A program made the position numbers and the translations under genes. A model generated the notes under the pieces. The model searched no databases. It was given only the letters and a program-made list of their open reading frames with translations, and had not been told where the DNA came from. A stretch of 64,000 nucleotides of DNA from Prevotella falsenii DSM 22864 = JCM 15124 (GTDB lineage Bacteria; Bacteroidota; Bacteroidia; Bacteroidales; Bacteroidaceae), in NCBI RefSeq assembly GCF_000613945.1, contig NZ_BAJY01000001.1, positions 62,001-126,000 of the forward strand. Reading direction: 5' to 3'. Below, in pieces: positions 1-64,000 of the stretch (position 1 is the first letter of the stretch; each line of letters opens with the position of its first letter).

Positions 1-50
1 ATATGGTTGGCGAAGACATTACAATAGCTTTGAAAACAGCTTTACAATAA
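1..50 (+). CDS. 3' end of an upstream gene, possibly OmpH/Skp-like
   Basis: An open frame runs in from the window edge and stops with TAA at 48-50, four bases before murI. Its visible end reads MVGEDITIALKTALQ. This resembles the C-terminal tail of OmpH/Skp-type periplasmic chaperones, which often lie just upstream of murI in Bacteroidota. The identification rests on position and a short tail only, so it is tentative. Confidence 0.4.
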   Translation, partial: MVGEDITIALKTALQ

Positions 51-54
51 GCCT

Positions 55-897
55 ATGAACAAATTGCCTCCACAAGCAGCAGGTCCGATAGGTGTCTTCG
101 ACTCGGGATATGGCGGACTCACCATTCTGAAAGCCATTCGCGAACTGTTGCCACAATACGATTACGTTTATCTTGGCGACAATGCGCGTGCCCCGTATGG
201 CTCTCGTTCGTTCGACGTAGTTTACCAATTCACGCGCCAAGCCGTGCTGAAACTCTTCGATATGGGCTGCCAATTGGTGATACTCGGTTGCAACACGGCA
301 TCGGCAAAAGCCCTTCGCAGCATTCAGAAAAACGACCTGCCCGACATAGACCCACGTCGTCGTGTGCTGGGAGTTATACGTCCTACTGCTGAAATTGCCG
401 GCAAACTGACCGAAACCAAACACATCGGCATTTTGGCTACGCCGGGAACGATAAAAAGCGAAAGCTACAATATGGAGATAAACAAGCTATGGCCCGACCT
501 GAGTGTTACGGGGGTGGCTTGTCCGCTATGGGTGCCCATCGTTGAAAACAACGAGGCGGAAGGTGCAGGTGCCGACTATTTCGTGAAGAAACGCATCGAC
601 CACATCTTGTGGTTAGACCCCGACATCGACACACTTATATTGGGTTGCACCCACTACCCCATTCTTATGCCGAAGATAAAACAATACGTTCCCGACGGCA
701 TACAAATCGTATCGCAAGGCGAATATGTTGCCGACAGTCTGAAAGACTATCTTGCCCGCCACACCGAAATGGACGAACTTTGCACGAAAGGTGGTACGGT
801 GAGCTACTATACCACCGAGAACGCCGACAAGTTTAAAGAGACTGCACGCATTTTCTGGGCAGAAAACATGAACGTAAAGCACATAGATTTAGAGTGA
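55..897 (+). CDS. murI: Glutamate racemase
   Basis: Cytoplasmic enzyme interconverting L- and D-glutamate, supplying D-Glu for peptidoglycan. The 280-aa product has the family start FDSGYGG (residues 15-21) and both catalytic cysteine motifs, GCNTASA (Cys79) and ILGCTHYP (Cys198). Length is normal for the family. The ATG at 55 follows the upstream stop by four bases, suggesting the two genes are co-transcribed. A strong hairpin overlaps the stop codon and ends the unit. Identification is secure. Confidence 0.97.
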   Translation: MNKLPPQAAGPIGVFDSGYGGLTILKAIRELLPQYDYVYLGDNARAPYGSRSFDVVYQFTRQAVLKLFDMGCQLVILGCNTASAKALRSIQKNDLPDIDPRRRVLGVIRPTAEIAGKLTETKHIGILATPGTIKSESYNMEINKLWPDLSVTGVACPLWVPIVENNEAEGAGADYFVKKRIDHILWLDPDIDTLILGCTHYPILMPKIKQYVPDGIQIVSQGEYVADSLKDYLARHTEMDELCTKGGTVSYYTTENADKFKETARIFWAENMNVKHIDLE

Positions 898-925
898 TAG
901 CCGGTATTTAGCTATCACTTTTTTT
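893..925 (+). terminator. Intrinsic terminator after murI
   Basis: AGTGATAGC (893-901) pairs perfectly with GCTATCACT (911-919) and is followed at once by a run of T. The left arm includes the murI stop codon. Confidence 0.85.
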
Positions 926-1009
926 ATGTCGCTGAAACAGAAAACAACAAAATACAGATTTCTCCGACAGTCTTTTCAAAGAGCCGTTATTGTTGTTCCC
1001 TCATACTTA

Positions 1010-1205
1010 AACCCCAATCTGTCGTTAGGACGCATCTGCTTAGATTTGTTACTACCGTCATGCTTCCTTACCGCTTTCGTCCGCTTGCCGCCATCTGCGC
1101 AGCCATTCCATCTCGCCGTAGCCCGCTACGCATTCGATGAAATGTCGGCACAGCTGCTCAACAATCGAACAAAACCGGTCAAGGACGCTAACGACGATTG
1201 GGGTT
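1010..1205 (+). repeat. 197-bp inverted-repeat element, copy 1
   Basis: A 196-bp element beginning AACCCCAATC and ending GATTGGGGTT, so the ends are inverted repeats that stay similar for about 25 bp. The interior has further nested inverted repeats around the CGTAGC/GCTACG core, so the whole unit could fold back on itself. Near-identical copies lie at 58199-58395 (same strand) and 61642-61838 (opposite strand). There is no transposase, so it behaves like a MITE or a structured extragenic repeat. It occupies much of the gene-free stretch 926-1617. Confidence 0.8.
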
Positions 1206-1227
1206 AAAATACGGCAAAATCTCTTAT

Positions 1228-1445
1228 TTGATAAGCAGGAAAAAGGCGGGAATTTTGTAAATATTTTTCGGAAGCATATCTATTTCATAACTATCTTGCT
1301 GTCAGCGTATTACAAAACCTATTGTTTTGCATTGCAAAAGCGGCTGTTTTGCACGGTAAAACCGTAGGTTTTGCATCGCAAAACCTACGCTTTCGCAACG
1401 TCAAAGTGCAGTTATCACTTTTTAACAGAATAATGTTTACAAAAT
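1228..1445 (-). repeat. 22-nt-core dispersed element, copy A
   Basis: Member of the dispersed intergenic family. The core is four 22-nt units at 1309-1330, 1331-1352, 1353-1374 and 1375-1396. Each is built as AAAAC-word-GTTTT with alternating words. It has the conserved flanks seen in other copies (AGTGATATAATCGC-like side at about 1400-1445, AAATATTTTTCG-like side at about 1258). Short open frames here are by-products of the repeat and are not called as genes. Confidence 0.8.
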
Positions 1446-1548
1446 CAAAGCTGTTTTCTGCCCCTTCCGAAAGCAAGAAAAACAAAATCGTTTCCCCCGA
1501 TAGCCTTCTACCGGACCGCCATAAAAACAATAGAAAGAATACACAATG

Positions 1549-1590
1549 AACCTACTTTGTGCGTACAGCTGCGCAGGCACAAAGTAGGTT
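1549..1590 (-). terminator. Hairpin downstream of argR
   Basis: AACCTACTTTGTGC (1549-1562) pairs perfectly over 14 bp with 1577-1590. It lies 28 bases past the argR stop. On the minus strand the stem is followed by a moderately T-rich stretch, so termination of argR is plausible. Confidence 0.65.
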
Positions 1591-1617
1591 TGTTGGTTTC
1601 GGATAACCGTTTTTACA

Positions 1618-2097
1618 CTATTCCGCAATCTCCGGAATAACATAAGAGAGCGATTTCAGCACATCTTCGTGCGAACAACCCTCCTTGAAAACAATAAAAA
1701 TGGTATCGTCGCCCGCTATTGTTCCCAATACTTCGGGCAAATCGCTGTTGTCCAAGTTGTAGGCAATGGCACTGGCATAGCCCGGACGCGTCTTCATAAT
1801 AGCCATCTGCCCGGAGAACTGAATGGAAAGATAGCCGCTGTGGCGAAGCATTTCCGAGGCTATTCGTGGTGTTGAAACACGTTTATACATTGAGTCGTTA
1901 GGCAGCACATAAACATATTTTCCACCCATAGAGGCAGCTTTTGCCACCTTCAACTGCTTGAGGTCGCGACTCAATGTAGCCTGTGTCAGCTTAAAGCCTT
2001 CCTTCTCCAGTGCCTTGATAACTTCTTCTTGAGAACTCAGCTCCATACTTGAGATGAGCATCTTTATCGTTTCTAATCTTTTGGTTTTTACTTTCAT
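1618..2097 (-). CDS. argR: Arginine repressor ArgR
   Basis: Transcriptional regulator of arginine biosynthesis and catabolism that forms hexamers in the presence of L-arginine. The 159-aa protein has the winged-helix N-terminus including SSQEEVIKAL and TQATLSRDLKQLKV (about residues 20-50). The C-terminal oligomerisation and arginine-binding part contains TIAGDDTIFIV (about residues 126-136). Length and order are normal. The gene stands alone, with no arg biosynthesis gene beside it in this window. A possible ARG box lies 27 bases upstream of the start, consistent with autoregulation. Confidence 0.95.
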   Translation of the reverse strand: MKVKTKRLETIKMLISSMELSSQEEVIKALEKEGFKLTQATLSRDLKQLKVAKAASMGGKYVYVLPNDSMYKRVSTPRIASEMLRHSGYLSIQFSGQMAIMKTRPGYASAIAYNLDNSDLPEVLGTIAGDDTIFIVFKEGCSHEDVLKSLSYVIPEIAE

Positions 2098-2123
2098 ACT
2101 ACAGAATATCTATGCGTTATCTA

Positions 2124-2141
2124 TATGCAAAAATATTCAAT
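2124..2141. promoter_or_regulatory. Candidate ARG box upstream of argR
   Basis: TATGCAAAAATATTCAAT matches the general ArgR box pattern TNTGAATWWWWATTCANA at most informative positions, with mismatches at positions 5, 7 and 18. It sits just upstream of the argR start. This is a pattern match only. Confidence 0.35.
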
Positions 2142-2395
2142 ATTTTCCAATTATGCAAGAGTTATTTCAAAAAAGATTACTTTTTATACATTTTTATCGC
2201 TTTGCAGCACTTTAATTCCTATTATTCTTTCAATCTCCACGAGCAGCTCCGATGCTTTTGCTGCTGTAGTCTTGTATGCTACCCGAATGAAAGCCATTGT
2301 CTGATATTGCCCTTATATATAATAAGGTGTAAAGCTACTGAGAAGTAAAAAAGAAAGAAAAATATCGCTATTTTGCAAAAAAAGTTGCTCTAAAA

Positions 2396-2427
2396 TTTGG
2401 AGGTTATCGAATTAATACATACTTTTG
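2396..2427 (+). promoter_or_regulatory. Promoter of the YtrA-type ABC operon
   Basis: Bacteroidota-type promoter: -33 TTTG at 2396-2399 and -7 TACTTTTG at 2420-2427, separated by 20 bases. It lies 61 bases before the ATPase gene. The operator-like palindrome at 2431-2450 follows directly. The rest of the gap 2142-2395 shows nothing clear. Confidence 0.8.
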
Positions 2428-2430
2428 CAG

Positions 2431-2450
2431 TGTACTACATAAGTAATACA
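2431..2450. promoter_or_regulatory. Palindromic operator, likely for the GntR regulator
   Basis: A 20-bp near-perfect palindrome with half-site TGTAYTAC: TGTACTAC at 2431-2438 against GTAATACA at 2443-2450. It starts three bases after the -7 box, so it covers the expected transcription start. The operon encodes a YtrA-type GntR repressor, the obvious candidate ligand. Binding is inferred. Confidence 0.65.
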
Positions 2451-2488
2451 GTATAACGAAACATGATAATTAAAACAAAAATACAACT

Positions 2489-3316
2489 ATGATTGAAATT
2501 AAGAACTTAGTATTCAACTATCCCGGAAACAAGAGAAAGGTGTTCGACGGATTGAATTTAACGCTCAGAGAAAACCATATTTATGGTCTTTTGGGCAAGA
2601 ACGGTATGGGTAAAAGCACTTTGCTTTACTTAATATCAGGTTTGTTGCGCCCGAAGAGCGGAGAGGTTAGCATCGACGGAATGGAAACAAAGAATCGCCG
2701 TCCGGAAATGCTTCGCGAGATATATGTAGTGCCAGAAGAATATAATCTTCCAAATCTCACGCTGGAGCAGTATGTGAAAATCCATCAGGACTTTTACCCT
2801 CGCTTCAGCGATGAGATTTTAAAGAAGTGTCTGCAAGACTTTGAAATGCAGTCGGACGTAAACTTCAAGCACCTGTCAATGGGTCAGAAGAAGAAGATTT
2901 ATATGAGTTTTGCCGTGGCTTCTTGCTGCCAACTCCTTTTAATGGACGAACCTACAAACGGGCTTGATATTCCTTCAAAGGCACTTTTCCGCAAGGTGAT
3001 AGCCGGAAACCTGCCTGCCGACTCGTCGCTCATTATCTCTACGCACCAAGTGCACGATGTTGAGCAGTTGCTCGACCATGTTTTCATTCTCAATAACTCG
3101 GAGATGATAATCAACGCATCGGTAGAAGAGATTGCAAAACAGTACGAATTTACTTACCGCAACGCCAACGAAATGGACGAAAACGTGCTTTACGCCGAAC
3201 CATCGCTGCAAGGCAACGCCGTAATTGCACGCAGAAAGGCAGACAGCCCCGAAACTACAATCAACTTGGAATTGCTCTTCAATGCAGCAACATTAGGTAA
3301 ACTAAACAATCAATAA
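2489..3316 (+). CDS. ABC transporter ATP-binding protein (YtrB-like)
   Basis: Cytoplasmic ATPase of an ABC exporter or envelope-stress transporter. The 275-aa product has Walker A GKNGMGKST (36-44), a signature-like LSMGQ (129-133) and Walker B LLLMDEP (149-155), followed by TNGLD and a switch His in STHQVHD. The C-terminal 60 residues extend beyond the core domain without a recognised motif. It is the first gene of a four-gene operon with a GIN-domain lipoprotein, a six-helix permease and a short GntR regulator, which is the arrangement of YtrA-regulated systems. The substrate cannot be read from sequence. Confidence 0.9.
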   Translation: MIEIKNLVFNYPGNKRKVFDGLNLTLRENHIYGLLGKNGMGKSTLLYLISGLLRPKSGEVSIDGMETKNRRPEMLREIYVVPEEYNLPNLTLEQYVKIHQDFYPRFSDEILKKCLQDFEMQSDVNFKHLSMGQKKKIYMSFAVASCCQLLLMDEPTNGLDIPSKALFRKVIAGNLPADSSLIISTHQVHDVEQLLDHVFILNNSEMIINASVEEIAKQYEFTYRNANEMDENVLYAEPSLQGNAVIARRKADSPETTINLELLFNAATLGKLNNQ

Positions 3317-3328
3317 GGAGGAAAAGAC

Positions 3329-4063
3329 ATGAAAAAGATATTTGGTTTTACATTCAACGTATGCCTTTCAATATTGGTTTTCGCACTGTTGTTCACATCG
3401 TGCATACGCAAGAAAAGAGATATGGGTAAGGTAATAACAAAGGAAATAAAGGTTACGCCCTTCCAAGACCTTCGGTTGTTTGGCAACTCAACGGTGAACA
3501 TCATTCCCGGCGACATATTTAAAGTAGTGGTAAAAGGCAAGGAAAAGTTGGTTGCTAACGTAAGTGCAAAAGTTGAGAACGGCGTACTGACAGTATCTGA
3601 TACAAGGGAACTCTTCTCTAATAACAACGAATTAAACTTCGGAAGATTTACAAGAGAAGACTTCGTTACCGACATTTACATCACAATGCCTGCCTTGCGC
3701 AACATCTACCAAGAAGGGAATTCATATATAAACATCGACAAAGCGATGCAAGGAGACAGCATAAACATCGAGACACTTGGCAACGCCAGTCTTGACATCG
3801 CAGGACTTACAGCGAAAAGTCTAAAGATGGATATTCAAGGAAATGCCGATGTAGACTTGTCACACCTAACCGTAGACCTCACGAATGTGGATGTTTTGGG
3901 CAATGCGTCAATGGATTTAATGTTCGATTTAGGCGGCGATGTGAACTTAGGAGTACAAGGCAACGGTTCGGTAACGCTCACCGGTGTAACCCGCAACAAG
4001 CCTGTTTACAGTATGCAGGGCAATGGAAGTGTAGACGACCGTACCACTCGTGCACAGAAGTAA
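3329..4063 (+). CDS. Lipoprotein with head GIN domain (DUF2807)
   Basis: A 244-aa predicted lipoprotein: hydrophobic signal followed by LLFTSC, so Cys24 would be the lipidated residue. The body shows the beta-rich pattern of the head GIN domain, with repeated strands around LGNASLDIAG, VLGNASMDLM and VQGNGSVTLTG (about residues 150-220), suggesting a beta-helix. The domain is common in Bacteroidota surface proteins of unknown role, and some members are called putative adhesins. The gene lies 12 bases after the ATPase and before the permease, so it is probably made with the transporter. The molecular function is unknown. Confidence 0.8.
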   Translation: MKKIFGFTFNVCLSILVFALLFTSCIRKKRDMGKVITKEIKVTPFQDLRLFGNSTVNIIPGDIFKVVVKGKEKLVANVSAKVENGVLTVSDTRELFSNNNELNFGRFTREDFVTDIYITMPALRNIYQEGNSYINIDKAMQGDSINIETLGNASLDIAGLTAKSLKMDIQGNADVDLSHLTVDLTNVDVLGNASMDLMFDLGGDVNLGVQGNGSVTLTGVTRNKPVYSMQGNGSVDDRTTRAQK

Positions 4064-4105
4064 TAAAGTAAAGAACTTGTAAAACAATAGAAATAAAACT
4101 GCAAT

Positions 4106-4942
4106 ATGGAAAATTTCAATATACAACGATTTGGCAATGTTTGCTCAAGACTCGTAATGATAAGAAAACAAGAATACCTCAGAACATTCTTGGAGCTGAT
4201 GTTAGTTTTCACTTTCTTAAGTGTATTTGCTTGTAACCCTTTCAAATTAGAAGCCCTTAGCAATGAAGCTTATCAGCTTGCATTCCTCAACATATCAGGT
4301 CTTTTTGGCATTATATCAGTTATATATATAGTTCTTGGTGGCTCAATGATTATCAGCGACTTGAAGACAAAGCAACAAAAGATAGACGAACTTCTATTGC
4401 CGGCTAGCAATCTTGAGAAGTTTGTAGCACGTGCAATAGGTTCTACGCTTCTTGTGGTAGTAATTTTGGTTGTTGCTTTCTTTGTAGCCGACCTCCTGCA
4501 AATGCTCATCAACATGTTGTTGCACAAGGGAACGTTTGCTTCAATGACTGTCATGGCAAAGGATACAATAATGAAAACCAGAAACTTTGATATTACACCA
4601 TATATGGGAGAGAGTGGCATGTCCATATCAATGACAATGACATTACTTATCTTAACTCCCAACGCCTTCTACATCTTGGGCGGTATGCTGTTCAGAAAGT
4701 CGGCTTGGCTGAAGACCTCCTTAGCACTCGTCCTCCTTTCAATCATCGTTTTCAGCTTATTTGTTGGCTATGGTTACCTCGTTTACAAGTACACCGACTA
4801 CGTGGTATATATCCCTGAATGGATATCAAACAAATGGTTTTCTTTAATTTTCAACATCGTTCAAATAGTGGTTTGCTACTATTTTGCTTACCGCATCTAC
4901 TGCAGACTGCAAGCCATAAATACTCGCTGGTTGAATATTTAA
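4106..4942 (+). CDS. ABC transporter permease-like membrane protein
   Basis: A 278-aa integral membrane protein with about six hydrophobic segments, near residues 28-48, 68-88, 115-140, 180-198, 205-228 and 246-264. The cytoplasmic loop DLKTKQQKIDELLLPASNLEKF resembles the loop of ABC-2-type permeases. It follows the ATPase and lipoprotein and precedes the GntR regulator. It is the natural membrane partner of the ATPase. There is no substrate-specific motif. Confidence 0.75.
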   Translation: MENFNIQRFGNVCSRLVMIRKQEYLRTFLELMLVFTFLSVFACNPFKLEALSNEAYQLAFLNISGLFGIISVIYIVLGGSMIISDLKTKQQKIDELLLPASNLEKFVARAIGSTLLVVVILVVAFFVADLLQMLINMLLHKGTFASMTVMAKDTIMKTRNFDITPYMGESGMSISMTMTLLILTPNAFYILGGMLFRKSAWLKTSLALVLLSIIVFSLFVGYGYLVYKYTDYVVYIPEWISNKWFSLIFNIVQIVVCYYFAYRIYCRLQAINTRWLNI

Positions 4943-5020
4943 ACAGTTATTGCTTGTGGATAGGGCTGTTCGCAGCCCTCCACAATCTCCCCTCTCAACT
5001 TTAAAAGAAAGGATTTAATT

Positions 5021-5383
5021 ATGAATTTCAATAATAACAAGGCTATATACGAGCAGATGGCAGACCGCCTATGCGACGAGATAATTGCCGAAAACTACAA
5101 GGCAGACGACCGAATACCCTCGGTTAGGGAATACTCCGTCATGCTGGAGGTAAACACCAACACCGCCGTAAAGGCTTACGAACTACTCGCCCGCGATGCA
5201 ATAATCTACAACAAGCGAGGATTAGGCTACTTCGTGTCGCCCAACGCACGCACGCAGATACTGACGCAACGCAAAAACGAGTTTATGAACGAGATGCTGC
5301 CGGAGGTTTTCCGACAGATGAAACTGCTCCAAATCGATATAAAGGACATCGAAAAGATGTGGAACGAAACGCACACTTCGTAA
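5021..5383 (+). CDS. GntR family transcriptional regulator, YtrA subfamily
   Basis: A 120-aa regulator: the winged-helix domain fills residues 1-75 (YEQMADRLCDEII, DDRIPSVREYSVMLEVNTNTAVKAYELL) and a short helical tail follows. This lack of a large effector domain defines the YtrA subfamily, in which members usually repress their own ABC transporter operon. Here the regulator is the last gene of the operon, not the first. The palindrome next to the operon promoter is the likely target. Three TGACGTCA palindromes follow the gene at exact 22-base spacing. Confidence 0.9.
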   Translation: MNFNNNKAIYEQMADRLCDEIIAENYKADDRIPSVREYSVMLEVNTNTAVKAYELLARDAIIYNKRGLGYFVSPNARTQILTQRKNEFMNEMLPEVFRQMKLLQIDIKDIEKMWNETHTS

Positions 5384-5389
5384 CATAAA

Positions 5390-5455
5390 ACAGAATATGA
5401 CGTCATTTTCTACAAAATATGACGTCATATTTGCTGAAATATGACGTCATATTTA
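5390..5455. repeat. Three-unit 22-nt array with TGACGTCA palindromes
   Basis: The palindrome TGACGTCA occurs at 5398-5405, 5420-5427 and 5442-5449, exactly 22 bases apart. The surrounding bases are also repeated (aaATATGACGTCATATTT). The array lies between the GntR gene and pepO. It could be an operator array, since the spacing is two helical turns, or one more 22-nt repeat array of the kind seen elsewhere in the window. Confidence 0.85.
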
Positions 5456-5576
5456 CAAAGACCACATAAACAAACAAGCATATCGTACTTTAGCATTGAA
5501 AAACTTGCTACATATAAAAAATATTTATAATATTGCACTCCAATTGAAATATCACAATAAAAATAACAAGCAAAAC

Positions 5577-7601
5577 ATGAAAAAGAGAACATTAATAGCA
5601 GCCTGCCTGCTGGCAGGAATGTCTGTAAATGCACAAAACTTCTCATCAGGTATTGACAAGAAAAACATGAACCTGAACGTGAAACCCGGCACCGACTTCT
5701 ACCAATATGCAGCCGGAGGTTGGCTAAAGAGCCACCCACTGGACGCCGAACACACCAGCAACGGTGCCTTTGTAGACCTTTTCGAAGAGAACCAAAAGCG
5801 CATTCAAGAGCTTATCTTAGAATACGCAGGCAAGCCGCAACAGAAAGGCACGCTCGGACAGAAGCTCGGAAGCCTCTACAACATGATGATGGACAGCGTA
5901 CGCTTGAACCGTGAAGGCTGGGCACCGCTGAAACCGACACTCGCTCGCATTGCTGCCATCAAGAACAACAAAGAATATCAGGTTGTAACAGCACAGCTCG
6001 ACCGCCGTGGCGAAAACACAATGATGTTCGGAGTAGGCGTAGGTGCCGACATGCGCAACGCATCTATGAACATCGTTTCCATCGGTCAGGGAGGCTTAGG
6101 TATGGGTACTCGCGACTACTACTTGAACGACGACCCACAAACCGTAAAGGTTCGCGAAGCCTACAAAACCTATATGAAGAACCTCTTCAAGATGGTTGGC
6201 AACGACGAAGCTACGGCTGCAAAGAAGGTGGAAGCCATTATGGCAATCGAAACACGCATAGCAAAAGCCAGCTATTCGAACGTTCAGCTCCGCGACATCG
6301 ACAAGAACTACCACAAGATGAGCTACAACGAACTCGTGCTGAACTTCCCCGGCATCGACTGGGGCAACGTTTTCCTCCAGACAGGCTTCCCTCCTTTCGA
6401 TGCAGTAGACGTCGGTCAGCCTGAACCAATACACGAAGTAGAGAAGATACTCGCCGAAACAGCCCTCGACGACCTCAAGGCATACGCCGAAATAAAGGTT
6501 ATCTCAGGTGCATCAAGCCAGCTCAGCGATGCCTTCCGTGCCGAAAGCTTCAAGTACAACAGCGTGTTGAGCGGTGCACAGCAAGACCGTCCACGTTGGA
6601 AGCGTGCAGTAGGCGCAGTGTCAGGTGTGTTCGGCGAAGCTGTCGGAAAGCTCTATGTGGAGAAGTATTTCCCCGAAAGCAGCAAGCAACGTATGATAGA
6701 ACTCGTGAAGAACCTGCAAGAAGCATTGGCACAACGCATTCAGGAAGCAACATGGATGAGCGCAGAAACCAAGGCACAAGCTAAGGACAAGCTCGACAAC
6801 TTCATCGTAAAGATTGGCTATCCCGACAAGTGGCGCGACTACAGCGGGCTGCAAATCGACGAGAAACTCTCGCTCTACGAAAACATGCAGAACGTTAGCG
6901 AGTTCTTCCTCCAAGACGAATTGAACAGAAAAGTGAACAAGCCGGTAGACAAAATGGAATGGGGCATGACGCCACAGACCATCAACGCCTACTACAACCC
7001 TACAACAAACGAAATCTGTTTCCCTGCAGCTATCCTCCAACCTCCGTTCTTCGACCCTGAAGCCGACGATGCTGTGAACTACGGTGGCATCGGTGCAGTA
7101 ATCGGACACGAAATGAGCCACGGATTCGACGACCAAGGTTCACAGTTCGACAAGACCGGTAACCAACGCGATTGGTGGACCGCACAAGACAAGAAGAACT
7201 TCCAAGAACGTTCAAAAGTATTGGTAGACCACTTCGGAAAAGTAGAAGTTGTAAACGGAAAGAAGGTAAACGGCCAACTCACATTAGGCGAAAACATCGG
7301 CGACAACGGTGGTCTGAACGTTGCCTTCCGTGCTTTACAAAACAGCATGAAGAAGAAACCATTGAAGGTATTGGACGGTTTCACACCCGAACAACGCTTC
7401 TTCCTCTCTTGGGCACGTGTATGGGCAGGCAACGCTCGCCCCGAATACTTGGAGTACATCATTACCGTAGACCCACACTCGCCTAACATGGCACGTGTAA
7501 ATGCTGCACTCCCACAAATCGACGCGTGGTACGACGCATTTAAAATCAAGAAGGGCGATAAGCTCTTTATCCCTGCAAAGAAACGCGCACAGATTTGGTA
7601 A
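5577..7601 (+). CDS. pepO: M13 family zinc endopeptidase (PepO/neprilysin-like)
   Basis: Secreted or periplasmic zinc metallo-endopeptidase that cleaves oligopeptides. The start at 5577 was chosen because it gives a clean signal peptide, MKKRTLIAACLLAGMSVNAQ; the frame is open further upstream but that extension is hydrophilic. The mature protein has the M13 N-terminal domain with GTDFYQYAAGGW. The substrate-binding NAYYNPTTNEICFPAAIL precedes the zinc motif HEMSH (511-515), with the third ligand Glu572 in GENIGDNGG. The chain ends in Trp, as is usual in the family. The 674-aa length is normal. A TACTTTAG at about 5483 could be a weak -7 box. Confidence 0.93.
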   Translation: MKKRTLIAACLLAGMSVNAQNFSSGIDKKNMNLNVKPGTDFYQYAAGGWLKSHPLDAEHTSNGAFVDLFEENQKRIQELILEYAGKPQQKGTLGQKLGSLYNMMMDSVRLNREGWAPLKPTLARIAAIKNNKEYQVVTAQLDRRGENTMMFGVGVGADMRNASMNIVSIGQGGLGMGTRDYYLNDDPQTVKVREAYKTYMKNLFKMVGNDEATAAKKVEAIMAIETRIAKASYSNVQLRDIDKNYHKMSYNELVLNFPGIDWGNVFLQTGFPPFDAVDVGQPEPIHEVEKILAETALDDLKAYAEIKVISGASSQLSDAFRAESFKYNSVLSGAQQDRPRWKRAVGAVSGVFGEAVGKLYVEKYFPESSKQRMIELVKNLQEALAQRIQEATWMSAETKAQAKDKLDNFIVKIGYPDKWRDYSGLQIDEKLSLYENMQNVSEFFLQDELNRKVNKPVDKMEWGMTPQTINAYYNPTTNEICFPAAILQPPFFDPEADDAVNYGGIGAVIGHEMSHGFDDQGSQFDKTGNQRDWWTAQDKKNFQERSKVLVDHFGKVEVVNGKKVNGQLTLGENIGDNGGLNVAFRALQNSMKKKPLKVLDGFTPEQRFFLSWARVWAGNARPEYLEYIITVDPHSPNMARVNAALPQIDAWYDAFKIKKGDKLFIPAKKRAQIW

Positions 7602-7658
7602 GCAACACGAAACCCGCAGCAGCAAATCGCTGACAAGCTGCTAAGGCAACATACAAAG

Positions 7659-7696
7659 TCCCTACAAACAGACTCAATGCTGATTGTAGGGATTTT
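7659..7696 (+). terminator. Intrinsic terminator after pepO
   Basis: TCCCTACAA (7659-7667) pairs with TTGTAGGGA (7684-7692), followed by TTTT. It lies 58 bases past the pepO stop. Confidence 0.75.
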
Positions 7697-7778
7697 CTGT
7701 GCACGATAAGAACAAGCACAAATATCCATCAGAAATATCTGTTAAAATATGGAAAAGATGCTCGAAGCAAAACAAACA

Positions 7779-7910
7779 TTTTGGCAGAATAGTTCTGTAC
7801 TGACGGTATAATGACTCTGTACGGTTGGCATAATAGCTCTATACGGTTGGTAGAATGGCTCTGTACGGTTGGTAGAATGGTACTGTAATATTGGTAGAAA
7901 AGCTCTGTAC
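7779..7910. repeat. Six-unit 22-nt tandem array
   Basis: Six imperfect units of exactly 22 bases at 7779, 7801, 7823, 7845, 7867 and 7889, with a partial seventh to about 7922. The best conserved unit reads GGTTGGTAGAATGGCTCTG plus TAC. Units 3 and 4 are the most alike and the outer units have drifted. It is not related in sequence to the dispersed element that begins directly after it. It forms part of the 1-kb gene-free stretch 7602-8606. Confidence 0.9.
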
Positions 7911-7927
7911 TAACGGCACCATCTAAT

Positions 7928-8385
7928 AAAACAGTGAGATATTTTCCGTTTAATATTGTAAAGATAATTCTGTTAAAAAGTGATATAATCGCTTTGGCGT
8001 TGCGAAAGCGTAGGTTTTACAACGCAAAACCTACGGTTTTACCGTGCAAAACCTACGGTTTTGGAATGCAAAACAATAGGTTTTATAACACACTGGTGGA
8101 TAGATGGTTACGCAACAGCTATACTTGCGAAAAATGTTTACGTTTTTATTGTCTTCTTTCCGTTCTTTTCTCGTTCCTCGAAAAGTGCATTTTCTCGCCA
8201 TGACAATGCTTAAATTAATTTGGCATTGCTCATTTGGCTGAACGAAAACGTTCATAAATAACGTGGGGTCGGTGTAAGTATTTGCGGACGGAGATACTTC
8301 ATTTCTTCTTGAGTATAGGCATATTAAATCATCATCAGTTCTTTCTTTAAGTATCTTAATGAATAATATACCGGCGTAACTCTTA
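7928..8385 (+). repeat. 22-nt-core dispersed element, copy B (long form)
   Basis: One of the two longest copies. Left flank AAAGATAATTCTGTTAAA leads into core units at 8002, 8024, 8046 and 8068, each 22 bases. The right flank includes GCGAAAAATGTTTACG, then a distal part with CGGTGTAAG and the CTTTCTTTAAGTATCTT motif at about 8341. The distal part is shared, inverted, with copy D at 18755-19195. The remainder of the gap to 8524 shows nothing else. Confidence 0.8.
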
Positions 8386-8524
8386 TGCCGAACGCACGTT
8401 ACACCTCCACTTACCAGCCATGAAATGTATGCAATAAACGTACTTAAATTATACTATTCTTCTGTTTTATTGTTCTTTTACACCGACAAAAAGCAAAGGT
8501 TAAATCATAATAACTTCAAAATAA

Positions 8525-8556
8525 TTTCCTTATATCATCAAAATTTACTATTTTTG
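8525..8556 (+). promoter_or_regulatory. Promoter of the acyl-CoA ligase gene
   Basis: -7 TATTTTTG at 8549-8556 with TTTC at 8525-8528 in the -33 position, 20 bases apart. One base differs from the -33 consensus. Confidence 0.6.
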
Positions 8557-8606
8557 CATTTATTAAAGGTGGACTAACGTTCGTGTTCACGAAAAGAAAA
8601 AGGACT

Positions 8607-10415
8607 ATGCAGGCAAAATATCACTACGCAATACTCATACATGAGCAAGCCAAAAAATACGGCACAAAGCCGGCTATCACGTTCAGAAACTTTGGCAGTT
8701 TGACGTGGAAGTCGGTTTCTTGGAATCAGTTTTCCATGCGTGTTAAGCAAGTTTCAAACGCTTTGCTTAACTTCGGCTTAAAGCCACAAGAGAACATTGC
8801 TGTGTTTGCGCAGAACTGCATACAATATTTGTACACCGACTTCGGTGCGTATGGCGTTCGTGTTACTACAATTCCGTTCTACGCATCAAGCTCCGAACAA
8901 CAGATACAATACATTATTCAAGATGCCAATGTGCGCTACATATTCGTGGGCGAGCAAGAACAATACGACAAGGCACACCGTATATTTGCGCTTTGTCCGT
9001 CGTTGGAGCGCATCATTATATTCGACCCGAGTGTACGCATCAGCTCGCACGACCCTTACGCAATCTTCTTTGAAGACTTTCTGAAGCTCGGCGAGGGACT
9101 TCCACGACAGTCGGAAGTGGAGCAACGTTGGGCAGAAGCAAGCGACAACGATATTTGCAACATACTCTACACCAGCGGTACAACCGGCGAGAGCAAGGGT
9201 GTTATCCTCACTCACGGTATGTATAATGCAGCCATGCTTGCCAACAGCCTTTGCGTACCTGTTTCCGACAAGGACAGAGCAATGGCTTTTCTGCCCTTCG
9301 CACACGTTTTCGAGCGTGCTTTCTCTTATTTGGTATTGGCGAATGGCGGCGAAGTGATAGTGAACACGTACCCGAAAGAAATTCAAGACAGTATGCGCGA
9401 AACCAACCCAACCTGCATGGCGTCGGTGCCACGCTTCTGGGAAAAGGTGTATATTGCTGTAAAGGAAAGAATAGAAAAGTCGAGTGCCGTACAGCGAAAG
9501 ATATTCGAACACGCCTTGGAAGTAGGGCGCAAGCACAACGTGGTGTATCTTGGACGCGGCAAACGTCCGCCTTTGAACTTGCAATTGGAGTATAAACTCA
9601 TCAACAAAACGATATTGAGCCTTGTCCGCAAGCAGTTGGGACTTATCAATCCGAACTTCTTTCCAACGGCAGGCGCATACGTTTCGCCGGAAGTAGAGGT
9701 GTTTGTGCATAGCATCGGACTTGATATGCTCGTGGGATACGGACTCACCGAGAGCCTTGCAACCGTAAGTTGCGACCACCGCGGCAAAGCCTTTACAGTG
9801 GGTTCGGTGGGCATTCCTATCGAGGGATTGCAAGTAAAAATCGGCGAAAACGACGAAATCTTGCTCAAGGGTCCCACAATTACACCGGGATACTACCGCC
9901 GTGAGCATATAAACGAAACGGCTTTCACCAAAGACGGCTTCTTCCGCACAGGCGATTCGGGCTACCTTAAAGACGGCGAACTGTATTTGAAGGAACGCAT
10001 AAAAGACCTTTTCAAGACATCGAACGGCAAGTATATCGCGCCACAAATGATAGAAGGAATGCTCTTGGTAGACAAATTCATCGACCAAGTAGCCGTCATT
10101 GCCGACCAACGCAAATATGTTTCTGCGCTCATCGTGCCCGAATTCAGGGTCTTGGAGGAATGGGCGAGGGAGTACAACATAGCCTACGACAGCCGAGAGT
10201 CGCTTTGCAGCAACCACAAAGTAAACAAAATGATGAAAGAACGCATAGCAACCCTGTTGCAGTTGCTTGCCCCTTACGAGCAGATAAAGCAGTTCACGCT
10301 GTTGCCACACCACTTTTCGGCAGAGAATGGCGAACTTACAAACACGCTGAAACTGCGACGCCCGATAGTTTATAAGAACTATAAGGACGTTATCGAGCGC
10401 ATGTACGAGGAATAA
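8607..10415 (+). CDS. Long-chain fatty acid-CoA ligase (AMP-binding)
   Basis: Activates fatty acids to acyl-CoA through an acyl-adenylate. The ATG at 8607 is preferred over an in-frame GTG at 8583, giving 602 aa. The AMP-binding P-loop YTSGTTGESKG is at 188-198. Later motifs are GYGLTES, the adenylate-binding TGDSGYLKDGELYLKERIKDLFKTSNGKYI and a C-terminal lid domain. The TGD..KDLFKTSNGKYI form is typical of the bacterial long-chain branch. prfB starts 30 bases downstream, so the two may be co-transcribed. The protein is probably peripheral to the inner membrane. Chain-length preference is not readable. Confidence 0.92.
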   Translation: MQAKYHYAILIHEQAKKYGTKPAITFRNFGSLTWKSVSWNQFSMRVKQVSNALLNFGLKPQENIAVFAQNCIQYLYTDFGAYGVRVTTIPFYASSSEQQIQYIIQDANVRYIFVGEQEQYDKAHRIFALCPSLERIIIFDPSVRISSHDPYAIFFEDFLKLGEGLPRQSEVEQRWAEASDNDICNILYTSGTTGESKGVILTHGMYNAAMLANSLCVPVSDKDRAMAFLPFAHVFERAFSYLVLANGGEVIVNTYPKEIQDSMRETNPTCMASVPRFWEKVYIAVKERIEKSSAVQRKIFEHALEVGRKHNVVYLGRGKRPPLNLQLEYKLINKTILSLVRKQLGLINPNFFPTAGAYVSPEVEVFVHSIGLDMLVGYGLTESLATVSCDHRGKAFTVGSVGIPIEGLQVKIGENDEILLKGPTITPGYYRREHINETAFTKDGFFRTGDSGYLKDGELYLKERIKDLFKTSNGKYIAPQMIEGMLLVDKFIDQVAVIADQRKYVSALIVPEFRVLEEWAREYNIAYDSRESLCSNHKVNKMMKERIATLLQLLAPYEQIKQFTLLPHHFSAENGELTNTLKLRRPIVYKNYKDVIERMYEE

Positions 10416-10444
10416 GAAACACTATCTAAAGACGAAAAAAGAAA

Positions 10445-11563
10445 GTGATTACAGCAGAACAACTGAAAGATGTGGTGGCACGTGTAGATGCTTTGCACCA
10501 CTATTTGGGCATAGATAAGAAGAAAATAGAGTTCGAAGAGGAGCAGCTGCGCACGCAAGCACCCGACTTTTGGGAAGATGCCGACCGTGCAAGAGAGCAG
10601 ATGAAGAAGGTGAAAGGCATAGAAAAGTGGCTGAAAGGCTACGACAACGTGCGCTCACAAGCCGAAGAATTGCAGCTTGCCTTCGATTTCTATAAGGACG
10701 AACTCGTTACCGAAGAAGAGGTAGACAGTGCCTATGCGAAAGTAATAGCCGACATCGAGAGTCTGGAACTTATGAATATGCTCCGCCAAGAGGAAGACCC
10801 TATGGAGTGTGTGATGAAGATTAACTCCGGCGCAGGGGGCACGGAGAGTCAAGATTGGGCTTCTATGCTGATGCGTATGTATATGCGCTACGGCGAAGCA
10901 CATGGGCACAAAGTAACCATTTCCGATATTCAAGACGGCGACGAAGCGGGCATAAAGAGCGTAACGATGAAGTTTGAAGGCGGAGAATATGCTTACGGAT
11001 TTCTTAAAAGCGAAAACGGCGTACACCGTTTGGTGCGTGTCAGCCCTTTCAACGCACAGGGAAAGCGCATGACAAGCTTTGCCAGCGTGTTTGTTTCGCC
11101 GCTCATCGACGACTCCATCGAAGTGTATGTAGACCCCGCACGAGTAAGTTGGGACACCTTTCGTTCGGGTGGTGCCGGCGGACAGAACGTGAACAAGGTG
11201 GAATCGGGTGTGCGTCTGCGCTATCAATACGAAGACCCCGACACGGGAGAACAAGAGGAAATACTCATAGAAAATACAGAAACGCGCGACCAACCCAAGA
11301 ACCGGGCAAAGGCAATGCAGCTCTTGAAGTCGCAATTGTACGACCGTGCAATGAAGAAACGTATGGAGGCACAAGCCAAGGTTGAGGCTTCAAAGAAGAA
11401 AATAGAATGGGGAAGCCAGATAAGAAGCTATGTTTTCGACGACCGACGTGTGAAAGACCACCGCACAAACTATCAGACTTCTGATGTAGACGGTGTGATG
11501 GACGGCAACATAGACGCCTTTATAAAAGCCTACTTAATGGAGTTTCCGACCGAAGAAGAATAA
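10445..11563 (+). CDS. prfB: Peptide chain release factor 2
   Basis: Recognises UAA and UGA and triggers peptide release. The codon-recognition tripeptide SPF is at 200-202 and the catalytic GGQ at 245-247. The 372-aa length is normal. The start is a GTG at 10445; no ATG is available nearby. In many bacteria prfB has an in-frame UGA near codon 26 and needs a programmed +1 shift. Here the equivalent position, in HHYLGIDKKK (codons 18-27), is read straight through in one frame with no UGA, so autoregulation by frameshifting is absent. Confidence 0.96.
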   Translation: MITAEQLKDVVARVDALHHYLGIDKKKIEFEEEQLRTQAPDFWEDADRAREQMKKVKGIEKWLKGYDNVRSQAEELQLAFDFYKDELVTEEEVDSAYAKVIADIESLELMNMLRQEEDPMECVMKINSGAGGTESQDWASMLMRMYMRYGEAHGHKVTISDIQDGDEAGIKSVTMKFEGGEYAYGFLKSENGVHRLVRVSPFNAQGKRMTSFASVFVSPLIDDSIEVYVDPARVSWDTFRSGGAGGQNVNKVESGVRLRYQYEDPDTGEQEEILIENTETRDQPKNRAKAMQLLKSQLYDRAMKKRMEAQAKVEASKKKIEWGSQIRSYVFDDRRVKDHRTNYQTSDVDGVMDGNIDAFIKAYLMEFPTEEE

Positions 11564-11653
11564 AAAAGGTGGAGCTGAAAAGCCGATTTTCACCTTATTA
11601 TATATAGTAACCTGCGAGAAGGAATAAAACTTCTCACGTAAAATAATATCATT

Positions 11654-11791
11654 ATGAGCAACAAAAGCAAAATGCAGAAGAAAGCACGCGAAGCGCGTCA
11701 AGAACAGCAAGCAAAGTCTGTAATCAAGTGGATTGTCATCACGCTTGCCATCTTGGCTATCATCTTGATGGTCTGGGCTATGTATATCTGA
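11654..11791 (+). CDS. Small single-pass membrane protein, 45 aa
   Basis: A short open frame between prfB and the CYTH gene. Residues 1-22 are strongly basic and helical (MSNKSKMQKKAREARQEQQA). Residues 24-44 form one hydrophobic helix (VIKWIVITLAILAIILMV). The stop is five bases before the CYTH start, so the two are likely translated from one message. Compact spacing and a coherent charge-then-helix layout support it as real. No function is recognised. Confidence 0.65.
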   Translation: MSNKSKMQKKAREARQEQQAKSVIKWIVITLAILAIILMVWAMYI

Positions 11792-11796
11792 TAGTA

Positions 11797-12297
11797 ATGA
11801 GCAGCGGATTAGAAATAGAACGCAAGTTTCTCGTTCATAAAGACATTGATTGGAAGAGCCGGGCGCACAGCGTAAGCCACGTTCGGCAGGGCTATTTTGC
11901 AGCCATCAACACTATTCGTGTGCGCATTCGCGACGACAAAGGCTACCTCACAATTAAAGGAAAGTCGAACGATGGCGGACTTTCGCGCTACGAATTTGAA
12001 AAGGAAATAACGCTCGAAGAAGCCCAACAACTTCTTGGTCTGTGCGAGAAAGGCATCATAGACAAGCACCGTTATCTCGTGAAAAGCGGCAACCACACCT
12101 TCGAGGTAGACGAATTTCACGGCGAAAACGACGGTCTCGTAATGGCAGAAGTCGAACTAAGCAGTGCAACAGAAACGTTTGAAAAGCCCGACTTCATAGG
12201 AATGGAGGTTACAGGCGATGCCCGCTTCTACAATCGGCAGATGCGCCACAATCCGTTTAGTGCTTGGAAAAATACCTTACCAGCAGAGTACCGATAA
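11797..12297 (+). CDS. CYTH domain protein (triphosphate-tunnel phosphatase)
   Basis: A 166-aa member of the CYTH/TTM superfamily, whose members hydrolyse tripolyphosphate or thiamine triphosphate, or act as class IV adenylate cyclases. The signature ExExK is at the N-terminus (LEIERKFLV), and basic and acidic tunnel residues follow (IRVRIRD, TIKGKS, RYEFEKEI, KHRYLV, FEVDEF). The ATG at 11797 places the signature at the usual position; the longer upstream frame overlaps the small membrane protein gene. Its 3' end overlaps the convergent VanZ-like gene by 41 bases. The exact substrate is unknown. Confidence 0.88.
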   Translation: MSSGLEIERKFLVHKDIDWKSRAHSVSHVRQGYFAAINTIRVRIRDDKGYLTIKGKSNDGGLSRYEFEKEITLEEAQQLLGLCEKGIIDKHRYLVKSGNHTFEVDEFHGENDGLVMAEVELSSATETFEKPDFIGMEVTGDARFYNRQMRHNPFSAWKNTLPAEYR

Positions 12298-12649
12298 TCA
12301 AAGCGAGGGTGGAACCCACCATATTGGCAACAAAGTCGAGCCATTCGCCACTTCTGTTTCCGTTGGTGCAATAGGCTTGCAATACTTCAACACCACCGCC
12401 TAAGAGCGTAGGCAGCAACCAAATGCCCAGAAACATGCCCTTTCGGGTTACGTGCTTGTGGTTGTGGAAATATTCGTGTGCGATTATCAACCCCAATGCT
12501 GCATACAAGCCGATGTGTGCCCACTTGTCTATGAGCGTAATATCGCTTAACGGAGTGTCGGGAATAGCAATCAACGAAACGATTAAAATGGCAACCGACA
12601 TGCCTATCGACATGGGAAACTTGCGCAATATTTGAAGATTTTTATTCAT
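12257..12649 (-). CDS. VanZ-like membrane protein
   Basis: A 130-aa protein with four hydrophobic segments. The VanZ-type pattern includes IDKWAHIGLYAALGLI and a late ANMVGSTLALIIGTLL. The start at 12649 is preferred because the -7 box at 12670-12677 lies just upstream; the frame is open to 12700. VanZ itself affects teicoplanin resistance, but most family members are uncharacterised inner-membrane proteins. Overlaps the end of the CYTH gene tail to tail. Confidence 0.8.
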   Translation of the reverse strand: MNKNLQILRKFPMSIGMSVAILIVSLIAIPDTPLSDITLIDKWAHIGLYAALGLIIAHEYFHNHKHVTRKGMFLGIWLLPTLLGGGVEVLQAYCTNGNRSGEWLDFVANMVGSTLALIIGTLLVRYFSKH

Positions 12650-12669
12650 AAGCCTATACTGTTTTAATG

Positions 12670-12697
12670 CAAAAATAGCAATATTTTTGTATATTTG
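12670..12697. promoter_or_regulatory. Back-to-back -7 boxes between VanZ-like and HhH genes
   Basis: Minus strand: CAAAAATA at 12670-12677 reads TATTTTTG towards the VanZ-like gene. Plus strand: TATATTTG at 12690-12697 reads towards the helix-hairpin-helix gene. No good -33 box is evident for either. Confidence 0.55.
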
Positions 12698-12741
12698 CAC
12701 CGTTTTAGCTGAATATTTTAAGAATAAACACAGCTCATACT

Positions 12742-13727
12742 ATGAATATTCGTGAATTTTTCTATTTGCAAAAGTCTGACAGAAAGGTCATCGCTTTCTT
12801 GCTATGCCTTGGCATTGGCGTATTGGGAGCAATATTCCTGTTAGGCAACAAAACCTCCCGCACATTGCTGAACACTGCCGACAGCACGGCTTTTGCAGCA
12901 GAAAAAGGAAGTCAAATGGGCAGTAGGGCAGCCGATTTGCGCCACTACGAACCGGAAAACAGCAGAGAAGCAGAACTATTTCCTTTCGACCCCAACACAG
13001 CCGACAGTGCGCAGCTGCGCCGTTTAGGTCTTGCACCTTACCAAATACGCAACATCTACAAGTACAGAGCCAAGGGTGGTGTGTTCCGTTCGCCACAAGC
13101 GTTTGCCAAAGTCTATGGTCTGACACGCAAGCAGTATCGCGATTTAGAACCTACATTACCATTGGCGACGACTATCAGCCCGCTTTCACGATGGAAACCA
13201 TTCGAGGTTACGAGCGCGAAAGGGCAGCAGAGCAGCGCAAACTGCACGAAGCCTACGAGGCTTATAAGCAGAACGATGCGTACAAACCCTACAAGAAATA
13301 CGACAGAGACACCATTCGCTATCCCATTAAAATAAAGTTGGGAGAGCATATCAACCTTGCTCATGCCGACACCACTATGCTGAAGAAAGTTCCCGGCATT
13401 GGTTCAGGCTGGGCAAAAGCCATTGTCGGTTATGGTGAACGGCTTGGCGGATACGTTGCAGTGGGGCAGCTGAAGGAGATAGAAGACTTTCCTGTGGAGT
13501 CGCTGCCTTTTTTTGAAGTCCGCAACGCCCACACCAAGCGACTCAACCTGAACACGCTTTCGGTGTCGCAACTGCGCCGCCACCCTTACATAAACTTCTA
13601 TATGGCACGCCAAATAGCAGATTACAGACGGCTAAAAGGCAAGCTAAGCAGTCTTTCGCAACTCCGTTTGCTCAAAGACTTCCCACCCGACGTAATCGAA
13701 AGACTGCAACCTTATGTTTGCTTCTAA
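12742..13727 (+). pseudogene. Helix-hairpin-helix (ComEA-like) DNA-binding protein, frameshifted
   Basis: The first reading frame starts at 12742 with an N-terminal membrane anchor (VIAFLLCLGIGVLGAIFLLG, about residues 18-37). A first helix-hairpin-helix repeat follows (FDPNTADSAQLRRLGLAPYQIRNIYKYRAKGG), up to QYRDLEP. The same protein continues in another frame as YITIGDDYQPAF from 13152 and carries further HhH repeats (KKVPGIGSGWAKAIVGYGERLGG, NLNTLSVSQLRRHPYINFYMARQIADYR) to 13727. One base appears to be missing between 13151 and 13152. Intact length would be about 328 aa. Such proteins bind DNA non-specifically at the membrane. A sequencing error is as likely as real decay. Confidence 0.85.
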
Positions 13728-13802
13728 GCATTCAGAAGAAGTTGATTAATGGGGTTGATTTCCTTCTTCCTGCTTGCAGACAAAAGCAAAAAGTACCCCT
13801 TG

Positions 13803-13965
13803 CATTGTAAAGATAATTCTGTTAAAAAGTGATATAATCGCTTTGGTGTTGCGAAACCGTAGGTTTTGCAGTGTAAAACATACGGTTTTGCAACATACTG
13901 ATAACGAGATTGTTACGCAAGAGATACGCTTGCGAAAAATATTTACGCTTTTATTGTCTGATTAT
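13803..13965 (+). repeat. 22-nt-core dispersed element, copy C (two units)
   Basis: Left flank TTGTAAAGATAATTCTG leads into only two core units (13851-13872 and 13873-13894). The right flank ATACTGATAACGAG..GCGAAAAATATTTACG follows. It is the shortest clear member of the family. Confidence 0.8.
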
Positions 13966-13973
13966 TCCTTCCT

Positions 13974-14678
13974 TTACACCAAATCTTCGTAGGCTTGGTT
14001 CATTTCGTTCATCAATACTTCAAAGTTGTCGGAATTAAGTGCCACACGGCGGAAGATAAGTTCCAAGTTGTCGCCTTCAAGCGAAATGGGTTCTTCGTGC
14101 AGCAAAGCCATTGTGCCGTGGAGCATCAGACGGAAGACGGTGGCTTGGTGCAAGGTTGCCAATTCCGGGTTGGCAGCTTTCAGAACCGTACCGTACGCCA
14201 TCATCTGAGTGCGCACCATAGAGCGAATGGCAAGGGCTACATCGACCGCTTCGGTCGCTTCCGCACCGCGTTCGTAGTTTTCAAAGAACTCCGAAATGGT
14301 TTGCAATCGTCCCGAAAGTAAGGTCGCTATCTGCTGCTGATACTCTTTAATGGCGGTATCGTACACTTCTTTCGAGCCGCAAGCATAGCGGAGAAGTATT
14401 TTTGGCGATGTTGAATTACTGAAGTTCCTACGTTTCATATCCTCTGCAACAGCTTCTCCGTCAGCGTAATTCAGACGAATGAGAATTGGAAACATCACTG
14501 AAACGTAACAAGCCGACAACCTTTCGTAGTTGTCGGCTATCATTTTCTTGTACTCCAAGGGCGTTATGTCTGTCTTTCCGGGCTGTGTAGCGTCAATCTG
14601 ACCACTTACAAAGGCTTGGAAAAATCCCCTTGTCATTGCTGCCACCACCTTGTGGCGACTGACAGTTGTTATGCGCAT
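13974..14678 (-). CDS. Hypothetical helical protein
   Basis: A 234-aa protein that I do not recognise. It has no signal peptide or membrane segment and looks largely alpha-helical, with heptad-like stretches around YDTAIKEYQQQIATLLSGRL and VDVALAIRSMVRTQMMAYG. It starts 12 bases after the stop of the SFG-rich lipoprotein gene on the same strand, so the two probably form an operon. Codon use resembles its neighbours. No enzymatic motif is visible. Confidence 0.75.
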   Translation of the reverse strand: MRITTVSRHKVVAAMTRGFFQAFVSGQIDATQPGKTDITPLEYKKMIADNYERLSACYVSVMFPILIRLNYADGEAVAEDMKRRNFSNSTSPKILLRYACGSKEVYDTAIKEYQQQIATLLSGRLQTISEFFENYERGAEATEAVDVALAIRSMVRTQMMAYGTVLKAANPELATLHQATVFRLMLHGTMALLHEEPISLEGDNLELIFRRVALNSDNFEVLMNEMNQAYEDLV

Positions 14679-14690
14679 ATATCTTATTTC

Positions 14691-15788
14691 TTATCTGTGT
14701 CCTCCGAAAGAACCGTTGTTTTGTGCAGGGCGTTCAATTGTTGGGCGTGGCTGCGGATTAGAACGTGGCGTGCTGTTGCCGAACGAACTCCTGCTGTTGC
14801 TGTTGTTGTTGAACCCGCTGCTCGGCGGTGTGGTGGGGCGACGGCTATCCGAACCAAACGTGTTTGCTCGCTCGGAGCTACTGTTTCTGTTATTATTATT
14901 TCCGAAACCCGAAGATTGCGACGTTGTTCCTTGCCGCGAACCGCCAAAGCTACCGCTTCCGAAATCGGAGCGTTGAGGCTTCTGCTGCGGTTGAACACCG
15001 AATGGACGGCCTTCTATCGAGCTGTTTCCGAAACTTCCCCTGTTAGGTCTTTCGTTATTGCGGCGTTGGTTTCCGAACGACGGTTGGCTGCCATTGTTTC
15101 CGTTTTGCGGTGTTTGTATGATGCGCGAATCGTTGTTATTGTAACTTCCGAAGTGCCCGCTGTCGCGATTAATCACCACCGGTTGCCCCGTGCGCCTGCC
15201 AAATCTGCCGGCATAATAGCTATTGGTGAGTTGGTTTCTGCCACCACGATAGGTGTCGTAGTAAACCGGGCGTGAACGATAATAGTAGCGTGGGTTGTCG
15301 TATCGGCTGTAAATGCTGAACACATATCGGTTGTCGTACCAATAAACCGGGCGATAGAAGTAGTCCATATTTACGAAGTAGTTGTATTGAGAAGCATTCA
15401 GCACGTAGAAAATATCGCTGTTGCGACGTGCCCAATAGTCGCCGTAGATAGAGCGTTCATCACGCATATTGAGCAAATAGTCGAGGTTTATTTCGTAGAT
15501 AGCCTCGTATTGTGCATCGGTAAGTCCCAATTCGTAAGCCATTTTGTCGGACAAGAACAATGCCTCCCTACGTGCTTCTTCGTATCGCATGCCCGAATAA
15601 GCATAGCCGTCATCGTAACTTGAGCCGTAGCCTGCATTGTAAATTGTGCCGCCCGATGTGTAGATTGTACCGCCTGCTGTGTAAACTGTACCGGCAGGGC
15701 TGCTGTCTATTGCAAGCAAAGTGTCGCATGAAGTGAGAGACATCATCGTTGCGATGGCACTCATAAGGAAGATATATCGACGTTTCAT
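14691..15788 (-). CDS. Lipoprotein with SFG-rich low-complexity C-terminus
   Basis: A 365-aa predicted lipoprotein, with signal followed by SLTSC (Cys21). A Tyr/Gly-rich segment with repeated AGGTIYTSGGTIY (about residues 38-55) comes first. A helical region then runs over LTDAQYEAIYEINLDYL, with a Tyr-rich domain behind it (YFYRPVYWYDNRYVFSIYSRYDNPRYYYRSRP). The final 150 residues are Asn/Ser/Gly/Arg-rich, with SFG repeated many times (GSFGNSS, SGSFGGS, RSSFGNS, NGSFGGHR). It is likely exposed on the outer membrane. The function is unknown. Confidence 0.8.
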   Translation of the reverse strand: MKRRYIFLMSAIATMMSLTSCDTLLAIDSSPAGTVYTAGGTIYTSGGTIYNAGYGSSYDDGYAYSGMRYEEARREALFLSDKMAYELGLTDAQYEAIYEINLDYLLNMRDERSIYGDYWARRNSDIFYVLNASQYNYFVNMDYFYRPVYWYDNRYVFSIYSRYDNPRYYYRSRPVYYDTYRGGRNQLTNSYYAGRFGRRTGQPVVINRDSGHFGSYNNNDSRIIQTPQNGNNGSQPSFGNQRRNNERPNRGSFGNSSIEGRPFGVQPQQKPQRSDFGSGSFGGSRQGTTSQSSGFGNNNNRNSSSERANTFGSDSRRPTTPPSSGFNNNSNSRSSFGNSTPRSNPQPRPTIERPAQNNGSFGGHR

Positions 15789-16163
15789 GACTTTATACTT
15801 TTAAATTGTTATACTTATTTTTCATTGTTTCTGCTGCAAATATAGCGGTAATTCCCCACACTGCCAAAGGCGTATGCCTATAATTGGACGGGAAATCCCT
15901 ACTCTTTCAAGTGTGCAGAAAGTTGTATTGTAATATAAAATCATCTTTTATAGGTATGTAATGTTTACAGGAAACATTGCGTATGCCCTTATTTTACTGT
16001 GTTCTTCATTATATTTGATACACAGAAACTGCTATTCACACCACATCAGTATCATAATGCTATCCGGAGAGGAATATATAATAACAAATTGACAGTATAA
16101 TTATAACAGAATGAAGTAAAGGCGAAAAACACTTTATGACAATATTTTTACTAACTTTTGGGT
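15789..16163. other. Gene-free divergent spacer
   Basis: About 430 AT-rich bases separate the lipoprotein gene from the divergent receptor gene. I see no repeat element, no RNA gene and no open frame worth calling. Only the receptor promoter at its right end is recognisable. A cobalamin-type riboswitch was looked for and not found. Confidence 0.5.
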
Positions 16164-16195
16164 ATTGTCTGTTGCTTTATAAGTAAATACCTTTG
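16164..16195 (+). promoter_or_regulatory. Promoter of the TonB-dependent receptor gene
   Basis: -7 TACCTTTG at 16188-16195 with ATTG at 16164-16167 in the -33 position, 20 bases apart. Confidence 0.6.
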
Positions 16196-16222
16196 CATGC
16201 ACTAAATTAATATAACAAATAT

Positions 16223-18682
16223 ATGAAACGAGTTTTAATTCTATTTTCAGGATTGCTTTGTGCCATCATGTCTATGGCTCAAGGTACAGACGCTATGCTC
16301 TTTGGCGATGTTAAAGCCAAAGAAACAGGGCAACACCTCCCTCACGCAACCATTACCGTGAAAGGTACAACCTTAAAAACCAAATGCGATGCTTCGGGAC
16401 ACTTCAAGATGGCAGACTTGCCAATAGGCAAACAAATCGTTGTTGCCAACCTTGAAGGTTATCAGGAACAGGAAGTTGAAGTTGAAATGGTTAGCGGAAA
16501 GGGTACTGCTGTTTACTTTAAATTGGACAAAGACGCTTTAGAGCTTAGCCAAGTTGTGGTAACCGGCACACGCACCGAGCATTTCGTAAAGAACGTTCCT
16601 ATCCGTACGGAAGTGCTTACGTCGCAGTCTATCAAGCGCAAAAATGCACTGAACCTCTTCGATGCATTGGAAGGAGTGCCCGGTATTCGCGTAGAACAGC
16701 AATGCCAATTCTGCAATTTCTCAATGGTTCGCATGCAGGGTCTCGGTGCCGAACATACACAGGTGCTGCTCGATGGCGAACCCGTGTACTCCGGTCTCGC
16801 CGGTGTTTATGGCTTGCAACAGATGGGTACGAACGACATAGACCGTCTTGAAGTGGTTAAAGGCGCAGGTTCTGCCCTCTATGGCAGTAGCGCAGTTGCC
16901 GGAGCAATTAACATTATATCAAAGGAACCAACCTTCGAGCCTTCAATAAATGCAGACATTCAGTATGGCAACTTCGGACACAAGAGCTACAAGGGTTCAG
17001 GTTCTATGCGCTACAAGAATATCGGTCTGTTGGTTACGGCACAGCGCACGGAAGAAGATGCTGTCGATGCAACACAAGACGGACTTACCCGCGACGAAGT
17101 AAAACATAAAGACCAAATCTCCGACCGTGTTTACAGCCTGATGAATAACGTTGGTGCAAGCATCTACGTGTATAGTCCTTTCGCTGTCAACGACAAGCTG
17201 GTGCTCCGTGCAAAGGCAATGGACGAACTTCGTTATGGCGGAAACATGAAGGATAACCTGTTCCTCAACCCTTATTCGGAAGGCACAGAGAATATCCGTA
17301 CCAACCGTATCACGACCGACCTTGCCTACACTTTGCCCATCGGTTCGCACTCTGAACTGAACCTTGCAATGGCTTACGTTCACCATAAGCGCAATGCAAC
17401 GAACGATACCTTCCTTTCCAACTACAAGGAAGCTACAACCGACGCTGCGCACCCCGAAGGTATCAGCCCCGATGTAGAGTTGATGCGACCTTACATTGCT
17501 AAGGAAAATACATTCACTCCTTCGCTTACGCTGACTTCTATCTTTGGCAACCACACTTTGCTTGCGGGTGTTCAAGGCTACTTTACCCGTTTGCGCGAAA
17601 CCGGTCTTTACATTATCTCTGCCGAAGAAGAAAGAGGTAACCCATACTTCGGTATTCCTTACACATCTATCGGTAAGAAACATGCCAACGAATTTGGGCT
17701 CTTTGTTCAAGACGAATGGAACATATTGCCCAACCTTACTGTTGTGCCCGGTCTGCGTTTAGACACCCACTCTTCCGGCGAAGAGTATGCAACAAGTCAA
17801 AAGGTGTCTGACAACGCCTTCCCGAAAACCCACTTCAGCAAGACTTCGTTCAACCCGCGCCTTGCCATCAAGTATTCTGTCAGCCCTTCGTTCGTACTCC
17901 GTGCCAATATCGGTACAGGCTTCCGTGCTCCTTACGGATTCTCTGAAGACTTGCACTTATGCTCCGGTTCGCCACGCGTATGGAAGTCGTCAAGCCTCAA
18001 GGGCGAGCGTTCTATCAGCTACAACCTCTCTGCCGACTACTATGCAAAGAACGTTCAGTTGAGCGCAAACATCTTCCGCACCGACCTGAAGGACAAGATA
18101 CAGTTTGCTCCTGCAAGCGACGACGTGAAGAAATTCGGCTATACATACCAGTGGGAGAACGTAGACGATGCGTACGTGCAAGGTATTGAACTCGGTATAA
18201 AGTGGAATCCATTCAGAGATTTCAAGGCCGGAGTGAACTGGACCATTAACCAAGGCAAGTTCAAACACGAACGTGCAGAATGGTCTGACCCGGAATCAGA
18301 CGAATGTAAAGAAGCTCCTCAGCGTTTAGCTTACGCCAAAGACAGCAAGTACATCTCTCGTTTCCCTGCCATGACAGGCGACCTGACACTCGAATACACT
18401 CCCGGCACATGGTCGTTTGCACTCACAGGTTCTCTGCAAGGCAAGATGTACATCGACTATAACTCTGAAGATGCGCCAAAGACATCTAAGATTAAGAAGA
18501 CAGACACTTTCACTTTGTGGAACCTCCGTGTGGCTAAGCGTTTCGGTTCGTTCAGCGTTTATGGTGGCGGAAAGAACATTTTCAGCTATCTTCAAGACGA
18601 AAAGCACGGCGACGATGCAGCATTTATGTATGCTCCCGTATATGGTGCAACGTGGTATGCAGGCGTCAGCTTCACGCTCTAA
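16223..18682 (+). CDS. TonB-dependent outer-membrane receptor
   Basis: An 819-aa receptor for energised uptake across the outer membrane. It has a signal peptide ending SMAQ and a carboxypeptidase-regulatory-like domain (LFGDVKAKETGQHLPHATI, about residues 28-105). The TonB box region reads LSQVVVTGTRTEHF, followed by a plug (LNLFDALEGVPGIRVE to YGSSAVAGAINIISKEP). A 22-strand type barrel ends in an aromatic-rich YAGVSFTL. The plug contains CQFC, a CxxC that could bind a metal or form a disulfide. The late barrel has TGFRAPYGFSEDLH. The gene stands alone with its own promoter. Substrate could be haem, a metal chelate or a cofactor; the sequence does not decide. Confidence 0.9.
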   Translation: MKRVLILFSGLLCAIMSMAQGTDAMLFGDVKAKETGQHLPHATITVKGTTLKTKCDASGHFKMADLPIGKQIVVANLEGYQEQEVEVEMVSGKGTAVYFKLDKDALELSQVVVTGTRTEHFVKNVPIRTEVLTSQSIKRKNALNLFDALEGVPGIRVEQQCQFCNFSMVRMQGLGAEHTQVLLDGEPVYSGLAGVYGLQQMGTNDIDRLEVVKGAGSALYGSSAVAGAINIISKEPTFEPSINADIQYGNFGHKSYKGSGSMRYKNIGLLVTAQRTEEDAVDATQDGLTRDEVKHKDQISDRVYSLMNNVGASIYVYSPFAVNDKLVLRAKAMDELRYGGNMKDNLFLNPYSEGTENIRTNRITTDLAYTLPIGSHSELNLAMAYVHHKRNATNDTFLSNYKEATTDAAHPEGISPDVELMRPYIAKENTFTPSLTLTSIFGNHTLLAGVQGYFTRLRETGLYIISAEEERGNPYFGIPYTSIGKKHANEFGLFVQDEWNILPNLTVVPGLRLDTHSSGEEYATSQKVSDNAFPKTHFSKTSFNPRLAIKYSVSPSFVLRANIGTGFRAPYGFSEDLHLCSGSPRVWKSSSLKGERSISYNLSADYYAKNVQLSANIFRTDLKDKIQFAPASDDVKKFGYTYQWENVDDAYVQGIELGIKWNPFRDFKAGVNWTINQGKFKHERAEWSDPESDECKEAPQRLAYAKDSKYISRFPAMTGDLTLEYTPGTWSFALTGSLQGKMYIDYNSEDAPKTSKIKKTDTFTLWNLRVAKRFGSFSVYGGGKNIFSYLQDEKHGDDAAFMYAPVYGATWYAGVSFTL

Positions 18683-18754
18683 AGGGAGTTAAAGCCGACA
18701 AAATGCGGTTTCACAGCTCTTTGCACTTGCAGTAACGTGAGTTCGGTATAAAAG

Positions 18755-19270
18755 AATAATGCCGGTATATTATTGATAAGATACTTTAAGAAAGAGTTGA
18801 TTATGATTTAATATGCTTATAATCAGAAAGGAGAAGAAGTGCCTTCGCCCGCAAATTCTTACACCGGACTCACGTTATTCATGAACGTTTCCGTTCAGCC
18901 AAATGAGTAATGACAAATTTATTTAAGCATTGCCATGGCGAGAAAATACACTTTTCGAAGAACGAGAAAAGAACGAAAAGAAGGCAACAAAAACGTAAAT
19001 ATTTTTCGCAGGAATAGATGTTACGTAACAATCTCTGCATCAACGTATTACAAAACCTATTGTTTTGCATTCCAAAACCGTAGGTTTTGCACGGTAAAAG
19101 CGTAGGTTTTACAACGCAAAACCTACGGTTTCGCAACGCCAAAGCGATTATATCACTTTTTAACGGAATTATCTTTACAATATTGAACAAAAAAATCTCT
19201 CATTATTTCATTAGCGGACTTGCTTGAAAACATCTGCGAGATTACTTGCTTAACTGCTTTCTTATGTCGA
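18755..19270 (-). repeat. 22-nt-core dispersed element, copy D (long form)
   Basis: Inverted relative to copy B and sharing its distal part (GATACTTTAAGAAAGAG at about 18779). Core units are at 19047, 19069, 19091 and 19113. Beyond the AGTGATATAATCGC-like flank it continues with CATTAGCGGACTTGCTTG and AACATCTGCGAGATTAC (19209-19244). That segment is the uninterrupted form of the site that holds the 197-bp element in copy J. It fills most of the gene-free stretch 18683-19438. Confidence 0.8.
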
Positions 19271-19380
19271 GTTCACGTTCAATACGGCAACAGTGCAGCC
19301 GCATTGTAGTGTTAATACAACTACTCTTTAAAAATCTGTAATGGTAGTTTAAGGATACGTTTTTCATTGATAATCTAAGT

Positions 19381-19417
19381 AAAAAGGTTCGCATACAATC
19401 TGTGTGCGAACCTTTTT
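19381..19417. terminator. Bidirectional terminator of the UPF0597 gene
   Basis: AAAAAGGTTCGCA (19381-19393) pairs perfectly with 19405-19417. The stem ends in T-runs on both strands. It lies just past the stop of the minus-strand gene at 19439. Confidence 0.85.
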
Positions 19418-19438
19418 CATACTTTTCAGGTGTATGTT

Positions 19439-20737
19439 TTAGCAACCGCCTTTATGTGTCATGATGTCTAAAACCATTATGTCCATTTCATTCATAGCGT
19501 CCTTGCCCAAGCTGGTAAGGTTGCGAATAGACTGGTCGATGTCTTTATCGATGATGCCTTCCGCCTCTGTTACGTGGTGATTTTCCATCGAAAGCATCGC
19601 AGAAAGTATGGCAGTAGATACGCCTGACGAAACTTTCAGGGCGCAACTTGGCTTTGCACCGTCGCAAACCATACCCGTAAGGTTGGCTATCATGTTCTTT
19701 ACAGAATAGCAAATGTTGTTGTAGTCGCCACCCATCAGATAGGTAATGCCACAGCTTGAGCCCGTGCAGGCAACGATACAGCCACAAAGTGCCGACAAAG
19801 TGCCAAGGTTTTGCTTGATATAAATGGCAGTAAGGTGGCTCAACGTCAGCGCACGCACCAGCTCATCGGGTGTGTTTTCGTTCTCCTTGGCAAACACTAC
19901 AACCGGATTTGTTGCGCAAATGCCTTGGTTTCCCGAACCGCTGTTGCTCATAACAGGCACCATTGCCCCACCCATACGTGCATCGCAAGCCGACGCAGTT
20001 TTGGAAAGAATGTGCGAATAGATACTGTTGCCGAACAAGCCGCGGCTCAATGGGCGGTCCATCGTTTTGCCGACACAGTGCCCATAGTTTCCTTTCAACG
20101 CTTCTTCTGCAGCATTCATATTGTAACGCTTAGCTTCGAGAATGAAATCAATCTCGTTTATGGGTGTCGTAGTGGCGAAATCCCACACCATTTTCAAGTT
20201 CAACTGAATGTCTTTGCTTTCGGTTGGCGCACCTTCTTCGGCAGCAACTTGCTTGTCGAACAGCACTTTGCCGTCTGTTTCCTCATAAACGAAGTTGGTG
20301 TGGGTCTTTGATATAATGGCAGTAGCTTTCTTTCCACCTGCCTCGCACGTCATTTCGATGTACAGTTTCTCGGTAATTCCCTCCTTCAGCTTTATGTCTA
20401 TACGATTTTCGCTTACATATTGCTTGCCCTCTTCCAAAGTTTCGGGCGTCAGGTCTTTAATTACTTCAAGCTGATATTCCGACTTTCCTATGAGCGCACC
20501 CAAAGAAATGGCAATCGGCAAGCCTATCATTCCTGTACCCGGAATGCCCACTCCCATTGCGTTCTTTAAGATGTTTGCCGACAAGTGTGCACTTATTCTC
20601 TCAGGTTTCTGCCCCAACAGCTCTGTGGCACGTGCGGTACAGAGCGATACCGCCATAGGTTCGGTACAGCCGACGGCAGGAACAACCTGTCGATGAATCA
20701 AATCAATGATTTGTTCGCGTATGTTTTTCTCAAGCAT
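19439..20737 (-). CDS. UPF0597 family, L-cysteine desulfidase/serine dehydratase alpha-like
   Basis: A 432-aa protein of the family that includes archaeal L-cysteine desulfidase, an iron-sulfur enzyme giving sulfide, ammonia and pyruvate from cysteine. Family marks are PAVGCTEPMAV (Cys24) and GIPGTGMIGLPIAI. GNQGICATNPVVVFA and the cluster LCGCIVACTGSSCGITYLMGGD supply the conserved cysteines expected to hold a [4Fe-4S] cluster. The length is normal. It stands alone and faces away from the thiamine operon. If it does make sulfide, that would suit a sulfide-dependent thiazole synthase next door, but this is inference. Confidence 0.88.
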   Translation of the reverse strand: MLEKNIREQIIDLIHRQVVPAVGCTEPMAVSLCTARATELLGQKPERISAHLSANILKNAMGVGIPGTGMIGLPIAISLGALIGKSEYQLEVIKDLTPETLEEGKQYVSENRIDIKLKEGITEKLYIEMTCEAGGKKATAIISKTHTNFVYEETDGKVLFDKQVAAEEGAPTESKDIQLNLKMVWDFATTTPINEIDFILEAKRYNMNAAEEALKGNYGHCVGKTMDRPLSRGLFGNSIYSHILSKTASACDARMGGAMVPVMSNSGSGNQGICATNPVVVFAKENENTPDELVRALTLSHLTAIYIKQNLGTLSALCGCIVACTGSSCGITYLMGGDYNNICYSVKNMIANLTGMVCDGAKPSCALKVSSGVSTAILSAMLSMENHHVTEAEGIIDKDIDQSIRNLTSLGKDAMNEMDIMVLDIMTHKGGC

Positions 20738-20841
20738 TTCTATTATAAATTAGTAGTTGGATTGCAAATGTACGCAAATTTTGGCAAACCAAAAGGAAAA
20801 TAAAAGAAAAATTATTGATGGAGAAAAACTTTGACTTAAAT

Positions 20842-20872
20842 TTTGAAATAACAGAACATTGTTGTATCTTTG
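20842..20872 (+). promoter_or_regulatory. Promoter of the thiamine operon
   Basis: -33 TTTG at 20842-20845 and -7 TATCTTTG at 20865-20872, 19 bases apart, just ahead of the TPP riboswitch. Confidence 0.75.
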
Positions 20873-20894
20873 CACGCAGATAGACTTTCGGTTT

Positions 20895-20985
20895 GTCCGA
20901 AAAAGGGGTGCCACTCCATTGAGTGAGCTGAGATTATACCCGTATAACCTGATGCAGGTAATGCTGCCGTAGGAAGTGCGAATAT
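20895..20985 (+). ncRNA. TPP riboswitch (THI element)
   Basis: The conserved core is present: GGGGTGCC near 20905, GAGCTGAGATTATACCC at 20925-20941 and ACCTGATGCAGGTAATGCTG at 20947-20966, then CCGTAGGAAGTG. It lies between the promoter and thiD, about 90 bases before the start codon, so it should lower expression of the whole thiD-thiE-thiC-Thi4-thiE2 operon when TPP is abundant. No clear terminator hairpin is seen after it, so control may be at translation of thiD. Confidence 0.95.
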
Positions 20986-21073
20986 ACAGACATTTGCGTT
21001 TATCTATCCTTATTGGTGTATCTCCCCATATTTTGGTTATTCCGAAAAGTACCATTTGTTACTTTGATGGCTT

Positions 21074-21891
21074 ATGATGCACTATGTAAAAACTTTGACG
21101 ATAGCCGGTTCCGACAGCGGAGGAGGCGCAGGAATACAGGCAGATATTAAGACAATGTCGGCTTTAGGGTGTTACGCCTCATCGGTTGTTACGGCTGTTA
21201 CGGCACAAAACACGAAGCAAGTATTCTGCGTTCAGAACATCGAAGCTGCGGTTGTAGAGGCTCAATTGCGTGCCGTTCTCACCGATTTGCGCCCCGATGC
21301 CATTAAAACAGGTATGGTGGGATGTGCCGAGAATATCGAAACAATTGCGCAGGTGTTGGCTCAATACAAAGATATTCCGCTTGTTATAGACCCCGTAATG
21401 GTTTCCACATCGGGCAATAACCTTATGGAAAAAGAAGCGGTAGGCACTTTCTGCCGACATCTTTTACCTATGGCAACTGTGCTTACGCCTAACATTGTCG
21501 AAGCAGAAACGTTGGCACGCCGTACAATTGCAACGGTAGCAGATATTGACGAAGCTGCCGAACAAATACTAAAACTTGGTTGCAAGGCACTATTAATAAA
21601 AGGTGGACACATAGAAGACAACACAAAAGCCGACCGCCTTTACTTTTCCGGCAACAGTAAACCGCTAATCTTTGAAACCGAAACCATCGATTCGTTCAAC
21701 ACACACGGCACAGGTTGCACGCTCTCCTCAGCGATTGCGACTTTCTTGGCTCGTGGTTTAAGGCTCGAAGAAGCCGTTTCAATGGCAAAAAACTATATCT
21801 CGCAAGCCATAAGAGAAGGTGCAAACGTGTGCATTGGCAGCGGACACGGAGCGGTAAACCATTTCTTTTATCCTGAAAAACTAATAAAACG

Positions 21892-21895
<4 letters not shown>
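21074..21895 (+). CDS. thiD: Hydroxymethylpyrimidine/phosphomethylpyrimidine kinase
   Basis: Phosphorylates HMP and HMP-P to HMP-PP for thiamine synthesis. The 273-aa ribokinase-fold protein shows TIAGSDSGGGAGIQADIKT at the N-terminus. It also has the anion-hole and catalytic motif FNTHGTGCTLSSAIATFLARG with the catalytic Cys. It is the first gene after the TPP riboswitch. Its stop overlaps the thiE start by four bases (ATGA), which points to translational coupling. A second ATG at 21077 is an equally possible start. Confidence 0.95.
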
Positions 21896-24091
<2,196 letters not shown>

Positions 24092-24123
24092 ACAAAATAA
24101 AAAGACCCAAAAACAATAATATT

Positions 24124-24894
24124 ATGATTGAAAAAAAAGTATCAAAAGGAATTATCAGTACCTATTTTGCCAAGATGGAAAAGTGTCTCGAACTCGATGT
24201 TGCCATTGTTGGTGGCGGTCCTTCGGGCATTGCAGCAGCTTACTATATGGCAAAAGCCGGGCTTAAAGTGGCACTCTTCGACCGCAAACTGTCGCCGGGC
24301 GGTGGTATGTGGGGCGGTGCAATGATGTTCAACCAGTTGGTTATACAGCAAGAAGCCTTGGATATTATCAAGGATTTCGACATCAACTACGAGCCTTACG
24401 AAGACGGTTTATACACTGCCGACTCGGTGGAAAGCACCTCTGCCCTACTCTATAAGGCAACCCACGCAGGGGCAACCATCTTTAATTGCTATTCGGTGGA
24501 AGACGTTGTGTTTAAGAACAACATCGTGAGCGGTGTGGTTGTGAACTGGACACCCGTACTTCGCGAAGGGCTACATGTAGACCCTTTGAACATCATGGCA
24601 AAGTTTGTGGTGGACGGAACAGGGCACGACAGCGAGATGTGCCAAGTTGTTGCACGCAAAAACGGCATTAAACTCAACACCGCAACGGGCGATGTGATTG
24701 GCGAACGCTCGTTAGACGTAGTGGAAGGCGAACGCCAAGTGGTAGAAGGAACAAAGGAAATATACCCCGGACTGTATGTTTGCGGCATGGCGTCGTCGGC
24801 AGTTGGCGGTACGCCACGTATGGGTCCAATCTTCGGCGGTATGCTTCTTTCAGGCAAAAAGGTGGCAGAAGCCATTATCGAACGTTTGAAATAG
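24124..24894 (+). CDS. Thi4-type thiazole synthase (ADP-thiazole forming)
   Basis: Makes the thiazole moiety of thiamine from NAD and glycine, in place of the ThiG/ThiH/ThiS/ThiF route. The 256-aa flavin-fold protein has the dinucleotide motif VGGGPSG (29-35), FDRKLSPGGGMWGGAMMFN and VDGTGHDSEM. It also has GMASSAVGGTPRMGPIFGGMLLSGKK. Fungal and plant Thi4 use one internal Cys as a suicide sulfur donor nine residues after the Gly of GHD. Here an ungapped comparison puts Val176 there, with a Cys at 173 instead. The protein is therefore probably of the sulfide-dependent catalytic type known from archaea and anaerobes. Confidence 0.9.
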   Translation: MIEKKVSKGIISTYFAKMEKCLELDVAIVGGGPSGIAAAYYMAKAGLKVALFDRKLSPGGGMWGGAMMFNQLVIQQEALDIIKDFDINYEPYEDGLYTADSVESTSALLYKATHAGATIFNCYSVEDVVFKNNIVSGVVVNWTPVLREGLHVDPLNIMAKFVVDGTGHDSEMCQVVARKNGIKLNTATGDVIGERSLDVVEGERQVVEGTKEIYPGLYVCGMASSAVGGTPRMGPIFGGMLLSGKKVAEAIIERLK

Positions 24895-24971
24895 AAAACA
24901 AAATGGGTGGCAATGGTTGCACGACAGCACCGGTTGCCACCTATTATTATATATATTCGGAAACAGAAGAT

Positions 24972-25565
24972 ATGCGTTTTTTAGTAATTACCGAACCGCA
25001 GTTTACCGATAACGAGGCAAGTACCATCGCACAGCTGCTGCATTGGGGCGCAGACCTTGTGCATCTGCGAAAACCCGAAAGCACTGCCGGCGAGTTGGCA
25101 AAACTAATCGAAGCCATTCCAACAGTGTATCATAACCGCCTTGTACTGCACGACCACTTCAGTTTAGCTGCCCATTTTACACTGCACGGACTACACTTAA
25201 ACCGCCGAAACAGCGTGCTGCCACCGAAACACAAAGGTACGGTTTCGCAGTCGTGCCACACGTTAAACGAAGTAAAAGCCTGCAAAACAAGGTGCGACTA
25301 CGTTTTTCTCAGTCCTATTTTCAACAGCATTTCAAAGCAGGGATATACCTCTGCATTCACACCGAAAACCCTTTCCGAAGCGAAAAAGCAAGGCATCATC
25401 AACCGGAAAGTAGTTGCCTTAGGCGGTATTACTGCCACCAACATCAACGAAACAAAACGCTACGGTTTCGGCGGCGTTGCACTTTTGGGCGATATTTGGG
25501 GCAGAACAGCCAACAGGAACTTTGAACAGTATGTACGCAAAATCATCGAAATGTGCCATACATAA
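24972..25565 (+). CDS. Second ThiE/TenI-like protein
   Basis: A 198-aa TIM-barrel protein of the thiamine phosphate synthase/TenI superfamily, last in the thiamine operon. It has VHLRKPESTAGELAKLI in place of the usual Q-L-R-x-K, LVLHDHFSLA, LHGLHLNRRN, CDYVFLSPIFNSISKQGY and VALGGI. The start at 24972 is chosen because the barrel begins at once (MRFLVITEP); the frame is open upstream but overlaps Thi4. It may be a second ThiE, a TenI-type accessory enzyme or an inactive paralogue. TenI-type thiazole tautomerase activity is not needed with a Thi4 route. Confidence 0.8.
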   Translation: MRFLVITEPQFTDNEASTIAQLLHWGADLVHLRKPESTAGELAKLIEAIPTVYHNRLVLHDHFSLAAHFTLHGLHLNRRNSVLPPKHKGTVSQSCHTLNEVKACKTRCDYVFLSPIFNSISKQGYTSAFTPKTLSEAKKQGIINRKVVALGGITATNINETKRYGFGGVALLGDIWGRTANRNFEQYVRKIIEMCHT

Positions 25566-25609
25566 TATATAAAGGCATCGCAATCGCTTTACTGCAAAAC
25601 CTTAAACAA

Positions 25610-25965
25610 TACGTGAGTTCGGAAAAAGAAAACAGGTTAAGCAGGCTAATATCGCAGATGTTTTTCAGCAAATACCCTGATGAAACAGTGAGAGATTTTC
25701 AGTTTAATCTTGTAAAGATAATTCTGTTAAAAAAGTGATATAATCGCTTTGGTGTTGCGAAAGCGGCTGTTTTGCGTTGCAAAACCTACGGTTTTACCGT
25801 GCAAAACAGCCGCTTTTGGAATGCAAAACAATAGGTTTTGCAATACATTGATAACGAGATTGTTACGCAAGAGATACGCTTGCGAAAAATATTTACGTAT
25901 TTATAGTCTTCTTTTTGTTTATAAACAACGTGAGTTCGGTGTAAGAATTAGAGAGCGAACAATCT
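25610..25965 (+). repeat. 22-nt-core dispersed element, copy E
   Basis: Begins with ACGTGAGTTCGG and AGGTTAAGCAGGCTAATATC (distal left part, shared with copies D and J). Core units at 25757, 25779, 25801 and 25823 use the words GCGGCTG, CCTACGG, CAGCCGC and CAATAGG. The right flank runs through GCGAAAAATATTTACG to a second GTGAGTTCGGTGTAAG at about 25930. From there to 26190 the gene-free sequence is AT-rich with no other feature. Confidence 0.8.
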
Positions 25966-26192
25966 ATCGGAAATCAGAATAACAGCATTACCGAACATCG
26001 AAAAATATTATGCCTTGATTATAAAAACACGAATACTGCTATTCCAAAAACCTAAAACCACAAATAATACTGTTGCAAAAATAGAAATATACCAGACTTA
26101 AATGGTACCATTATAGCTATTTTGAATACTTCCTAATAGTTTACTTCCAAAATATCACAATAACCATTATCGAAACAACCCATTACCAATGC

Positions 26193-26223
26193 TTGTAAAG
26201 ATGCACAAATGCGCCTACCTTTG
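26193..26223 (+). promoter_or_regulatory. Promoter of the ThrE genes
   Basis: -7 TACCTTTG at 26216-26223, with TTG at 26193-26195 about 20 bases upstream as a weak -33 box. Confidence 0.55.
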
Positions 26224-26264
26224 CATCGTAAAAAGAAAATAAACAAACTTAAAATCAAAGAGAT

Positions 26265-26426
26265 ATGAATAGTCAAATTATCATCTGGAGTTCAGTAATG
26301 TTGTTGCTTTTAGTAGGTTTTGTATTGCGTGTAGCCATCACTGCCCGCCTCACAAGTGGCAACGGAAAGATATTTGAAGTAGCCGACGAATTCGATTTGT
26401 ATGATTGGAGCGAAGATGAAGCATAG
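26265..26426 (+). CDS. Small membrane protein, 53 aa
   Basis: A short frame directly after a promoter and overlapping the start of the ThrE gene by 11 bases, so the two are probably coupled. Residues 6-27 form one hydrophobic helix (IIWSSVMLLLLVGFVLRVAI). The C-terminal 15 residues are very acidic (VADEFDLYDWSEDEA). Its position as the first gene after the promoter makes it likely to be translated. No function is recognised. It could be a subunit or leader peptide of the exporter. Confidence 0.6.
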   Translation: MNSQIIIWSSVMLLLLVGFVLRVAITARLTSGNGKIFEVADEFDLYDWSEDEA

Positions 26427-27201
26427 CCAACCCACTTCCCTTGTGAATGAAACAAGCGCATTCATTGCTGAATATGCAGCATGGCTTTATGGTTGTGGGG
26501 CTACTTGCACACGCATAAAGAAAAATGTAGAACGCATAGCCAAGAAATGGAACATAAACTGCCAACTCCTGATTATGCCCGGCAGCGTGCAGCTTATGGT
26601 GTTCGACCCCTCCGCAAACCAATCCTCGGTGGTGATAAGAAGAACGCCCCATACGGGCATCAGCTTCTACAAGAACACGCATTTAAGCCAATTGAGCTGG
26701 CACATAGCCGACGGATTAGTCGATTTAGACGAAGCAAACAATGTTCTTAAAGAGGTCAGCGCAGCACCTTTCACCAACAAATGGTTGGTGCTGTTGCTGA
26801 CTTCGCTTGCCAACCTTTCGTTTTGCCGTATCTTCGGTGGCGATTTCGCAGCTATGGCGATTGTCTTTGTTGCCACCTTTGTAGGTTTCCGACTGAAACA
26901 AATACTGATAGAAGACGGCATGAACGTAAAGTTTGTTTTCCTGATTTGTGCATTCTTCTCCTCTGTAATCGCCGCTTCGGGGTATATTTTCGGCTTAGGA
27001 AACAAGCCCGAAGTTGCACTTGGAACGTGCGTGCTGTACCTAATACCGGGCATACCCTACATCAACAGCATCAGCGACCTGATGGCAGGCGAGTATCTTG
27101 TGTCTTTCAGCCGCTTCATGGACGCCATTGTGCTCACGTTTTGCCTGTCGGTTGGCTTGTCGGTAGGCATATTTCTTATGAATCTTCAATTAATTTCATA
27201 G
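26416..27201 (+). CDS. Threonine/serine exporter, N-terminal half (ThrE-like)
   Basis: A 261-aa protein with the cytoplasmic DUF1212 part (SAFIAEYAAWLYGCGATCTRIKKNVERIAKKW) followed by five predicted membrane helices from about residue 110. The helices contain the family pattern YLIPGIPYINSISDLMAGEY. Together with the next gene it makes up one ThrE-type exporter of threonine and serine. In many bacteria the two halves are fused; here they are separate genes nine bases apart. The start at 26416 is chosen; ATG 26401 is also in frame. Confidence 0.9.
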   Translation: MKHSQPTSLVNETSAFIAEYAAWLYGCGATCTRIKKNVERIAKKWNINCQLLIMPGSVQLMVFDPSANQSSVVIRRTPHTGISFYKNTHLSQLSWHIADGLVDLDEANNVLKEVSAAPFTNKWLVLLLTSLANLSFCRIFGGDFAAMAIVFVATFVGFRLKQILIEDGMNVKFVFLICAFFSSVIAASGYIFGLGNKPEVALGTCVLYLIPGIPYINSISDLMAGEYLVSFSRFMDAIVLTFCLSVGLSVGIFLMNLQLIS

Positions 27202-27210
27202 TCCTCAATT

Positions 27211-27708
27211 ATGGATTTTCCCTTTTCAATACTGCAAGATGCGTTCTTCGGCGGCTTAGCGGGCATCGGCTTTGCCAGCATCAGCAATCCTCCGAAAAAT
27301 GCCTATAAATATTGTTTTATTATATCTGCCGTGGGTCATGCCATTCGTTTTGTTCTCATGAACAACGACTATCACCACTTCGGACTTATCGCTGCCAGCT
27401 TCATGGCAGCGTTAGCCATCGGTTTTATGACGGTGTTCATGGCACGAAAGGCGAAGTGTCCGCCCGAAACATTCTCGTTTCCGTCGCTTTTGCCCATGAT
27501 TCCTGGAATGTATGCCTACCGCACTGTGGAGGGCTTGGTAATGTGTTTATCTACCGAAAATGAAGATTTATTCGAGCATTATTTGTATCTTTGCACATCG
27601 AACGGTTTTACTTGTGCTTTCGATATATTAGGAATGGTATTGGGCGCAACCATGCCCATCTTCATTTTAAATAAGATTTCCTATAAGGTAACAAGGTACA
27701 CGAATTAA
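27211..27708 (+). CDS. Threonine/serine exporter, C-terminal half
   Basis: A 165-aa membrane protein of the DUF3815 type, which complements the preceding DUF1212 protein to form a ThrE-like exporter. It has five hydrophobic segments and the pattern FPSLLPMIPGMYAYRTVEGL, which mirrors the PGIPYINSISDL motif of the first half. It is followed after 16 bases by a LysR-type regulator gene that may control it. Confidence 0.88.
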   Translation: MDFPFSILQDAFFGGLAGIGFASISNPPKNAYKYCFIISAVGHAIRFVLMNNDYHHFGLIAASFMAALAIGFMTVFMARKAKCPPETFSFPSLLPMIPGMYAYRTVEGLVMCLSTENEDLFEHYLYLCTSNGFTCAFDILGMVLGATMPIFILNKISYKVTRYTN

Positions 27709-27724
27709 CAAAAATAAAAGGATA

Positions 27725-28633
27725 ATGGAGCTAAGACAACTACGATACTTCTTAAAGGTAGCAGAACTTTTAAACTTCTCGGAGGCTTCAAAAGCACTGT
27801 TCATAACACAAAGCACGCTGTCGCAACAAATAAAACAACTTGAAACAGAGCTTGACACTACGCTGTTTGAACGCAACAGCCACGAAGTTACGCTTACCGA
27901 AGCCGGGCAGAAACTTGTGAGATATGCACAGAAGGTGGTCGTAGATGCCGACATTTGCCAACAGAAAATGACCGATTTGAAGAGTTTGCTGACAGGCGAG
28001 CTCAATATTGGGGTTACGTTTACTTTCAGTTCGCTGCTCACCGAAACCGTGCTCGAATTTATGGAACACTATCCCGAGGTTCGCCTTAACATCATTTACA
28101 AGACGATGGCAGAACTTATGGATATGCTGCAACGCCACGAAGTAGACTTTGTTTTGGCATTCAAACCCACTGAAAAGAACGAAAGAGTGGAAAGCTACCT
28201 GTTGTTCAACAATAATCTTGTAGCCGTAATGAGTTCCACCCACCCATTTGCCAAACGCAAAAGCATATCGTTGGAAGACTTGAAAGCCTGTCAGATAGCT
28301 ATGCCTGCATGCGGTTTGCAGGCTCGAAACGCATTCGACGATATGACAGAATCATCGGCAAATGACATAAAAACACGTTTAGAGATAAACGATATAAACA
28401 TTCTGCTGAAGTTGGTACGCCAAAGCAAACTCGTAACAGTGCTTGCCGAAGCCACCATTCACAACGAAGAAGGACTTGTGGGAATACCGCTCGAAATGCA
28501 CAACAACGACATGGAAGGCTGCATTCACATGCTGAAGAACGCTTACATCAAGAACTCTGCACGCGAGTTTTACCGTCTGTTGAGCCAATCGCGCGCCATT
28601 ATGAAATACTCTTCGCTATCTCGGCTGCTGTAA
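27725..28633 (+). CDS. LysR family transcriptional regulator
   Basis: A 302-aa regulator. The winged-helix domain (residues 1-60) has the typical LysR opening MELRQLRYFLKVAELLNFSE and recognition helix TQSTLSQQIKQLE. The effector-binding domain covers residues about 90-295. It starts close behind the ThrE genes on the same strand, so it may regulate them. That is unusual, as LysR genes are more often divergent from their targets. The inducer is unknown. Confidence 0.92.
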   Translation: MELRQLRYFLKVAELLNFSEASKALFITQSTLSQQIKQLETELDTTLFERNSHEVTLTEAGQKLVRYAQKVVVDADICQQKMTDLKSLLTGELNIGVTFTFSSLLTETVLEFMEHYPEVRLNIIYKTMAELMDMLQRHEVDFVLAFKPTEKNERVESYLLFNNNLVAVMSSTHPFAKRKSISLEDLKACQIAMPACGLQARNAFDDMTESSANDIKTRLEINDINILLKLVRQSKLVTVLAEATIHNEEGLVGIPLEMHNNDMEGCIHMLKNAYIKNSAREFYRLLSQSRAIMKYSSLSRLL

Positions 28634-28674
28634 AAAAGCATACTGTTTCGGGCGCATATCTATCTTATTCTATA

Positions 28675-28905
28675 AGTTTGACAGGCAAGAAAAAGGGCGA
28701 AAGATACGTAAATATTTTTCATAAACATATCTGTTGCTTAACTTGCTTACTGCCAACGCTTTACAAAACCTATTGTTTTGCATTCCAAAACCGTAGGTTT
28801 TGCACGGTAAAAGCGGCTGTTTTGCGTTGCAAAACCTACGGTTTCGCAACGCCAAATCGAAATTATCGTTTTCTTAACGAATTATCTTTACAAAGCAAGA
28901 GCGAT
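28675..28905 (-). repeat. 22-nt-core dispersed element, copy F
   Basis: Core units at 28760, 28782, 28804 and 28826, read in the inverted orientation. The words are CAATAGG-type, CCGTAGG, GCGGCTG and CCTACGG. Conserved flanks lie on both sides. It lies directly after the LysR gene. Confidence 0.8.
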
Positions 28906-28947
28906 TTTCTTGTAAAATCATCTTATATTTGCTGCGAATAAAAGGAC

Positions 28948-29033
28948 GGATTGTAGGGGTGTGGTTTATCACGTTCCTACAATCCACGTTGCTGTTTCTT
29001 AGGTGTTGGGAACGTGATGAACCACGCTCCTAC
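28948..29033. repeat. Compound inverted repeat
   Basis: GGATTGTAGG (28948-28957) pairs perfectly with CCTACAATCC (28976-28985). The same stretch (28952-28980) is repeated in inverted orientation at 29006-29033 with a few differences, sharing GTGGTTTATCACGTTCC against GGAACGTGATGAACCAC. Two alternative folds are therefore possible: a local hairpin, or a long 28-bp stem. Confidence 0.8.
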
Positions 29034-29078
29034 CTGCGTTGGAAAATGTAAAACCTATACTTAGCTGTTTAAAAACAA

Positions 29079-29136
29079 AAATCCACCAACTGCAACGGCT
29101 CTATACCAACCGCGAAGATGTGGCTGTGGTGGATTT
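29079..29136 (-). terminator. Terminator after the glutathione peroxidase gene
   Basis: AAATCCACCA (29079-29088) pairs with TGGTGGATTT (29127-29136). On the minus strand the stem is followed by a T-rich run (TTTTTGTTTTT), as expected for an intrinsic terminator, although the loop is long. Confidence 0.65.
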
Positions 29137-29150
29137 CTTTCGTCCCTTTC

Positions 29151-29765
29151 TTACTGTACTTTCAGCGCAGCACGAATGCCTGCCTCAACATCTTTCATAT
29201 CGGTAGTAGGCTCAAAGCGGTCTACGACATGCCCATCGCGGTCGATTAAGAACTTGGTGAAGTTCCACTTAATGCTTGGATTTTTCGCATAGTCGGGGTC
29301 TTCCTTGCTGAACTTTTCATCAAGAAACTTGCCTATCTTGGTGCTCGTATCGAAACCTTTAAAGCCTTGTTGCGCTTTCAGATAGGTGTAAAGGGGCAGT
29401 TCTTTCTTTCCATTCACCTCTATTTTGTCGAACTGTGGGAAAGTAACGCCGTAGTTTCCCGTGCAGAAAGCCTTTATTTCGCTGAGTGTTCCCGGAGCTT
29501 GCTCGCCGAATTGGTTGCATGGGAAGTCGAGAATTACGAGTCCTTGCGCCTTGTAAGTATCGTAAAGTTTCTGCAAAGCCTCGTATTGCGGCGTGAAACC
29601 GCACTTTGTGGCTGTGTTTACAATAAGCAATACCTTGCCTTTATAGTCTTTCAGCTTTACCGTACGCTCGTTGGCGTCCTTCACTTTAAAGTTATACACA
29701 TTCTTTTGCGCCATAGCAGGGAATGCCAAAAGTGTGCAGAAAAGTGCTAATATTATTTTCTTCAT
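29151..29765 (-). CDS. Glutathione peroxidase family thiol peroxidase, secreted
   Basis: A 204-aa periplasmic peroxidase that reduces hydroperoxides, probably with thioredoxin as donor. The signal peptide ends FPAMAQ. The catalytic Cys55 is in NTATKCGFTPQY, the tetrad Gln88 and second Cys83 are in DFPCNQFGEQAPG, and the Trp and Asn are in IKWNFTKFLI. It is a Cys-type enzyme with no selenocysteine. It runs in the same direction as the Sir2 gene, 32 bases apart, so the two may share a transcript. Confidence 0.93.
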   Translation of the reverse strand: MKKIILALFCTLLAFPAMAQKNVYNFKVKDANERTVKLKDYKGKVLLIVNTATKCGFTPQYEALQKLYDTYKAQGLVILDFPCNQFGEQAPGTLSEIKAFCTGNYGVTFPQFDKIEVNGKKELPLYTYLKAQQGFKGFDTSTKIGKFLDEKFSKEDPDYAKNPSIKWNFTKFLIDRDGHVVDRFEPTTDMKDVEAGIRAALKVQ

Positions 29766-29797
29766 AATATGTTTTTTAATTTTTGCATCGGTATGTT

Positions 29798-30490
29798 TTA
29801 AATTCTTTCCATCAGTTCGCGCATTCCTTCGCTTGCCCCTTTGCGAATAACAGTGATGTTGGGAGCGTGTCCCGATTGCACATCGTTAGGGTCTATCAGG
29901 TAGATGGGCACGCCTGCACGGACGTAATGCACCAATCCTGCAGCGGGATAAACGTTGAGCGAAGTGCCGACGATAACGAAAATATCGGCATCGCCCACTG
30001 CTCTTGCAGCGGGTTCTATCATCGGAACGCTTTCGCCGAAGAACACAATGAAGGGGCGAAGCAGACTTCCATCGGCTGCTTTCTCGCCCGGCAGCACGTC
30101 GGGATTGTCTTCTGTAAGTACCTTTATATATTGAGGGTTGTACGCATCGTTGCTCGAACAAGCCTTTTTCAACTCGCCGTGCAGATGGATAACGTTGGTA
30201 GAACCTGCCGACTCGTGCAAATCGTCTACATTCTGTGTAATCACGGTTACGTCGTAGTTGTCCTCCAACTTCTTTATGAGCTTATGCCCTTCGTTGGGTT
30301 TCGCCATGAACAGTTTCTTTCGCAACCGGTTGTAGAAGTTATTCACCAATACAGGGTCGCTTTCCCATGCCTCATGGGTGGCTACTTTCTCCACCGGATA
30401 ATCCTCCCACAAGCCGTCGCTGCCACGGAAAGTTTTAAATCCGCTCTCTACCGACATACCCGCACCCGTCAGGAATACTATTTTCTTCAT
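29798..30490 (-). CDS. Sir2-type NAD-dependent protein deacylase
   Basis: A 230-aa sirtuin that removes acyl groups from lysine using NAD. NAD-binding motifs are GAGMSVESGFKTFRG (9-23), TQNVDDLHESAG and IHLHGE with the catalytic His; VGTSLNVYPAAGL follows. The zinc-binding quartet of cysteines usually found after HLHG is not present; the whole region has a single Cys (KKACSS). This matches a known bacterial subgroup that lacks the zinc ribbon. The length is normal for that subgroup. Confidence 0.92.
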   Translation of the reverse strand: MKKIVFLTGAGMSVESGFKTFRGSDGLWEDYPVEKVATHEAWESDPVLVNNFYNRLRKKLFMAKPNEGHKLIKKLEDNYDVTVITQNVDDLHESAGSTNVIHLHGELKKACSSNDAYNPQYIKVLTEDNPDVLPGEKAADGSLLRPFIVFFGESVPMIEPAARAVGDADIFVIVGTSLNVYPAAGLVHYVRAGVPIYLIDPNDVQSGHAPNITVIRKGASEGMRELMERI

Positions 30491-30566
30491 ACTGATATTT
30501 TATTTGTTGATTTTACAAATTTAGTAATTTTAATTAGATAAATGCCAAACTATGTTCTAAAAATAG

Positions 30567-30574
30567 TATCTTTG
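30567..30574 (+). promoter_or_regulatory. -7 box ahead of the FKBP cluster
   Basis: TATCTTTG at 30567-30574, 36 bases before the first FKBP gene. No convincing -33 box is seen. Confidence 0.5.
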
Positions 30575-30609
30575 CACATTAATAATATTTAAACAAGAAA
30601 AGAAAATCA

Positions 30610-31215
30610 ATGGACAAATTAAGTTACGCTTTGGGTATCGGCATTGGTACACAGCTCAGTGGAATGGGTGCAAGCAACTTGAATATCGACAACTTTGCAC
30701 AAGCAATTAAGGACGTAATAGCAGGCAACAAGTTACAGGTAAGCAACGAAGAAGCACAAATACTCGTAAACAACTTCTTTGCCGAACAACAGGCAAGGCA
30801 AGAGGCTGCCGCTGCCGAAGCAGGCAAAGTGGCTAAAGCCGTAAGCGAGGACTTCTTGGCTGAGAATGCAAAGAAAGAGGGCGTCGTAGTATTGCCTTCA
30901 GGGCTCCAATATGAAGTTATCACAGAAGGAAACGGCAAGAAACCAAGTGCAACAAGCAAGGTGAAGTGCCACTACGAAGGTACGCTCATAGACGGAACCA
31001 AGTTCGACAGCTCGTACGATCGCGGCGAACCTGCCACATTCGGCTTGAATCAAGTCATAGCAGGTTGGACAGAAGGACTTCAACTCATGGGTGAAGGCGC
31101 AAAATATCGCTTCTTTATTCCTTATAACCTTGGCTATGGAGAACGTGGGGCAGGCGCATCAATCCCTCCATACGCAGCTTTGGTATTCGTAGTAGAACTC
31201 ATTGAAGTGCTTTAA
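30610..31215 (+). CDS. FKBP-type peptidyl-prolyl isomerase, cytoplasmic
   Basis: A 201-aa FklB/Mip-type isomerase without signal peptide. The N-terminal helical dimerisation domain starts MDKLSYALGIGIG and ends in a long helix (about residues 60-90). The FKBP domain covers about 95-201, with VKCHYEGTLIDGTKFDSSYDRGEPATFGLNQVIAGWTEGL and YGERGAGASIPPYAALVFVVEL. It is the first of three related genes in tandem that appear to send the same kind of enzyme to different compartments. Confidence 0.92.
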   Translation: MDKLSYALGIGIGTQLSGMGASNLNIDNFAQAIKDVIAGNKLQVSNEEAQILVNNFFAEQQARQEAAAAEAGKVAKAVSEDFLAENAKKEGVVVLPSGLQYEVITEGNGKKPSATSKVKCHYEGTLIDGTKFDSSYDRGEPATFGLNQVIAGWTEGLQLMGEGAKYRFFIPYNLGYGERGAGASIPPYAALVFVVELIEVL

Positions 31216-31257
31216 GCGAAAGAATAACAACTTAAAAATAATAACACAATAAAGAAA

Positions 31258-32151
31258 ATGAAGAAACTTACAGTTGTAGCCGCATTGGCTATCGCCGCAA
31301 TCAGCTTTACGGCATGTGGCAATCAAACTCCAAAAGAAGACTTGAAATCGGACATCGATTCATTGAGCTACGCCTTTGGTATCGACCAAGGACAGGGCGT
31401 TAAGCAATATTTGCAGCAGATGAACATCGACACAGCTTACATCGATGAGTTCATTAAAGGTATGAACGATGGTGCAACGAACATGGACGACAAGAAGAAA
31501 GCTGCTTACAATGCCGGTATCGGTGTCGGAATGAACATGAACATGGTAATTAAAAACCAAATCAACAAGAGCATTTTCGGTGAAGATTCTACCCAGTCTA
31601 TCTCGTTGAACAACTTCCTTGCAGGTTTTGCAGCAAGCGCAAAGGGCAACAACAAGAACATGACCATAGAGAAAGCTCGCCAAATTGAGCAAAGAGTACC
31701 ACAAGCCATTCAGGCAAAAACAGCTGAAAAGAAGTTCGGCGACAATAAGAAAAAGAACGATGCCTATATGGCAAAGATTGCAAAGAACCCTGAAATGAAG
31801 GCTTTGAAGCAAGGCGTGTACTACAAGGAAATTAAAGCCGGAAGCGGTGCGAAGCCTACAGCGTCGCAGGTAGTGAAGATTAGCTACGAAGGAAAGACCA
31901 TCGATGGTAAGGTATTCGATAAGAACGACGGTACAACAATGCAAATCGGACAAGCTGTTCCCGGTTTCAACGAAGCACTGCTGAATATGCCTGTGGGTGC
32001 AAAGTGGGAAGTTTACATTCCTTACGCAGCAGGTTACAACGCACAACAGCCAAGTCCTGACATCAAGCCTTTCTCTACTTTGATATTCACAATCGAAATG
32101 TTGTCTATCGAAAAGACAGAGAATGCAGGCGCAAGAATGCCAATGAATTAA
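31258..32151 (+). CDS. FKBP-type peptidyl-prolyl isomerase, lipoprotein
   Basis: A 297-aa lipoprotein: signal followed by SFTAC (Cys20). The helical N-terminal domain starts DIDSLSYAFGIDQG and matches that of the preceding gene. The FKBP domain (about 185-285) is VKISYEGKTIDGKVFDKN, IGQAVPGFNEALLNMPVGAKWEVYIPYAAGY. The active-site aspartate and aromatic residues are less well kept than in its neighbours (KNDGTT replaces the usual loop). It is probably periplasmic, anchored to a membrane. Confidence 0.9.
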   Translation: MKKLTVVAALAIAAISFTACGNQTPKEDLKSDIDSLSYAFGIDQGQGVKQYLQQMNIDTAYIDEFIKGMNDGATNMDDKKKAAYNAGIGVGMNMNMVIKNQINKSIFGEDSTQSISLNNFLAGFAASAKGNNKNMTIEKARQIEQRVPQAIQAKTAEKKFGDNKKKNDAYMAKIAKNPEMKALKQGVYYKEIKAGSGAKPTASQVVKISYEGKTIDGKVFDKNDGTTMQIGQAVPGFNEALLNMPVGAKWEVYIPYAAGYNAQQPSPDIKPFSTLIFTIEMLSIEKTENAGARMPMN

Positions 32152-32182
32152 TCGGAAATAAAGTTCATAGTATAATTAATTA

Positions 32183-32220
32183 AGGTGGGTTGGGAAACTG
32201 TTTAGCCCAATCCACTTTTT
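32183..32220 (+). terminator. Terminator after the second FKBP gene
   Basis: GTGGGTTGGG (32185-32194) pairs with CCCAATCCAC (32206-32215), with one G-T pair, followed by TTTTT. The third FKBP gene therefore may have its own promoter or depend on read-through. Confidence 0.75.
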
Positions 32221-32294
32221 CATTACTACACCATTTCATGGGAAACAACAAGGGAATGTAGCTTGTAAACATTCCTGCCTAAACACAAAAGACG

Positions 32295-33278
32295 ATGAAA
32301 AAAATAGCAATTATGGCATTGCTCGTCATGGCAAGCGCAGGTTTCAACACTGCAAATGCACAGAGCAAGAAACAGAAAAAACAGAAAAAGCAAGAAGCAA
32401 GAGAAGTAATAACAGCCGTAAACCCTGTCGGCGATGAAGGCAAAATAGAAACAATGCGGTTCGATTCGCTAAGCTATGCAGCAGGTGTGAGCATGACACG
32501 TGGACTGGAAGACTATCTTTCAAGTCAGTTGGGTGTATCGAAAGAGCAACTGCCCGACTTTATGCGCGGACTGAAAGAGGGCTTTTCAAAACGCAAGGAC
32601 GCCTCTTTCTCTGCCTACACAGCAGGTTTGCAAATCGCAGCACAGGTGGAACGGAACATGCTTCCTAATATGAAGAAGCAGTTTAAAGGAACATCTGCCG
32701 ACATCAACGACAAGTTTTTCTTTGAAGGTTTCATTGCTGCCATGGAAAAAGACACAACCTTCTTGAAGCAGGAAGAAGCGCAAGAATATCTCAATAAGAA
32801 GCAGAAAGCATTGACAGAACACCGCAACGCACAAACAAAAGCTGCGGGCGAGAAGTTCCTTGCAGAAAACAAAAAGAAGCAGGGAGTAGTTACTTTGCCA
32901 AGCGGATTGCAATATAAGATACTCGTAAAGGGAGAAGGAGAGAAACCAACGAAGGACGATCAGGTTATAGTTGTGTACGAAGGACGCACCATCGACGGTA
33001 AAGTGTTCGATGCAACAGCCCGCCACGGCAAACCAAACGATACTTTCGGGGTGAGCAACCTCATCAAAGGCTGGACGGAAGCCCTCACGCTTATGCCGGT
33101 GGGCTCTAAGTGGGAGATTTACATTCCGCAAGAACTTGCCTACGGTGCACGCGGTGCCGGCGACGACATCGCACCTTATTCAGCCCTCATCTTCACACTC
33201 GAACTGCAAGGTATATCAGGAAAGGAAGAGAAAATACCGGCCGGAAAGTTTCCTTTGTTGAAAGAAAAGAAGAAGTAA
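32295..33278 (+). CDS. FKBP-type peptidyl-prolyl isomerase, secreted
   Basis: A 327-aa protein with a cleavable signal (FNTANAQ) followed by a lysine/glutamine-rich stretch (SKKQKKQKKQEA). The helical domain (DSLSYAAGVSMTRGLEDYL) and FKBP domain (about 205-305) follow, the latter with VIVVYEGRTIDGKVFDATARHGKPNDTFGVSNLIKGWTEALTLMPVG and YGARGAGDDIAPYSALIFTLELQGI. The catalytic pocket residues are well conserved. Third gene of the tandem set. Confidence 0.92.
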   Translation: MKKIAIMALLVMASAGFNTANAQSKKQKKQKKQEAREVITAVNPVGDEGKIETMRFDSLSYAAGVSMTRGLEDYLSSQLGVSKEQLPDFMRGLKEGFSKRKDASFSAYTAGLQIAAQVERNMLPNMKKQFKGTSADINDKFFFEGFIAAMEKDTTFLKQEEAQEYLNKKQKALTEHRNAQTKAAGEKFLAENKKKQGVVTLPSGLQYKILVKGEGEKPTKDDQVIVVYEGRTIDGKVFDATARHGKPNDTFGVSNLIKGWTEALTLMPVGSKWEIYIPQELAYGARGAGDDIAPYSALIFTLELQGISGKEEKIPAGKFPLLKEKKK

Positions 33279-33405
33279 AACAATGTTTGCCAAAGGAACG
33301 ATAATAACTTGTTGGCAGAATTGATTGGGAAGAAACATTACAAAAACATCGTTTTGGTGAAGTCTTCGTAAGTATCTGACAATCAGTTACTACGTTTTTA
33401 CGTTC

Positions 33406-33493
33406 CAAAAGCGTAGGTTTTGAAGAGTAAAAGCGTAGGTTTTGCAATGCGAAACCTACGCTTTTGAAATGCCAAACCGCAGGTTTCAAAAAA
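33406..33493. repeat. Degenerate 22-nt array without flanks (copy G)
   Basis: Four 22-base units at 33406, 33428, 33450 and 33472 made of the familiar words (GCGTAGG, GCGTAGG, CCTACGC, CCGCAGG). The conserved left and right flanks of the family are missing. The rest of the 446-base gap (33279-33724) holds only the -7 box of the next gene. Confidence 0.8.
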
Positions 33494-33657
33494 CGAAAGC
33501 AAAACGGGGCTTTTTCCGTAATGTTTTTTTCAATTAAATCAATCGGCAGGTAACAATAAGTCTTGGAATATTCCTTAAAAAACGATTAACAAATGACAAA
33601 ATGCGCATACAGACACATTTTGTCTTCTTTTTTATTGTCTAATCCATTTAAAATGCC

Positions 33658-33665
33658 TACTTTTG
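33658..33665 (+). promoter_or_regulatory. -7 box of the AsnC/Lrp gene
   Basis: TACTTTTG at 33658-33665, 60 bases before the start codon. No clear -33 TTTG is present. Confidence 0.5.
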
Positions 33666-33724
33666 CTTTCAAATTGTAAATTAACTTTCTTGCTTACCAT
33701 AGGCAAGTAAAACCCAAAATATTT

Positions 33725-34189
33725 ATGGATAAGATTGATAAATTAGACAAACGAATTCTGAGCATCTTGTCGCAAAACGCTCGTATCCCATTTAAAGATG
33801 TAGCAGCAGAATGTGGCGTGTCGCGTGCAGCCATACACCAGCGTGTCCAGCACCTTATCGAAAACGGCGTAATCGTAGGCAGTGGCTTCCATGTAAACCC
33901 AAAGAGCCTCGGCTATACCACTTGCACTTACGTCGGCTTGAACCTCGAACGTGGCTCAATGTATCGCGATGTGGTGGAACGTATCAGTACCATTCCGGAA
34001 GTAATAGAATGCCATTTTACCACAGGTTCGTACACCATGCTCGTCAAACTCTTCGCAAAGGACAACGAACAGCTTATGGATTTGCTCAACAACAAAATTC
34101 AAAGCATTCCCGGCGTAGTATCTACCGAGACGCTTATCTCGCTCGAACAGAGTATCAAGCGCGAAATTCCAATCGCCGAAGAGCTATAA
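33725..34189 (+). CDS. AsnC/Lrp family transcriptional regulator
   Basis: A 154-aa feast/famine regulator. The N-terminal helix-turn-helix reads KLDKRILSILSQNARIPFKDVAAECGVSRAAIHQRVQHLIENGVI. The C-terminal RAM domain (about 70-145) has the amino-acid-binding pattern IPEVIECHFTTGSYTMLVKLFAKDNEQL. It lies ahead of a peptide-degradation cluster on the same strand, which it may regulate. The effector amino acid is unknown. Confidence 0.93.
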   Translation: MDKIDKLDKRILSILSQNARIPFKDVAAECGVSRAAIHQRVQHLIENGVIVGSGFHVNPKSLGYTTCTYVGLNLERGSMYRDVVERISTIPEVIECHFTTGSYTMLVKLFAKDNEQLMDLLNNKIQSIPGVVSTETLISLEQSIKREIPIAEEL

Positions 34190-34365
34190 ACGAAGCCGTT
34201 TAGCATTGTGTTTCAAGCGTTAAAATACAGGCATCGGCAACGTCAAGGAATAGCGGCTTTTGCCGTAACTCCGTTGCGACTTTGGCAGCTGTTCGGAAGG
34301 AGGCAATCATCGCATCTGCACCATTCTGAATTCGTTAAACTCACGTTATTATATAAATAAAGATT

Positions 34366-36232
34366 ATGACACTAAACTATAATTTGGACGCCCATCTGGC
34401 AGAGCTTTACGAAAGCTATCCGGAGGGCAACAGCAAGCCTGTCATTGGTATTACCACCAATTTTTCGGGGCAAGATGTTACCATTCGTGAAGTTTTCCAC
34501 AAGCAGGTGATAGAAGCCGGAGGCACACCGCTGCTTATTCCGCCCACTACCGATAAGCAAGTATTGACCAATATACTCGACCGCATCGACGGACTTCTGC
34601 TTTCGGGCGGTGCCGATGTAAATCCATTGTGGGCAGGCGAAGAGCCAACACCAAACGTAGGCAACATAAACGATAAGCGAGACCTGTCGGAACTGCTCAC
34701 CACACGGTTGGCTTACAACCGCCAAATACCCATATTCGCCGTGTGCCGGGGCATGCAGGTCTTGGCGATAGCGTTAGACGGAAAAGTGCAACAGCACATT
34801 TACGACCCTTACATCGTTGAGGAAACAGAGGAAAAGAAACTCGCACGACTGAAAAGCGTTACTACTTTGCGCCCTGCAAAGCTAAAGCACGACCAGAGTG
34901 CAGCCTTCAACGAACCTACGCACAGCATTATGATAGAGCCTCGCTCCATACTTCATTCCATTTACAAGCAAGACAAAATCTTTGTAAACTCGTTCCATCA
35001 CCAAGCTGTTTCCGACCCCGGAAAGCGGTTTAAAGCAACGGCTTACGCTCCCGACGGCGTTATAGAATGTATGGAAAGTGCCGAATTTAAACCCATCATA
35101 GGCGTTCAGTGGCACCCGGAATGGTTGGAAGACGAAGGCAGAAGCTGTTTAAATGGTTTGTAAACGAAGCCGGCAACTTCCGCACAGCCAAGCAACTGCA
35201 CACACGCATACTCACGCTCGACACCCATTGCGACACTCCTATGTTCTTCCCGCAAGGTGTAGACTTTGCCAAACGCGACCCACGCATTCTTTACGACCTG
35301 CATAAGATGACCGAGGGACACCAAGATGCCGTTACAATGGCGGCTTACTTGCCGCAACCACGCATAGGCGAAACGTTCTCATCGAAGATAGATGTGGAAG
35401 GATTAAAGCATTTTAATCCCGACCTGACCGACGTGTTGGACAACCTTACGCCGACTTCCTACGCCGACTTAATATTCAATAAGATTGAGAAAATAGTAAA
35501 AGAAAACAGTCGCTACCTCAGTATTGCACGCACACCGTCCGACCTTTACGAAGACAAACGCAAGGGACGCAAGAGCATTATGTTCGCTATCGAAAACGGT
35601 TTAGCCTTGGAAGGAAAGCTATCAAACGTGAAATACTTTGCACAACGGGGGGTAACGTACATCACACTGTGCCATAACGGCGACAACGACATCTGCGATT
35701 CGGCACGAGGGAGCAACCTCCACGGCGGCGTGAGCAAGTTTGGCATTGAAGTAATTAAGGAAATGAACCGCAACGGCATTATGGTAGACCTCAGCCATGG
35801 CGGCGAAAAGAGTTTCTACGATGCGCTCGAAATAAGCAGCCAGCCATTGTGTGCAGTCATTCCAACAGCAAAGTGCTTTGCGATGTGCCTCGCAACCTCA
35901 CCGACGACCAGATGAAAGCATTGGCAAAGAAAGGCGGCGTTGCACACATAACCCTTTATCAAGGCTTCTTGCGTAAAGGCGGAACAGCCTCAATACTCGA
36001 TGCCATCGCCCATTTGGAGCACGCTATAAACGTTATGGGCATCGATTACGTAGGCATAGGAACCGACTTCGACGGCGACGGAACAGTGTGCGGAATGGCA
36101 GACGCCGGCGAAATGATAAACTTCACTCGCCATTTGCTTGCCCGCAAATACAGCGAACGCGACATAGAAAAGATATGGGGAGGCAACTGGTTGCGCGTAA
36201 TGGCACAAGTGCAGGCAGCCAAACAAAAATAA
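34366..36232 (+). pseudogene. Class I GATase (C26) fused to M19 dipeptidase, two frameshifts
   Basis: Three consecutive frames add up to one protein of about 620 aa. The first (from 34366) is a gamma-glutamyl hydrolase-type GATase with catalytic CRGMQV and GVQWHPEW. It runs into an M19 membrane-dipeptidase domain (from 35139, QKLFKWFVNEAGNF, then THCDTP, AIENGLALEG, DLSHGG). That domain ends in the third frame (from 35849, VCSHSNSKVLCDVPRNL and GIGTDFDG). One base seems missing at 35138/35139 and one at 35848/35849. The zinc ligands of the dipeptidase are all present once the frames are joined. The pairing suggests stepwise cleavage of gamma-glutamyl peptides such as glutathione. No signal peptide is seen. 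Confidence 0.88.
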
Positions 36233-36243
36233 AAAGAACAACA

Positions 36244-37266
36244 ATGAACGGAAAAATAAAGTTTTTATGCAGTGGCATGGCAATGCTTTTGCTTGCTGCC
36301 CTTACCTTTAGTTGCAAGGGAAAAGCAACCAACAACAACACCGAAGACAGCGATACAGTGGCAACAGCAAAGCCTGTTGGTCCGAAGTTCAATCCCGATT
36401 CGGCATTCGCCTATACGGCAGCGCAATGCGATTTCGGTCCTCGCACAATGAATTCGTCGGCTCACGACAAGTGCGAACAATGGATTATCGGCAAGTTTAA
36501 GCAATACGGCTGCGAGGTTCAAACGCAGAAAGCCGACCTGAAAGCCTACGACGGCACAGTATTAAAATCGACAAACATCATCGCCCGCACCAATCCCGAT
36601 GCACAACGACGTGTCTTGCTGTGTGCCCATTGGGACAGTCGGCCGTGGGCAGACAACGACCCTGACTCCACAAACCACAAGAAACCCGTTATGGCAGCCA
36701 ACGACGGAGCGTCCGGTGTTGGCGTCATGATAGAAATAGCACGCCAATTACAAGCCGACAGCACGCTGAACATAGGTGTCGATTTCGTTTGTTTCGACGC
36801 TGAGGATTGGGGTGTGCCACAGTGGGAAACCAACTATCAAGAGCAGTCGGGCGATAGTTGGGCTTTGGGTTCTAACTATTTTGCAAAGAACTTGCCCCTC
36901 ACCGTTCGTCCCCAATTTGGCATTCTGCTCGATATGGTAGGCGGCGAAGGTGCTCAATTCTATAAGGAAGGCATTTCCCTGCAATATGCGCCGGAGGTGG
37001 TAGACCGTGTTTGGGAAGCAGCAAAGAGTGCCGGTTTCGAGGCATACTTCCCAACAACGAACGGCGGAATGGTAACAGACGACCACTATCCGTTAAATAA
37101 AATCGCGGGTATTCCTACGACTGACATCATTCCTTACTATCCCGACTGCGCACAAAGTTCGTTCGGTCCCACGTGGCACACCATAAACGACACGATGGAA
37201 CACATAGACCGCAGCACCTTGCAAGCCGTCGGACAAACCCTCATTCAGGTACTTTACAGCATGTAG
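36244..37266 (+). CDS. Glutaminyl-peptide cyclotransferase, M28 family lipoprotein
   Basis: Converts N-terminal glutamine of exported proteins to pyroglutamate. The start at 36244 gives a lipoprotein signal ending LTFSC (Cys24); the frame is open far upstream but overlaps the dipeptidase. The 340-aa protein has the M28 fold with expected zinc ligands Asp154 (AANDGASG), Glu187 (CFDAEDWG) and His312 (TWHTINDTMEHID). The single-zinc set and FDAEDWG motif match the bacterial animal-type QC of periodontal anaerobes and not the two-zinc aminopeptidases. It lies 11 bases after the dipeptidase. Confidence 0.88.
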   Translation: MNGKIKFLCSGMAMLLLAALTFSCKGKATNNNTEDSDTVATAKPVGPKFNPDSAFAYTAAQCDFGPRTMNSSAHDKCEQWIIGKFKQYGCEVQTQKADLKAYDGTVLKSTNIIARTNPDAQRRVLLCAHWDSRPWADNDPDSTNHKKPVMAANDGASGVGVMIEIARQLQADSTLNIGVDFVCFDAEDWGVPQWETNYQEQSGDSWALGSNYFAKNLPLTVRPQFGILLDMVGGEGAQFYKEGISLQYAPEVVDRVWEAAKSAGFEAYFPTTNGGMVTDDHYPLNKIAGIPTTDIIPYYPDCAQSSFGPTWHTINDTMEHIDRSTLQAVGQTLIQVLYSM

Positions 37267-37310
37267 ACTTACTTTTGGGTGTCCGTTCCTACATAAGTTG
37301 CAAGCCGAAA

Positions 37311-38357
37311 ATGAAGAAAACAGTACTCGCAATGGTTGTTTTGCTCCTCTTCGCGGGGTGTTCAAAACCACTTAAACTGCAATATTCTGCTCTCCGCTTC
37401 ACCGATGAAGTGCGGTTGCGGACTACTCCTGTGAAAGACCAAGGGCGCAGTTCGCTATGCTGGGCGTACGCTATGCTTGCCACCATAGAGACCGAACACC
37501 TGATGAAAGGCGACTCCGTGAACCTCAGTCCCGACTATGTAGCACGTATGTATCTTATGGAACAAGTAAAGCAACGGTTACCGGCAAGGTTCGGAAGAAA
37601 CGTTTCTGCAAGCAACGATGCAGCGATTACCACGCGCGGAATGTCCGGAATGCTGATAGACCTTATACAAAGATATGGCGTGCACCGCTTCGACGCCTAC
37701 CATAAACGCGATGGTGCAGACTACGACATTATCGAACGCAAGCTGAACCAAGCAGTCTCGTTCGCTCAAACAGGCGATTTGGCTGCACAGATAAACAAAA
37801 TCGAGGCACTGTTGGACGACGAAATCGGCTCTGTACCGCAGCAAGTGTTTCTCTACGGTGCCACCTATACCCCACAGGAATTTGCCCGCAGCGTATGCAA
37901 AAACAACGAATACTTGGGCTTAACGAGCTTTATGCATCACCCTTTCGGCACATACTTCCCCTTGGAAGTGCCCGACAACTACTTCCGCAACACGTTCTTG
38001 AACGTTCCTATCGACACGTTGATGCACCGCATTGAGCAGTCTGTCCGCTCCGGACACCCCGTTTGCTGGGAAGGCGACACGTCTGAAGATGGTTTCTCGT
38101 TTGCAGAGGGCGTGGCAAAATTGGAAAACGACAACGAGAAACCTACACAGGCGCAACGACAAAAAGCCTTTGAAACCTACCGGACCACCGACGACCATTG
38201 TATGGAAATAGTGGGAATAGCCCACGACAAAGCAGGCAACAAATATTTCTGCTGCAAGAACAGTTGGGGAAGAAACAACCGTTTCGGTGGTTTTATGTAT
38301 TTAAGCTACAACTATGTACGGCTGAAAACCATTGCCGTGTACGTTGTAAGAAACTGA
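37311..38357 (+). CDS. C1-family cysteine aminopeptidase, lipoprotein
   Basis: A 348-aa bleomycin-hydrolase-like peptidase. The start at 37311 gives a lipoprotein signal ending LLFAGC (Cys17). Catalytic residues are Cys50 in KDQGRSSLCWAYA, His in DDHCMEIVGIAHD and Asn in FCCKNSWGRNNRFGGFMYLS. It follows the glutaminyl cyclase gene by 44 bases. With its neighbours it forms a set of enzymes acting on peptide N-termini. It ends four bases from the convergent response-regulator gene. Confidence 0.9.
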   Translation: MKKTVLAMVVLLLFAGCSKPLKLQYSALRFTDEVRLRTTPVKDQGRSSLCWAYAMLATIETEHLMKGDSVNLSPDYVARMYLMEQVKQRLPARFGRNVSASNDAAITTRGMSGMLIDLIQRYGVHRFDAYHKRDGADYDIIERKLNQAVSFAQTGDLAAQINKIEALLDDEIGSVPQQVFLYGATYTPQEFARSVCKNNEYLGLTSFMHHPFGTYFPLEVPDNYFRNTFLNVPIDTLMHRIEQSVRSGHPVCWEGDTSEDGFSFAEGVAKLENDNEKPTQAQRQKAFETYRTTDDHCMEIVGIAHDKAGNKYFCCKNSWGRNNRFGGFMYLSYNYVRLKTIAVYVVRN

Positions 38358-38361
38358 AAAC

Positions 38362-39066
38362 CTACCGTTTCCGCTCTTCCAGATATTCCTTGAAGGGCGC
38401 AAGAAAAGCATCGGTAACGTGTATAATCTCGTTGCCTATGTAAATGCAATCGTTCCTATCTACCTTTCTTATTTTATCCAAAGCCACGATGTACGAGCGG
38501 TTTACACGCATAAAGCTGTTGGTTGGCAACAACTCTTCTACCGTCTTCATTGTCATGTGCGTAACCAATCGGCGGTCGGAAAGGTGGAAAACAACATAAT
38601 CTTTCATACCTTCCACATATATAATATTGCTTATCGGCACTTGCTGCAATTCGCCGTCTACCTTCAGAAACACCGTTGTGTGCCGGTTGCTGACAGGCTG
38701 CGACGCCATATCGAACCACTTCTTCGCCTTTTCGGCAGCAGCAAGAAACTTGTTATAACGTATCGGTTTCAGCAGAAAGTCGAGCGCATTCACTTCGTAA
38801 CTGTCGAAAGCATATTCCTTGAATGCCGTTGTAAAGATGATGCGGGTATGGGGCGGCACCATACGCGAAAGCTCCATACCGTCCATATCGGGCATTTGAA
38901 TATCGAGAAACAGCACGTCGGCACTGTCGTCCCTTATGCTTTGCAAGGCGGCAACCGAGTCGGTGAACGATGCTTTGAGCGACAAAAACGGTGTGCGCTC
39001 TACAAATTTCTCTAATAAGCGTATAGCCAACGGTTCGTCATCGACGATGATACAAGACAAATTCAT
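38362..39066 (-). CDS. LytTR-type response regulator
   Basis: A 234-aa regulator with a receiver domain (phospho-acceptor Asp55 in LFLDIQMPDMDG, Lys in LLKPI) and a C-terminal LytTR DNA-binding domain. The latter spans about residues 135-234 (VDGELQQVPISNIIYVEGMKDYVVFHL, SFMRVNRSYIVALDKIRKVDRNDCIYIGNE). It is paired with the sensor kinase gene nine bases upstream on the same strand. Targets are unknown. Confidence 0.94.
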   Translation of the reverse strand: MNLSCIIVDDEPLAIRLLEKFVERTPFLSLKASFTDSVAALQSIRDDSADVLFLDIQMPDMDGMELSRMVPPHTRIIFTTAFKEYAFDSYEVNALDFLLKPIRYNKFLAAAEKAKKWFDMASQPVSNRHTTVFLKVDGELQQVPISNIIYVEGMKDYVVFHLSDRRLVTHMTMKTVEELLPTNSFMRVNRSYIVALDKIRKVDRNDCIYIGNEIIHVTDAFLAPFKEYLEERKR

Positions 39067-39075
39067 ATATCGTTT

Positions 39076-40140
39076 TTACTTCTTTACATTTATTTTTATA
39101 CGCAACTTGTAGATGCCCTGCTCTACCGTTTGGTGCATTTCGTAACGTTTGGCATACATCAGTTCCAAGCGTTTGCGCATGTTTTCTATGCCAATGCCGC
39201 TGCCACTGCGGTCGCAACCGTCTTTCGGATAGTTGCTGTTCCGGCACGAGAACACCAAAAAACCGTTCTCTTCGATAAGCGAAATGTCGATAAACGACGG
39301 CTTCCCACTACTCACGCCATGTTTGAAAGCGTTCTCGATGGGCGACAAGAACAGCATGGGCGGAATGGTTCGCACCGTATCGGGGGCGTCGAAATGCGTT
39401 GTTATCTTCACATTTTTGTCGCAACGCAGTGCCATAAGGGCGATATAGTTTTCCATAAAGGCAATTTCTCCACACAGCGGAACTTCCTTTTGCTGCGTTT
39501 CGTATAGCGCATAGCGCAACAAATCGGAGAGTTGCCCGATGGCATCTTGCGCTTCGTTGGCATCAATCTGCGTCAAAGACGAAATGTTGTTGAGCGTATT
39601 GAAAAGGAAATGCGGGTTCAGCTGGTTCTTCAGCCACGCCAATTCGGCTTCGGCATTGCGTTGTTTTTCCTCTAAAAGTTGCTTCCGAAGGTCGCTTTGC
39701 CGTATGAAATAGCGCACGGAAATGGCAGCAATCGCCACGACATAGTTGAGCACCAACCAAATAATGGAGAACTGATAGTAGTGCAAATGCGTCGCCGTCC
39801 CAATGCCGGCTCTATCGTTAGGGAAGAATATGGCATGGTTCAGCAGGAATATTAAAAGAAATTCTACCACCCAAAACAGGTATCGGCGCAACTTGCTTTT
39901 GGATTCATACAAGTACGGAACAAGCACATAGAAGTTTGCCATAAACACCATGAGGAGCAGAAAGAACATAACTGAATTGGTTCGCGCCGTAGCCGCTGCC
40001 ACCAATGGGTCGTGCTCGGTGAAGTAAACCACTACACACCACGTTACAGAAGTCATCAGGTAGATACCTATCTGTGCAAGAAATATCGCTACGCTGCGCT
40101 TCTTTAACCACGCTTTCATTATTTCCATTATCTTCTTCAT
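39076..40140 (-). CDS. LytS/YehU-type sensor histidine kinase
   Basis: A 354-aa membrane kinase with four transmembrane helices in the first 155 residues and a coiled-coil linker (LRKQLLEEKQRNAEAELAWLKNQ). The phospho-acceptor His is in NPHFLFNTLNNIS. The ATPase region has FLSPIENAFKHGVSSG and GSGIGIENMRKRLELMY. It is the partner of the LytTR regulator that follows. The short loops between helices suggest it senses a membrane state or small ligand. Confidence 0.93.
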   Translation of the reverse strand: MKKIMEIMKAWLKKRSVAIFLAQIGIYLMTSVTWCVVVYFTEHDPLVAAATARTNSVMFFLLLMVFMANFYVLVPYLYESKSKLRRYLFWVVEFLLIFLLNHAIFFPNDRAGIGTATHLHYYQFSIIWLVLNYVVAIAAISVRYFIRQSDLRKQLLEEKQRNAEAELAWLKNQLNPHFLFNTLNNISSLTQIDANEAQDAIGQLSDLLRYALYETQQKEVPLCGEIAFMENYIALMALRCDKNVKITTHFDAPDTVRTIPPMLFLSPIENAFKHGVSSGKPSFIDISLIEENGFLVFSCRNSNYPKDGCDRSGSGIGIENMRKRLELMYAKRYEMHQTVEQGIYKLRIKINVKK

Positions 40141-40352
40141 TGCTGCAAAGGTATTGCTAATGCGTACAAAGATAGTTCTATTCTACCATATCTACAAATT
40201 ATTTTCGACGAGTAATCCCCCTTGTTTCGACGAAAATGGGAATGAACGAGTAATATAATAGCAAACATAAGGCGGAAGAGCCTGTTTAAAGGCAATTCCG
40301 CAAGGAACTCTATGAGATTTAAGATTTACCGGACAGCAATATTACCAAGCGT

Positions 40353-40483
40353 TGGTAATACGATTACCATAGGTCTGTAATCGGATTACCATCAATCTGT
40401 AATCGATTACCACCGATTGGTAATCCGATTATATGATGTGAGTAATCCGGCTGTTTGATGTAAGTAAGCCGATTATCTGATGT
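40353..40483. repeat. Six-unit 22-nt array with GTAATCGGATTAC palindromes
   Basis: Units at 40353, 40375, 40397, 40418, 40440 and 40462; all are 22 bases except the third, which is 21. The shared core is GTAATCGGATTAC, a near or perfect palindrome in the first four units (GTAATCGATTAC in the third). The later units decay to GTAATCCGG and GTAAGCCGATTA. The rest of the 458-base gap (40141-40598) shows nothing else. Confidence 0.88.
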
Positions 40484-40598
40484 AAATAGTTCTTGAACCG
40501 ATTGGGGTTTAAGATTTCCTGCCCATTTGGTTTTAAACGTCAGCAGCAGGGCAACCATGTCAGTGTATGTTTCGCTTTCATTGTTTCGTATCTTTACT

Positions 40599-42061
<1,463 letters not shown>

Positions 42062-42134
42062 GTTTGTTAGGTGTTTTATTGTTAAACATCGCCCGAACAA
42101 AAGGCGCGGGGCAACCATAAGCCAAGCCGCATGC

Positions 42135-42970
42135 TTAATGTGTGGCTTTTAGATATTGCAAATTGCCATACCAATAGCCGGCTGTTGTGCCGCCATCAAT
42201 AAGAATGTCGGTGCCGCTGATAAACCGCCCGCGGCTCGACATAAGAAACTCCGCCAAGTCGCCCACTTCGTCGGGCGTGCCGGCGCGCCCTGCCGGACTC
42301 GCTGCTATCATCTCGCGATAGCCCTTTCCGCGCGGTCCGTTCAACTCGTCGTTGGCCAATGGCGTGATGATGATGCCGGGCGAAATAGAATTGATGGTTG
42401 CCCCTCGCTTGCCCCAGCGGTCGGCTTCGCCGGCCACGCGAAGCACATTACAGCGTTTGCTATACTGATATGCCTTCAACGTGTTGTCGATTTGCTTAAC
42501 GAAGTCAAGCTCCAAGAGAGCCTCCGGGGCTGATGTTGCCAAGGCTTCGTTTTGCTCTTGCGGCAGTGCGGGCAGGCGATGTCCGCTTTGCGAAGATATG
42601 GTAACACCCGAACCGCCCTCGGCGATAACCTTTCCGAATGCCTCTAAGAGCATACTTGTGCCCACCATGTCTACCCGAAGGATTTCGTCTACCGAGGCTT
42701 GCGATGGCGAAACGCCTGCCGCATTGATGACATGCTTCACTTCTCCCCACTTCTGCGACTCGGCAACAACGGCCAATATGTCGGCCTTACTACCCAAATC
42801 GGCACGCATGGCAGTACACGCAAAGCCGGCATTCGCCAGCGTCTGCGCCACTCTTCGGGCGTTATCCTCGTTGTAATCTGCCAACACCACGTGCTTCCCC
42901 GCAGCCACACGGCGCACAATGCTTGCCCAATGCTTCCTGCGCCAAATAAAACTACCACTTCTTTCTTCAT
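42135..42970 (-). pseudogene. Short-chain dehydrogenase/reductase, frameshifted
   Basis: The first frame (start 42970) has KKEVVVLFGAGSIGQAL, the glycine-rich cofactor motif GAGSIG. The rest follows in another frame as VRRVAAGKHVVLADYNEDNAR, then INAAGVSPSQ, the catalytic Ser region TISSQSGH, YQYSKRCN (YxxSK for the usual YxxxK) and SPGIIITPL, and DILIDGG. One base appears to be lost at 42917/42918, in a TTGGTG to TTGTG context. Intact length is about 278 aa. The core is otherwise complete, so a sequencing error is possible. Confidence 0.85.
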
Positions 42971-42990
42971 TGCTTCTGTCGTATTTGTTA

Positions 42991-43605
42991 TTAGTGTTTA
43001 TTCTTCCATGCCTTGGTTATGCGTCCCACATACTCATAATGTATGCCGTCGCGAAAGGCTTTATAAAACCCTTTCACCAGCGGGTCTTTAATGTTTTCGG
43101 CCTTAAACTGCGCGCTGTACATCACGCGGCACTCAATCACCATGTCGGCTTCGGCATAATAAGGCGTGCCCTTGTCGGTGTATTTTACGTGCAGCCCCAA
43201 GGCTTTGGCCTTGTCACCATCGCGTCCGCTGTGGCGACCCATGTACTCGAGCACGTCGTCGTTCTTGAATGTCATCACCGTGAAATAATCGTTGTTGTCC
43301 ATAAAGGGGCGCGTGTGGCGTTTGTCGGCCACGTAAACCGTGAGCGAGGGGTTGAACCAATGCACACCAAGACTTATCCAACCGATGGTCATGGCGTTGC
43401 TGCCGTCTTTGTTGCCTGCGCAAAGCAGTAGCGGATTGTCGAACAATCCCGCCGTTGTTTTCAGCAAGCTGTCGCGAATGTCAATCTCGACTGCGCCCTC
43501 GGGGATACGTCCGCCATCTTGCGGACTCCTTAAATTCTGCGCAACGGCGTTGTTGCCTAATGCCAACAAGAGCAAAAGCAACAGGAAAAAACGAAATGCT
43601 TTCAT
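42991..43605 (-). CDS. Flavin-reductase-like domain protein, exported
   Basis: A 204-aa protein with a signal peptide ending NNAVAQ and then a flavin-reductase-like split barrel (TTAGLFDNPLLLCAGNKDGSNAMTIGWISLG, VADKRHTRPFMDNNDYFTVMTF). FMN-binding proteins of this family are usually cytoplasmic, so an exported form is somewhat unusual. It lies between the SDR and the hydrolase in the minus-strand block. The redox partner is unknown. Confidence 0.8.
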   Translation of the reverse strand: MKAFRFFLLLLLLLALGNNAVAQNLRSPQDGGRIPEGAVEIDIRDSLLKTTAGLFDNPLLLCAGNKDGSNAMTIGWISLGVHWFNPSLTVYVADKRHTRPFMDNNDYFTVMTFKNDDVLEYMGRHSGRDGDKAKALGLHVKYTDKGTPYYAEADMVIECRVMYSAQFKAENIKDPLVKGFYKAFRDGIHYEYVGRITKAWKNKH

Positions 43606-43623
43606 ACCGGTTCTCCTTTATCG

Positions 43624-44696
43624 TTACTTCAGTTTCGCCTTAAAAAAGGCGTATGCCTTTGCTGCAATGGCGTTCACATACTCCTTGACATAATAGGTTT
43701 TGATGTGGGTTGCGCCCGGAACGATAAACAACTCCTTGTCTACCGTGCCCGTTGCTTTGGCGAAAGCCTCTTCCGACATATAGCGGCTGTCGGCTTTTTC
43801 ACCCGCCATCACTAGCAAGGGTTGGTCTATCAGGTCGCATGGTCGGTGGCGTCCCATGCCATCGTGTCCATGAGCGAGCTTTTAAGATAAGTGCCGGGCG
43901 CGTTGGGCGTTTTGTGGGTAACGGCATAATAGAAGTAACCTTCGCGATAAAGGTCAATGGGTAGCTTGCGCGCCTCGTCGGGCGACATATTGGCAAAGCC
44001 TGCCACTTCGGGTTCTGCGCCCGCTGCCTCTTTCTGTCTGGCTTGCGAAGCCTCAGCTTGCCGTTGGCCGATGGTTGCCCGTTGCGTGCGCATATAGCCG
44101 TTCCGGCGAACGTCGCCCGTGTTGAACAAACTCAACGTGGCAACAGCCTTGATGCGTTTGTCGGCTTGAGCCGCAGCAAAGGTGTAGCCACCGCCACCGC
44201 AGATGCCCAATGCACCGATGCGTTCGCGGTCTACGCCGGGATAGTTCTGAATGAAATCCACCGCCCCATAGATGTCGCCCATACGATAGGCAGGCTTATC
44301 CGTGCGGCGCGGTTGTCCGCCACTCTCGCCTTGGAAGCGGGCATCGAAAGCGATAGCAACGAAGCCGGCCTCCGCTAATCGCTGGGCATAAAGCCCCGCC
44401 ACTTGGTCTTTGCTGCCCCCGTTTGGGTGAGCCACCACCACAGCCGCATACTTGCCGGTAGGCGTATAGCCTGCCGGAGTGTACACATTGGCTACAACGT
44501 CGATGCCATCTACCTTATAATTCACACGTTGGAAGTTCACTTTTCCGCGTTCGTTCTTTTCTATTGCGCCCTCGTAAACCAAGCCCAGACGGTTGGGCGT
44601 GAGTGTAGGACCTTCGTCGCCGTAGGCTTGCGCCTTAATGTTTGTTGTTGCCATAACAGCCAAAATTAGTGTTGCAATTGCTTTAAATGTTCTCAT
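43624..44696 (-). pseudogene. Exported alpha/beta hydrolase, frameshifted
   Basis: The first frame (start 44696) has a signal peptide (TNIKAQA) and alpha/beta hydrolase motifs AAVVVAHPNGG, FDARFQGESGG and the nucleophile elbow ALGICGGGGYTF, where Cys takes the nucleophile place. It hits a stop after WDATDHAT. The chain continues in another frame as DLIDQPLLVMAGEKADSRYM and PGATHIKTYYVKEY, which brings the catalytic Asp and His regions. One base is missing at 43836/43837. Intact length is about 357 aa, dienelactone-hydrolase-like. Cys in the elbow supports that subgroup. Confidence 0.85.
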
Positions 44697-44718
44697 TCTC
44701 TTTACGGTTTTAATACAT

Positions 44719-45567
44719 TTACCTCGGCACGAAACCCATAAACATCTTAGTTATCTCGGGATCATGATGGCTGGGCATGATAAGTGGCCGGGCTGTATCC
44801 AGCTTCAATATCTCTGCCATCTCGTCGTTGGTTAGTTCAAAGTCGAAAAGCTGCAGGTTCTGTTCCATACGTTCTTTGCGCACCGACTTCGGAATGACAA
44901 TCACTCCGCGCTGCAACAAATAGCGCAGAGCCACCTGCGGTCCTGTCTTGCCGTGCTTTGCACCGATGGCTGCCAGCGTTTCGTTCGTGAAAAAGCCGTT
45001 TTTACCTTCCGCCAAAGGTCCCCACGACATGTGGCGCACGCCCAGTTCGTCCATATATTTGCGCGCTTCCACTTGCTGGAAGAACACGTGCGTTTCCACT
45101 TGGTTCACTGCCGGCACCACGTCCATAAAGTGGCACAAGTCGATGAGATGGTCGGGATAGAAGTTGCTCACGCCTATGGCTCGCACTTTTCCTGCCTCAA
45201 GGGCACGCTCTAATGCGCGGTAGGCGTTGTAGCGGTCGCCGAATGGCTGGTGCAACAGCATCAGATCGATGTAGTCTGTGCCTAATTTGCGCAAACTTTC
45301 GTCGATGCTTTGCATGGGTGCGTCGCCCTCGTAGTTGCTCATCCATATTTTGTCTACCACGAAAACCTCTTCTCTTGGCACACCGCTTTGGCGTATGGCG
45401 CGCCCCACACCCTCTTCGTTCCGGTAGGCTTGTGCCGTGTCAATCATGCGATAGCCTACGCTCAGCGCATCAGCCACGCAACGTTCCGCCTCGTCGGGCG
45501 ATACTTGGAACACACCGTAGCCTAACTGTGGCATCTCCACTCCGTTATTCAATTTAATTGTTTGCAT
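44719..45567 (-). CDS. Aldo/keto reductase, AKR5-like
   Basis: A 282-aa reductase: MPQLGYGVFQV, catalytic Asp and Tyr in MIDTAQAYRNEEGVG, Lys in VVDKIW, His in LMLLHQPFGD, then IGVSNFYPDHL and VIPKSVRKERMEQN. It is related to 2,5-diketo-gluconate reductases, which have broad carbonyl specificity. It starts the minus-strand run that includes the hydrolase, flavin reductase, SDR and second reductase. The substrate is not known. Confidence 0.93.
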   Translation of the reverse strand: MQTIKLNNGVEMPQLGYGVFQVSPDEAERCVADALSVGYRMIDTAQAYRNEEGVGRAIRQSGVPREEVFVVDKIWMSNYEGDAPMQSIDESLRKLGTDYIDLMLLHQPFGDRYNAYRALERALEAGKVRAIGVSNFYPDHLIDLCHFMDVVPAVNQVETHVFFQQVEARKYMDELGVRHMSWGPLAEGKNGFFTNETLAAIGAKHGKTGPQVALRYLLQRGVIVIPKSVRKERMEQNLQLFDFELTNDEMAEILKLDTARPLIMPSHHDPEITKMFMGFVPR

Positions 45568-45658
45568 ATTCTTATGTTTTATATTGTTGTTGTATATTCG
45601 TTGTTCTCGGGTGTAAAGCTTACGTCTTATCGTCTGTGCCTCATTGCCTGCGCAGTGC

Positions 45659-45991
45659 CTAATGCACGCTCATTTTAGAAAACAGGTTGATAACCACCAC
45701 ACCGGCCACTATCAGCAAGAGGCCCACGATAGCGGGAATGTCGGGCGTTTGCTTAAAGAAGAACACACCAACGAGCGTAATGAGCACGATGCCCAAACCT
45801 GCCCAGATGGCGTATGCAATGCCAACGGGTATCTCGCGCAGTGCGAAACTAAGTGCGTAGAACGACAGACCGTAACCGGCAAGCGACAAGAGAGTGGGGA
45901 GCAACCGTGTAAACTGTTCCGACTTGTTAAGCATCGAAGTGGCGAACGTTTCGAAAACGATGGCTGCAAAAAGGAATAAAAAATTTTTCAT
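45659..45991 (-). CDS. Small multidrug resistance (SMR) family transporter
   Basis: A 110-aa protein with four transmembrane helices. It has the essential membrane-embedded acidic residue Glu13 (FAAIVFETFATSML) and the family pattern PVGIAYAIWAGLGIVLITLVG. SMR proteins work as dual-topology dimers exporting cationic compounds or guanidinium by proton exchange. The start at 45991 gives standard SMR length; the upstream extension in frame is cysteine-rich and not hydrophobic. It is a single gene, as expected for dual topology. Confidence 0.92.
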   Translation of the reverse strand: MKNFLFLFAAIVFETFATSMLNKSEQFTRLLPTLLSLAGYGLSFYALSFALREIPVGIAYAIWAGLGIVLITLVGVFFFKQTPDIPAIVGLLLIVAGVVVINLFSKMSVH

Positions 45992-46259
45992 CTTTTTCTT
46001 TTCTATATTTAATATGAAACTAATGCCTTGTTTATCTGCCTTTAGCGTAGACAACTGCCTGCACCAAGGGCAACGCATAATATAGGCTTACAATCTTATC
46101 TCTATGTATCCAATCTAAATGACTTACATTGCAAAGATACACATTTATTTCGAAAAGGCAATGGTTTTCAAATTCTTATTCCGGCTGTAATCTTCTACGT
46201 TCCGCCAAATCATTATAGACAAACGGACAGCGTCTTTATCAATGCTACCTCGTGCAGGC

Positions 46260-46838
46260 TTACTGTATTGACTTGTCTACCCATTCATTCAATTCCTTGT
46301 CGTTCCATCGGTTCACACGCACGGCAGGTTTCCATGTTACGTTGTAATTAATAGACTTGTGCAAATGCTTGTCGGTTTCACCCGGTCCGCTGCTTGCCGA
46401 CGTGAAGAACGGAATGATGGTTTTGCCTTTAAAGTCGTTGGTTTCGAAAAAAGTATTGATAATGTTCGGAGCGATGTACCACCAAATAGGGAAGCCTACG
46501 AACACTACATCGTATGTTTTCAGGTTATCAACTTTCTTTGCGATAGCCGGACGGCTGTCGGGGTTGGTCTTCATCTCGCGGTTCACGCGTGAATTGTCAT
46601 CTCTCCAGTCCACGTCTGCATCGGTGTAAGGCTGTGCTGCCTGAATTTCAAAGAGGTCTGCATGAGCCTGTTTGGCTATTTTCTCTGCATAGCCTTTTGT
46701 TGTACCCGAATAAGAAAAATAAGCCACTAATACTTTCTTTTGCATGTTTTTATCCTCCCTGTTAATGTTTTGTTTTGCATTGCTTTTGCAACCTACCATC
46801 AGAAGTAAAGCTGCCATTGCTGTGATAATTCTGTTCAT
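46260..46838 (-). CDS. Flavodoxin-like lipoprotein
   Basis: A 192-aa protein with a lipoprotein signal ending LLMVGC (Cys19) and a flavodoxin fold. The FMN phosphate loop is VAYFSYSGTTKGYAEKIAKQ (about residues 40-60), and VFVGFPIWWYIAPNIINTFFE and FFTSASSG follow. The start at 46838 is chosen for the signal peptide. A membrane-anchored, exported flavodoxin could serve the neighbouring exported flavin-reductase-like protein, but this is inference. Confidence 0.88.
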   Translation of the reverse strand: MNRIITAMAALLLMVGCKSNAKQNINREDKNMQKKVLVAYFSYSGTTKGYAEKIAKQAHADLFEIQAAQPYTDADVDWRDDNSRVNREMKTNPDSRPAIAKKVDNLKTYDVVFVGFPIWWYIAPNIINTFFETNDFKGKTIIPFFTSASSGPGETDKHLHKSINYNVTWKPAVRVNRWNDKELNEWVDKSIQ

Positions 46839-47072
46839 ATACTTTTTGTTTTTATTATTTTGATGTAATGTTGATTGATACGGCAAAGATACGCTGTTTG
46901 TTTCTGATGTATTTTACACAAAAGTCGGCTGTTGAGAACAATTTTTCAGAAAACGAAAAAGTCGGCAACTTTTCCTCTCAATTGTTTTGTCGGTAGCCAA
47001 TTAATTACATTATATATTGTAGGAATATATTGTAGGAGGGTTCTTTAAATGTACAAGAAAAAAGTAAAAAAG

Positions 47073-47104
47073 TTTGCAAATTAACGAAATAAACGCTATT
47101 TTTG
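47073..47104 (+). promoter_or_regulatory. Promoter of the LRR protein gene
   Basis: -33 TTTG at 47073-47076 and -7 TATTTTTG at 47097-47104, 20 bases apart. An exact fit to the Bacteroidota consensus. Confidence 0.8.
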
Positions 47105-47152
47105 CGACACACTAAGACGCTTAAATCATTTATTCACTAATATTATTATGTT

Positions 47153-49447
47153 ATGAAACAAAAACTATTTACCATTAGAAACTTTAAGGGTTTCATCGCA
47201 TTAGTATGTATGTTGCTATCGACATCGGTAGCTTTTGCACAGAAGACGGTGCACGTAGAAGAGGCAGGAACATTGAAAGACAAGCTGTCGGACGAGGAAA
47301 TGCTTTCTCTTACGGAGCTTACGCTGACAGGAAATCTAAATGGCACGGATATTTTGTTTATTCGTGCAATGGGTGGAAGCACCATTGCGGGCGGAATAAC
47401 CGATGGAAAATTGCAGGTGCTCGACCTTTCGGGGGCGAACATTGTGGCAGGCGGCGACGCTTATTACTATGTTGATGAGGATTTGGAATATGGCACAAAG
47501 GATAACACGCTCTCGGTGAATATGTTTTGCAGGTGCGGGCAGTTGCGTAAGATAACAATGCCCAATAGTGTTACATCGGTTGAGAAGAACGCTTTCTTGC
47601 TATGCGACAATCTTACGGATATTATTGCAAAGCCCGAAAACAAGAACTTTAAGACGGCAGACGGAGTGCTATTCGACAAGGATATGACTACGTTGCTGAA
47701 GTGTCCCGACGGCAAGACGGGCACGTACAATATTCCCGAAGGTACGCTGAAACTGTCGGACGAGGCTTTTTCCAATACCGAAAAGCTGGAAAAACTTGTT
47801 ATTCCTGCATCGCTGAACAATATTGGCAGCAACAGCGCAGTGCCTTTCTATATCTGCAATGCTATGAAATCGTTTGAGGTTCATAAAGATAATAAGACTT
47901 TTGCGTCCGTAGACGGTGTGCTTTTCGATAAGAAAATAGAAACGCTTTTAAAGTATCCGAAAGGCAGAAGTGGCGAGTATGTCGTGCCCGAAACGGTGAA
48001 GAAGATAGGCAAATATTCGTTCTACGAGGCTACCGAGCTTGCGAAGGTAACCTTGCCGAAGTCGCTCAGCGAGATAGAAAGTTCGGCATTTGCCCACATC
48101 AAGAAGCTAACCACCCTTACTTTGCCCGAGAATCTTGAGCAAATTGGCTTCGGTGTGTTCATGAATTGTACGGGACTGACCGAAATTCATGCGCTTGCTG
48201 CCGTGCCTCCTTACTGCGGTACGATGGCTTTTTATAATGTAGACTTCGACCATTGCAAGCTGTTTGTTCCCCATGGCAAGGCAAACGACTACCGAATGAC
48301 CACGCCTTGGTCGTCGTTCAAGCATATTGAAGAAGCCGCAGAGAAGGCTTATGTAACCTTTACGACAGGCAAAGATGTCGGCAGCGAGGTTATTTTCCGC
48401 ATTGTTGGCGAAGATATGACGTTCGACGGAATTAAGTTCTTGAAGACGGAAGAAATACTGGGCGAGAAGTTTGACTACTATCAGGTTACGAAGAAAGATG
48501 TCAGAATAGAAGGTAATATTGCGGAAATGAGCGTCGATAACTTTGAAGTGGAAGCTCTCGACGTAAGCCATTGCCCTATGTTGAAGGTGCTAAGCTGTAA
48601 GAATGGCAAGTTGGCGAAGTTGGATTTGTCTAATAACAAAGAACTCGACAGCTTGAATTGCAGCTACTGCGGACTGACGGAATTGGACCTTACGCAGTGT
48701 GGAAAGCTGACATTCGTGGATTGCGACGAAAACAAAATAACGAAACTCGATGTCAGCAAGAACCTGCTTTTAAGTTATCTGTCGGCTAACAAGAACCAAA
48801 TTGGCAGTATCGACGTGAGTGCGCAGAAATATCTTGAGACGCTTTCGCTGAACGGTGCAGGTATCGCGACGCTTGATATAAGGAACAATCCATATTTGCA
48901 GAATATGTATGTGAACGAGAATAAACTCGCCGAGCTTGACCTTACGAAGAATACCAACATACAGGAATTGCAGTTGGCAAAGAACAACTTCACGTCGTTC
49001 TCGCTCAATTCGTCTACGCTGAAGAAACTTTATATCAACGACAACAAGTTGAAATCGATGACGCTCGACCTTCCTGAGTTGGAATTGCTCTGTGCTTACA
49101 ACAACGAGATGGCAGAACTTGACTTGTCGAAACTGAAGAACGTGAACACGCTTTCGCTTCATCACAACCTGCTGAGCGATGTAAATCTGAAGCCACTCGA
49201 AGAGTTGGAGTATATCTGGATAGACAACAACAAGCTGAAATCGTTGGATTTGTCGCAAAACCAAATGATTTTAACCGTAGTATGCTATTCCAATGAGCTT
49301 GCTGCCAACGCCTGCAAATCGCTTATGGAGGGACTTCCACAGCGCAACGAAAGCGACATAGCCGAAATAATCATCGTCGATACGAAGGGAACAGAGGGCA
49401 ATGTCTGCACAAAATCGGCTGTGGCGATTGCAAAGGCAAAGCAGTGA
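47153..49447 (+). CDS. Secreted leucine-rich-repeat surface protein (BspA-like)
   Basis: A 764-aa open frame with a signal peptide ending SVAFAQ. Residues about 110-385 hold BspA-type LRR_5 units (LRKITMPNSVTSVEKNAFLLCDNL, KVTLPKSLSEIESSAFAHIKKLTTLTLPENLEQIG). Residues about 480-740 switch to internalin-like LRRs of about 21 residues (LDLSNNKELDSLNCSYCGLTELDL, LDVSKN, LSLNGAGIATLDI, LDLSQNQ). Such proteins act in adhesion and host interaction. The frame ends at TGA 49445-49447, but the natural continuation lies in the next frame, so the intact protein would be about 861 aa. Confidence 0.9.
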   Translation: MKQKLFTIRNFKGFIALVCMLLSTSVAFAQKTVHVEEAGTLKDKLSDEEMLSLTELTLTGNLNGTDILFIRAMGGSTIAGGITDGKLQVLDLSGANIVAGGDAYYYVDEDLEYGTKDNTLSVNMFCRCGQLRKITMPNSVTSVEKNAFLLCDNLTDIIAKPENKNFKTADGVLFDKDMTTLLKCPDGKTGTYNIPEGTLKLSDEAFSNTEKLEKLVIPASLNNIGSNSAVPFYICNAMKSFEVHKDNKTFASVDGVLFDKKIETLLKYPKGRSGEYVVPETVKKIGKYSFYEATELAKVTLPKSLSEIESSAFAHIKKLTTLTLPENLEQIGFGVFMNCTGLTEIHALAAVPPYCGTMAFYNVDFDHCKLFVPHGKANDYRMTTPWSSFKHIEEAAEKAYVTFTTGKDVGSEVIFRIVGEDMTFDGIKFLKTEEILGEKFDYYQVTKKDVRIEGNIAEMSVDNFEVEALDVSHCPMLKVLSCKNGKLAKLDLSNNKELDSLNCSYCGLTELDLTQCGKLTFVDCDENKITKLDVSKNLLLSYLSANKNQIGSIDVSAQKYLETLSLNGAGIATLDIRNNPYLQNMYVNENKLAELDLTKNTNIQELQLAKNNFTSFSLNSSTLKKLYINDNKLKSMTLDLPELELLCAYNNEMAELDLSKLKNVNTLSLHHNLLSDVNLKPLEELEYIWIDNNKLKSLDLSQNQMILTVVCYSNELAANACKSLMEGLPQRNESDIAEIIIVDTKGTEGNVCTKSAVAIAKAKQ

Positions 49448-49737
49448 ACGTGATAGACTATGTTGGTGGCACGGAAGGTTATCCGGGTTTGCCTTACGAG
49501 GGCGTTGATGACCCGACGGGCGTGCAAGGCATCAGTGCTGACGGCAAGCAAGAAATGTTTACTATTACCAGCGGAAAGATACTGTTCAACGGCAATTGCG
49601 GACGGGTTGTGCTCTACAATGCGCAAGGTGCAGCGGTTCGTTCGCTCGACAATCCTGCAGTGATAGACCTCGCCGATATGCCGCACGGTGTCTACGTCGT
49701 AAACTTCAATGGAACTTCAACGAAGTTCGTTCATTAA
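49444..49737 (+). pseudogene. Displaced C-terminal sorting domain of the LRR protein
   Basis: This frame continues the LRR protein (AVNVIDYVGGTEGYPG). It then gives a domain resembling a type IX secretion C-terminal sorting domain: FTITSGKILFNG, GRVVLYNAQGAAVRSL, DLADMPHGVYVVNFNG and a closing TKFVH. One base appears to be missing at 49440/49441. If real, the LRR protein would lose its sorting signal and not be displayed. A separate small gene starting at the GTG of 49444 is unlikely. Confidence 0.8.
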
Positions 49738-49764
49738 TATAAAGGTCTACTATTGTTTTTTGAC

Positions 49765-49843
49765 GGCGGAACAAAGTAATATGGTTCCGCCATTGACAGA
49801 AACCGAAACGCCCCTTGCAACCGATAAGACTTGCAAGGGGCGT
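49765..49843. terminator. Double hairpin between convergent LRR and patatin genes
   Basis: The first stem is GGCGGAAC (49765-49772) with GTTCCGCC (49784-49791). The second is ACGCCCCTTGCAA (49808-49820) with its perfect 13-bp complement at 49831-49843. Both lie between the tail-to-tail ends of the two genes, so one likely serves each direction. Confidence 0.75.
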
Positions 49844-49854
49844 TCACTTAAAGT

Positions 49855-51222
49855 TTAACTTCTTGTTATCAGCATCGGCAGATACAGACGGATTTGAGTT
49901 TCCGTCAGCCAAGAAGAATGTTCTGCCAAGCTCTCTATTTCTTCAGAAGAAAGCGCAATCAGGTTAGTACCCACGCTTCTTGCCAATTGTTCTGTCTCTT
50001 GGCGAGGTATTTTCTTTTCCAATTCAGACCAATTGATTGCCTTCTTTACTTTTTCGATAATGACTTCTTTTGCTGCTTCTTTTTCCGAACCTTTCAGCTT
50101 GGCAATGTCTTCTTCCGTTATATCGTGAGCCTGCCATACATCGGGGTGAATATTTCCATCTTTCAGGTTCTTTACGAAACCTTGAATAAGTCGTGCGCTG
50201 CATTCCCATTCCAACGGAACATACGCAAAATGTTCTTTGCCTACATACGTTTCGTACAGATTGTCTATTCGTTGCATTTTCTTTATTCGTTCCAGCAGCA
50301 GGAATATTGTGGTGATGGTAAGCTTGAATATGTTTGTTGTTCCCGAAGCCGATATAGCACTGTTACCAGCATCGCTCACAATGATGAAGTCGGCATGAAA
50401 CCTGCTTTTATCTTGGCTGAGCTTATGGGAACCTTGGTTGTCGTAGACTCCTCCGTCTATCAGTTTGGGAGCTTCGGGCTTATTGGGGCAGTTGTCGTAT
50501 TCATCTGTCAGGTATTTCCTGTCGATGGTAATCGGCGTAAATCCGTAGGGAACACACGACGATGCCATGACTGCGCTTGCTATGGGGAAGTGCTCCGGAT
50601 TGAATATCGACTTTCCTTCAACGCGGTAGGCATATTCGCCCATTGCCGTTTTCGAGAAATAGAAAGGCACTTGTGTGGCGATGTTTGTGGAGTTGATGCA
50701 CAACGACGGACTGTCGGGCAGGTCGGCAAGCGTCTTTTTCTTGAAGAAAACCTTGTTGTATAAGCGTGAAATGAGCTTACTTGTGGGCAGCGTAACAAAC
50801 GAGTATTTCAGGAAAAGAACGAGCAAGACGAAAAAGGTGATGACACCGCCCAGTGCCAAGCAGATGCCCGAGAGCGTGGGGCGGTCCGGGAAAAAGACTC
50901 TTGCAAGGTAGGCTGTCAGATGCCCTGTTGCCACAGACGCAGCCAACATCAGCAAGATGGCTGTGAAAAGGTACAGATAAGACGACCACAGAACGCCTTT
51001 CGAGAGGTTCTTCACAAATCCCTTTTCAAAATCGTCGTAGTTGTCTTTATTCAGCGCATAATATGCTGCCGTTATCGAACCACCCGACACGGAAGATATT
51101 ACATCTAATTTGTCTAACACGCCGAGACGATGAAGCGCACGCAACGTACCGATGTGATACGCCGCCGCTCTGTAGCCTCCTCCGGAGAGGGCAAGCCCTA
51201 TTTTCTTTCCAAAGATACTCAT
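49855..51222 (-). CDS. Patatin-like phospholipase with membrane segments
   Basis: A 455-aa lipid acyl hydrolase. The oxyanion loop is LALSGGGYRAAAYHIG, the nucleophile Ser46 sits in SSVSGGS, and the catalytic Asp is in LIDGGVYDNQGSHKL. Between the elbow and the rest of the domain two hydrophobic segments are inserted (about residues 80-100 and 120-142), which would anchor the protein in a membrane. Membrane-inserted patatins are a minority of the family. The C-terminal 90 residues are helical and charged. Confidence 0.9.
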   Translation of the reverse strand: MSIFGKKIGLALSGGGYRAAAYHIGTLRALHRLGVLDKLDVISSVSGGSITAAYYALNKDNYDDFEKGFVKNLSKGVLWSSYLYLFTAILLMLAASVATGHLTAYLARVFFPDRPTLSGICLALGGVITFFVLLVLFLKYSFVTLPTSKLISRLYNKVFFKKKTLADLPDSPSLCINSTNIATQVPFYFSKTAMGEYAYRVEGKSIFNPEHFPIASAVMASSCVPYGFTPITIDRKYLTDEYDNCPNKPEAPKLIDGGVYDNQGSHKLSQDKSRFHADFIIVSDAGNSAISASGTTNIFKLTITTIFLLLERIKKMQRIDNLYETYVGKEHFAYVPLEWECSARLIQGFVKNLKDGNIHPDVWQAHDITEEDIAKLKGSEKEAAKEVIIEKVKKAINWSELEKKIPRQETEQLARSVGTNLIALSSEEIESLAEHSSWLTETQIRLYLPMLITRS

Positions 51223-51440
51223 TACAAAAAAATATTAGTGAATTTCAAGTTACAGTTTAGGTTGATATTACCTATTTGCAGATATGCAATATCCGTTCCA
51301 TAATGGAATAAACAAGAAAAAAAGGAGTGATTAATGCCGAAATATTACCGATATGCGACACATTGTCATACTTCGTTTCGCACTGCCGTTCCATAGTTTT
51401 TACCTATTCCTATTATTGCTTTTTAGAGGAACATCAGAAC

Positions 51441-51572
51441 CTTTTAGGAAAAACGTCCGTACTTTTCGCTCAAAAAGTACGGACGTTTTACCGAAAAAGT
51501 ACTATCGTTTTTCAAAGAAAGTATATAGGTTTTGCAATTCGCTTACTATCAGCGAGTTGCAAAAGAGGCAAT
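51441..51572. repeat. 22-nt array with strong hairpin
   Basis: Six 22-base units from 51441; those at 51463, 51485, 51507 and 51529 share the AAAAAGTACTATCGTTTT-like pattern at constant phase. Units one and two hold a perfect 16-bp inverted repeat, 51451-51466 with 51473-51488, and a six-base loop. The rest of the gap 51223-51648 is AT-rich without other features. Confidence 0.75.
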
Positions 51573-51648
51573 TTTTAGGTAAAAACATGGCTGCGCCGGG
51601 CACTTTTTGGAGTGAGAAATGCCCGGTTTTGAAGCGATGAAATTGTCG

Positions 51649-52899
51649 TTATTTGTAGATAAGTGTGGTAAGTTTTTCCTTTGAAAACAAATCTTTTGCT
51701 ACGTTCTGAATGTCAGCCGCCGTAACTTTGTCTATCTGTGCATAAAGGTTTGTAATGTCTTTCTGCCAACCGTAGTGCAGAAAGCTTTTTCCGAAGTCGA
51801 GGGCGAAACTTTCCCGGCTGTCGCAGGCTATGCCTATTTGTCCCTTAATCTGACGCTTCGCCGTGTCGAGTTCTTCGTCGGAAAGCGGGCGTTGCACCAT
51901 GTTTTCAAGCTCTTCGTGCACCAACGCTATGCAGCGGGCAGTGTCTTGCGGGTCGCAACCGAAGTAGGTGCTCCACATACCTGTGGCACTGAACGATGCA
52001 AAGGTGCTTTCTACTGTGTAAACCAAGCCGTTCCGCTCGCGCAGCGATAGGTTCAAACGGGCACTCATGCCGGGTCCGCCCAGAATATTGTTGAGCAGGT
52101 AGAGGGCTATGCGTCGGCTGTCGTGAACCGAATAGCCGCGCGTACCAATCATTACGTGGGCTTGATGCGTCTTTTTATGCACCACAATATTCGATGCCCG
52201 GTACGTTTCCGCACCATTCACGACGGTTGCCGTAGCGTCTTCGGTATAGTCGAGCCGCAGAGGTTCGGCGGGAACAATGTCGCCCGTGTGCTGCTGCAAA
52301 AGCGCAACCACTTGGCTGAAATCTACATCGCCATAGACAAAGAAAACCGAATTGTCGGGACGGTAGTACCTGTTTGTAAACCGCTTTGCATCTTCCGAAG
52401 TAAACTGCCGCACCGTTTTGGCAGTTCCGAGAATGCTGTGCCCTAAGGGAAGATTTTTGAAAAGCAGGTTCTCGAACTCATCGTAGATAAGTTCGGCAGG
52501 ACTGTCGTTGTACGATTCTATCTCGTCGCATATCACTTCCACCTCTTTTTCAATCTCCTTCTGCGGATAAACGCTGCGGAAGACAATGTCGGAAAGCAGG
52601 TCTGCCGCCAGCGGAAAATGCTCGCTGAGAATGGCAGAGTGGTAAACCGTAGATGTCTTCGTGGTGTAGGCATTCAAGTCGCCGCCCACATTTTCGAGGC
52701 AGCGGATAATGTCCAAGCTGTCCCGACGCCCTGTTCCCTTGAACGTTGCATGCTCGCAGAAGTGGGCAATACCCTCCTCGGTTGCCGTTTCGCTTGCTGC
52801 TCCCGCATTGATTTCATAACCGCAATAAACCACGGGCGAGGTGGAAGGCAGATGAATAATGCGTAAACCGTTCTCTAACCTTGTTGTGTTATATTTCAT
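51649..52899 (-). CDS. M16 family zinc protease (insulinase-like)
   Basis: A 416-aa peptidase with the inverted zinc motif HFCEH (46-50, in EEGIAHFCEHATFKGTGRR) and the downstream Glu in VICDEIESYNDSPAEL. The C-terminal half-domain has NNILGGPGMSARLNLSLRERNGLVYTV. This is the short, processing-peptidase type of M16. The start at 52899 is chosen because the longer frame overlaps the divergent flavodiiron promoter. No signal peptide is evident, so it is probably cytoplasmic. Confidence 0.92.
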   Translation of the reverse strand: MKYNTTRLENGLRIIHLPSTSPVVYCGYEINAGAASETATEEGIAHFCEHATFKGTGRRDSLDIIRCLENVGGDLNAYTTKTSTVYHSAILSEHFPLAADLLSDIVFRSVYPQKEIEKEVEVICDEIESYNDSPAELIYDEFENLLFKNLPLGHSILGTAKTVRQFTSEDAKRFTNRYYRPDNSVFFVYGDVDFSQVVALLQQHTGDIVPAEPLRLDYTEDATATVVNGAETYRASNIVVHKKTHQAHVMIGTRGYSVHDSRRIALYLLNNILGGPGMSARLNLSLRERNGLVYTVESTFASFSATGMWSTYFGCDPQDTARCIALVHEELENMVQRPLSDEELDTAKRQIKGQIGIACDSRESFALDFGKSFLHYGWQKDITNLYAQIDKVTAADIQNVAKDLFSKEKLTTLIYK

Positions 52900-52926
52900 T
52901 ATGGCTGCAAAATTAGTGATTTTCTT

Positions 52927-52957
52927 TTTGAAATGTGCCCGATTTGTGCTACATTTG
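52927..52957 (+). promoter_or_regulatory. Promoter of the flavodiiron protein gene
   Basis: -33 TTTG at 52927-52930 and -7 TACATTTG at 52950-52957, 19 bases apart, 24 bases before the start codon. Confidence 0.75.
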
Positions 52958-52981
52958 CAAAACAAAAACTCAACAAACAAT

Positions 52982-54178
52982 ATGATAAAAATAACAAACA
53001 AGCTCTACTATGTAGGCGTAAACGACCGCAACAAGCAGCTTTTCGAAGGCTTGTGGCCATTGCCTGACGGAGTAAGCTACAACTCTTACCTCATCGACGA
53101 CGAGAAAGTTGTACTGATGGACACAGTAGAAGTAGACTTCTTCGTGCAATTCATTGAAAACATACGAGAAGTAATTGGCGACAGAAAGATAGACTATCTT
53201 GTTATCCATCACATGGAACCCGACCATTCGGGCGGATTGGCACTATTGAAGCAGTATTATCCCGATATTAAAGTAATTGGAAATAAGAAGACATTCGACC
53301 TTATGTCGGGCTTTTACGGCATAAAGGAAAACACCATAGAAGTGAAGAATGGCGAAGTAATGGAGTTCGGAAACCACTCGCTTCAGTTCTTCATGACGCC
53401 TATGGTGCACTGGCCCGAAACGATGATGACGCTGTATAAAGGCGAAGAGTCGGCACTTTTCTCCGGCGACGGCTTCGGTTGCTTCGGCGCATTGAACGGC
53501 GGAATCAGCGACAGAGACATCAATCCGGAACCTTATTGGCTCGAAATGGTGCGCTACTACTCTAATATCGTCGGAAAATACGGCACACCCGTGCAGAACG
53601 CATTGAAGAAACTCGCCGGCGTTAAGTTCGATTACATCTGCTCTACACACGGTCCTGTATGGCACGACAATGTGGAAAAGGTGGTTGCCCTATATGATAA
53701 GATGTCGAAATACGAAACCGAACCGGGTCTTGTCATCTGTTACGGCACGATGTACGGCAACACCGAACGAGTAGCCGAGCAGATTGCGCGTGCCGCTTCG
53801 GCTGAAGGCGTGAAGAACATCGTGATGTACAACATATCGAAAACGCCACACAGCTATATACTTCGCGACATTTTCCGCTACAAAGGACTTATCGTGGGCG
53901 CGCCAACCTATAACAACGGCTTGTATCACGAAATGGAAGTGCTGCTCTCCGAAATAGCCAACCACGACATAAAGAACCACTATATCGGCTGGTTCGGGTC
54001 TTACGGCTGGGCAAGCAGAGCCGTTACAGCCATCGGAGAATGGAACGAAACACGCGGACACTTCGAGAAAGTGGGCGAGCCTGTAGAGATGCGACAAGCC
54101 TTGAACGAAGAGGTGAAAGCCGAATGTTGGCGATTAGGTCGCGAAATGGCAGCAAAATTGTTGGCTGACGAGGCTTAA
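52982..54178 (+). CDS. FprA-type A flavodiiron protein (O2/NO reductase)
   Basis: A 398-aa cytoplasmic flavoprotein that detoxifies oxygen or nitric oxide in anaerobes. The beta-lactamase-like di-iron domain carries the ligands HHMEPDHSGG (His77, Glu79, Asp81, His82), MVHWPETM, LFSGDGFGCFG and STHGPVWH. The C-terminal flavodoxin domain (about residues 250-398) has ICYGTMYGNTERVAEQIARA and the loops APTYNNGLYHEM and FGSYGWASRAV. The start at 52982 is fixed by the promoter and family alignment. It is followed after three bases by an acyltransferase gene. Confidence 0.95.
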   Translation: MIKITNKLYYVGVNDRNKQLFEGLWPLPDGVSYNSYLIDDEKVVLMDTVEVDFFVQFIENIREVIGDRKIDYLVIHHMEPDHSGGLALLKQYYPDIKVIGNKKTFDLMSGFYGIKENTIEVKNGEVMEFGNHSLQFFMTPMVHWPETMMTLYKGEESALFSGDGFGCFGALNGGISDRDINPEPYWLEMVRYYSNIVGKYGTPVQNALKKLAGVKFDYICSTHGPVWHDNVEKVVALYDKMSKYETEPGLVICYGTMYGNTERVAEQIARAASAEGVKNIVMYNISKTPHSYILRDIFRYKGLIVGAPTYNNGLYHEMEVLLSEIANHDIKNHYIGWFGSYGWASRAVTAIGEWNETRGHFEKVGEPVEMRQALNEEVKAECWRLGREMAAKLLADEA

Positions 54179-54181
54179 ACG

Positions 54182-55312
54182 ATGCGCGTAAGTATGAACA
54201 CTGCCGACATTCAGTCGCAAGTTATCAACTTCTTGCGACTACCTTTGGTAGTGTTGGTGCTCTTTGTTCACTCTGATTTTCGTGGCGTCAGTGCCGATTG
54301 GAACGTATTTTGGACAACCGATTTAACAGGAATAGGTCCGCAACTTCCAACTATCGGTGCTGTCATAGACTTTATATCGGGTTCGTTGGCACTGCTGGCG
54401 AACCCCTTTTTCTTTTTCATCAGTGGCGCATTGTTCTTTCGCGAGGGCACATTCTCTAAAGAATTGTATCTGCAAAAGCTGTCGAGACGTGTGTTTTCAT
54501 TACTTTTACCCTATGTTCTTTGGATTTTCACGTTCTTGTTCCTACTGTCTATTGGGGAAGAACTTTTTCCGAACCGGACTGCCATTGTAGATAAACCCAT
54601 CGTGAACTTTGCTTTTTCCGACTGGCTGCTCTGTTTTTGGGATATTAGCAGAATTGGTTCACAAGGCGGAATAGCCGCCCCTTTGGTGGTTCCGTTTTGG
54701 TTTCTCCGCGACTTAATGGTGCTTTGCATTTTTACACCTATTATATATAGGGTGCTACGTTGGTTTGCCGGCATGCGAAAAGAGGTGCCCATATTGCTGT
54801 TCGTTGCCTTGCTTTATGCTTCACGTTGGATAGACGACATGCCCGGACTTAGCTTTCAAGGGCTGTTGTTCTTCTCTTTTGGTGCATTCTTCAGCATTAA
54901 ACGAGTGAAGTTTGTCGATGTTATGCGTCCGTTGAAGTGGGGCGGACTGCTTTTTGCCGTGTTTTCGTGGCAAATAGACAGTGCAAACTTAATGTATGCA
55001 GGCTTGATTGTCTTCACGGTTTCGATGGTAACACGGTTTTTAGAACGTCGAAAGCAACAAGGTAAAGTTCGTCTTCCACTGCCAACTACCTTAACCGATG
55101 CCGCTTTCTTTGTATTTGCTTACCATACCATTGTGCAGGGTGGCATACTTTTTTTGCTCAAGTGTGGCGTAATAATCCCGCACAATGCGCTTGAAGCCTT
55201 CACCATTTATCTGTTTAGTCCGCTCGTAATGCTCACTATCGGTGTGGCTTTGCATCGGTTGCTTAGTAAAATCGCCCCGCGAATACTGTCAGTTTATTGT
55301 GGTGGCAGATAG
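54182..55312 (+). CDS. Acyltransferase 3 family membrane protein
   Basis: A 376-aa integral membrane acyltransferase of the OafA/NolL type, with about ten helices. The family opening is INFLRLPLVVLVLFVHSDF, containing the conserved His in helix one. FFFISGALFFREGTFSKELYLQKLSRRVFSLLLPYVLW and APLVVPFWFLRDLMVL follow. Such proteins O-acetylate cell-surface polysaccharides or other envelope molecules. The substrate is unknown. Position directly after the flavodiiron gene suggests co-transcription without a functional link. Confidence 0.88.
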   Translation: MRVSMNTADIQSQVINFLRLPLVVLVLFVHSDFRGVSADWNVFWTTDLTGIGPQLPTIGAVIDFISGSLALLANPFFFFISGALFFREGTFSKELYLQKLSRRVFSLLLPYVLWIFTFLFLLSIGEELFPNRTAIVDKPIVNFAFSDWLLCFWDISRIGSQGGIAAPLVVPFWFLRDLMVLCIFTPIIYRVLRWFAGMRKEVPILLFVALLYASRWIDDMPGLSFQGLLFFSFGAFFSIKRVKFVDVMRPLKWGGLLFAVFSWQIDSANLMYAGLIVFTVSMVTRFLERRKQQGKVRLPLPTTLTDAAFFVFAYHTIVQGGILFLLKCGVIIPHNALEAFTIYLFSPLVMLTIGVALHRLLSKIAPRILSVYCGGR

Positions 55313-55374
55313 GAACGACAGACCAAATTCCTCTTTGTCGAAGGTGCAACAACTTTTCCGAGTAGGCTATCTTG

Positions 55375-55640
55375 CAGACTTTTTTAGCAAACATCTAATG
55401 AAACGGTGAGAGCTTTTTATTGTTTAATTTTGTAAAGATAATTCCGTTAAAAAGTGATATAATCGCTTTGGCGTTGCGAAACCGTAGGTTTTGCGTTGTA
55501 AAACCTACGGTTTTACCGTGCAAAACCTACGGTTTTGGAATGCAAAACAATAGGTTTTGTAATACACTGACAAAGAGATAGTTACACAGTCTCTACGGTT
55601 ATGAAAAATATTTACGTTTTTATCGCTTTATTTTCGCCTA
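55375..55640 (+). repeat. 22-nt-core dispersed element, copy I
   Basis: Left part CTTGCAGACTTTTTTAGC and TGAAACGGTGAGAGC, then the AAAGATAATTCCGTTAAA flank. Core units lie at 55476, 55498, 55520 and 55542. The right flank is TACACTGACAAAGAGATAG and ATGAAAAATATTTACG. It lies in the 560-base gap between the acyltransferase and the BlaI-like gene. Confidence 0.8.
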
Positions 55641-55739
55641 TTTAATAAGGTGCGCAGAGGCTGTAACACGAGAGAGCAAAAAGTTCTTTTTACTCGGAAA
55701 GATGGAACTATATGGTTGCCTGCTTAGCTGTTCTATCTG

Positions 55740-55754
55740 TACTAATTATTCGTA
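55740..55754. promoter_or_regulatory. Upstream BlaI-like operator
   Basis: TACTAATTATTCGTA, the reverse complement of which closely matches the site at 55822-55836. It is an imperfect inverted repeat with arms TAC(T/G)A/TCGTA. Confidence 0.5.
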
Positions 55755-55810
55755 TCAAACTGTTAAACAGCAGAAAATATCAATCGATTAACATTTATTA
55801 GCGTGATAAA

Positions 55811-55842
55811 TTTGCATCTACTACGAATTAATCGTAAGTTTG
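55811..55842 (+). promoter_or_regulatory. Promoter with overlapping operator of the BlaI/M56 operon
   Basis: -33 TTTG at 55811-55814 and -7 TAAGTTTG at 55835-55842, 20 bases apart. The inverted repeat TACGAATTAATCGTA (55822-55836) lies between them and overlaps the -7 box, which is where a BlaI-type repressor would block the polymerase. A second possible -7 box, TAAATTTG, is at 55807-55814. Confidence 0.7.
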
Positions 55843-55871
55843 CAGCAGAAACATTTAAACCAAATTCGAAT

Positions 55872-56240
55872 ATGGAAAAGCTAACAAAGCAAGAAGAAGA
55901 AGTTATGTTGCATATATGGCGTCTTGGCAACTGCACTACAAAAGACGTACTGCAGCAAATGGAAGAACCAAAACCACCCTACACAACGGTGGCTTCTGTG
56001 ATGAACAATCTGAAGCGCAAAGGGTATGTAACGGCGAAACAGCATCGCACGGTTTACCATTTTACGCCGAAGATAGCGCAAACCGAATATAAATCAGACT
56101 TCATGAGCAGCTTCGTAGGCAACTATTTCAAGAACTCGTTCCGCGAGATGGTGTCGTTCTTTGCGAAAGAAGACAAGATTTCGCCGGATGATTTGAAAGA
56201 CATTATCAGCGAGATAGAAAAAGGAAAAGATACCGAATAA
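55872..56240 (+). CDS. BlaI/MecI family repressor
   Basis: A 122-aa winged-helix repressor: MEKLTKQEEEVMLHIWRLGNCTTKDVLQQM, then PYTTVASVMNNLKRKGYVTAKQHRTVYHFTP. A C-terminal dimerisation helix pair follows (DFMSSFVGNYFKNSFREMVSFFAKEDKISPDDLKDIISEIE). BlaI proteins are inactivated when the partner M56 protease is activated. The start at 55872 is chosen over an in-frame ATG-less upstream frame because the promoter overlaps the latter. The partner gene follows 81 bases later. Confidence 0.93.
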   Translation: MEKLTKQEEEVMLHIWRLGNCTTKDVLQQMEEPKPPYTTVASVMNNLKRKGYVTAKQHRTVYHFTPKIAQTEYKSDFMSSFVGNYFKNSFREMVSFFAKEDKISPDDLKDIISEIEKGKDTE

Positions 56241-56321
56241 AAGGCAAAAACCATAAAGGCAACTTTCCGAACCTATCTGAAAGTATATATTCAACAACAT
56301 TCAACTTAACACGTAACGGAT

Positions 56322-57770
56322 ATGACGATGTACCTATTTAAACTAAACATTGCACTCATCGTACTCTTCGGCTTTTACAAGCTGATGTTTTCGGGCGATA
56401 CATTCTTCTCGTGGCGCAGAGCAACGCTTATCGGAATGTATTTTGTTGCGATGTTGGTGCCGGGGCTGAACTGCTCTTATTGGATAAACAAGAGCGTCGG
56501 AATGGTGTCGATGGCAAACGAATATGCTGCCATTGTGCTGCCTGCCATAACCATAACACCGGGTAACGGAGGTGCAATGAACTGGGAAAGCACGGCGATG
56601 GTTATATATAATATGGTGGTTTGCCTGTTGTTGCTGCGCTTTTTGTGGCAGCTGGTTTCCATCGTAAGGCTGAAAAACAAATGCAAAACAGCAGAGATAA
56701 ACGGCACAAAGGTGTATTTATTGGAAAGCAACGAGGGACCGTTCTCGTTCTTCAACTGGATTTTTATTAATCCGACGAAGCATAAGAAACAGGAAATCGA
56801 CGAAATAATGACACACGAATTGGCACATTGCAGGCAGCGACATTCCGTAGACATTCTCTTTACAGAACTGTTTGCCATTGCCTTTTGGGCAAATCCGTTT
56901 GTGTGGTTGCTGAAGCGTGAAGTGCGATTGAACCTTGAATTTCTTGCCGACAACAATGTCTTGGCAAGTGGAACGGACAGCAAGGAATACCAATACCATT
57001 TGCTTGGATTGGCATATAGAAAGAATGTAGCTACTATATCAAATAATTTTAATGTTTTACCTCTTAAAAAGCGTATCAAAATGATGAACAAAAAACGAAC
57101 AAAGAGAATAGCAAAAGCAAAGTATGCACTTTACATTCCGTTGGCAGCAGCACTGCTTATTGTGAGCAACATCGAAACGGTTGCACGCGACATAGCAAAA
57201 GTTGCGAAGGCTATACCGATGGTAAAGGCGAGTGTTGAACAAGGAAAGAAGGCGGCTTTGCCATCTGACAACAAGCCGGCAGCAGTGGCAGAAAACCAAA
57301 AGAGCGTGCAGCCTGTTGAGCAAGTTGAAAGCACCGACGGCAAGATGGAAGCATTGGCAGAGAACAACAGCGAAGCAACAGTTCCTGAAGCAGTAGGAAA
57401 TCAGACTGAAGAAGCGGTTGAAGAACTGTTAGAGCAAGCACCCAAGAAAGCTCCGAAGAAAGTGTATAACAGCACTGATGTTATGCCTACTTTCAATGGA
57501 AACATGCATAAATATTTGGCAGAAAACCTGCGCTATCCGACAGAAGCTGTTAAGAACAATGAGCAAGGAACTGTTGTTGTGAAGTTTATTGTATCGGCAG
57601 AAGGTGAAGTCGTAGAGCCTGCGATTGCGCGTTCCGTTTCTCCGGCACTCGATAAAGAAGCACTTCGTGTGATTTCTGCAATGCCCAAATGGACTCCGGG
57701 TAAGATGAAAGGAAAGCCGGTTGCCGTGTATTTCCAGTTGCCGGTTTCTTTTAAGTTAAATGGAAAATAA
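56322..57770 (+). CDS. BlaR1-like M56 metalloprotease with TonB C-terminal domain
   Basis: A 482-aa membrane protein. N-terminal helices (about 4-20, 35-52, 95-112) surround an M56 peptidase domain with the zinc motif HELAH (165-169) in IMTHELAHCRQRHSVD. Another helix follows near residue 275. A long Lys/Glu/Ala-rich linker (about 300-385) then leads to a TonB C-terminal domain (MPTFNGNMHKYLAENLRYPTEAV to PVAVYFQLPVSFKLNG). The BlaR1 sensor domain for beta-lactams is replaced by the TonB-type domain. The signal it senses, and whether it cleaves BlaI, are not known. Confidence 0.92.
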   Translation: MTMYLFKLNIALIVLFGFYKLMFSGDTFFSWRRATLIGMYFVAMLVPGLNCSYWINKSVGMVSMANEYAAIVLPAITITPGNGGAMNWESTAMVIYNMVVCLLLLRFLWQLVSIVRLKNKCKTAEINGTKVYLLESNEGPFSFFNWIFINPTKHKKQEIDEIMTHELAHCRQRHSVDILFTELFAIAFWANPFVWLLKREVRLNLEFLADNNVLASGTDSKEYQYHLLGLAYRKNVATISNNFNVLPLKKRIKMMNKKRTKRIAKAKYALYIPLAAALLIVSNIETVARDIAKVAKAIPMVKASVEQGKKAALPSDNKPAAVAENQKSVQPVEQVESTDGKMEALAENNSEATVPEAVGNQTEEAVEELLEQAPKKAPKKVYNSTDVMPTFNGNMHKYLAENLRYPTEAVKNNEQGTVVVKFIVSAEGEVVEPAIARSVSPALDKEALRVISAMPKWTPGKMKGKPVAVYFQLPVSFKLNGK

Positions 57771-57854
57771 GCCGTGAATTGGCAAAAAATTAGTTCCCGT
57801 GGGGCTTTCAAGTGAATATAGCCTCACGGAAATAAGTATAAGAGCATATAAAAC

Positions 57855-58460
57855 AAGCGAAAAGATACTTAAAGAAAGAGTTGATTATTATTTAATGCGC
57901 TTATAATCAAGAAAAAGTGAAGTGTTTTCGTCCGCAAATTCCTACACCAAACTCGCATTATTCATAAACGAAAAGAAGATAATAAAGGTATAAATATTTT
58001 TCACAAGCATAAGTATCGCTTAACTCTTTATCCACCGGTGTATTACAAAACCTATTGTTGTGCGTTCCAAAAGCGGCGGTTTTGCATCGCAAAACAGCCG
58101 CTTTCGCAATGTCAAAACGCAATTATCACTTTTTAACGGAATTATCTTTATAAGATTAAACGGAAAATCTCTCACGGCTTCATTAGCGGACCTGCTTAAA
58201 CCCCAATCGCTCATTGGGACGCCTTTGCTTAGATGTGTTATTACCGTCATGCTTCCTTACCGGTTTCGTCCGCTTGCCGGCATCTGCACAGCCATTACAT
58301 CTCGACGTAGCCCGCTACGCCTTCGATGAAATGCCGGCACAGTTGCTCAACAATCGAACAAAACCGGTAAAGGACACTGATGACCGATTGGAGTTAAAAA
58401 CATCTGCAAGATTACCTTTTTAGTCTGTTTGCCTTATGCCGAACTCACATTATCCGAAAC
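57855..58460 (-). repeat. 22-nt-core dispersed element, copy J, interrupted
   Basis: Inverted copy with distal part ATACTTAAAGAAAGAG (about 57869). It has three core units (58042, 58064, 58086), flank ACTTTTTAACGGAATTATC and the segment CATTAGCGGACCTGCTT. The 197-bp element follows at 58199-58395, after which the copy resumes with AACATCTGCAAGATTAC. Compare copy D, where this segment is continuous. The remainder of the gap to 58693 shows no clear feature. Confidence 0.8.
58199..58395 (+). repeat. 197-bp inverted-repeat element, copy 2
   Basis: Begins AACCCCAATCG and ends CGATTGGAGTT. It is inserted in a 22-nt-core dispersed element (copy J). The interior is highly similar to copies 1 and 3 without length changes. 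Confidence 0.85.
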
Positions 58461-58693
58461 TTTACATACTTGATGTTATTAAATGCCACAATAGGCGTTT
58501 TGCCGTTAAAAATCAACATTTTAGCACCATTCTGTAAGTATAAAAGCAGAATAGCATACATATCGTGAGCATGCGCTCAAGGGCGAAACGTTTTTTATTT
58601 TGTTTTTTTATCGCTAAATATTTTGCCAATTCAATAATTATATAGACCTTTACACCAGAAATCTAACCATAAATAAAACAAGGAAATAATTCT

Positions 58694-60592
58694 ATGGAGG
58701 AACAAATCGAAGTGAAAGAGTTGGAACACGTTGTAGTGTTGTTCTCCGGAGACTCGGGTGATGGTATGCAGCTGGCCGGTAACATTTTCTCAAATGTTTC
58801 TGCCACTGTGGGTAATGGCATCTCTACATTTCCGGACTATCCTGCCGACATTCGTGCCCCGCAAGGCTCACTCACGGGAGTTAGTGGATTTAGAGTTCAC
58901 ATCGGTGCCGGTAAGGTTTATACGCCGGGCGACAAATGCGATGTGTTGGTAGCAATGAATGCAGCTGCCCTTAAAACTCAGTACAAAAACTGTAAACCAC
59001 AAGGAACGGTCATCATCGACACCGATTCTTTCAGTTCACGCGACTTGAAGAAAGCGGACTTTGCAACCGATGATTACTTGAAAGAAATGGGTATCGACCC
59101 GGACCGTGTGGTTGCTTGTCCTATCACAAAGATGGTAAAGGACTGCCTTGCTGACACAGGAATGGACAACAAGGCGATGCTAAAGTGCCGTAATATGTTC
59201 GCACTCGGCTTGGTTTGCTGGTTGTTCAACCGCGACCTTGAGTTGGTTAATAACTTCTTGACGGATAAATTTAAGAAGAAACCGGCCATTGCCGAAGCTA
59301 ACATCAAAGTTGTTGCTGCCGGCTACAACTACGGACACAACGTTCACGCATCGGTTCCCAACACCTATCGCATTGAAACTAAGGAGAAGGTGGCAGGCCG
59401 TTACATGGACATTACAGGTAACAAGGCTACTGCTTACGGCTTAATGGCTGCTGCTGAAAAGGCCGGTTTGACCCTCTTCTTGGGTTCTTACCCTATTACA
59501 CCTGCAACAGACATTCTTCACGAATTGGCAAAACACAAGTCGATGGGCGTTGTAACTGTGCAATGTGAAGACGAAATCTCAGGTGCAGCATCTGCAATCG
59601 GTGCATCGTTTGCCGGTGCATTGGCTGCCACTTCTACATCAGGTCCCGGTATCTGCTTGAAGAGTGAGGCTTTGAACCTTGCTGTTATCGACGAGTTGCC
59701 ACTCGTTATTATCGACGTTCAGCGCGGTGGACCATCTACCGGTCTTCCTACAAAGAGCGAGCAGACTGACCTCTTGCAAGTGCTCTACGGTCGTAACGGC
59801 GAAAGCCCTATGCCTGTAATAGCCGCTACAAGTCCGACGGACTGCTTCGATGCAGCCTTTGCAGCTTGTAAGATGGCACTCGAATACATGACTCCTGTTG
59901 TATTGCTCACTGACGCTTTCATTGCAAACGGTTCTTCAGCTTGGAAGTTACCACAGTTTGAAGACCTTCCGGAAATCCGTCCTCACTATGCTACGGAAGC
60001 ACAACGTTATAAATATACTCCTTACAAACGCGACGAATATAGCAACGTTCGCTATTGGGCTATTCCGGGAATGGAAGGCTACGAGCATATCCTTGGTGGT
60101 CTTGAGAAGGACGGAAAGACAGGTGCTATCTCGACTGACGCAGAAAACCATCACCTTATGGACAACTTGCGTTTCGACAAAGTTGCACGCATACCTGTTC
60201 CGGACTTGGAAGTACAAGGCGATAAGGACGATGCAGACTTGCTCATCGTAGGTTTCGGCAGTACATACGGCCACTTGTATTCAGCAATGCAGGAACTTCG
60301 TGCAAAGGGACACAAGATTGCACTCGCGCAGTTTAAGTATGTAAACCCATTGCCAAAGAACACCGCCGAAGTATTGTCTCGTTACAAAAAGGTGGTTGTA
60401 GCAGAGCAGAACCTCGGTCAGCTCGCAGCATTGCTTCGTATCCGCATTAACAACTTCGCTCCATATCAGTATAACCAAGTGAAGGGTCAGCCATTTGTTG
60501 TTCAAGAACTTGTACAAGGTTTCGAACGCTTACTGACACTTCCTGCACCAAAGGACGAAGGTGGTACGTTCTATTCAAGAATCTTACAATAA
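58694..60592 (+). CDS. korA: 2-oxoglutarate:ferredoxin oxidoreductase, alpha subunit
   Basis: A 632-aa subunit combining the gamma domain (HVVVLFSGDSGDGMQLAGNIFSN) with the alpha domain, which has the pyrimidine-binding motif LFLGSYPITPATDILHELAKH and then FAGALAATSTSGPGICLKSEAL. With KorB it oxidises a 2-oxoacid, most likely 2-oxoglutarate, to acyl-CoA and reduces ferredoxin. The gamma-alpha fusion is the form typical of KorA. It is followed 17 bases later by korB and then by sucCD, supporting 2-oxoglutarate as substrate. Confidence 0.92.
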   Translation: MEEQIEVKELEHVVVLFSGDSGDGMQLAGNIFSNVSATVGNGISTFPDYPADIRAPQGSLTGVSGFRVHIGAGKVYTPGDKCDVLVAMNAAALKTQYKNCKPQGTVIIDTDSFSSRDLKKADFATDDYLKEMGIDPDRVVACPITKMVKDCLADTGMDNKAMLKCRNMFALGLVCWLFNRDLELVNNFLTDKFKKKPAIAEANIKVVAAGYNYGHNVHASVPNTYRIETKEKVAGRYMDITGNKATAYGLMAAAEKAGLTLFLGSYPITPATDILHELAKHKSMGVVTVQCEDEISGAASAIGASFAGALAATSTSGPGICLKSEALNLAVIDELPLVIIDVQRGGPSTGLPTKSEQTDLLQVLYGRNGESPMPVIAATSPTDCFDAAFAACKMALEYMTPVVLLTDAFIANGSSAWKLPQFEDLPEIRPHYATEAQRYKYTPYKRDEYSNVRYWAIPGMEGYEHILGGLEKDGKTGAISTDAENHHLMDNLRFDKVARIPVPDLEVQGDKDDADLLIVGFGSTYGHLYSAMQELRAKGHKIALAQFKYVNPLPKNTAEVLSRYKKVVVAEQNLGQLAALLRIRINNFAPYQYNQVKGQPFVVQELVQGFERLLTLPAPKDEGGTFYSRILQ

Positions 60593-60609
60593 TTAAGGAG
60601 GAAAACAAG

Positions 60610-61617
60610 ATGACTCAGTATACAGACAAAGATTATAAGAAAGGTCAGCCAAGATGGTGCCCCGGTTGTGGCGACCATTTCTTCTTGGCGAGTTTACATA
60701 AAGCAATGGCAGAGTTAGGAGTTCCTCCATACGAAACTGCCGTTATCTCAGGTATCGGTTGTTCAAGCCGTTTGCCTTATTATGTCAGCACTTATGCCAT
60801 GCAGACCATTCACGGTCGTGCAGCTGCGATTGCAACAGGTTTAAAGGTTGCAAATCCAAAACTTACGGTTTGGCAGGTTTCAGGCGACGGCGACGGATTG
60901 GCTATCGGTGGTAACCACTTCATTCATGCAATGAGAAGAAACATCGATATTAACATTATCCTTCTCAACAATCGCATATATGGTTTAACAAAAGGACAGT
61001 ACTCTCCAACCAGCCCTCGTGGTTTCGTTTCTAAGTCAAGTCCTTACGGCACGGTGGAAGACCCATTCCGTCCGGCTGAACTCTGCTTCGGTGCACGCGG
61101 CAAGTTCTTCGCTCGTACAGTTGCTACCGATGCACCTGAAACCATTGCTGTATTGAAAGCTGCCAAGCAGCACAAAGGTGCAGCAGTCTGCGAAATTCTT
61201 CAGAACTGTGTAATCTTCAACGAAGGTTGCCACGATGCAGTTTACAACAAGGAAGGACGTAAGGCCAATGCTATCTATCTGGAGCACGGCAAACCGTTAA
61301 TCTTCGGTGTAGACAACGAATTTGGCTTGGTACAAGAAGGCTTTGGCTTGAAGGTTGTGAAGATAGGTGAAGACGGTTACACCATCGACGATATTCTCGT
61401 TCATGATGCACACTGCGAAGACGATACCTTGCAGTTGAAGTTAGCAATGATGGATACAAAGGACGGCTTCCCTGTAGCATTGGGAATTATCCGCGATGTT
61501 GAAGCTCCTACCTACGATGAAGCAGTTTGGGAGCAGATAGAAGAGGTGAAGACGAAGAAGCCTTACCACAACTTTTCAGAGTTGCTCGAAACGAACGACA
61601 TCTGGGAAGTTAAGTAA
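60610..61617 (+). CDS. korB: 2-oxoglutarate:ferredoxin oxidoreductase, beta subunit
   Basis: A 335-aa thiamine-diphosphate subunit: RWCPGCGDHFFLASLHKAM, ISGIGCSSRLPYYV and the TPP/Mg motif SGDGDGLAIGGNHFIHAMRRNIDINIILLNNRIYGLTKGQ. It binds TPP, Mg and, through cysteines, an Fe-S cluster. It uses the cofactor made by the thiamine operon elsewhere in the window. A ribosome-binding AAGGAGG lies at 60595-60601. A 197-bp element sits between this gene and its terminator. Confidence 0.93.
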   Translation: MTQYTDKDYKKGQPRWCPGCGDHFFLASLHKAMAELGVPPYETAVISGIGCSSRLPYYVSTYAMQTIHGRAAAIATGLKVANPKLTVWQVSGDGDGLAIGGNHFIHAMRRNIDINIILLNNRIYGLTKGQYSPTSPRGFVSKSSPYGTVEDPFRPAELCFGARGKFFARTVATDAPETIAVLKAAKQHKGAAVCEILQNCVIFNEGCHDAVYNKEGRKANAIYLEHGKPLIFGVDNEFGLVQEGFGLKVVKIGEDGYTIDDILVHDAHCEDDTLQLKLAMMDTKDGFPVALGIIRDVEAPTYDEAVWEQIEEVKTKKPYHNFSELLETNDIWEVK

Positions 61618-61641
61618 ATTATCTTTGACAGAATTATATCA

Positions 61642-61838
61642 AACCCCAATCGGTCATTAGAGTCCTTGACTGATTTTGTTCGATTGTTGAGCAGATGTGC
61701 CGGCATTTCATCGAAGGCGTAGCGGGCTACGGCGAGATGGAATGGCTGCGCATCTGCCGGCAAGCGGACGAAAGCAGTAAGGAAGCACGACGGTAATGAC
61801 AAATATAAGCAAAGGCGTCCTAATGACCTATTGGGGTT
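61642..61838 (-). repeat. 197-bp inverted-repeat element, copy 3
   Basis: Opposite orientation to copies 1 and 2. Starts AACCCCAATCGGTCATTAG and ends CTAATGACCTATTGGGGTT, so the outer 20 bases are almost perfect inverted repeats. It begins 25 bases after the korB stop and ends just before the likely korAB terminator. Confidence 0.85.
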
Positions 61839-61849
61839 AAAATATCCGG

Positions 61850-61888
61850 AGAGGGTGTTCCCTGACACCAAGGGCATACCCTCTTTTG
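61850..61888 (+). terminator. Terminator of the korAB unit
   Basis: AGAGGGTGTTCCCT pairs with AGGGCATACCCTCT with two mismatches, then TTTT. It follows the 197-bp element, so that element would be transcribed with korAB. Confidence 0.7.
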
Positions 61889-61985
61889 GGTTTCAGTCTA
61901 AGATTATGCGCCCATAAACATTATAAAAGTGGAACGTATAACATAATTTAGGCTTTTACAATTTTCATAACTGAAAGTAATTTCG

Positions 61986-61993
61986 TAAATTTG
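61986..61993 (+). promoter_or_regulatory. -7 box ahead of sucC
   Basis: TAAATTTG at 61986-61993, 164 bases before sucC. The -33 region has only a weak ATTT. The leader between here and sucC (61994-62157) shows no recognised element. Confidence 0.45.
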
Positions 61994-62157
61994 TTGCGTA
62001 AAAGGCATTACGCCTTGCACGATAAAAAACTAAGTACGCCTTATGCCGCATAAGCAATTCTTCCAATATAATTGCTGTCAAGCAAGGTGTTTCACTTTCA
62101 GAACATTCGGAAAAGACAATTAAAATAACAATATAGTATTAACTAATTACATTTACT

Positions 62158-63291
62158 ATGAAAGTTCATGAATACCAGGCAAAAGAGTTTTTTGCAAGTT
62201 ATGGGATTCCAGTACAACGCGGTATCGTTTGCCGCACACCGGAAGAAGCCGTAAAGGCATACGAAGAACTGGGTGTAGAACTGGCTGTTGTTAAAGCACA
62301 GGTACACACAGGTGGTCGTGGTAAGGCCGGTGGTGTGAAGTTGGGCAAGACTGCTGAAGAAGTTCGCACACATGCAAGTAATATCCTCGGCATGGATATT
62401 AAAGGTTTCATCGTAGACCGCGTACTTGTTTGTGCAGCACTCGACATCAAGTCAGAGTTCTACGTTAGTATCCTTCCCGACCGCAAGTCAAAGTCAGCTA
62501 TCTTCATGGTTAGCCGCGAAGGTGGTATGGACATCGAGGCAGTGGCTAAGGAAACACCGGAAAAGATTGCCAAAATCGCAATCGACCCATTAGTTGGTTT
62601 GAACGACTACAAGGCTCGCGAGATTGCTTTCAAGCTCTTCGACGATAAGAAGTACGTTAATCAGGCTGTGCCTTTGTTCAAGAATTTGTATCGTCTCTTC
62701 GTAGAGAAAGATGCTTCTTTGACAGAAATCAACCCACTCGTTATTACCGGACAAGACGAACTCTCTGCAGTAGACGCAAAGATGACATTCGATAATAACG
62801 CACTCTTCCGTCACCCTGACGTGTTCGAACTCTTCGAACCAACAGAAGACGAAAAGAAAGAACAAGAAGCTAAGGAAAAAGGTTTCAGCTACGTAAACCT
62901 CGGTGGCGAAATTGGCTGCATGGTAAACGGTGCCGGTCTTGCTATGGCTACCATGGATATGATTAAGCTCTATGGTGGCAATCCTGCAAACTTCCTCGAC
63001 ATTGGTGGCAGCTCTAACCCAACAAAGATTGTAGAAGCAATGAAGCTCCTCCTTTCAGACAAACACGTAAAGGTAGTTCTCATCAATATCTTTGGTGGTA
63101 TCACACGTTGCGACGACGTTGCCAAAGGACTTATCGAAGCCTTCAAATTCATTGAAACCGATATGCCTATCGTTATCCGCCTTACGGGTACCAACGAGGC
63201 TGAAGGACGCGAATTGCTCAAGGGTACCAAGTTCCACGTTGCTACAACAATGAGCGAAGCTGGCCACATGGCAGTAGACCTCTGCAAGTAA
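62158..63291 (+). CDS. sucC: Succinyl-CoA synthetase beta subunit
   Basis: A 377-aa ATP-grasp subunit that with SucD converts succinyl-CoA, phosphate and ADP or GDP to succinate, CoA and ATP or GTP. Typical blocks are KVHEYQAKEFFASYGIPVQRG, VVKAQVHTGGRGKAGGVKL, SLTEINPLVI, GAGLAMATMDMIKLYGG and NIFGGITRCDDVAKGL. The length is slightly shorter than E. coli SucC, as usual. sucD follows after 29 bases. Confidence 0.96.
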   Translation: MKVHEYQAKEFFASYGIPVQRGIVCRTPEEAVKAYEELGVELAVVKAQVHTGGRGKAGGVKLGKTAEEVRTHASNILGMDIKGFIVDRVLVCAALDIKSEFYVSILPDRKSKSAIFMVSREGGMDIEAVAKETPEKIAKIAIDPLVGLNDYKAREIAFKLFDDKKYVNQAVPLFKNLYRLFVEKDASLTEINPLVITGQDELSAVDAKMTFDNNALFRHPDVFELFEPTEDEKKEQEAKEKGFSYVNLGGEIGCMVNGAGLAMATMDMIKLYGGNPANFLDIGGSSNPTKIVEAMKLLLSDKHVKVVLINIFGGITRCDDVAKGLIEAFKFIETDMPIVIRLTGTNEAEGRELLKGTKFHVATTMSEAGHMAVDLCK

Positions 63292-63320
63292 TTTATTTCG
63301 TTTTTAAACATTGAGAAAAA

Positions 63321-64000
63321 ATGAGTATTTTAATTAACAAAGATACACGCCTTATCGTTCAAGGCATTACAGGTCGCGACGGTAGTTTCCACGCTACCAA
63401 GATGAAAGAATACGGTACTAACGTTGTAGGTGGCACATCACCCGGCAAGGCCGGTCAAGAAGTAGCAGGCATTCCTGTGTTCAATACAGTTCGCGACGCA
63501 GTTGAAGCAACCAATGCCAATACATCAGTAATCTTCGTTCCTGCTGCTTTTGCAAAGGACGCTATGCTCGAAGCTGCTGATGCAGGCATCAAATTGATTA
63601 TTTGTATTACCGAAGGCGTTCCCACACTCGACGTGGTTGAGGCTTACCGCTATATCCAGATTAAGGGCGCACAGCTTATCGGACCTAACTGTCCGGGCTT
63701 GATTTCTCCGGGAGAAAGCATGGTGGGTATTATGCCGACAAACATTTTCAAGAAGGGACATACAGGTGTCATCAGCCGTTCAGGAACTTTGACCTACCAA
63801 GTTGTTGCTGCACTAACTGCAGAAGGTATGGGACAATCTTCAGCTATCGGCGTAGGTGGCGACCCTATCGTAGGTCTCTACTTCCAAGAGTTGCTCGAAA
63901 TGTTCCAGAACGACCCCGAAACCGACAGCATTGCAATCATCGGCGAAATCGGTGGCGATGCCGAAGAGCGTGCAGCTGAGTACATCAAGCAGTACGTAAC
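63321..64000 (+). CDS. sucD: Succinyl-CoA synthetase alpha subunit (partial)
   Basis: The frame opens at ATG 63321 and runs off the window edge after about 226 codons. CoA-binding Rossmann motif and following blocks are [46 protein letters not shown] and [15 protein letters not shown]. The phospho-acceptor His lies beyond the window. It pairs with sucC upstream. Confidence 0.95.

Follow-up and report, generated by a model that had tools for sequence, protein, structure and literature searches.

A dispersed intergenic element of Prevotella, very probably PINSR, contains an array of four 22-nt A4-N7-T4-N7 units and lies in a subset of copies within a MITE

The window is a 64-kb stretch of a 2.8-Mb draft genome of the genus Prevotella (G000), in which an intergenic repeat element occurs in copies on both strands. 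Its core matches in the window were located with a profile built from fetched copies. A preliminary description of this DNA had listed eight copies (A to F, I and J), and all of them were recovered at or close to the places it gave, A, B, D, E, F, I and J by the profile and C in a deleted form. Its view that the copies are dispersed, intergenic and found on either strand also stands, with none of the 132 scored near full-length copies overlapping a gene (own open reading frame calls; 31 of 163 copies unscored). The features are as follows.

1257-1442, - strand: copy A core, four units (profile match)
7956-8143, + strand: copy B core, 188 nt, very probably PINSR (profile match 7956-8141; length and setting agree with PINSR)
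8002-8023, + strand: copy B unit 1, 22 nt (core positions 47-68)
8024-8045, + strand: copy B unit 2, 22 nt (core positions 69-90)
8046-8067, + strand: copy B unit 3, 22 nt (core positions 91-112)
8068-8089, + strand: copy B unit 4, 22 nt, heptamer CAATAGG (core positions 113-134)
8144-8399, + strand: copy B right arm, ending in the inverted-repeat motif; left inverted repeat absent
13805-13946, + strand: copy C, internally deleted core with two units (profile match)
18735-19278, - strand: copy D, MITE-form element of 544 nt (locus L004), core at 18995-19180
25710-25896, + strand: copy E core, four units (profile match)
28708-28893, - strand: copy F core, four units, without the common arms (profile match)
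33367-33491, - strand: divergent array-only copy outside the earlier eight (matches both strands, better on -)
51450-51574: weak profile match
55430-55615, + strand: copy I core, four units (profile match)
57991-58152, - strand: copy J core, one unit fewer (profile match)

The left end of copy D has three mismatches to the TIR motif, and no clear target duplication was found at this copy. The left arm of copy J is interrupted by a different element of about 207 bp (58195-58401), with TTTAA at both sides of the insert. This second repeat, which has inverted ends like TTAAACCCCAATC, is also present at 1006-1212 and 61642-61841 in the window, with further matches at loci L008, L165, L265 and L184, partial ones at L183, L282, L147 and L015, and an 82-nt match in P. 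koreensis (L075). In the right arm of copy B, positions 8190-8253 are an 81% match to DNA in Bacteroides, Parabacteroides and Phocaeicola plasmid records, mostly without an annotated gene (24 plasmid records, 19 among the matches listed, plus one phage record); this module is absent from copies E and J.

The core of 186 nt starts with a left part (positions 1-46), continues with the four 22-nt units of the array (47-134) and finishes in a variable tail (135-186). Each unit approximates A4-heptamer-T4 followed by a 7-nt spacer (A4-N7-T4-N7) and is exactly 22 nt long, so that the array is 88 bp with four sites 22 bp (about two helical turns) apart, and A/T tracts recur along it every 11 bp. The strict 22-base period of the preliminary description was confirmed in the window by both repeat finding and TRF, and unit length does not vary. 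In G000, a two-unit pattern (up to 3 mismatches) gave 505 matches (253 and 252 on the two strands) and its reversed control none; a left-flank pattern gave 163 matches in G000 (up to 3 mismatches; 0 in the control) and 92 in G083, a two-contig genome that we used as a test case for the identity of the element. These differences from the controls argue that the array is not due to chance. Under a wedge model with assumed wedge values, the array is predicted to be curved (mean z = 6.3 against dinucleotide shuffles), with all 12 sampled copies at 3.0 or above.

The unit number had been described as varying between copies, which a larger sample does not bear out: it is essentially fixed at four, and its variation is not a hallmark of the element. 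Among 163 near full-length copies (117 from G000 and 46 from G083; 17 of the 180 unique matches are partial and were left out), 160 have cores that fit four units, with lengths of 186 nt in 145, 185 in 11, 187 in 3 and 184 in 1, the length of 185 arising in at least some copies because the profile match begins at position 2. The core is about one unit shorter (162-164 nt) in the other three, and an additional unit is present in one copy (L020). Most G000 and G083 loci came from left-flank pattern matches and the first 30 from BLAST with copy B, while the last 14 G000 loci (L274-L287) were picked by a unit-based pattern and are thus a biased set, which was kept in the totals for core length, ortholog similarity and gene context and left out of the diagnostic-site count.

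The unit frame A4-N7-T4 is palindromic, and the heptamer words within it flip and swap between units. Unit 4 has the heptamer CAATAGG in all 74 aligned G000 copies and in 37 of the 44 from G083, and units 1 to 3 contain CCGTAGG/CCTACGG, GCGTAGG/CCTACGC, GCGGCTG/CAGCCGC or GCGGCTC/GAGCCGC, swapped and flipped among copies. The five bases of each unit that had been taken as variable are position-specific instead; those after unit 2, for example, read ACCGT in 69 of 74 G000 copies. The flanks, described earlier as conserved and fixed, are alike in over half of the copies without being fixed, one single-linkage family comprising the left flanks of 77 and the right flanks of 73 out of 123 near full-length copies. 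Neither of the two results named in advance as fatal to the preliminary description, freely varying unit lengths and flanks not conserved between copies, was obtained outright, as unit length is constant and the flanks of more than half of the copies are alike. That description contained neither the probable identity with PINSR, nor the palindromic frame with its flipping and swapping words, nor the larger MITE around a subset of copies.

PINSR was reported as a 188-bp imperfect intergenic repeat of P. intermedia and P. nigrescens, with 177 and 184 copies in two P. intermedia strains and one copy 3' of tnaA in P. intermedia ATCC 25611 (Naito et al., 2015; PMC4755523). Compared with this published description, whose consensus is given as a figure (Fig. 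4A), the Prevotella element is very probably the same repeat. The likeness extends to length (186 nt for the profile core, 188 nt in copy B), intergenic setting, high copy number, a tnaA-downstream copy and presence in P. nigrescens. A complete core is found in G083 at 239 nt beyond the tnaA match, and this genome has the element at up to 85% identity. In P. nigrescens, 207 kb of sequence (L288-L291 and L031, NZ_CP082843.1) gave 18 non-overlapping matches with E at or below 0.01, many of them partial, and a 70% relative is present in P. ihumii (G162).

Protein similarity makes it very probable that G083 is P. intermedia, because 197 of 201 residues (98%) of its C10 protease domain are identical to interpain A in PDB, which we take, on the basis of the reference list in PMC4755523, to be a P. 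intermedia enzyme. The tnaA gene of the window genome is 91.9% identical at the DNA level to that of G083 and 84% to that of P. aurantiaca, the nearest named tnaA. At the site 3' of tnaA in G000 (L032:1530-1800), the left arm is kept and the core is absent, and the G083 ortholog is a full element, which suggests an old shared insertion that lost its core in G000.

Two features of the element here differ from PINSR as published. The 22-nt array is unmentioned in the passages on PINSR in PMC4755523, where PINSR is also stated to have no TIRs and to be distinct from MITEs. Within the open-licence literature, only Naito et al. (2015) names PINSR together with Prevotella, and we found no description of a 22-nt array class in that literature on intergenic repeats of Prevotella and Bacteroidetes. 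In our analysis, no TIR was established for the core by itself. A larger element of 453-544 bp, with inverted repeats like those of ISPi1 and target duplications of 7 bp, surrounds 19 of 123 copies. The TIR ACGTGAGTTCGG (up to 3 mismatches) is present at the left in 41 of the 123 copies and at both ends in these 19 (42 and 21 respectively in a looser search). Flanks of the 19 two-TIR elements match at 6 or more of 7 positions in 8 cases, with 0.5 expected, and no signal is seen at 8 bp; the mean match of the 7-bp flanks is 0.594, against 0.419 when mispaired, a mean that none of 2000 permutations reached.

G083 also contains elements of about 1 kb with a DDE transposase and the ends ACGTGAGTTCGATATAAG, several of which have matching 6-8-bp flanks. 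This transposase is assigned to the IS982 family by NCBIfam; the related ISPg3 is listed as IS5 in PMC4596501, and ISPi1 is described as having 7-bp duplications and ISPg3-type repeats (Naito et al., PMC4755523). Based on the TIRs, the 7-bp duplications and the IS with like ends, some PINSR copies are MITEs or once were, and the copies without these arms may be older or of other arm types. Open transposase frames of 308-332 aa are present in G083. Of three DDE_Tnp_1 matches in G000 (L231, L233 and L235), two are short, with frames of 74 and 150 aa close to the same TIR motif, and the partner IS may thus have decayed in the G000 draft.

Arrays with the same 22-nt frame and other heptamers were found at loci of other Prevotella species. 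We counted exact matches to A4N7T4-Ns-A4N7T4 with s = 7, 6 and 8 (periods of 22, 21 and 23) in 150 Prevotella genomes, the counts being of matches and not of arrays, and regarded a genome as enriched if its period-22 count was 12 or more and no less than threefold the count at 21 or 23. By this rule, period 22 is overrepresented among A4N7T4 pairs in at least 16 of the 150, including G000 and G083, with words that differ among species and stand in both orientations, and most others have 0 to 5 matches. The counts at periods 22/21/23 are 481/0/0 in G083, 360/0/1 in G000, 126/3/4 in G038, 120/2/2 in G010, 113/2/3 in G006 and 94/0/1 in G077. The period-22 rule has exceptions, as shown by G133 (36/0/17) and G126 (15/28/4). 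G133 has both 22- and 23-nt A4N7T4 pairs, and among the matches listed the 23-nt ones mostly have an 8-nt G-rich or C-rich spacer. A backwards control (T4N7A4 frame, period 22) also gave high counts (G000 362, G083 462, G010 93 and G038 75) because the arrays contain the T4N7A4 frame too; this control therefore does not test the frame, and the period is unaffected by it. When the heptamer ends were required to be G or C, G000 had 347 matches against 9 in the control, and of 148 genomes from other genera of the order, three had a single match apiece and 145 had none.

The genome G012 has seven arrays without detectable flank similarity that have common words (GGGCTGC/GCAGCCC and GCTATGC/GCATAGC) in both orientations, and among seven G010 arrays the flanks of one pair (L293/L296) are similar. 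One of eight G012 loci and four of five G131 loci gave no three-unit chain. As the loci of G010, G012 and G131 were picked by a 22-nt pattern, their step control is biased to 22, and the fair test of the period is the exact count in 150 genomes. Three more intergenic arrays of 22-nt period, unrelated to PINSR in sequence, are present in the window (5390-5459, 7781-7910 and 40341-40485). Non-coding arrays other than PINSR in the fetched G000 and G083 loci, with periods above 16, mostly have a period of 22 or another multiple of 11, and in 80 Bacteroidales tnaA loci the array periods have a local peak at 21-23. A palindromic consensus in other intergenic arrays of about 22 nt was not supported by their TRF consensus units.

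The array is about three times closer to the consensus than the tail of the same copies, at 0.064 and 0.068 substitutions per site in G000 and G083 respectively, against 0.184 and 0.198. The left part appears closer still (0.033 and 0.045), a value that is inflated because most copies were picked by the left-flank pattern, and the left arm has a divergence of 0.154 in 32 copies picked by motif. We then compared orthologous copies, defined strictly by at least 800 nt at 85% or more identity on one side (11 such pairs have this on both sides). In 11 of the 17 strict pairs, G083 has GGCT as the unit-1 word where G000 has GTAG, and the reverse occurs in none; the word is the same in five pairs and another in one, and five G000 orthologs also have the commonest G000 block form at core positions 29-36. 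Copies in P. ihumii have G083-like words, and those in P. nigrescens have either such words or others; on this basis the G000 state looks derived. Orthologs resemble each other little more than random paralogs do: the similarities of left part, array and tail are 0.908, 0.879 and 0.775 in 19 looser pairs, compared to about 0.927, 0.895 and 0.76. The biased loci L274-L287 supply three looser pairs (of 19) and two strict ones (of 17), neither of which is among the 11. Independent identical changes of several bases are implausible, so that an explanation requires either ectopic conversion or selection exerted by a trans factor, and the change of the unit-1 word at orthologous copies is concerted evolution.

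Given the PINSR identity markers, the 22-nt register, the TIRs and 7-bp duplications of a subset, the words that differ between species and the concerted change of orthologs, we propose, with a probability of roughly 0.4, that the array lines up binding sites for a DNA-binding protein of nucleoid or regulatory type and was spread in one lineage by a MITE. The protein is predicted to dock on one face of intrinsically curved DNA at sites 22 bp apart, and a heptamer would be usable in either orientation because the A4...T4 frame is palindromic. Protein sites on one face would fit the exact register, the 11-bp spacing of A/T tracts, the predicted curvature and the indifference to orientation, and the common words at unrelated sites fit a protein that reads sequence. 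Preferred heptamers would drift among species, and the sites would change together across the genome by ectopic gene conversion, selection or both. Within the P. intermedia group, a non-autonomous transposon with ISPi1-like ends would have captured the array and spread it to more than 100 intergenic sites, and old copies would have shed their arms and retained the array. From these patterns we infer binding, a role for the curvature, an effect of binding and this order of events. Against the protein-site proposal, ectopic conversion alone could yield much of the conservation and of the shared words, and a hairpin fits the complementary units and their folding at least as well.

Taken on its own, conversion belongs to a reading in which PINSR is a purely selfish MITE without host function, its arrays made and homogenised by slippage, hairpin-templated strand switching and ectopic conversion. 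The TIRs and 7-bp duplications are consistent with it, as are the G083 IS, which shares the TIR start and has open transposase frames, and the similarity of orthologs barely above that of paralogs. Such an origin would account for a good deal of the data. It does not, however, readily explain why the array is some threefold nearer the consensus than the tail of the same copies, why G012 arrays with unrelated flanks have common words, or why the 22-nt register recurs in many species, and we consider it rather unlikely to be the full account.

Alternatively, the array may act in RNA. Unit 1 of its transcript would pair with unit 2 or 3 in a long hairpin, serving as a structural RNA or as a tandem, bidirectional terminator, and this would stop, insulate or stabilise transcripts at the 3' ends of genes. 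Reverse complementarity between units 1 and 3 (or 1 and 2) does exceed that in shuffles, with a mean best mismatch of 0.18 against 0.37 in G000 and 0.86 against 1.47 in G083 in a test in which the kinship of copies is uncontrolled; the species-diagnostic core positions pair (53:103, 56:100, 57:99 and 58:98), and both strands are predicted to fold at far lower energy than shuffles (z about -5.4). By our own open reading frame calls, copies lie between convergent genes more often than between divergent ones (40 versus 22, p = 0.03) and, where the neighbours are co-directional, have the sense orientation in 48 of 70 contexts (p = 0.0025), although a similar bias would arise if copies simply avoided promoters. 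Pairing does not hold as a general rule, since same-word unit pairs in 30 arrays outside G000 and G083 are antiparallel in 48 cases and parallel in 38 (p = 0.33), and several of these arrays lack a complementary pair; nor do hairpins need an exact 22-nt period. Around copy B (7602-8582), a search for a GC-rich hairpin followed by a T run gave one terminator-like site compared to a mean of 0.7 in shuffles, in agreement with the earlier remark that the element is not what a simple terminator would look like, and a combined scan for promoters and terminators there was likewise at shuffle level. Rfam at gathering score had no match in the window. Overall, we regard a role in RNA as unlikely. A variable-number minisatellite, as the preliminary description implied, would account for tandem intergenic units between conserved flanks, with two units in copy C and three in copy J, but is largely refuted by the four-unit core length of 160 of 163 near full-length copies and is very improbable.

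Many intergenic repeats related to palindromes occur in bacteria, including REP/REPIN, BOX and DNA uptake sequences, of which BOX is built of modular units and uptake sequences have species dialects in both orientations. To our knowledge, none of these has A4-N7-T4 units at a strict 22-nt phase. In its modular intergenic organization of leader, tandem short units and tail, and its relation to an IS via TIRs, the element resembles BrickBuilt, a MITE of P. gingivalis described with 23-nt units in 1 to 22.8 copies and GAGACC-type TIRs (PMC4596501). It differs in unit length (22 versus 23 nt), in a nearly fixed instead of a highly variable unit number and in its TIRs; with 22-nt units, four of them in 160 of 163 copies, and the TIR given above in the TIR-bounded subset, it was rejected as a member of BrickBuilt. 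The TIR of another P. gingivalis element, MITE239, begins with ACGTGAGTTCGATATAA (PMC4596501, Table 2), which is identical to the start of the G083 IS and one base off the TIR of the PINSR element. The comparison with MITE239 and MITE700 covered their TIRs, and the sections of PMC4596501 that describe them report no 22-nt array.

Extending the protein-site proposal to the genus is possible and is put forward more tentatively: many Prevotella would have intergenic A4-N7-T4 arrays at 22 bp, usable in either orientation, with species-specific heptamers that turn over together with a putative DNA-binding protein, and PINSR would be one such array multiplied by a transposon. The function and source of PINSR were left for further study by the authors who described it (Naito et al., 2015; PMC4755523). 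With a strict 22-bp array, ISPi1-like ends and like arrays with other words elsewhere, its function is now directly testable, and if a protein does read the words, PINSR would strikingly illustrate, for bacteria, a concerted shift of specificity at hundreds of dispersed sites.
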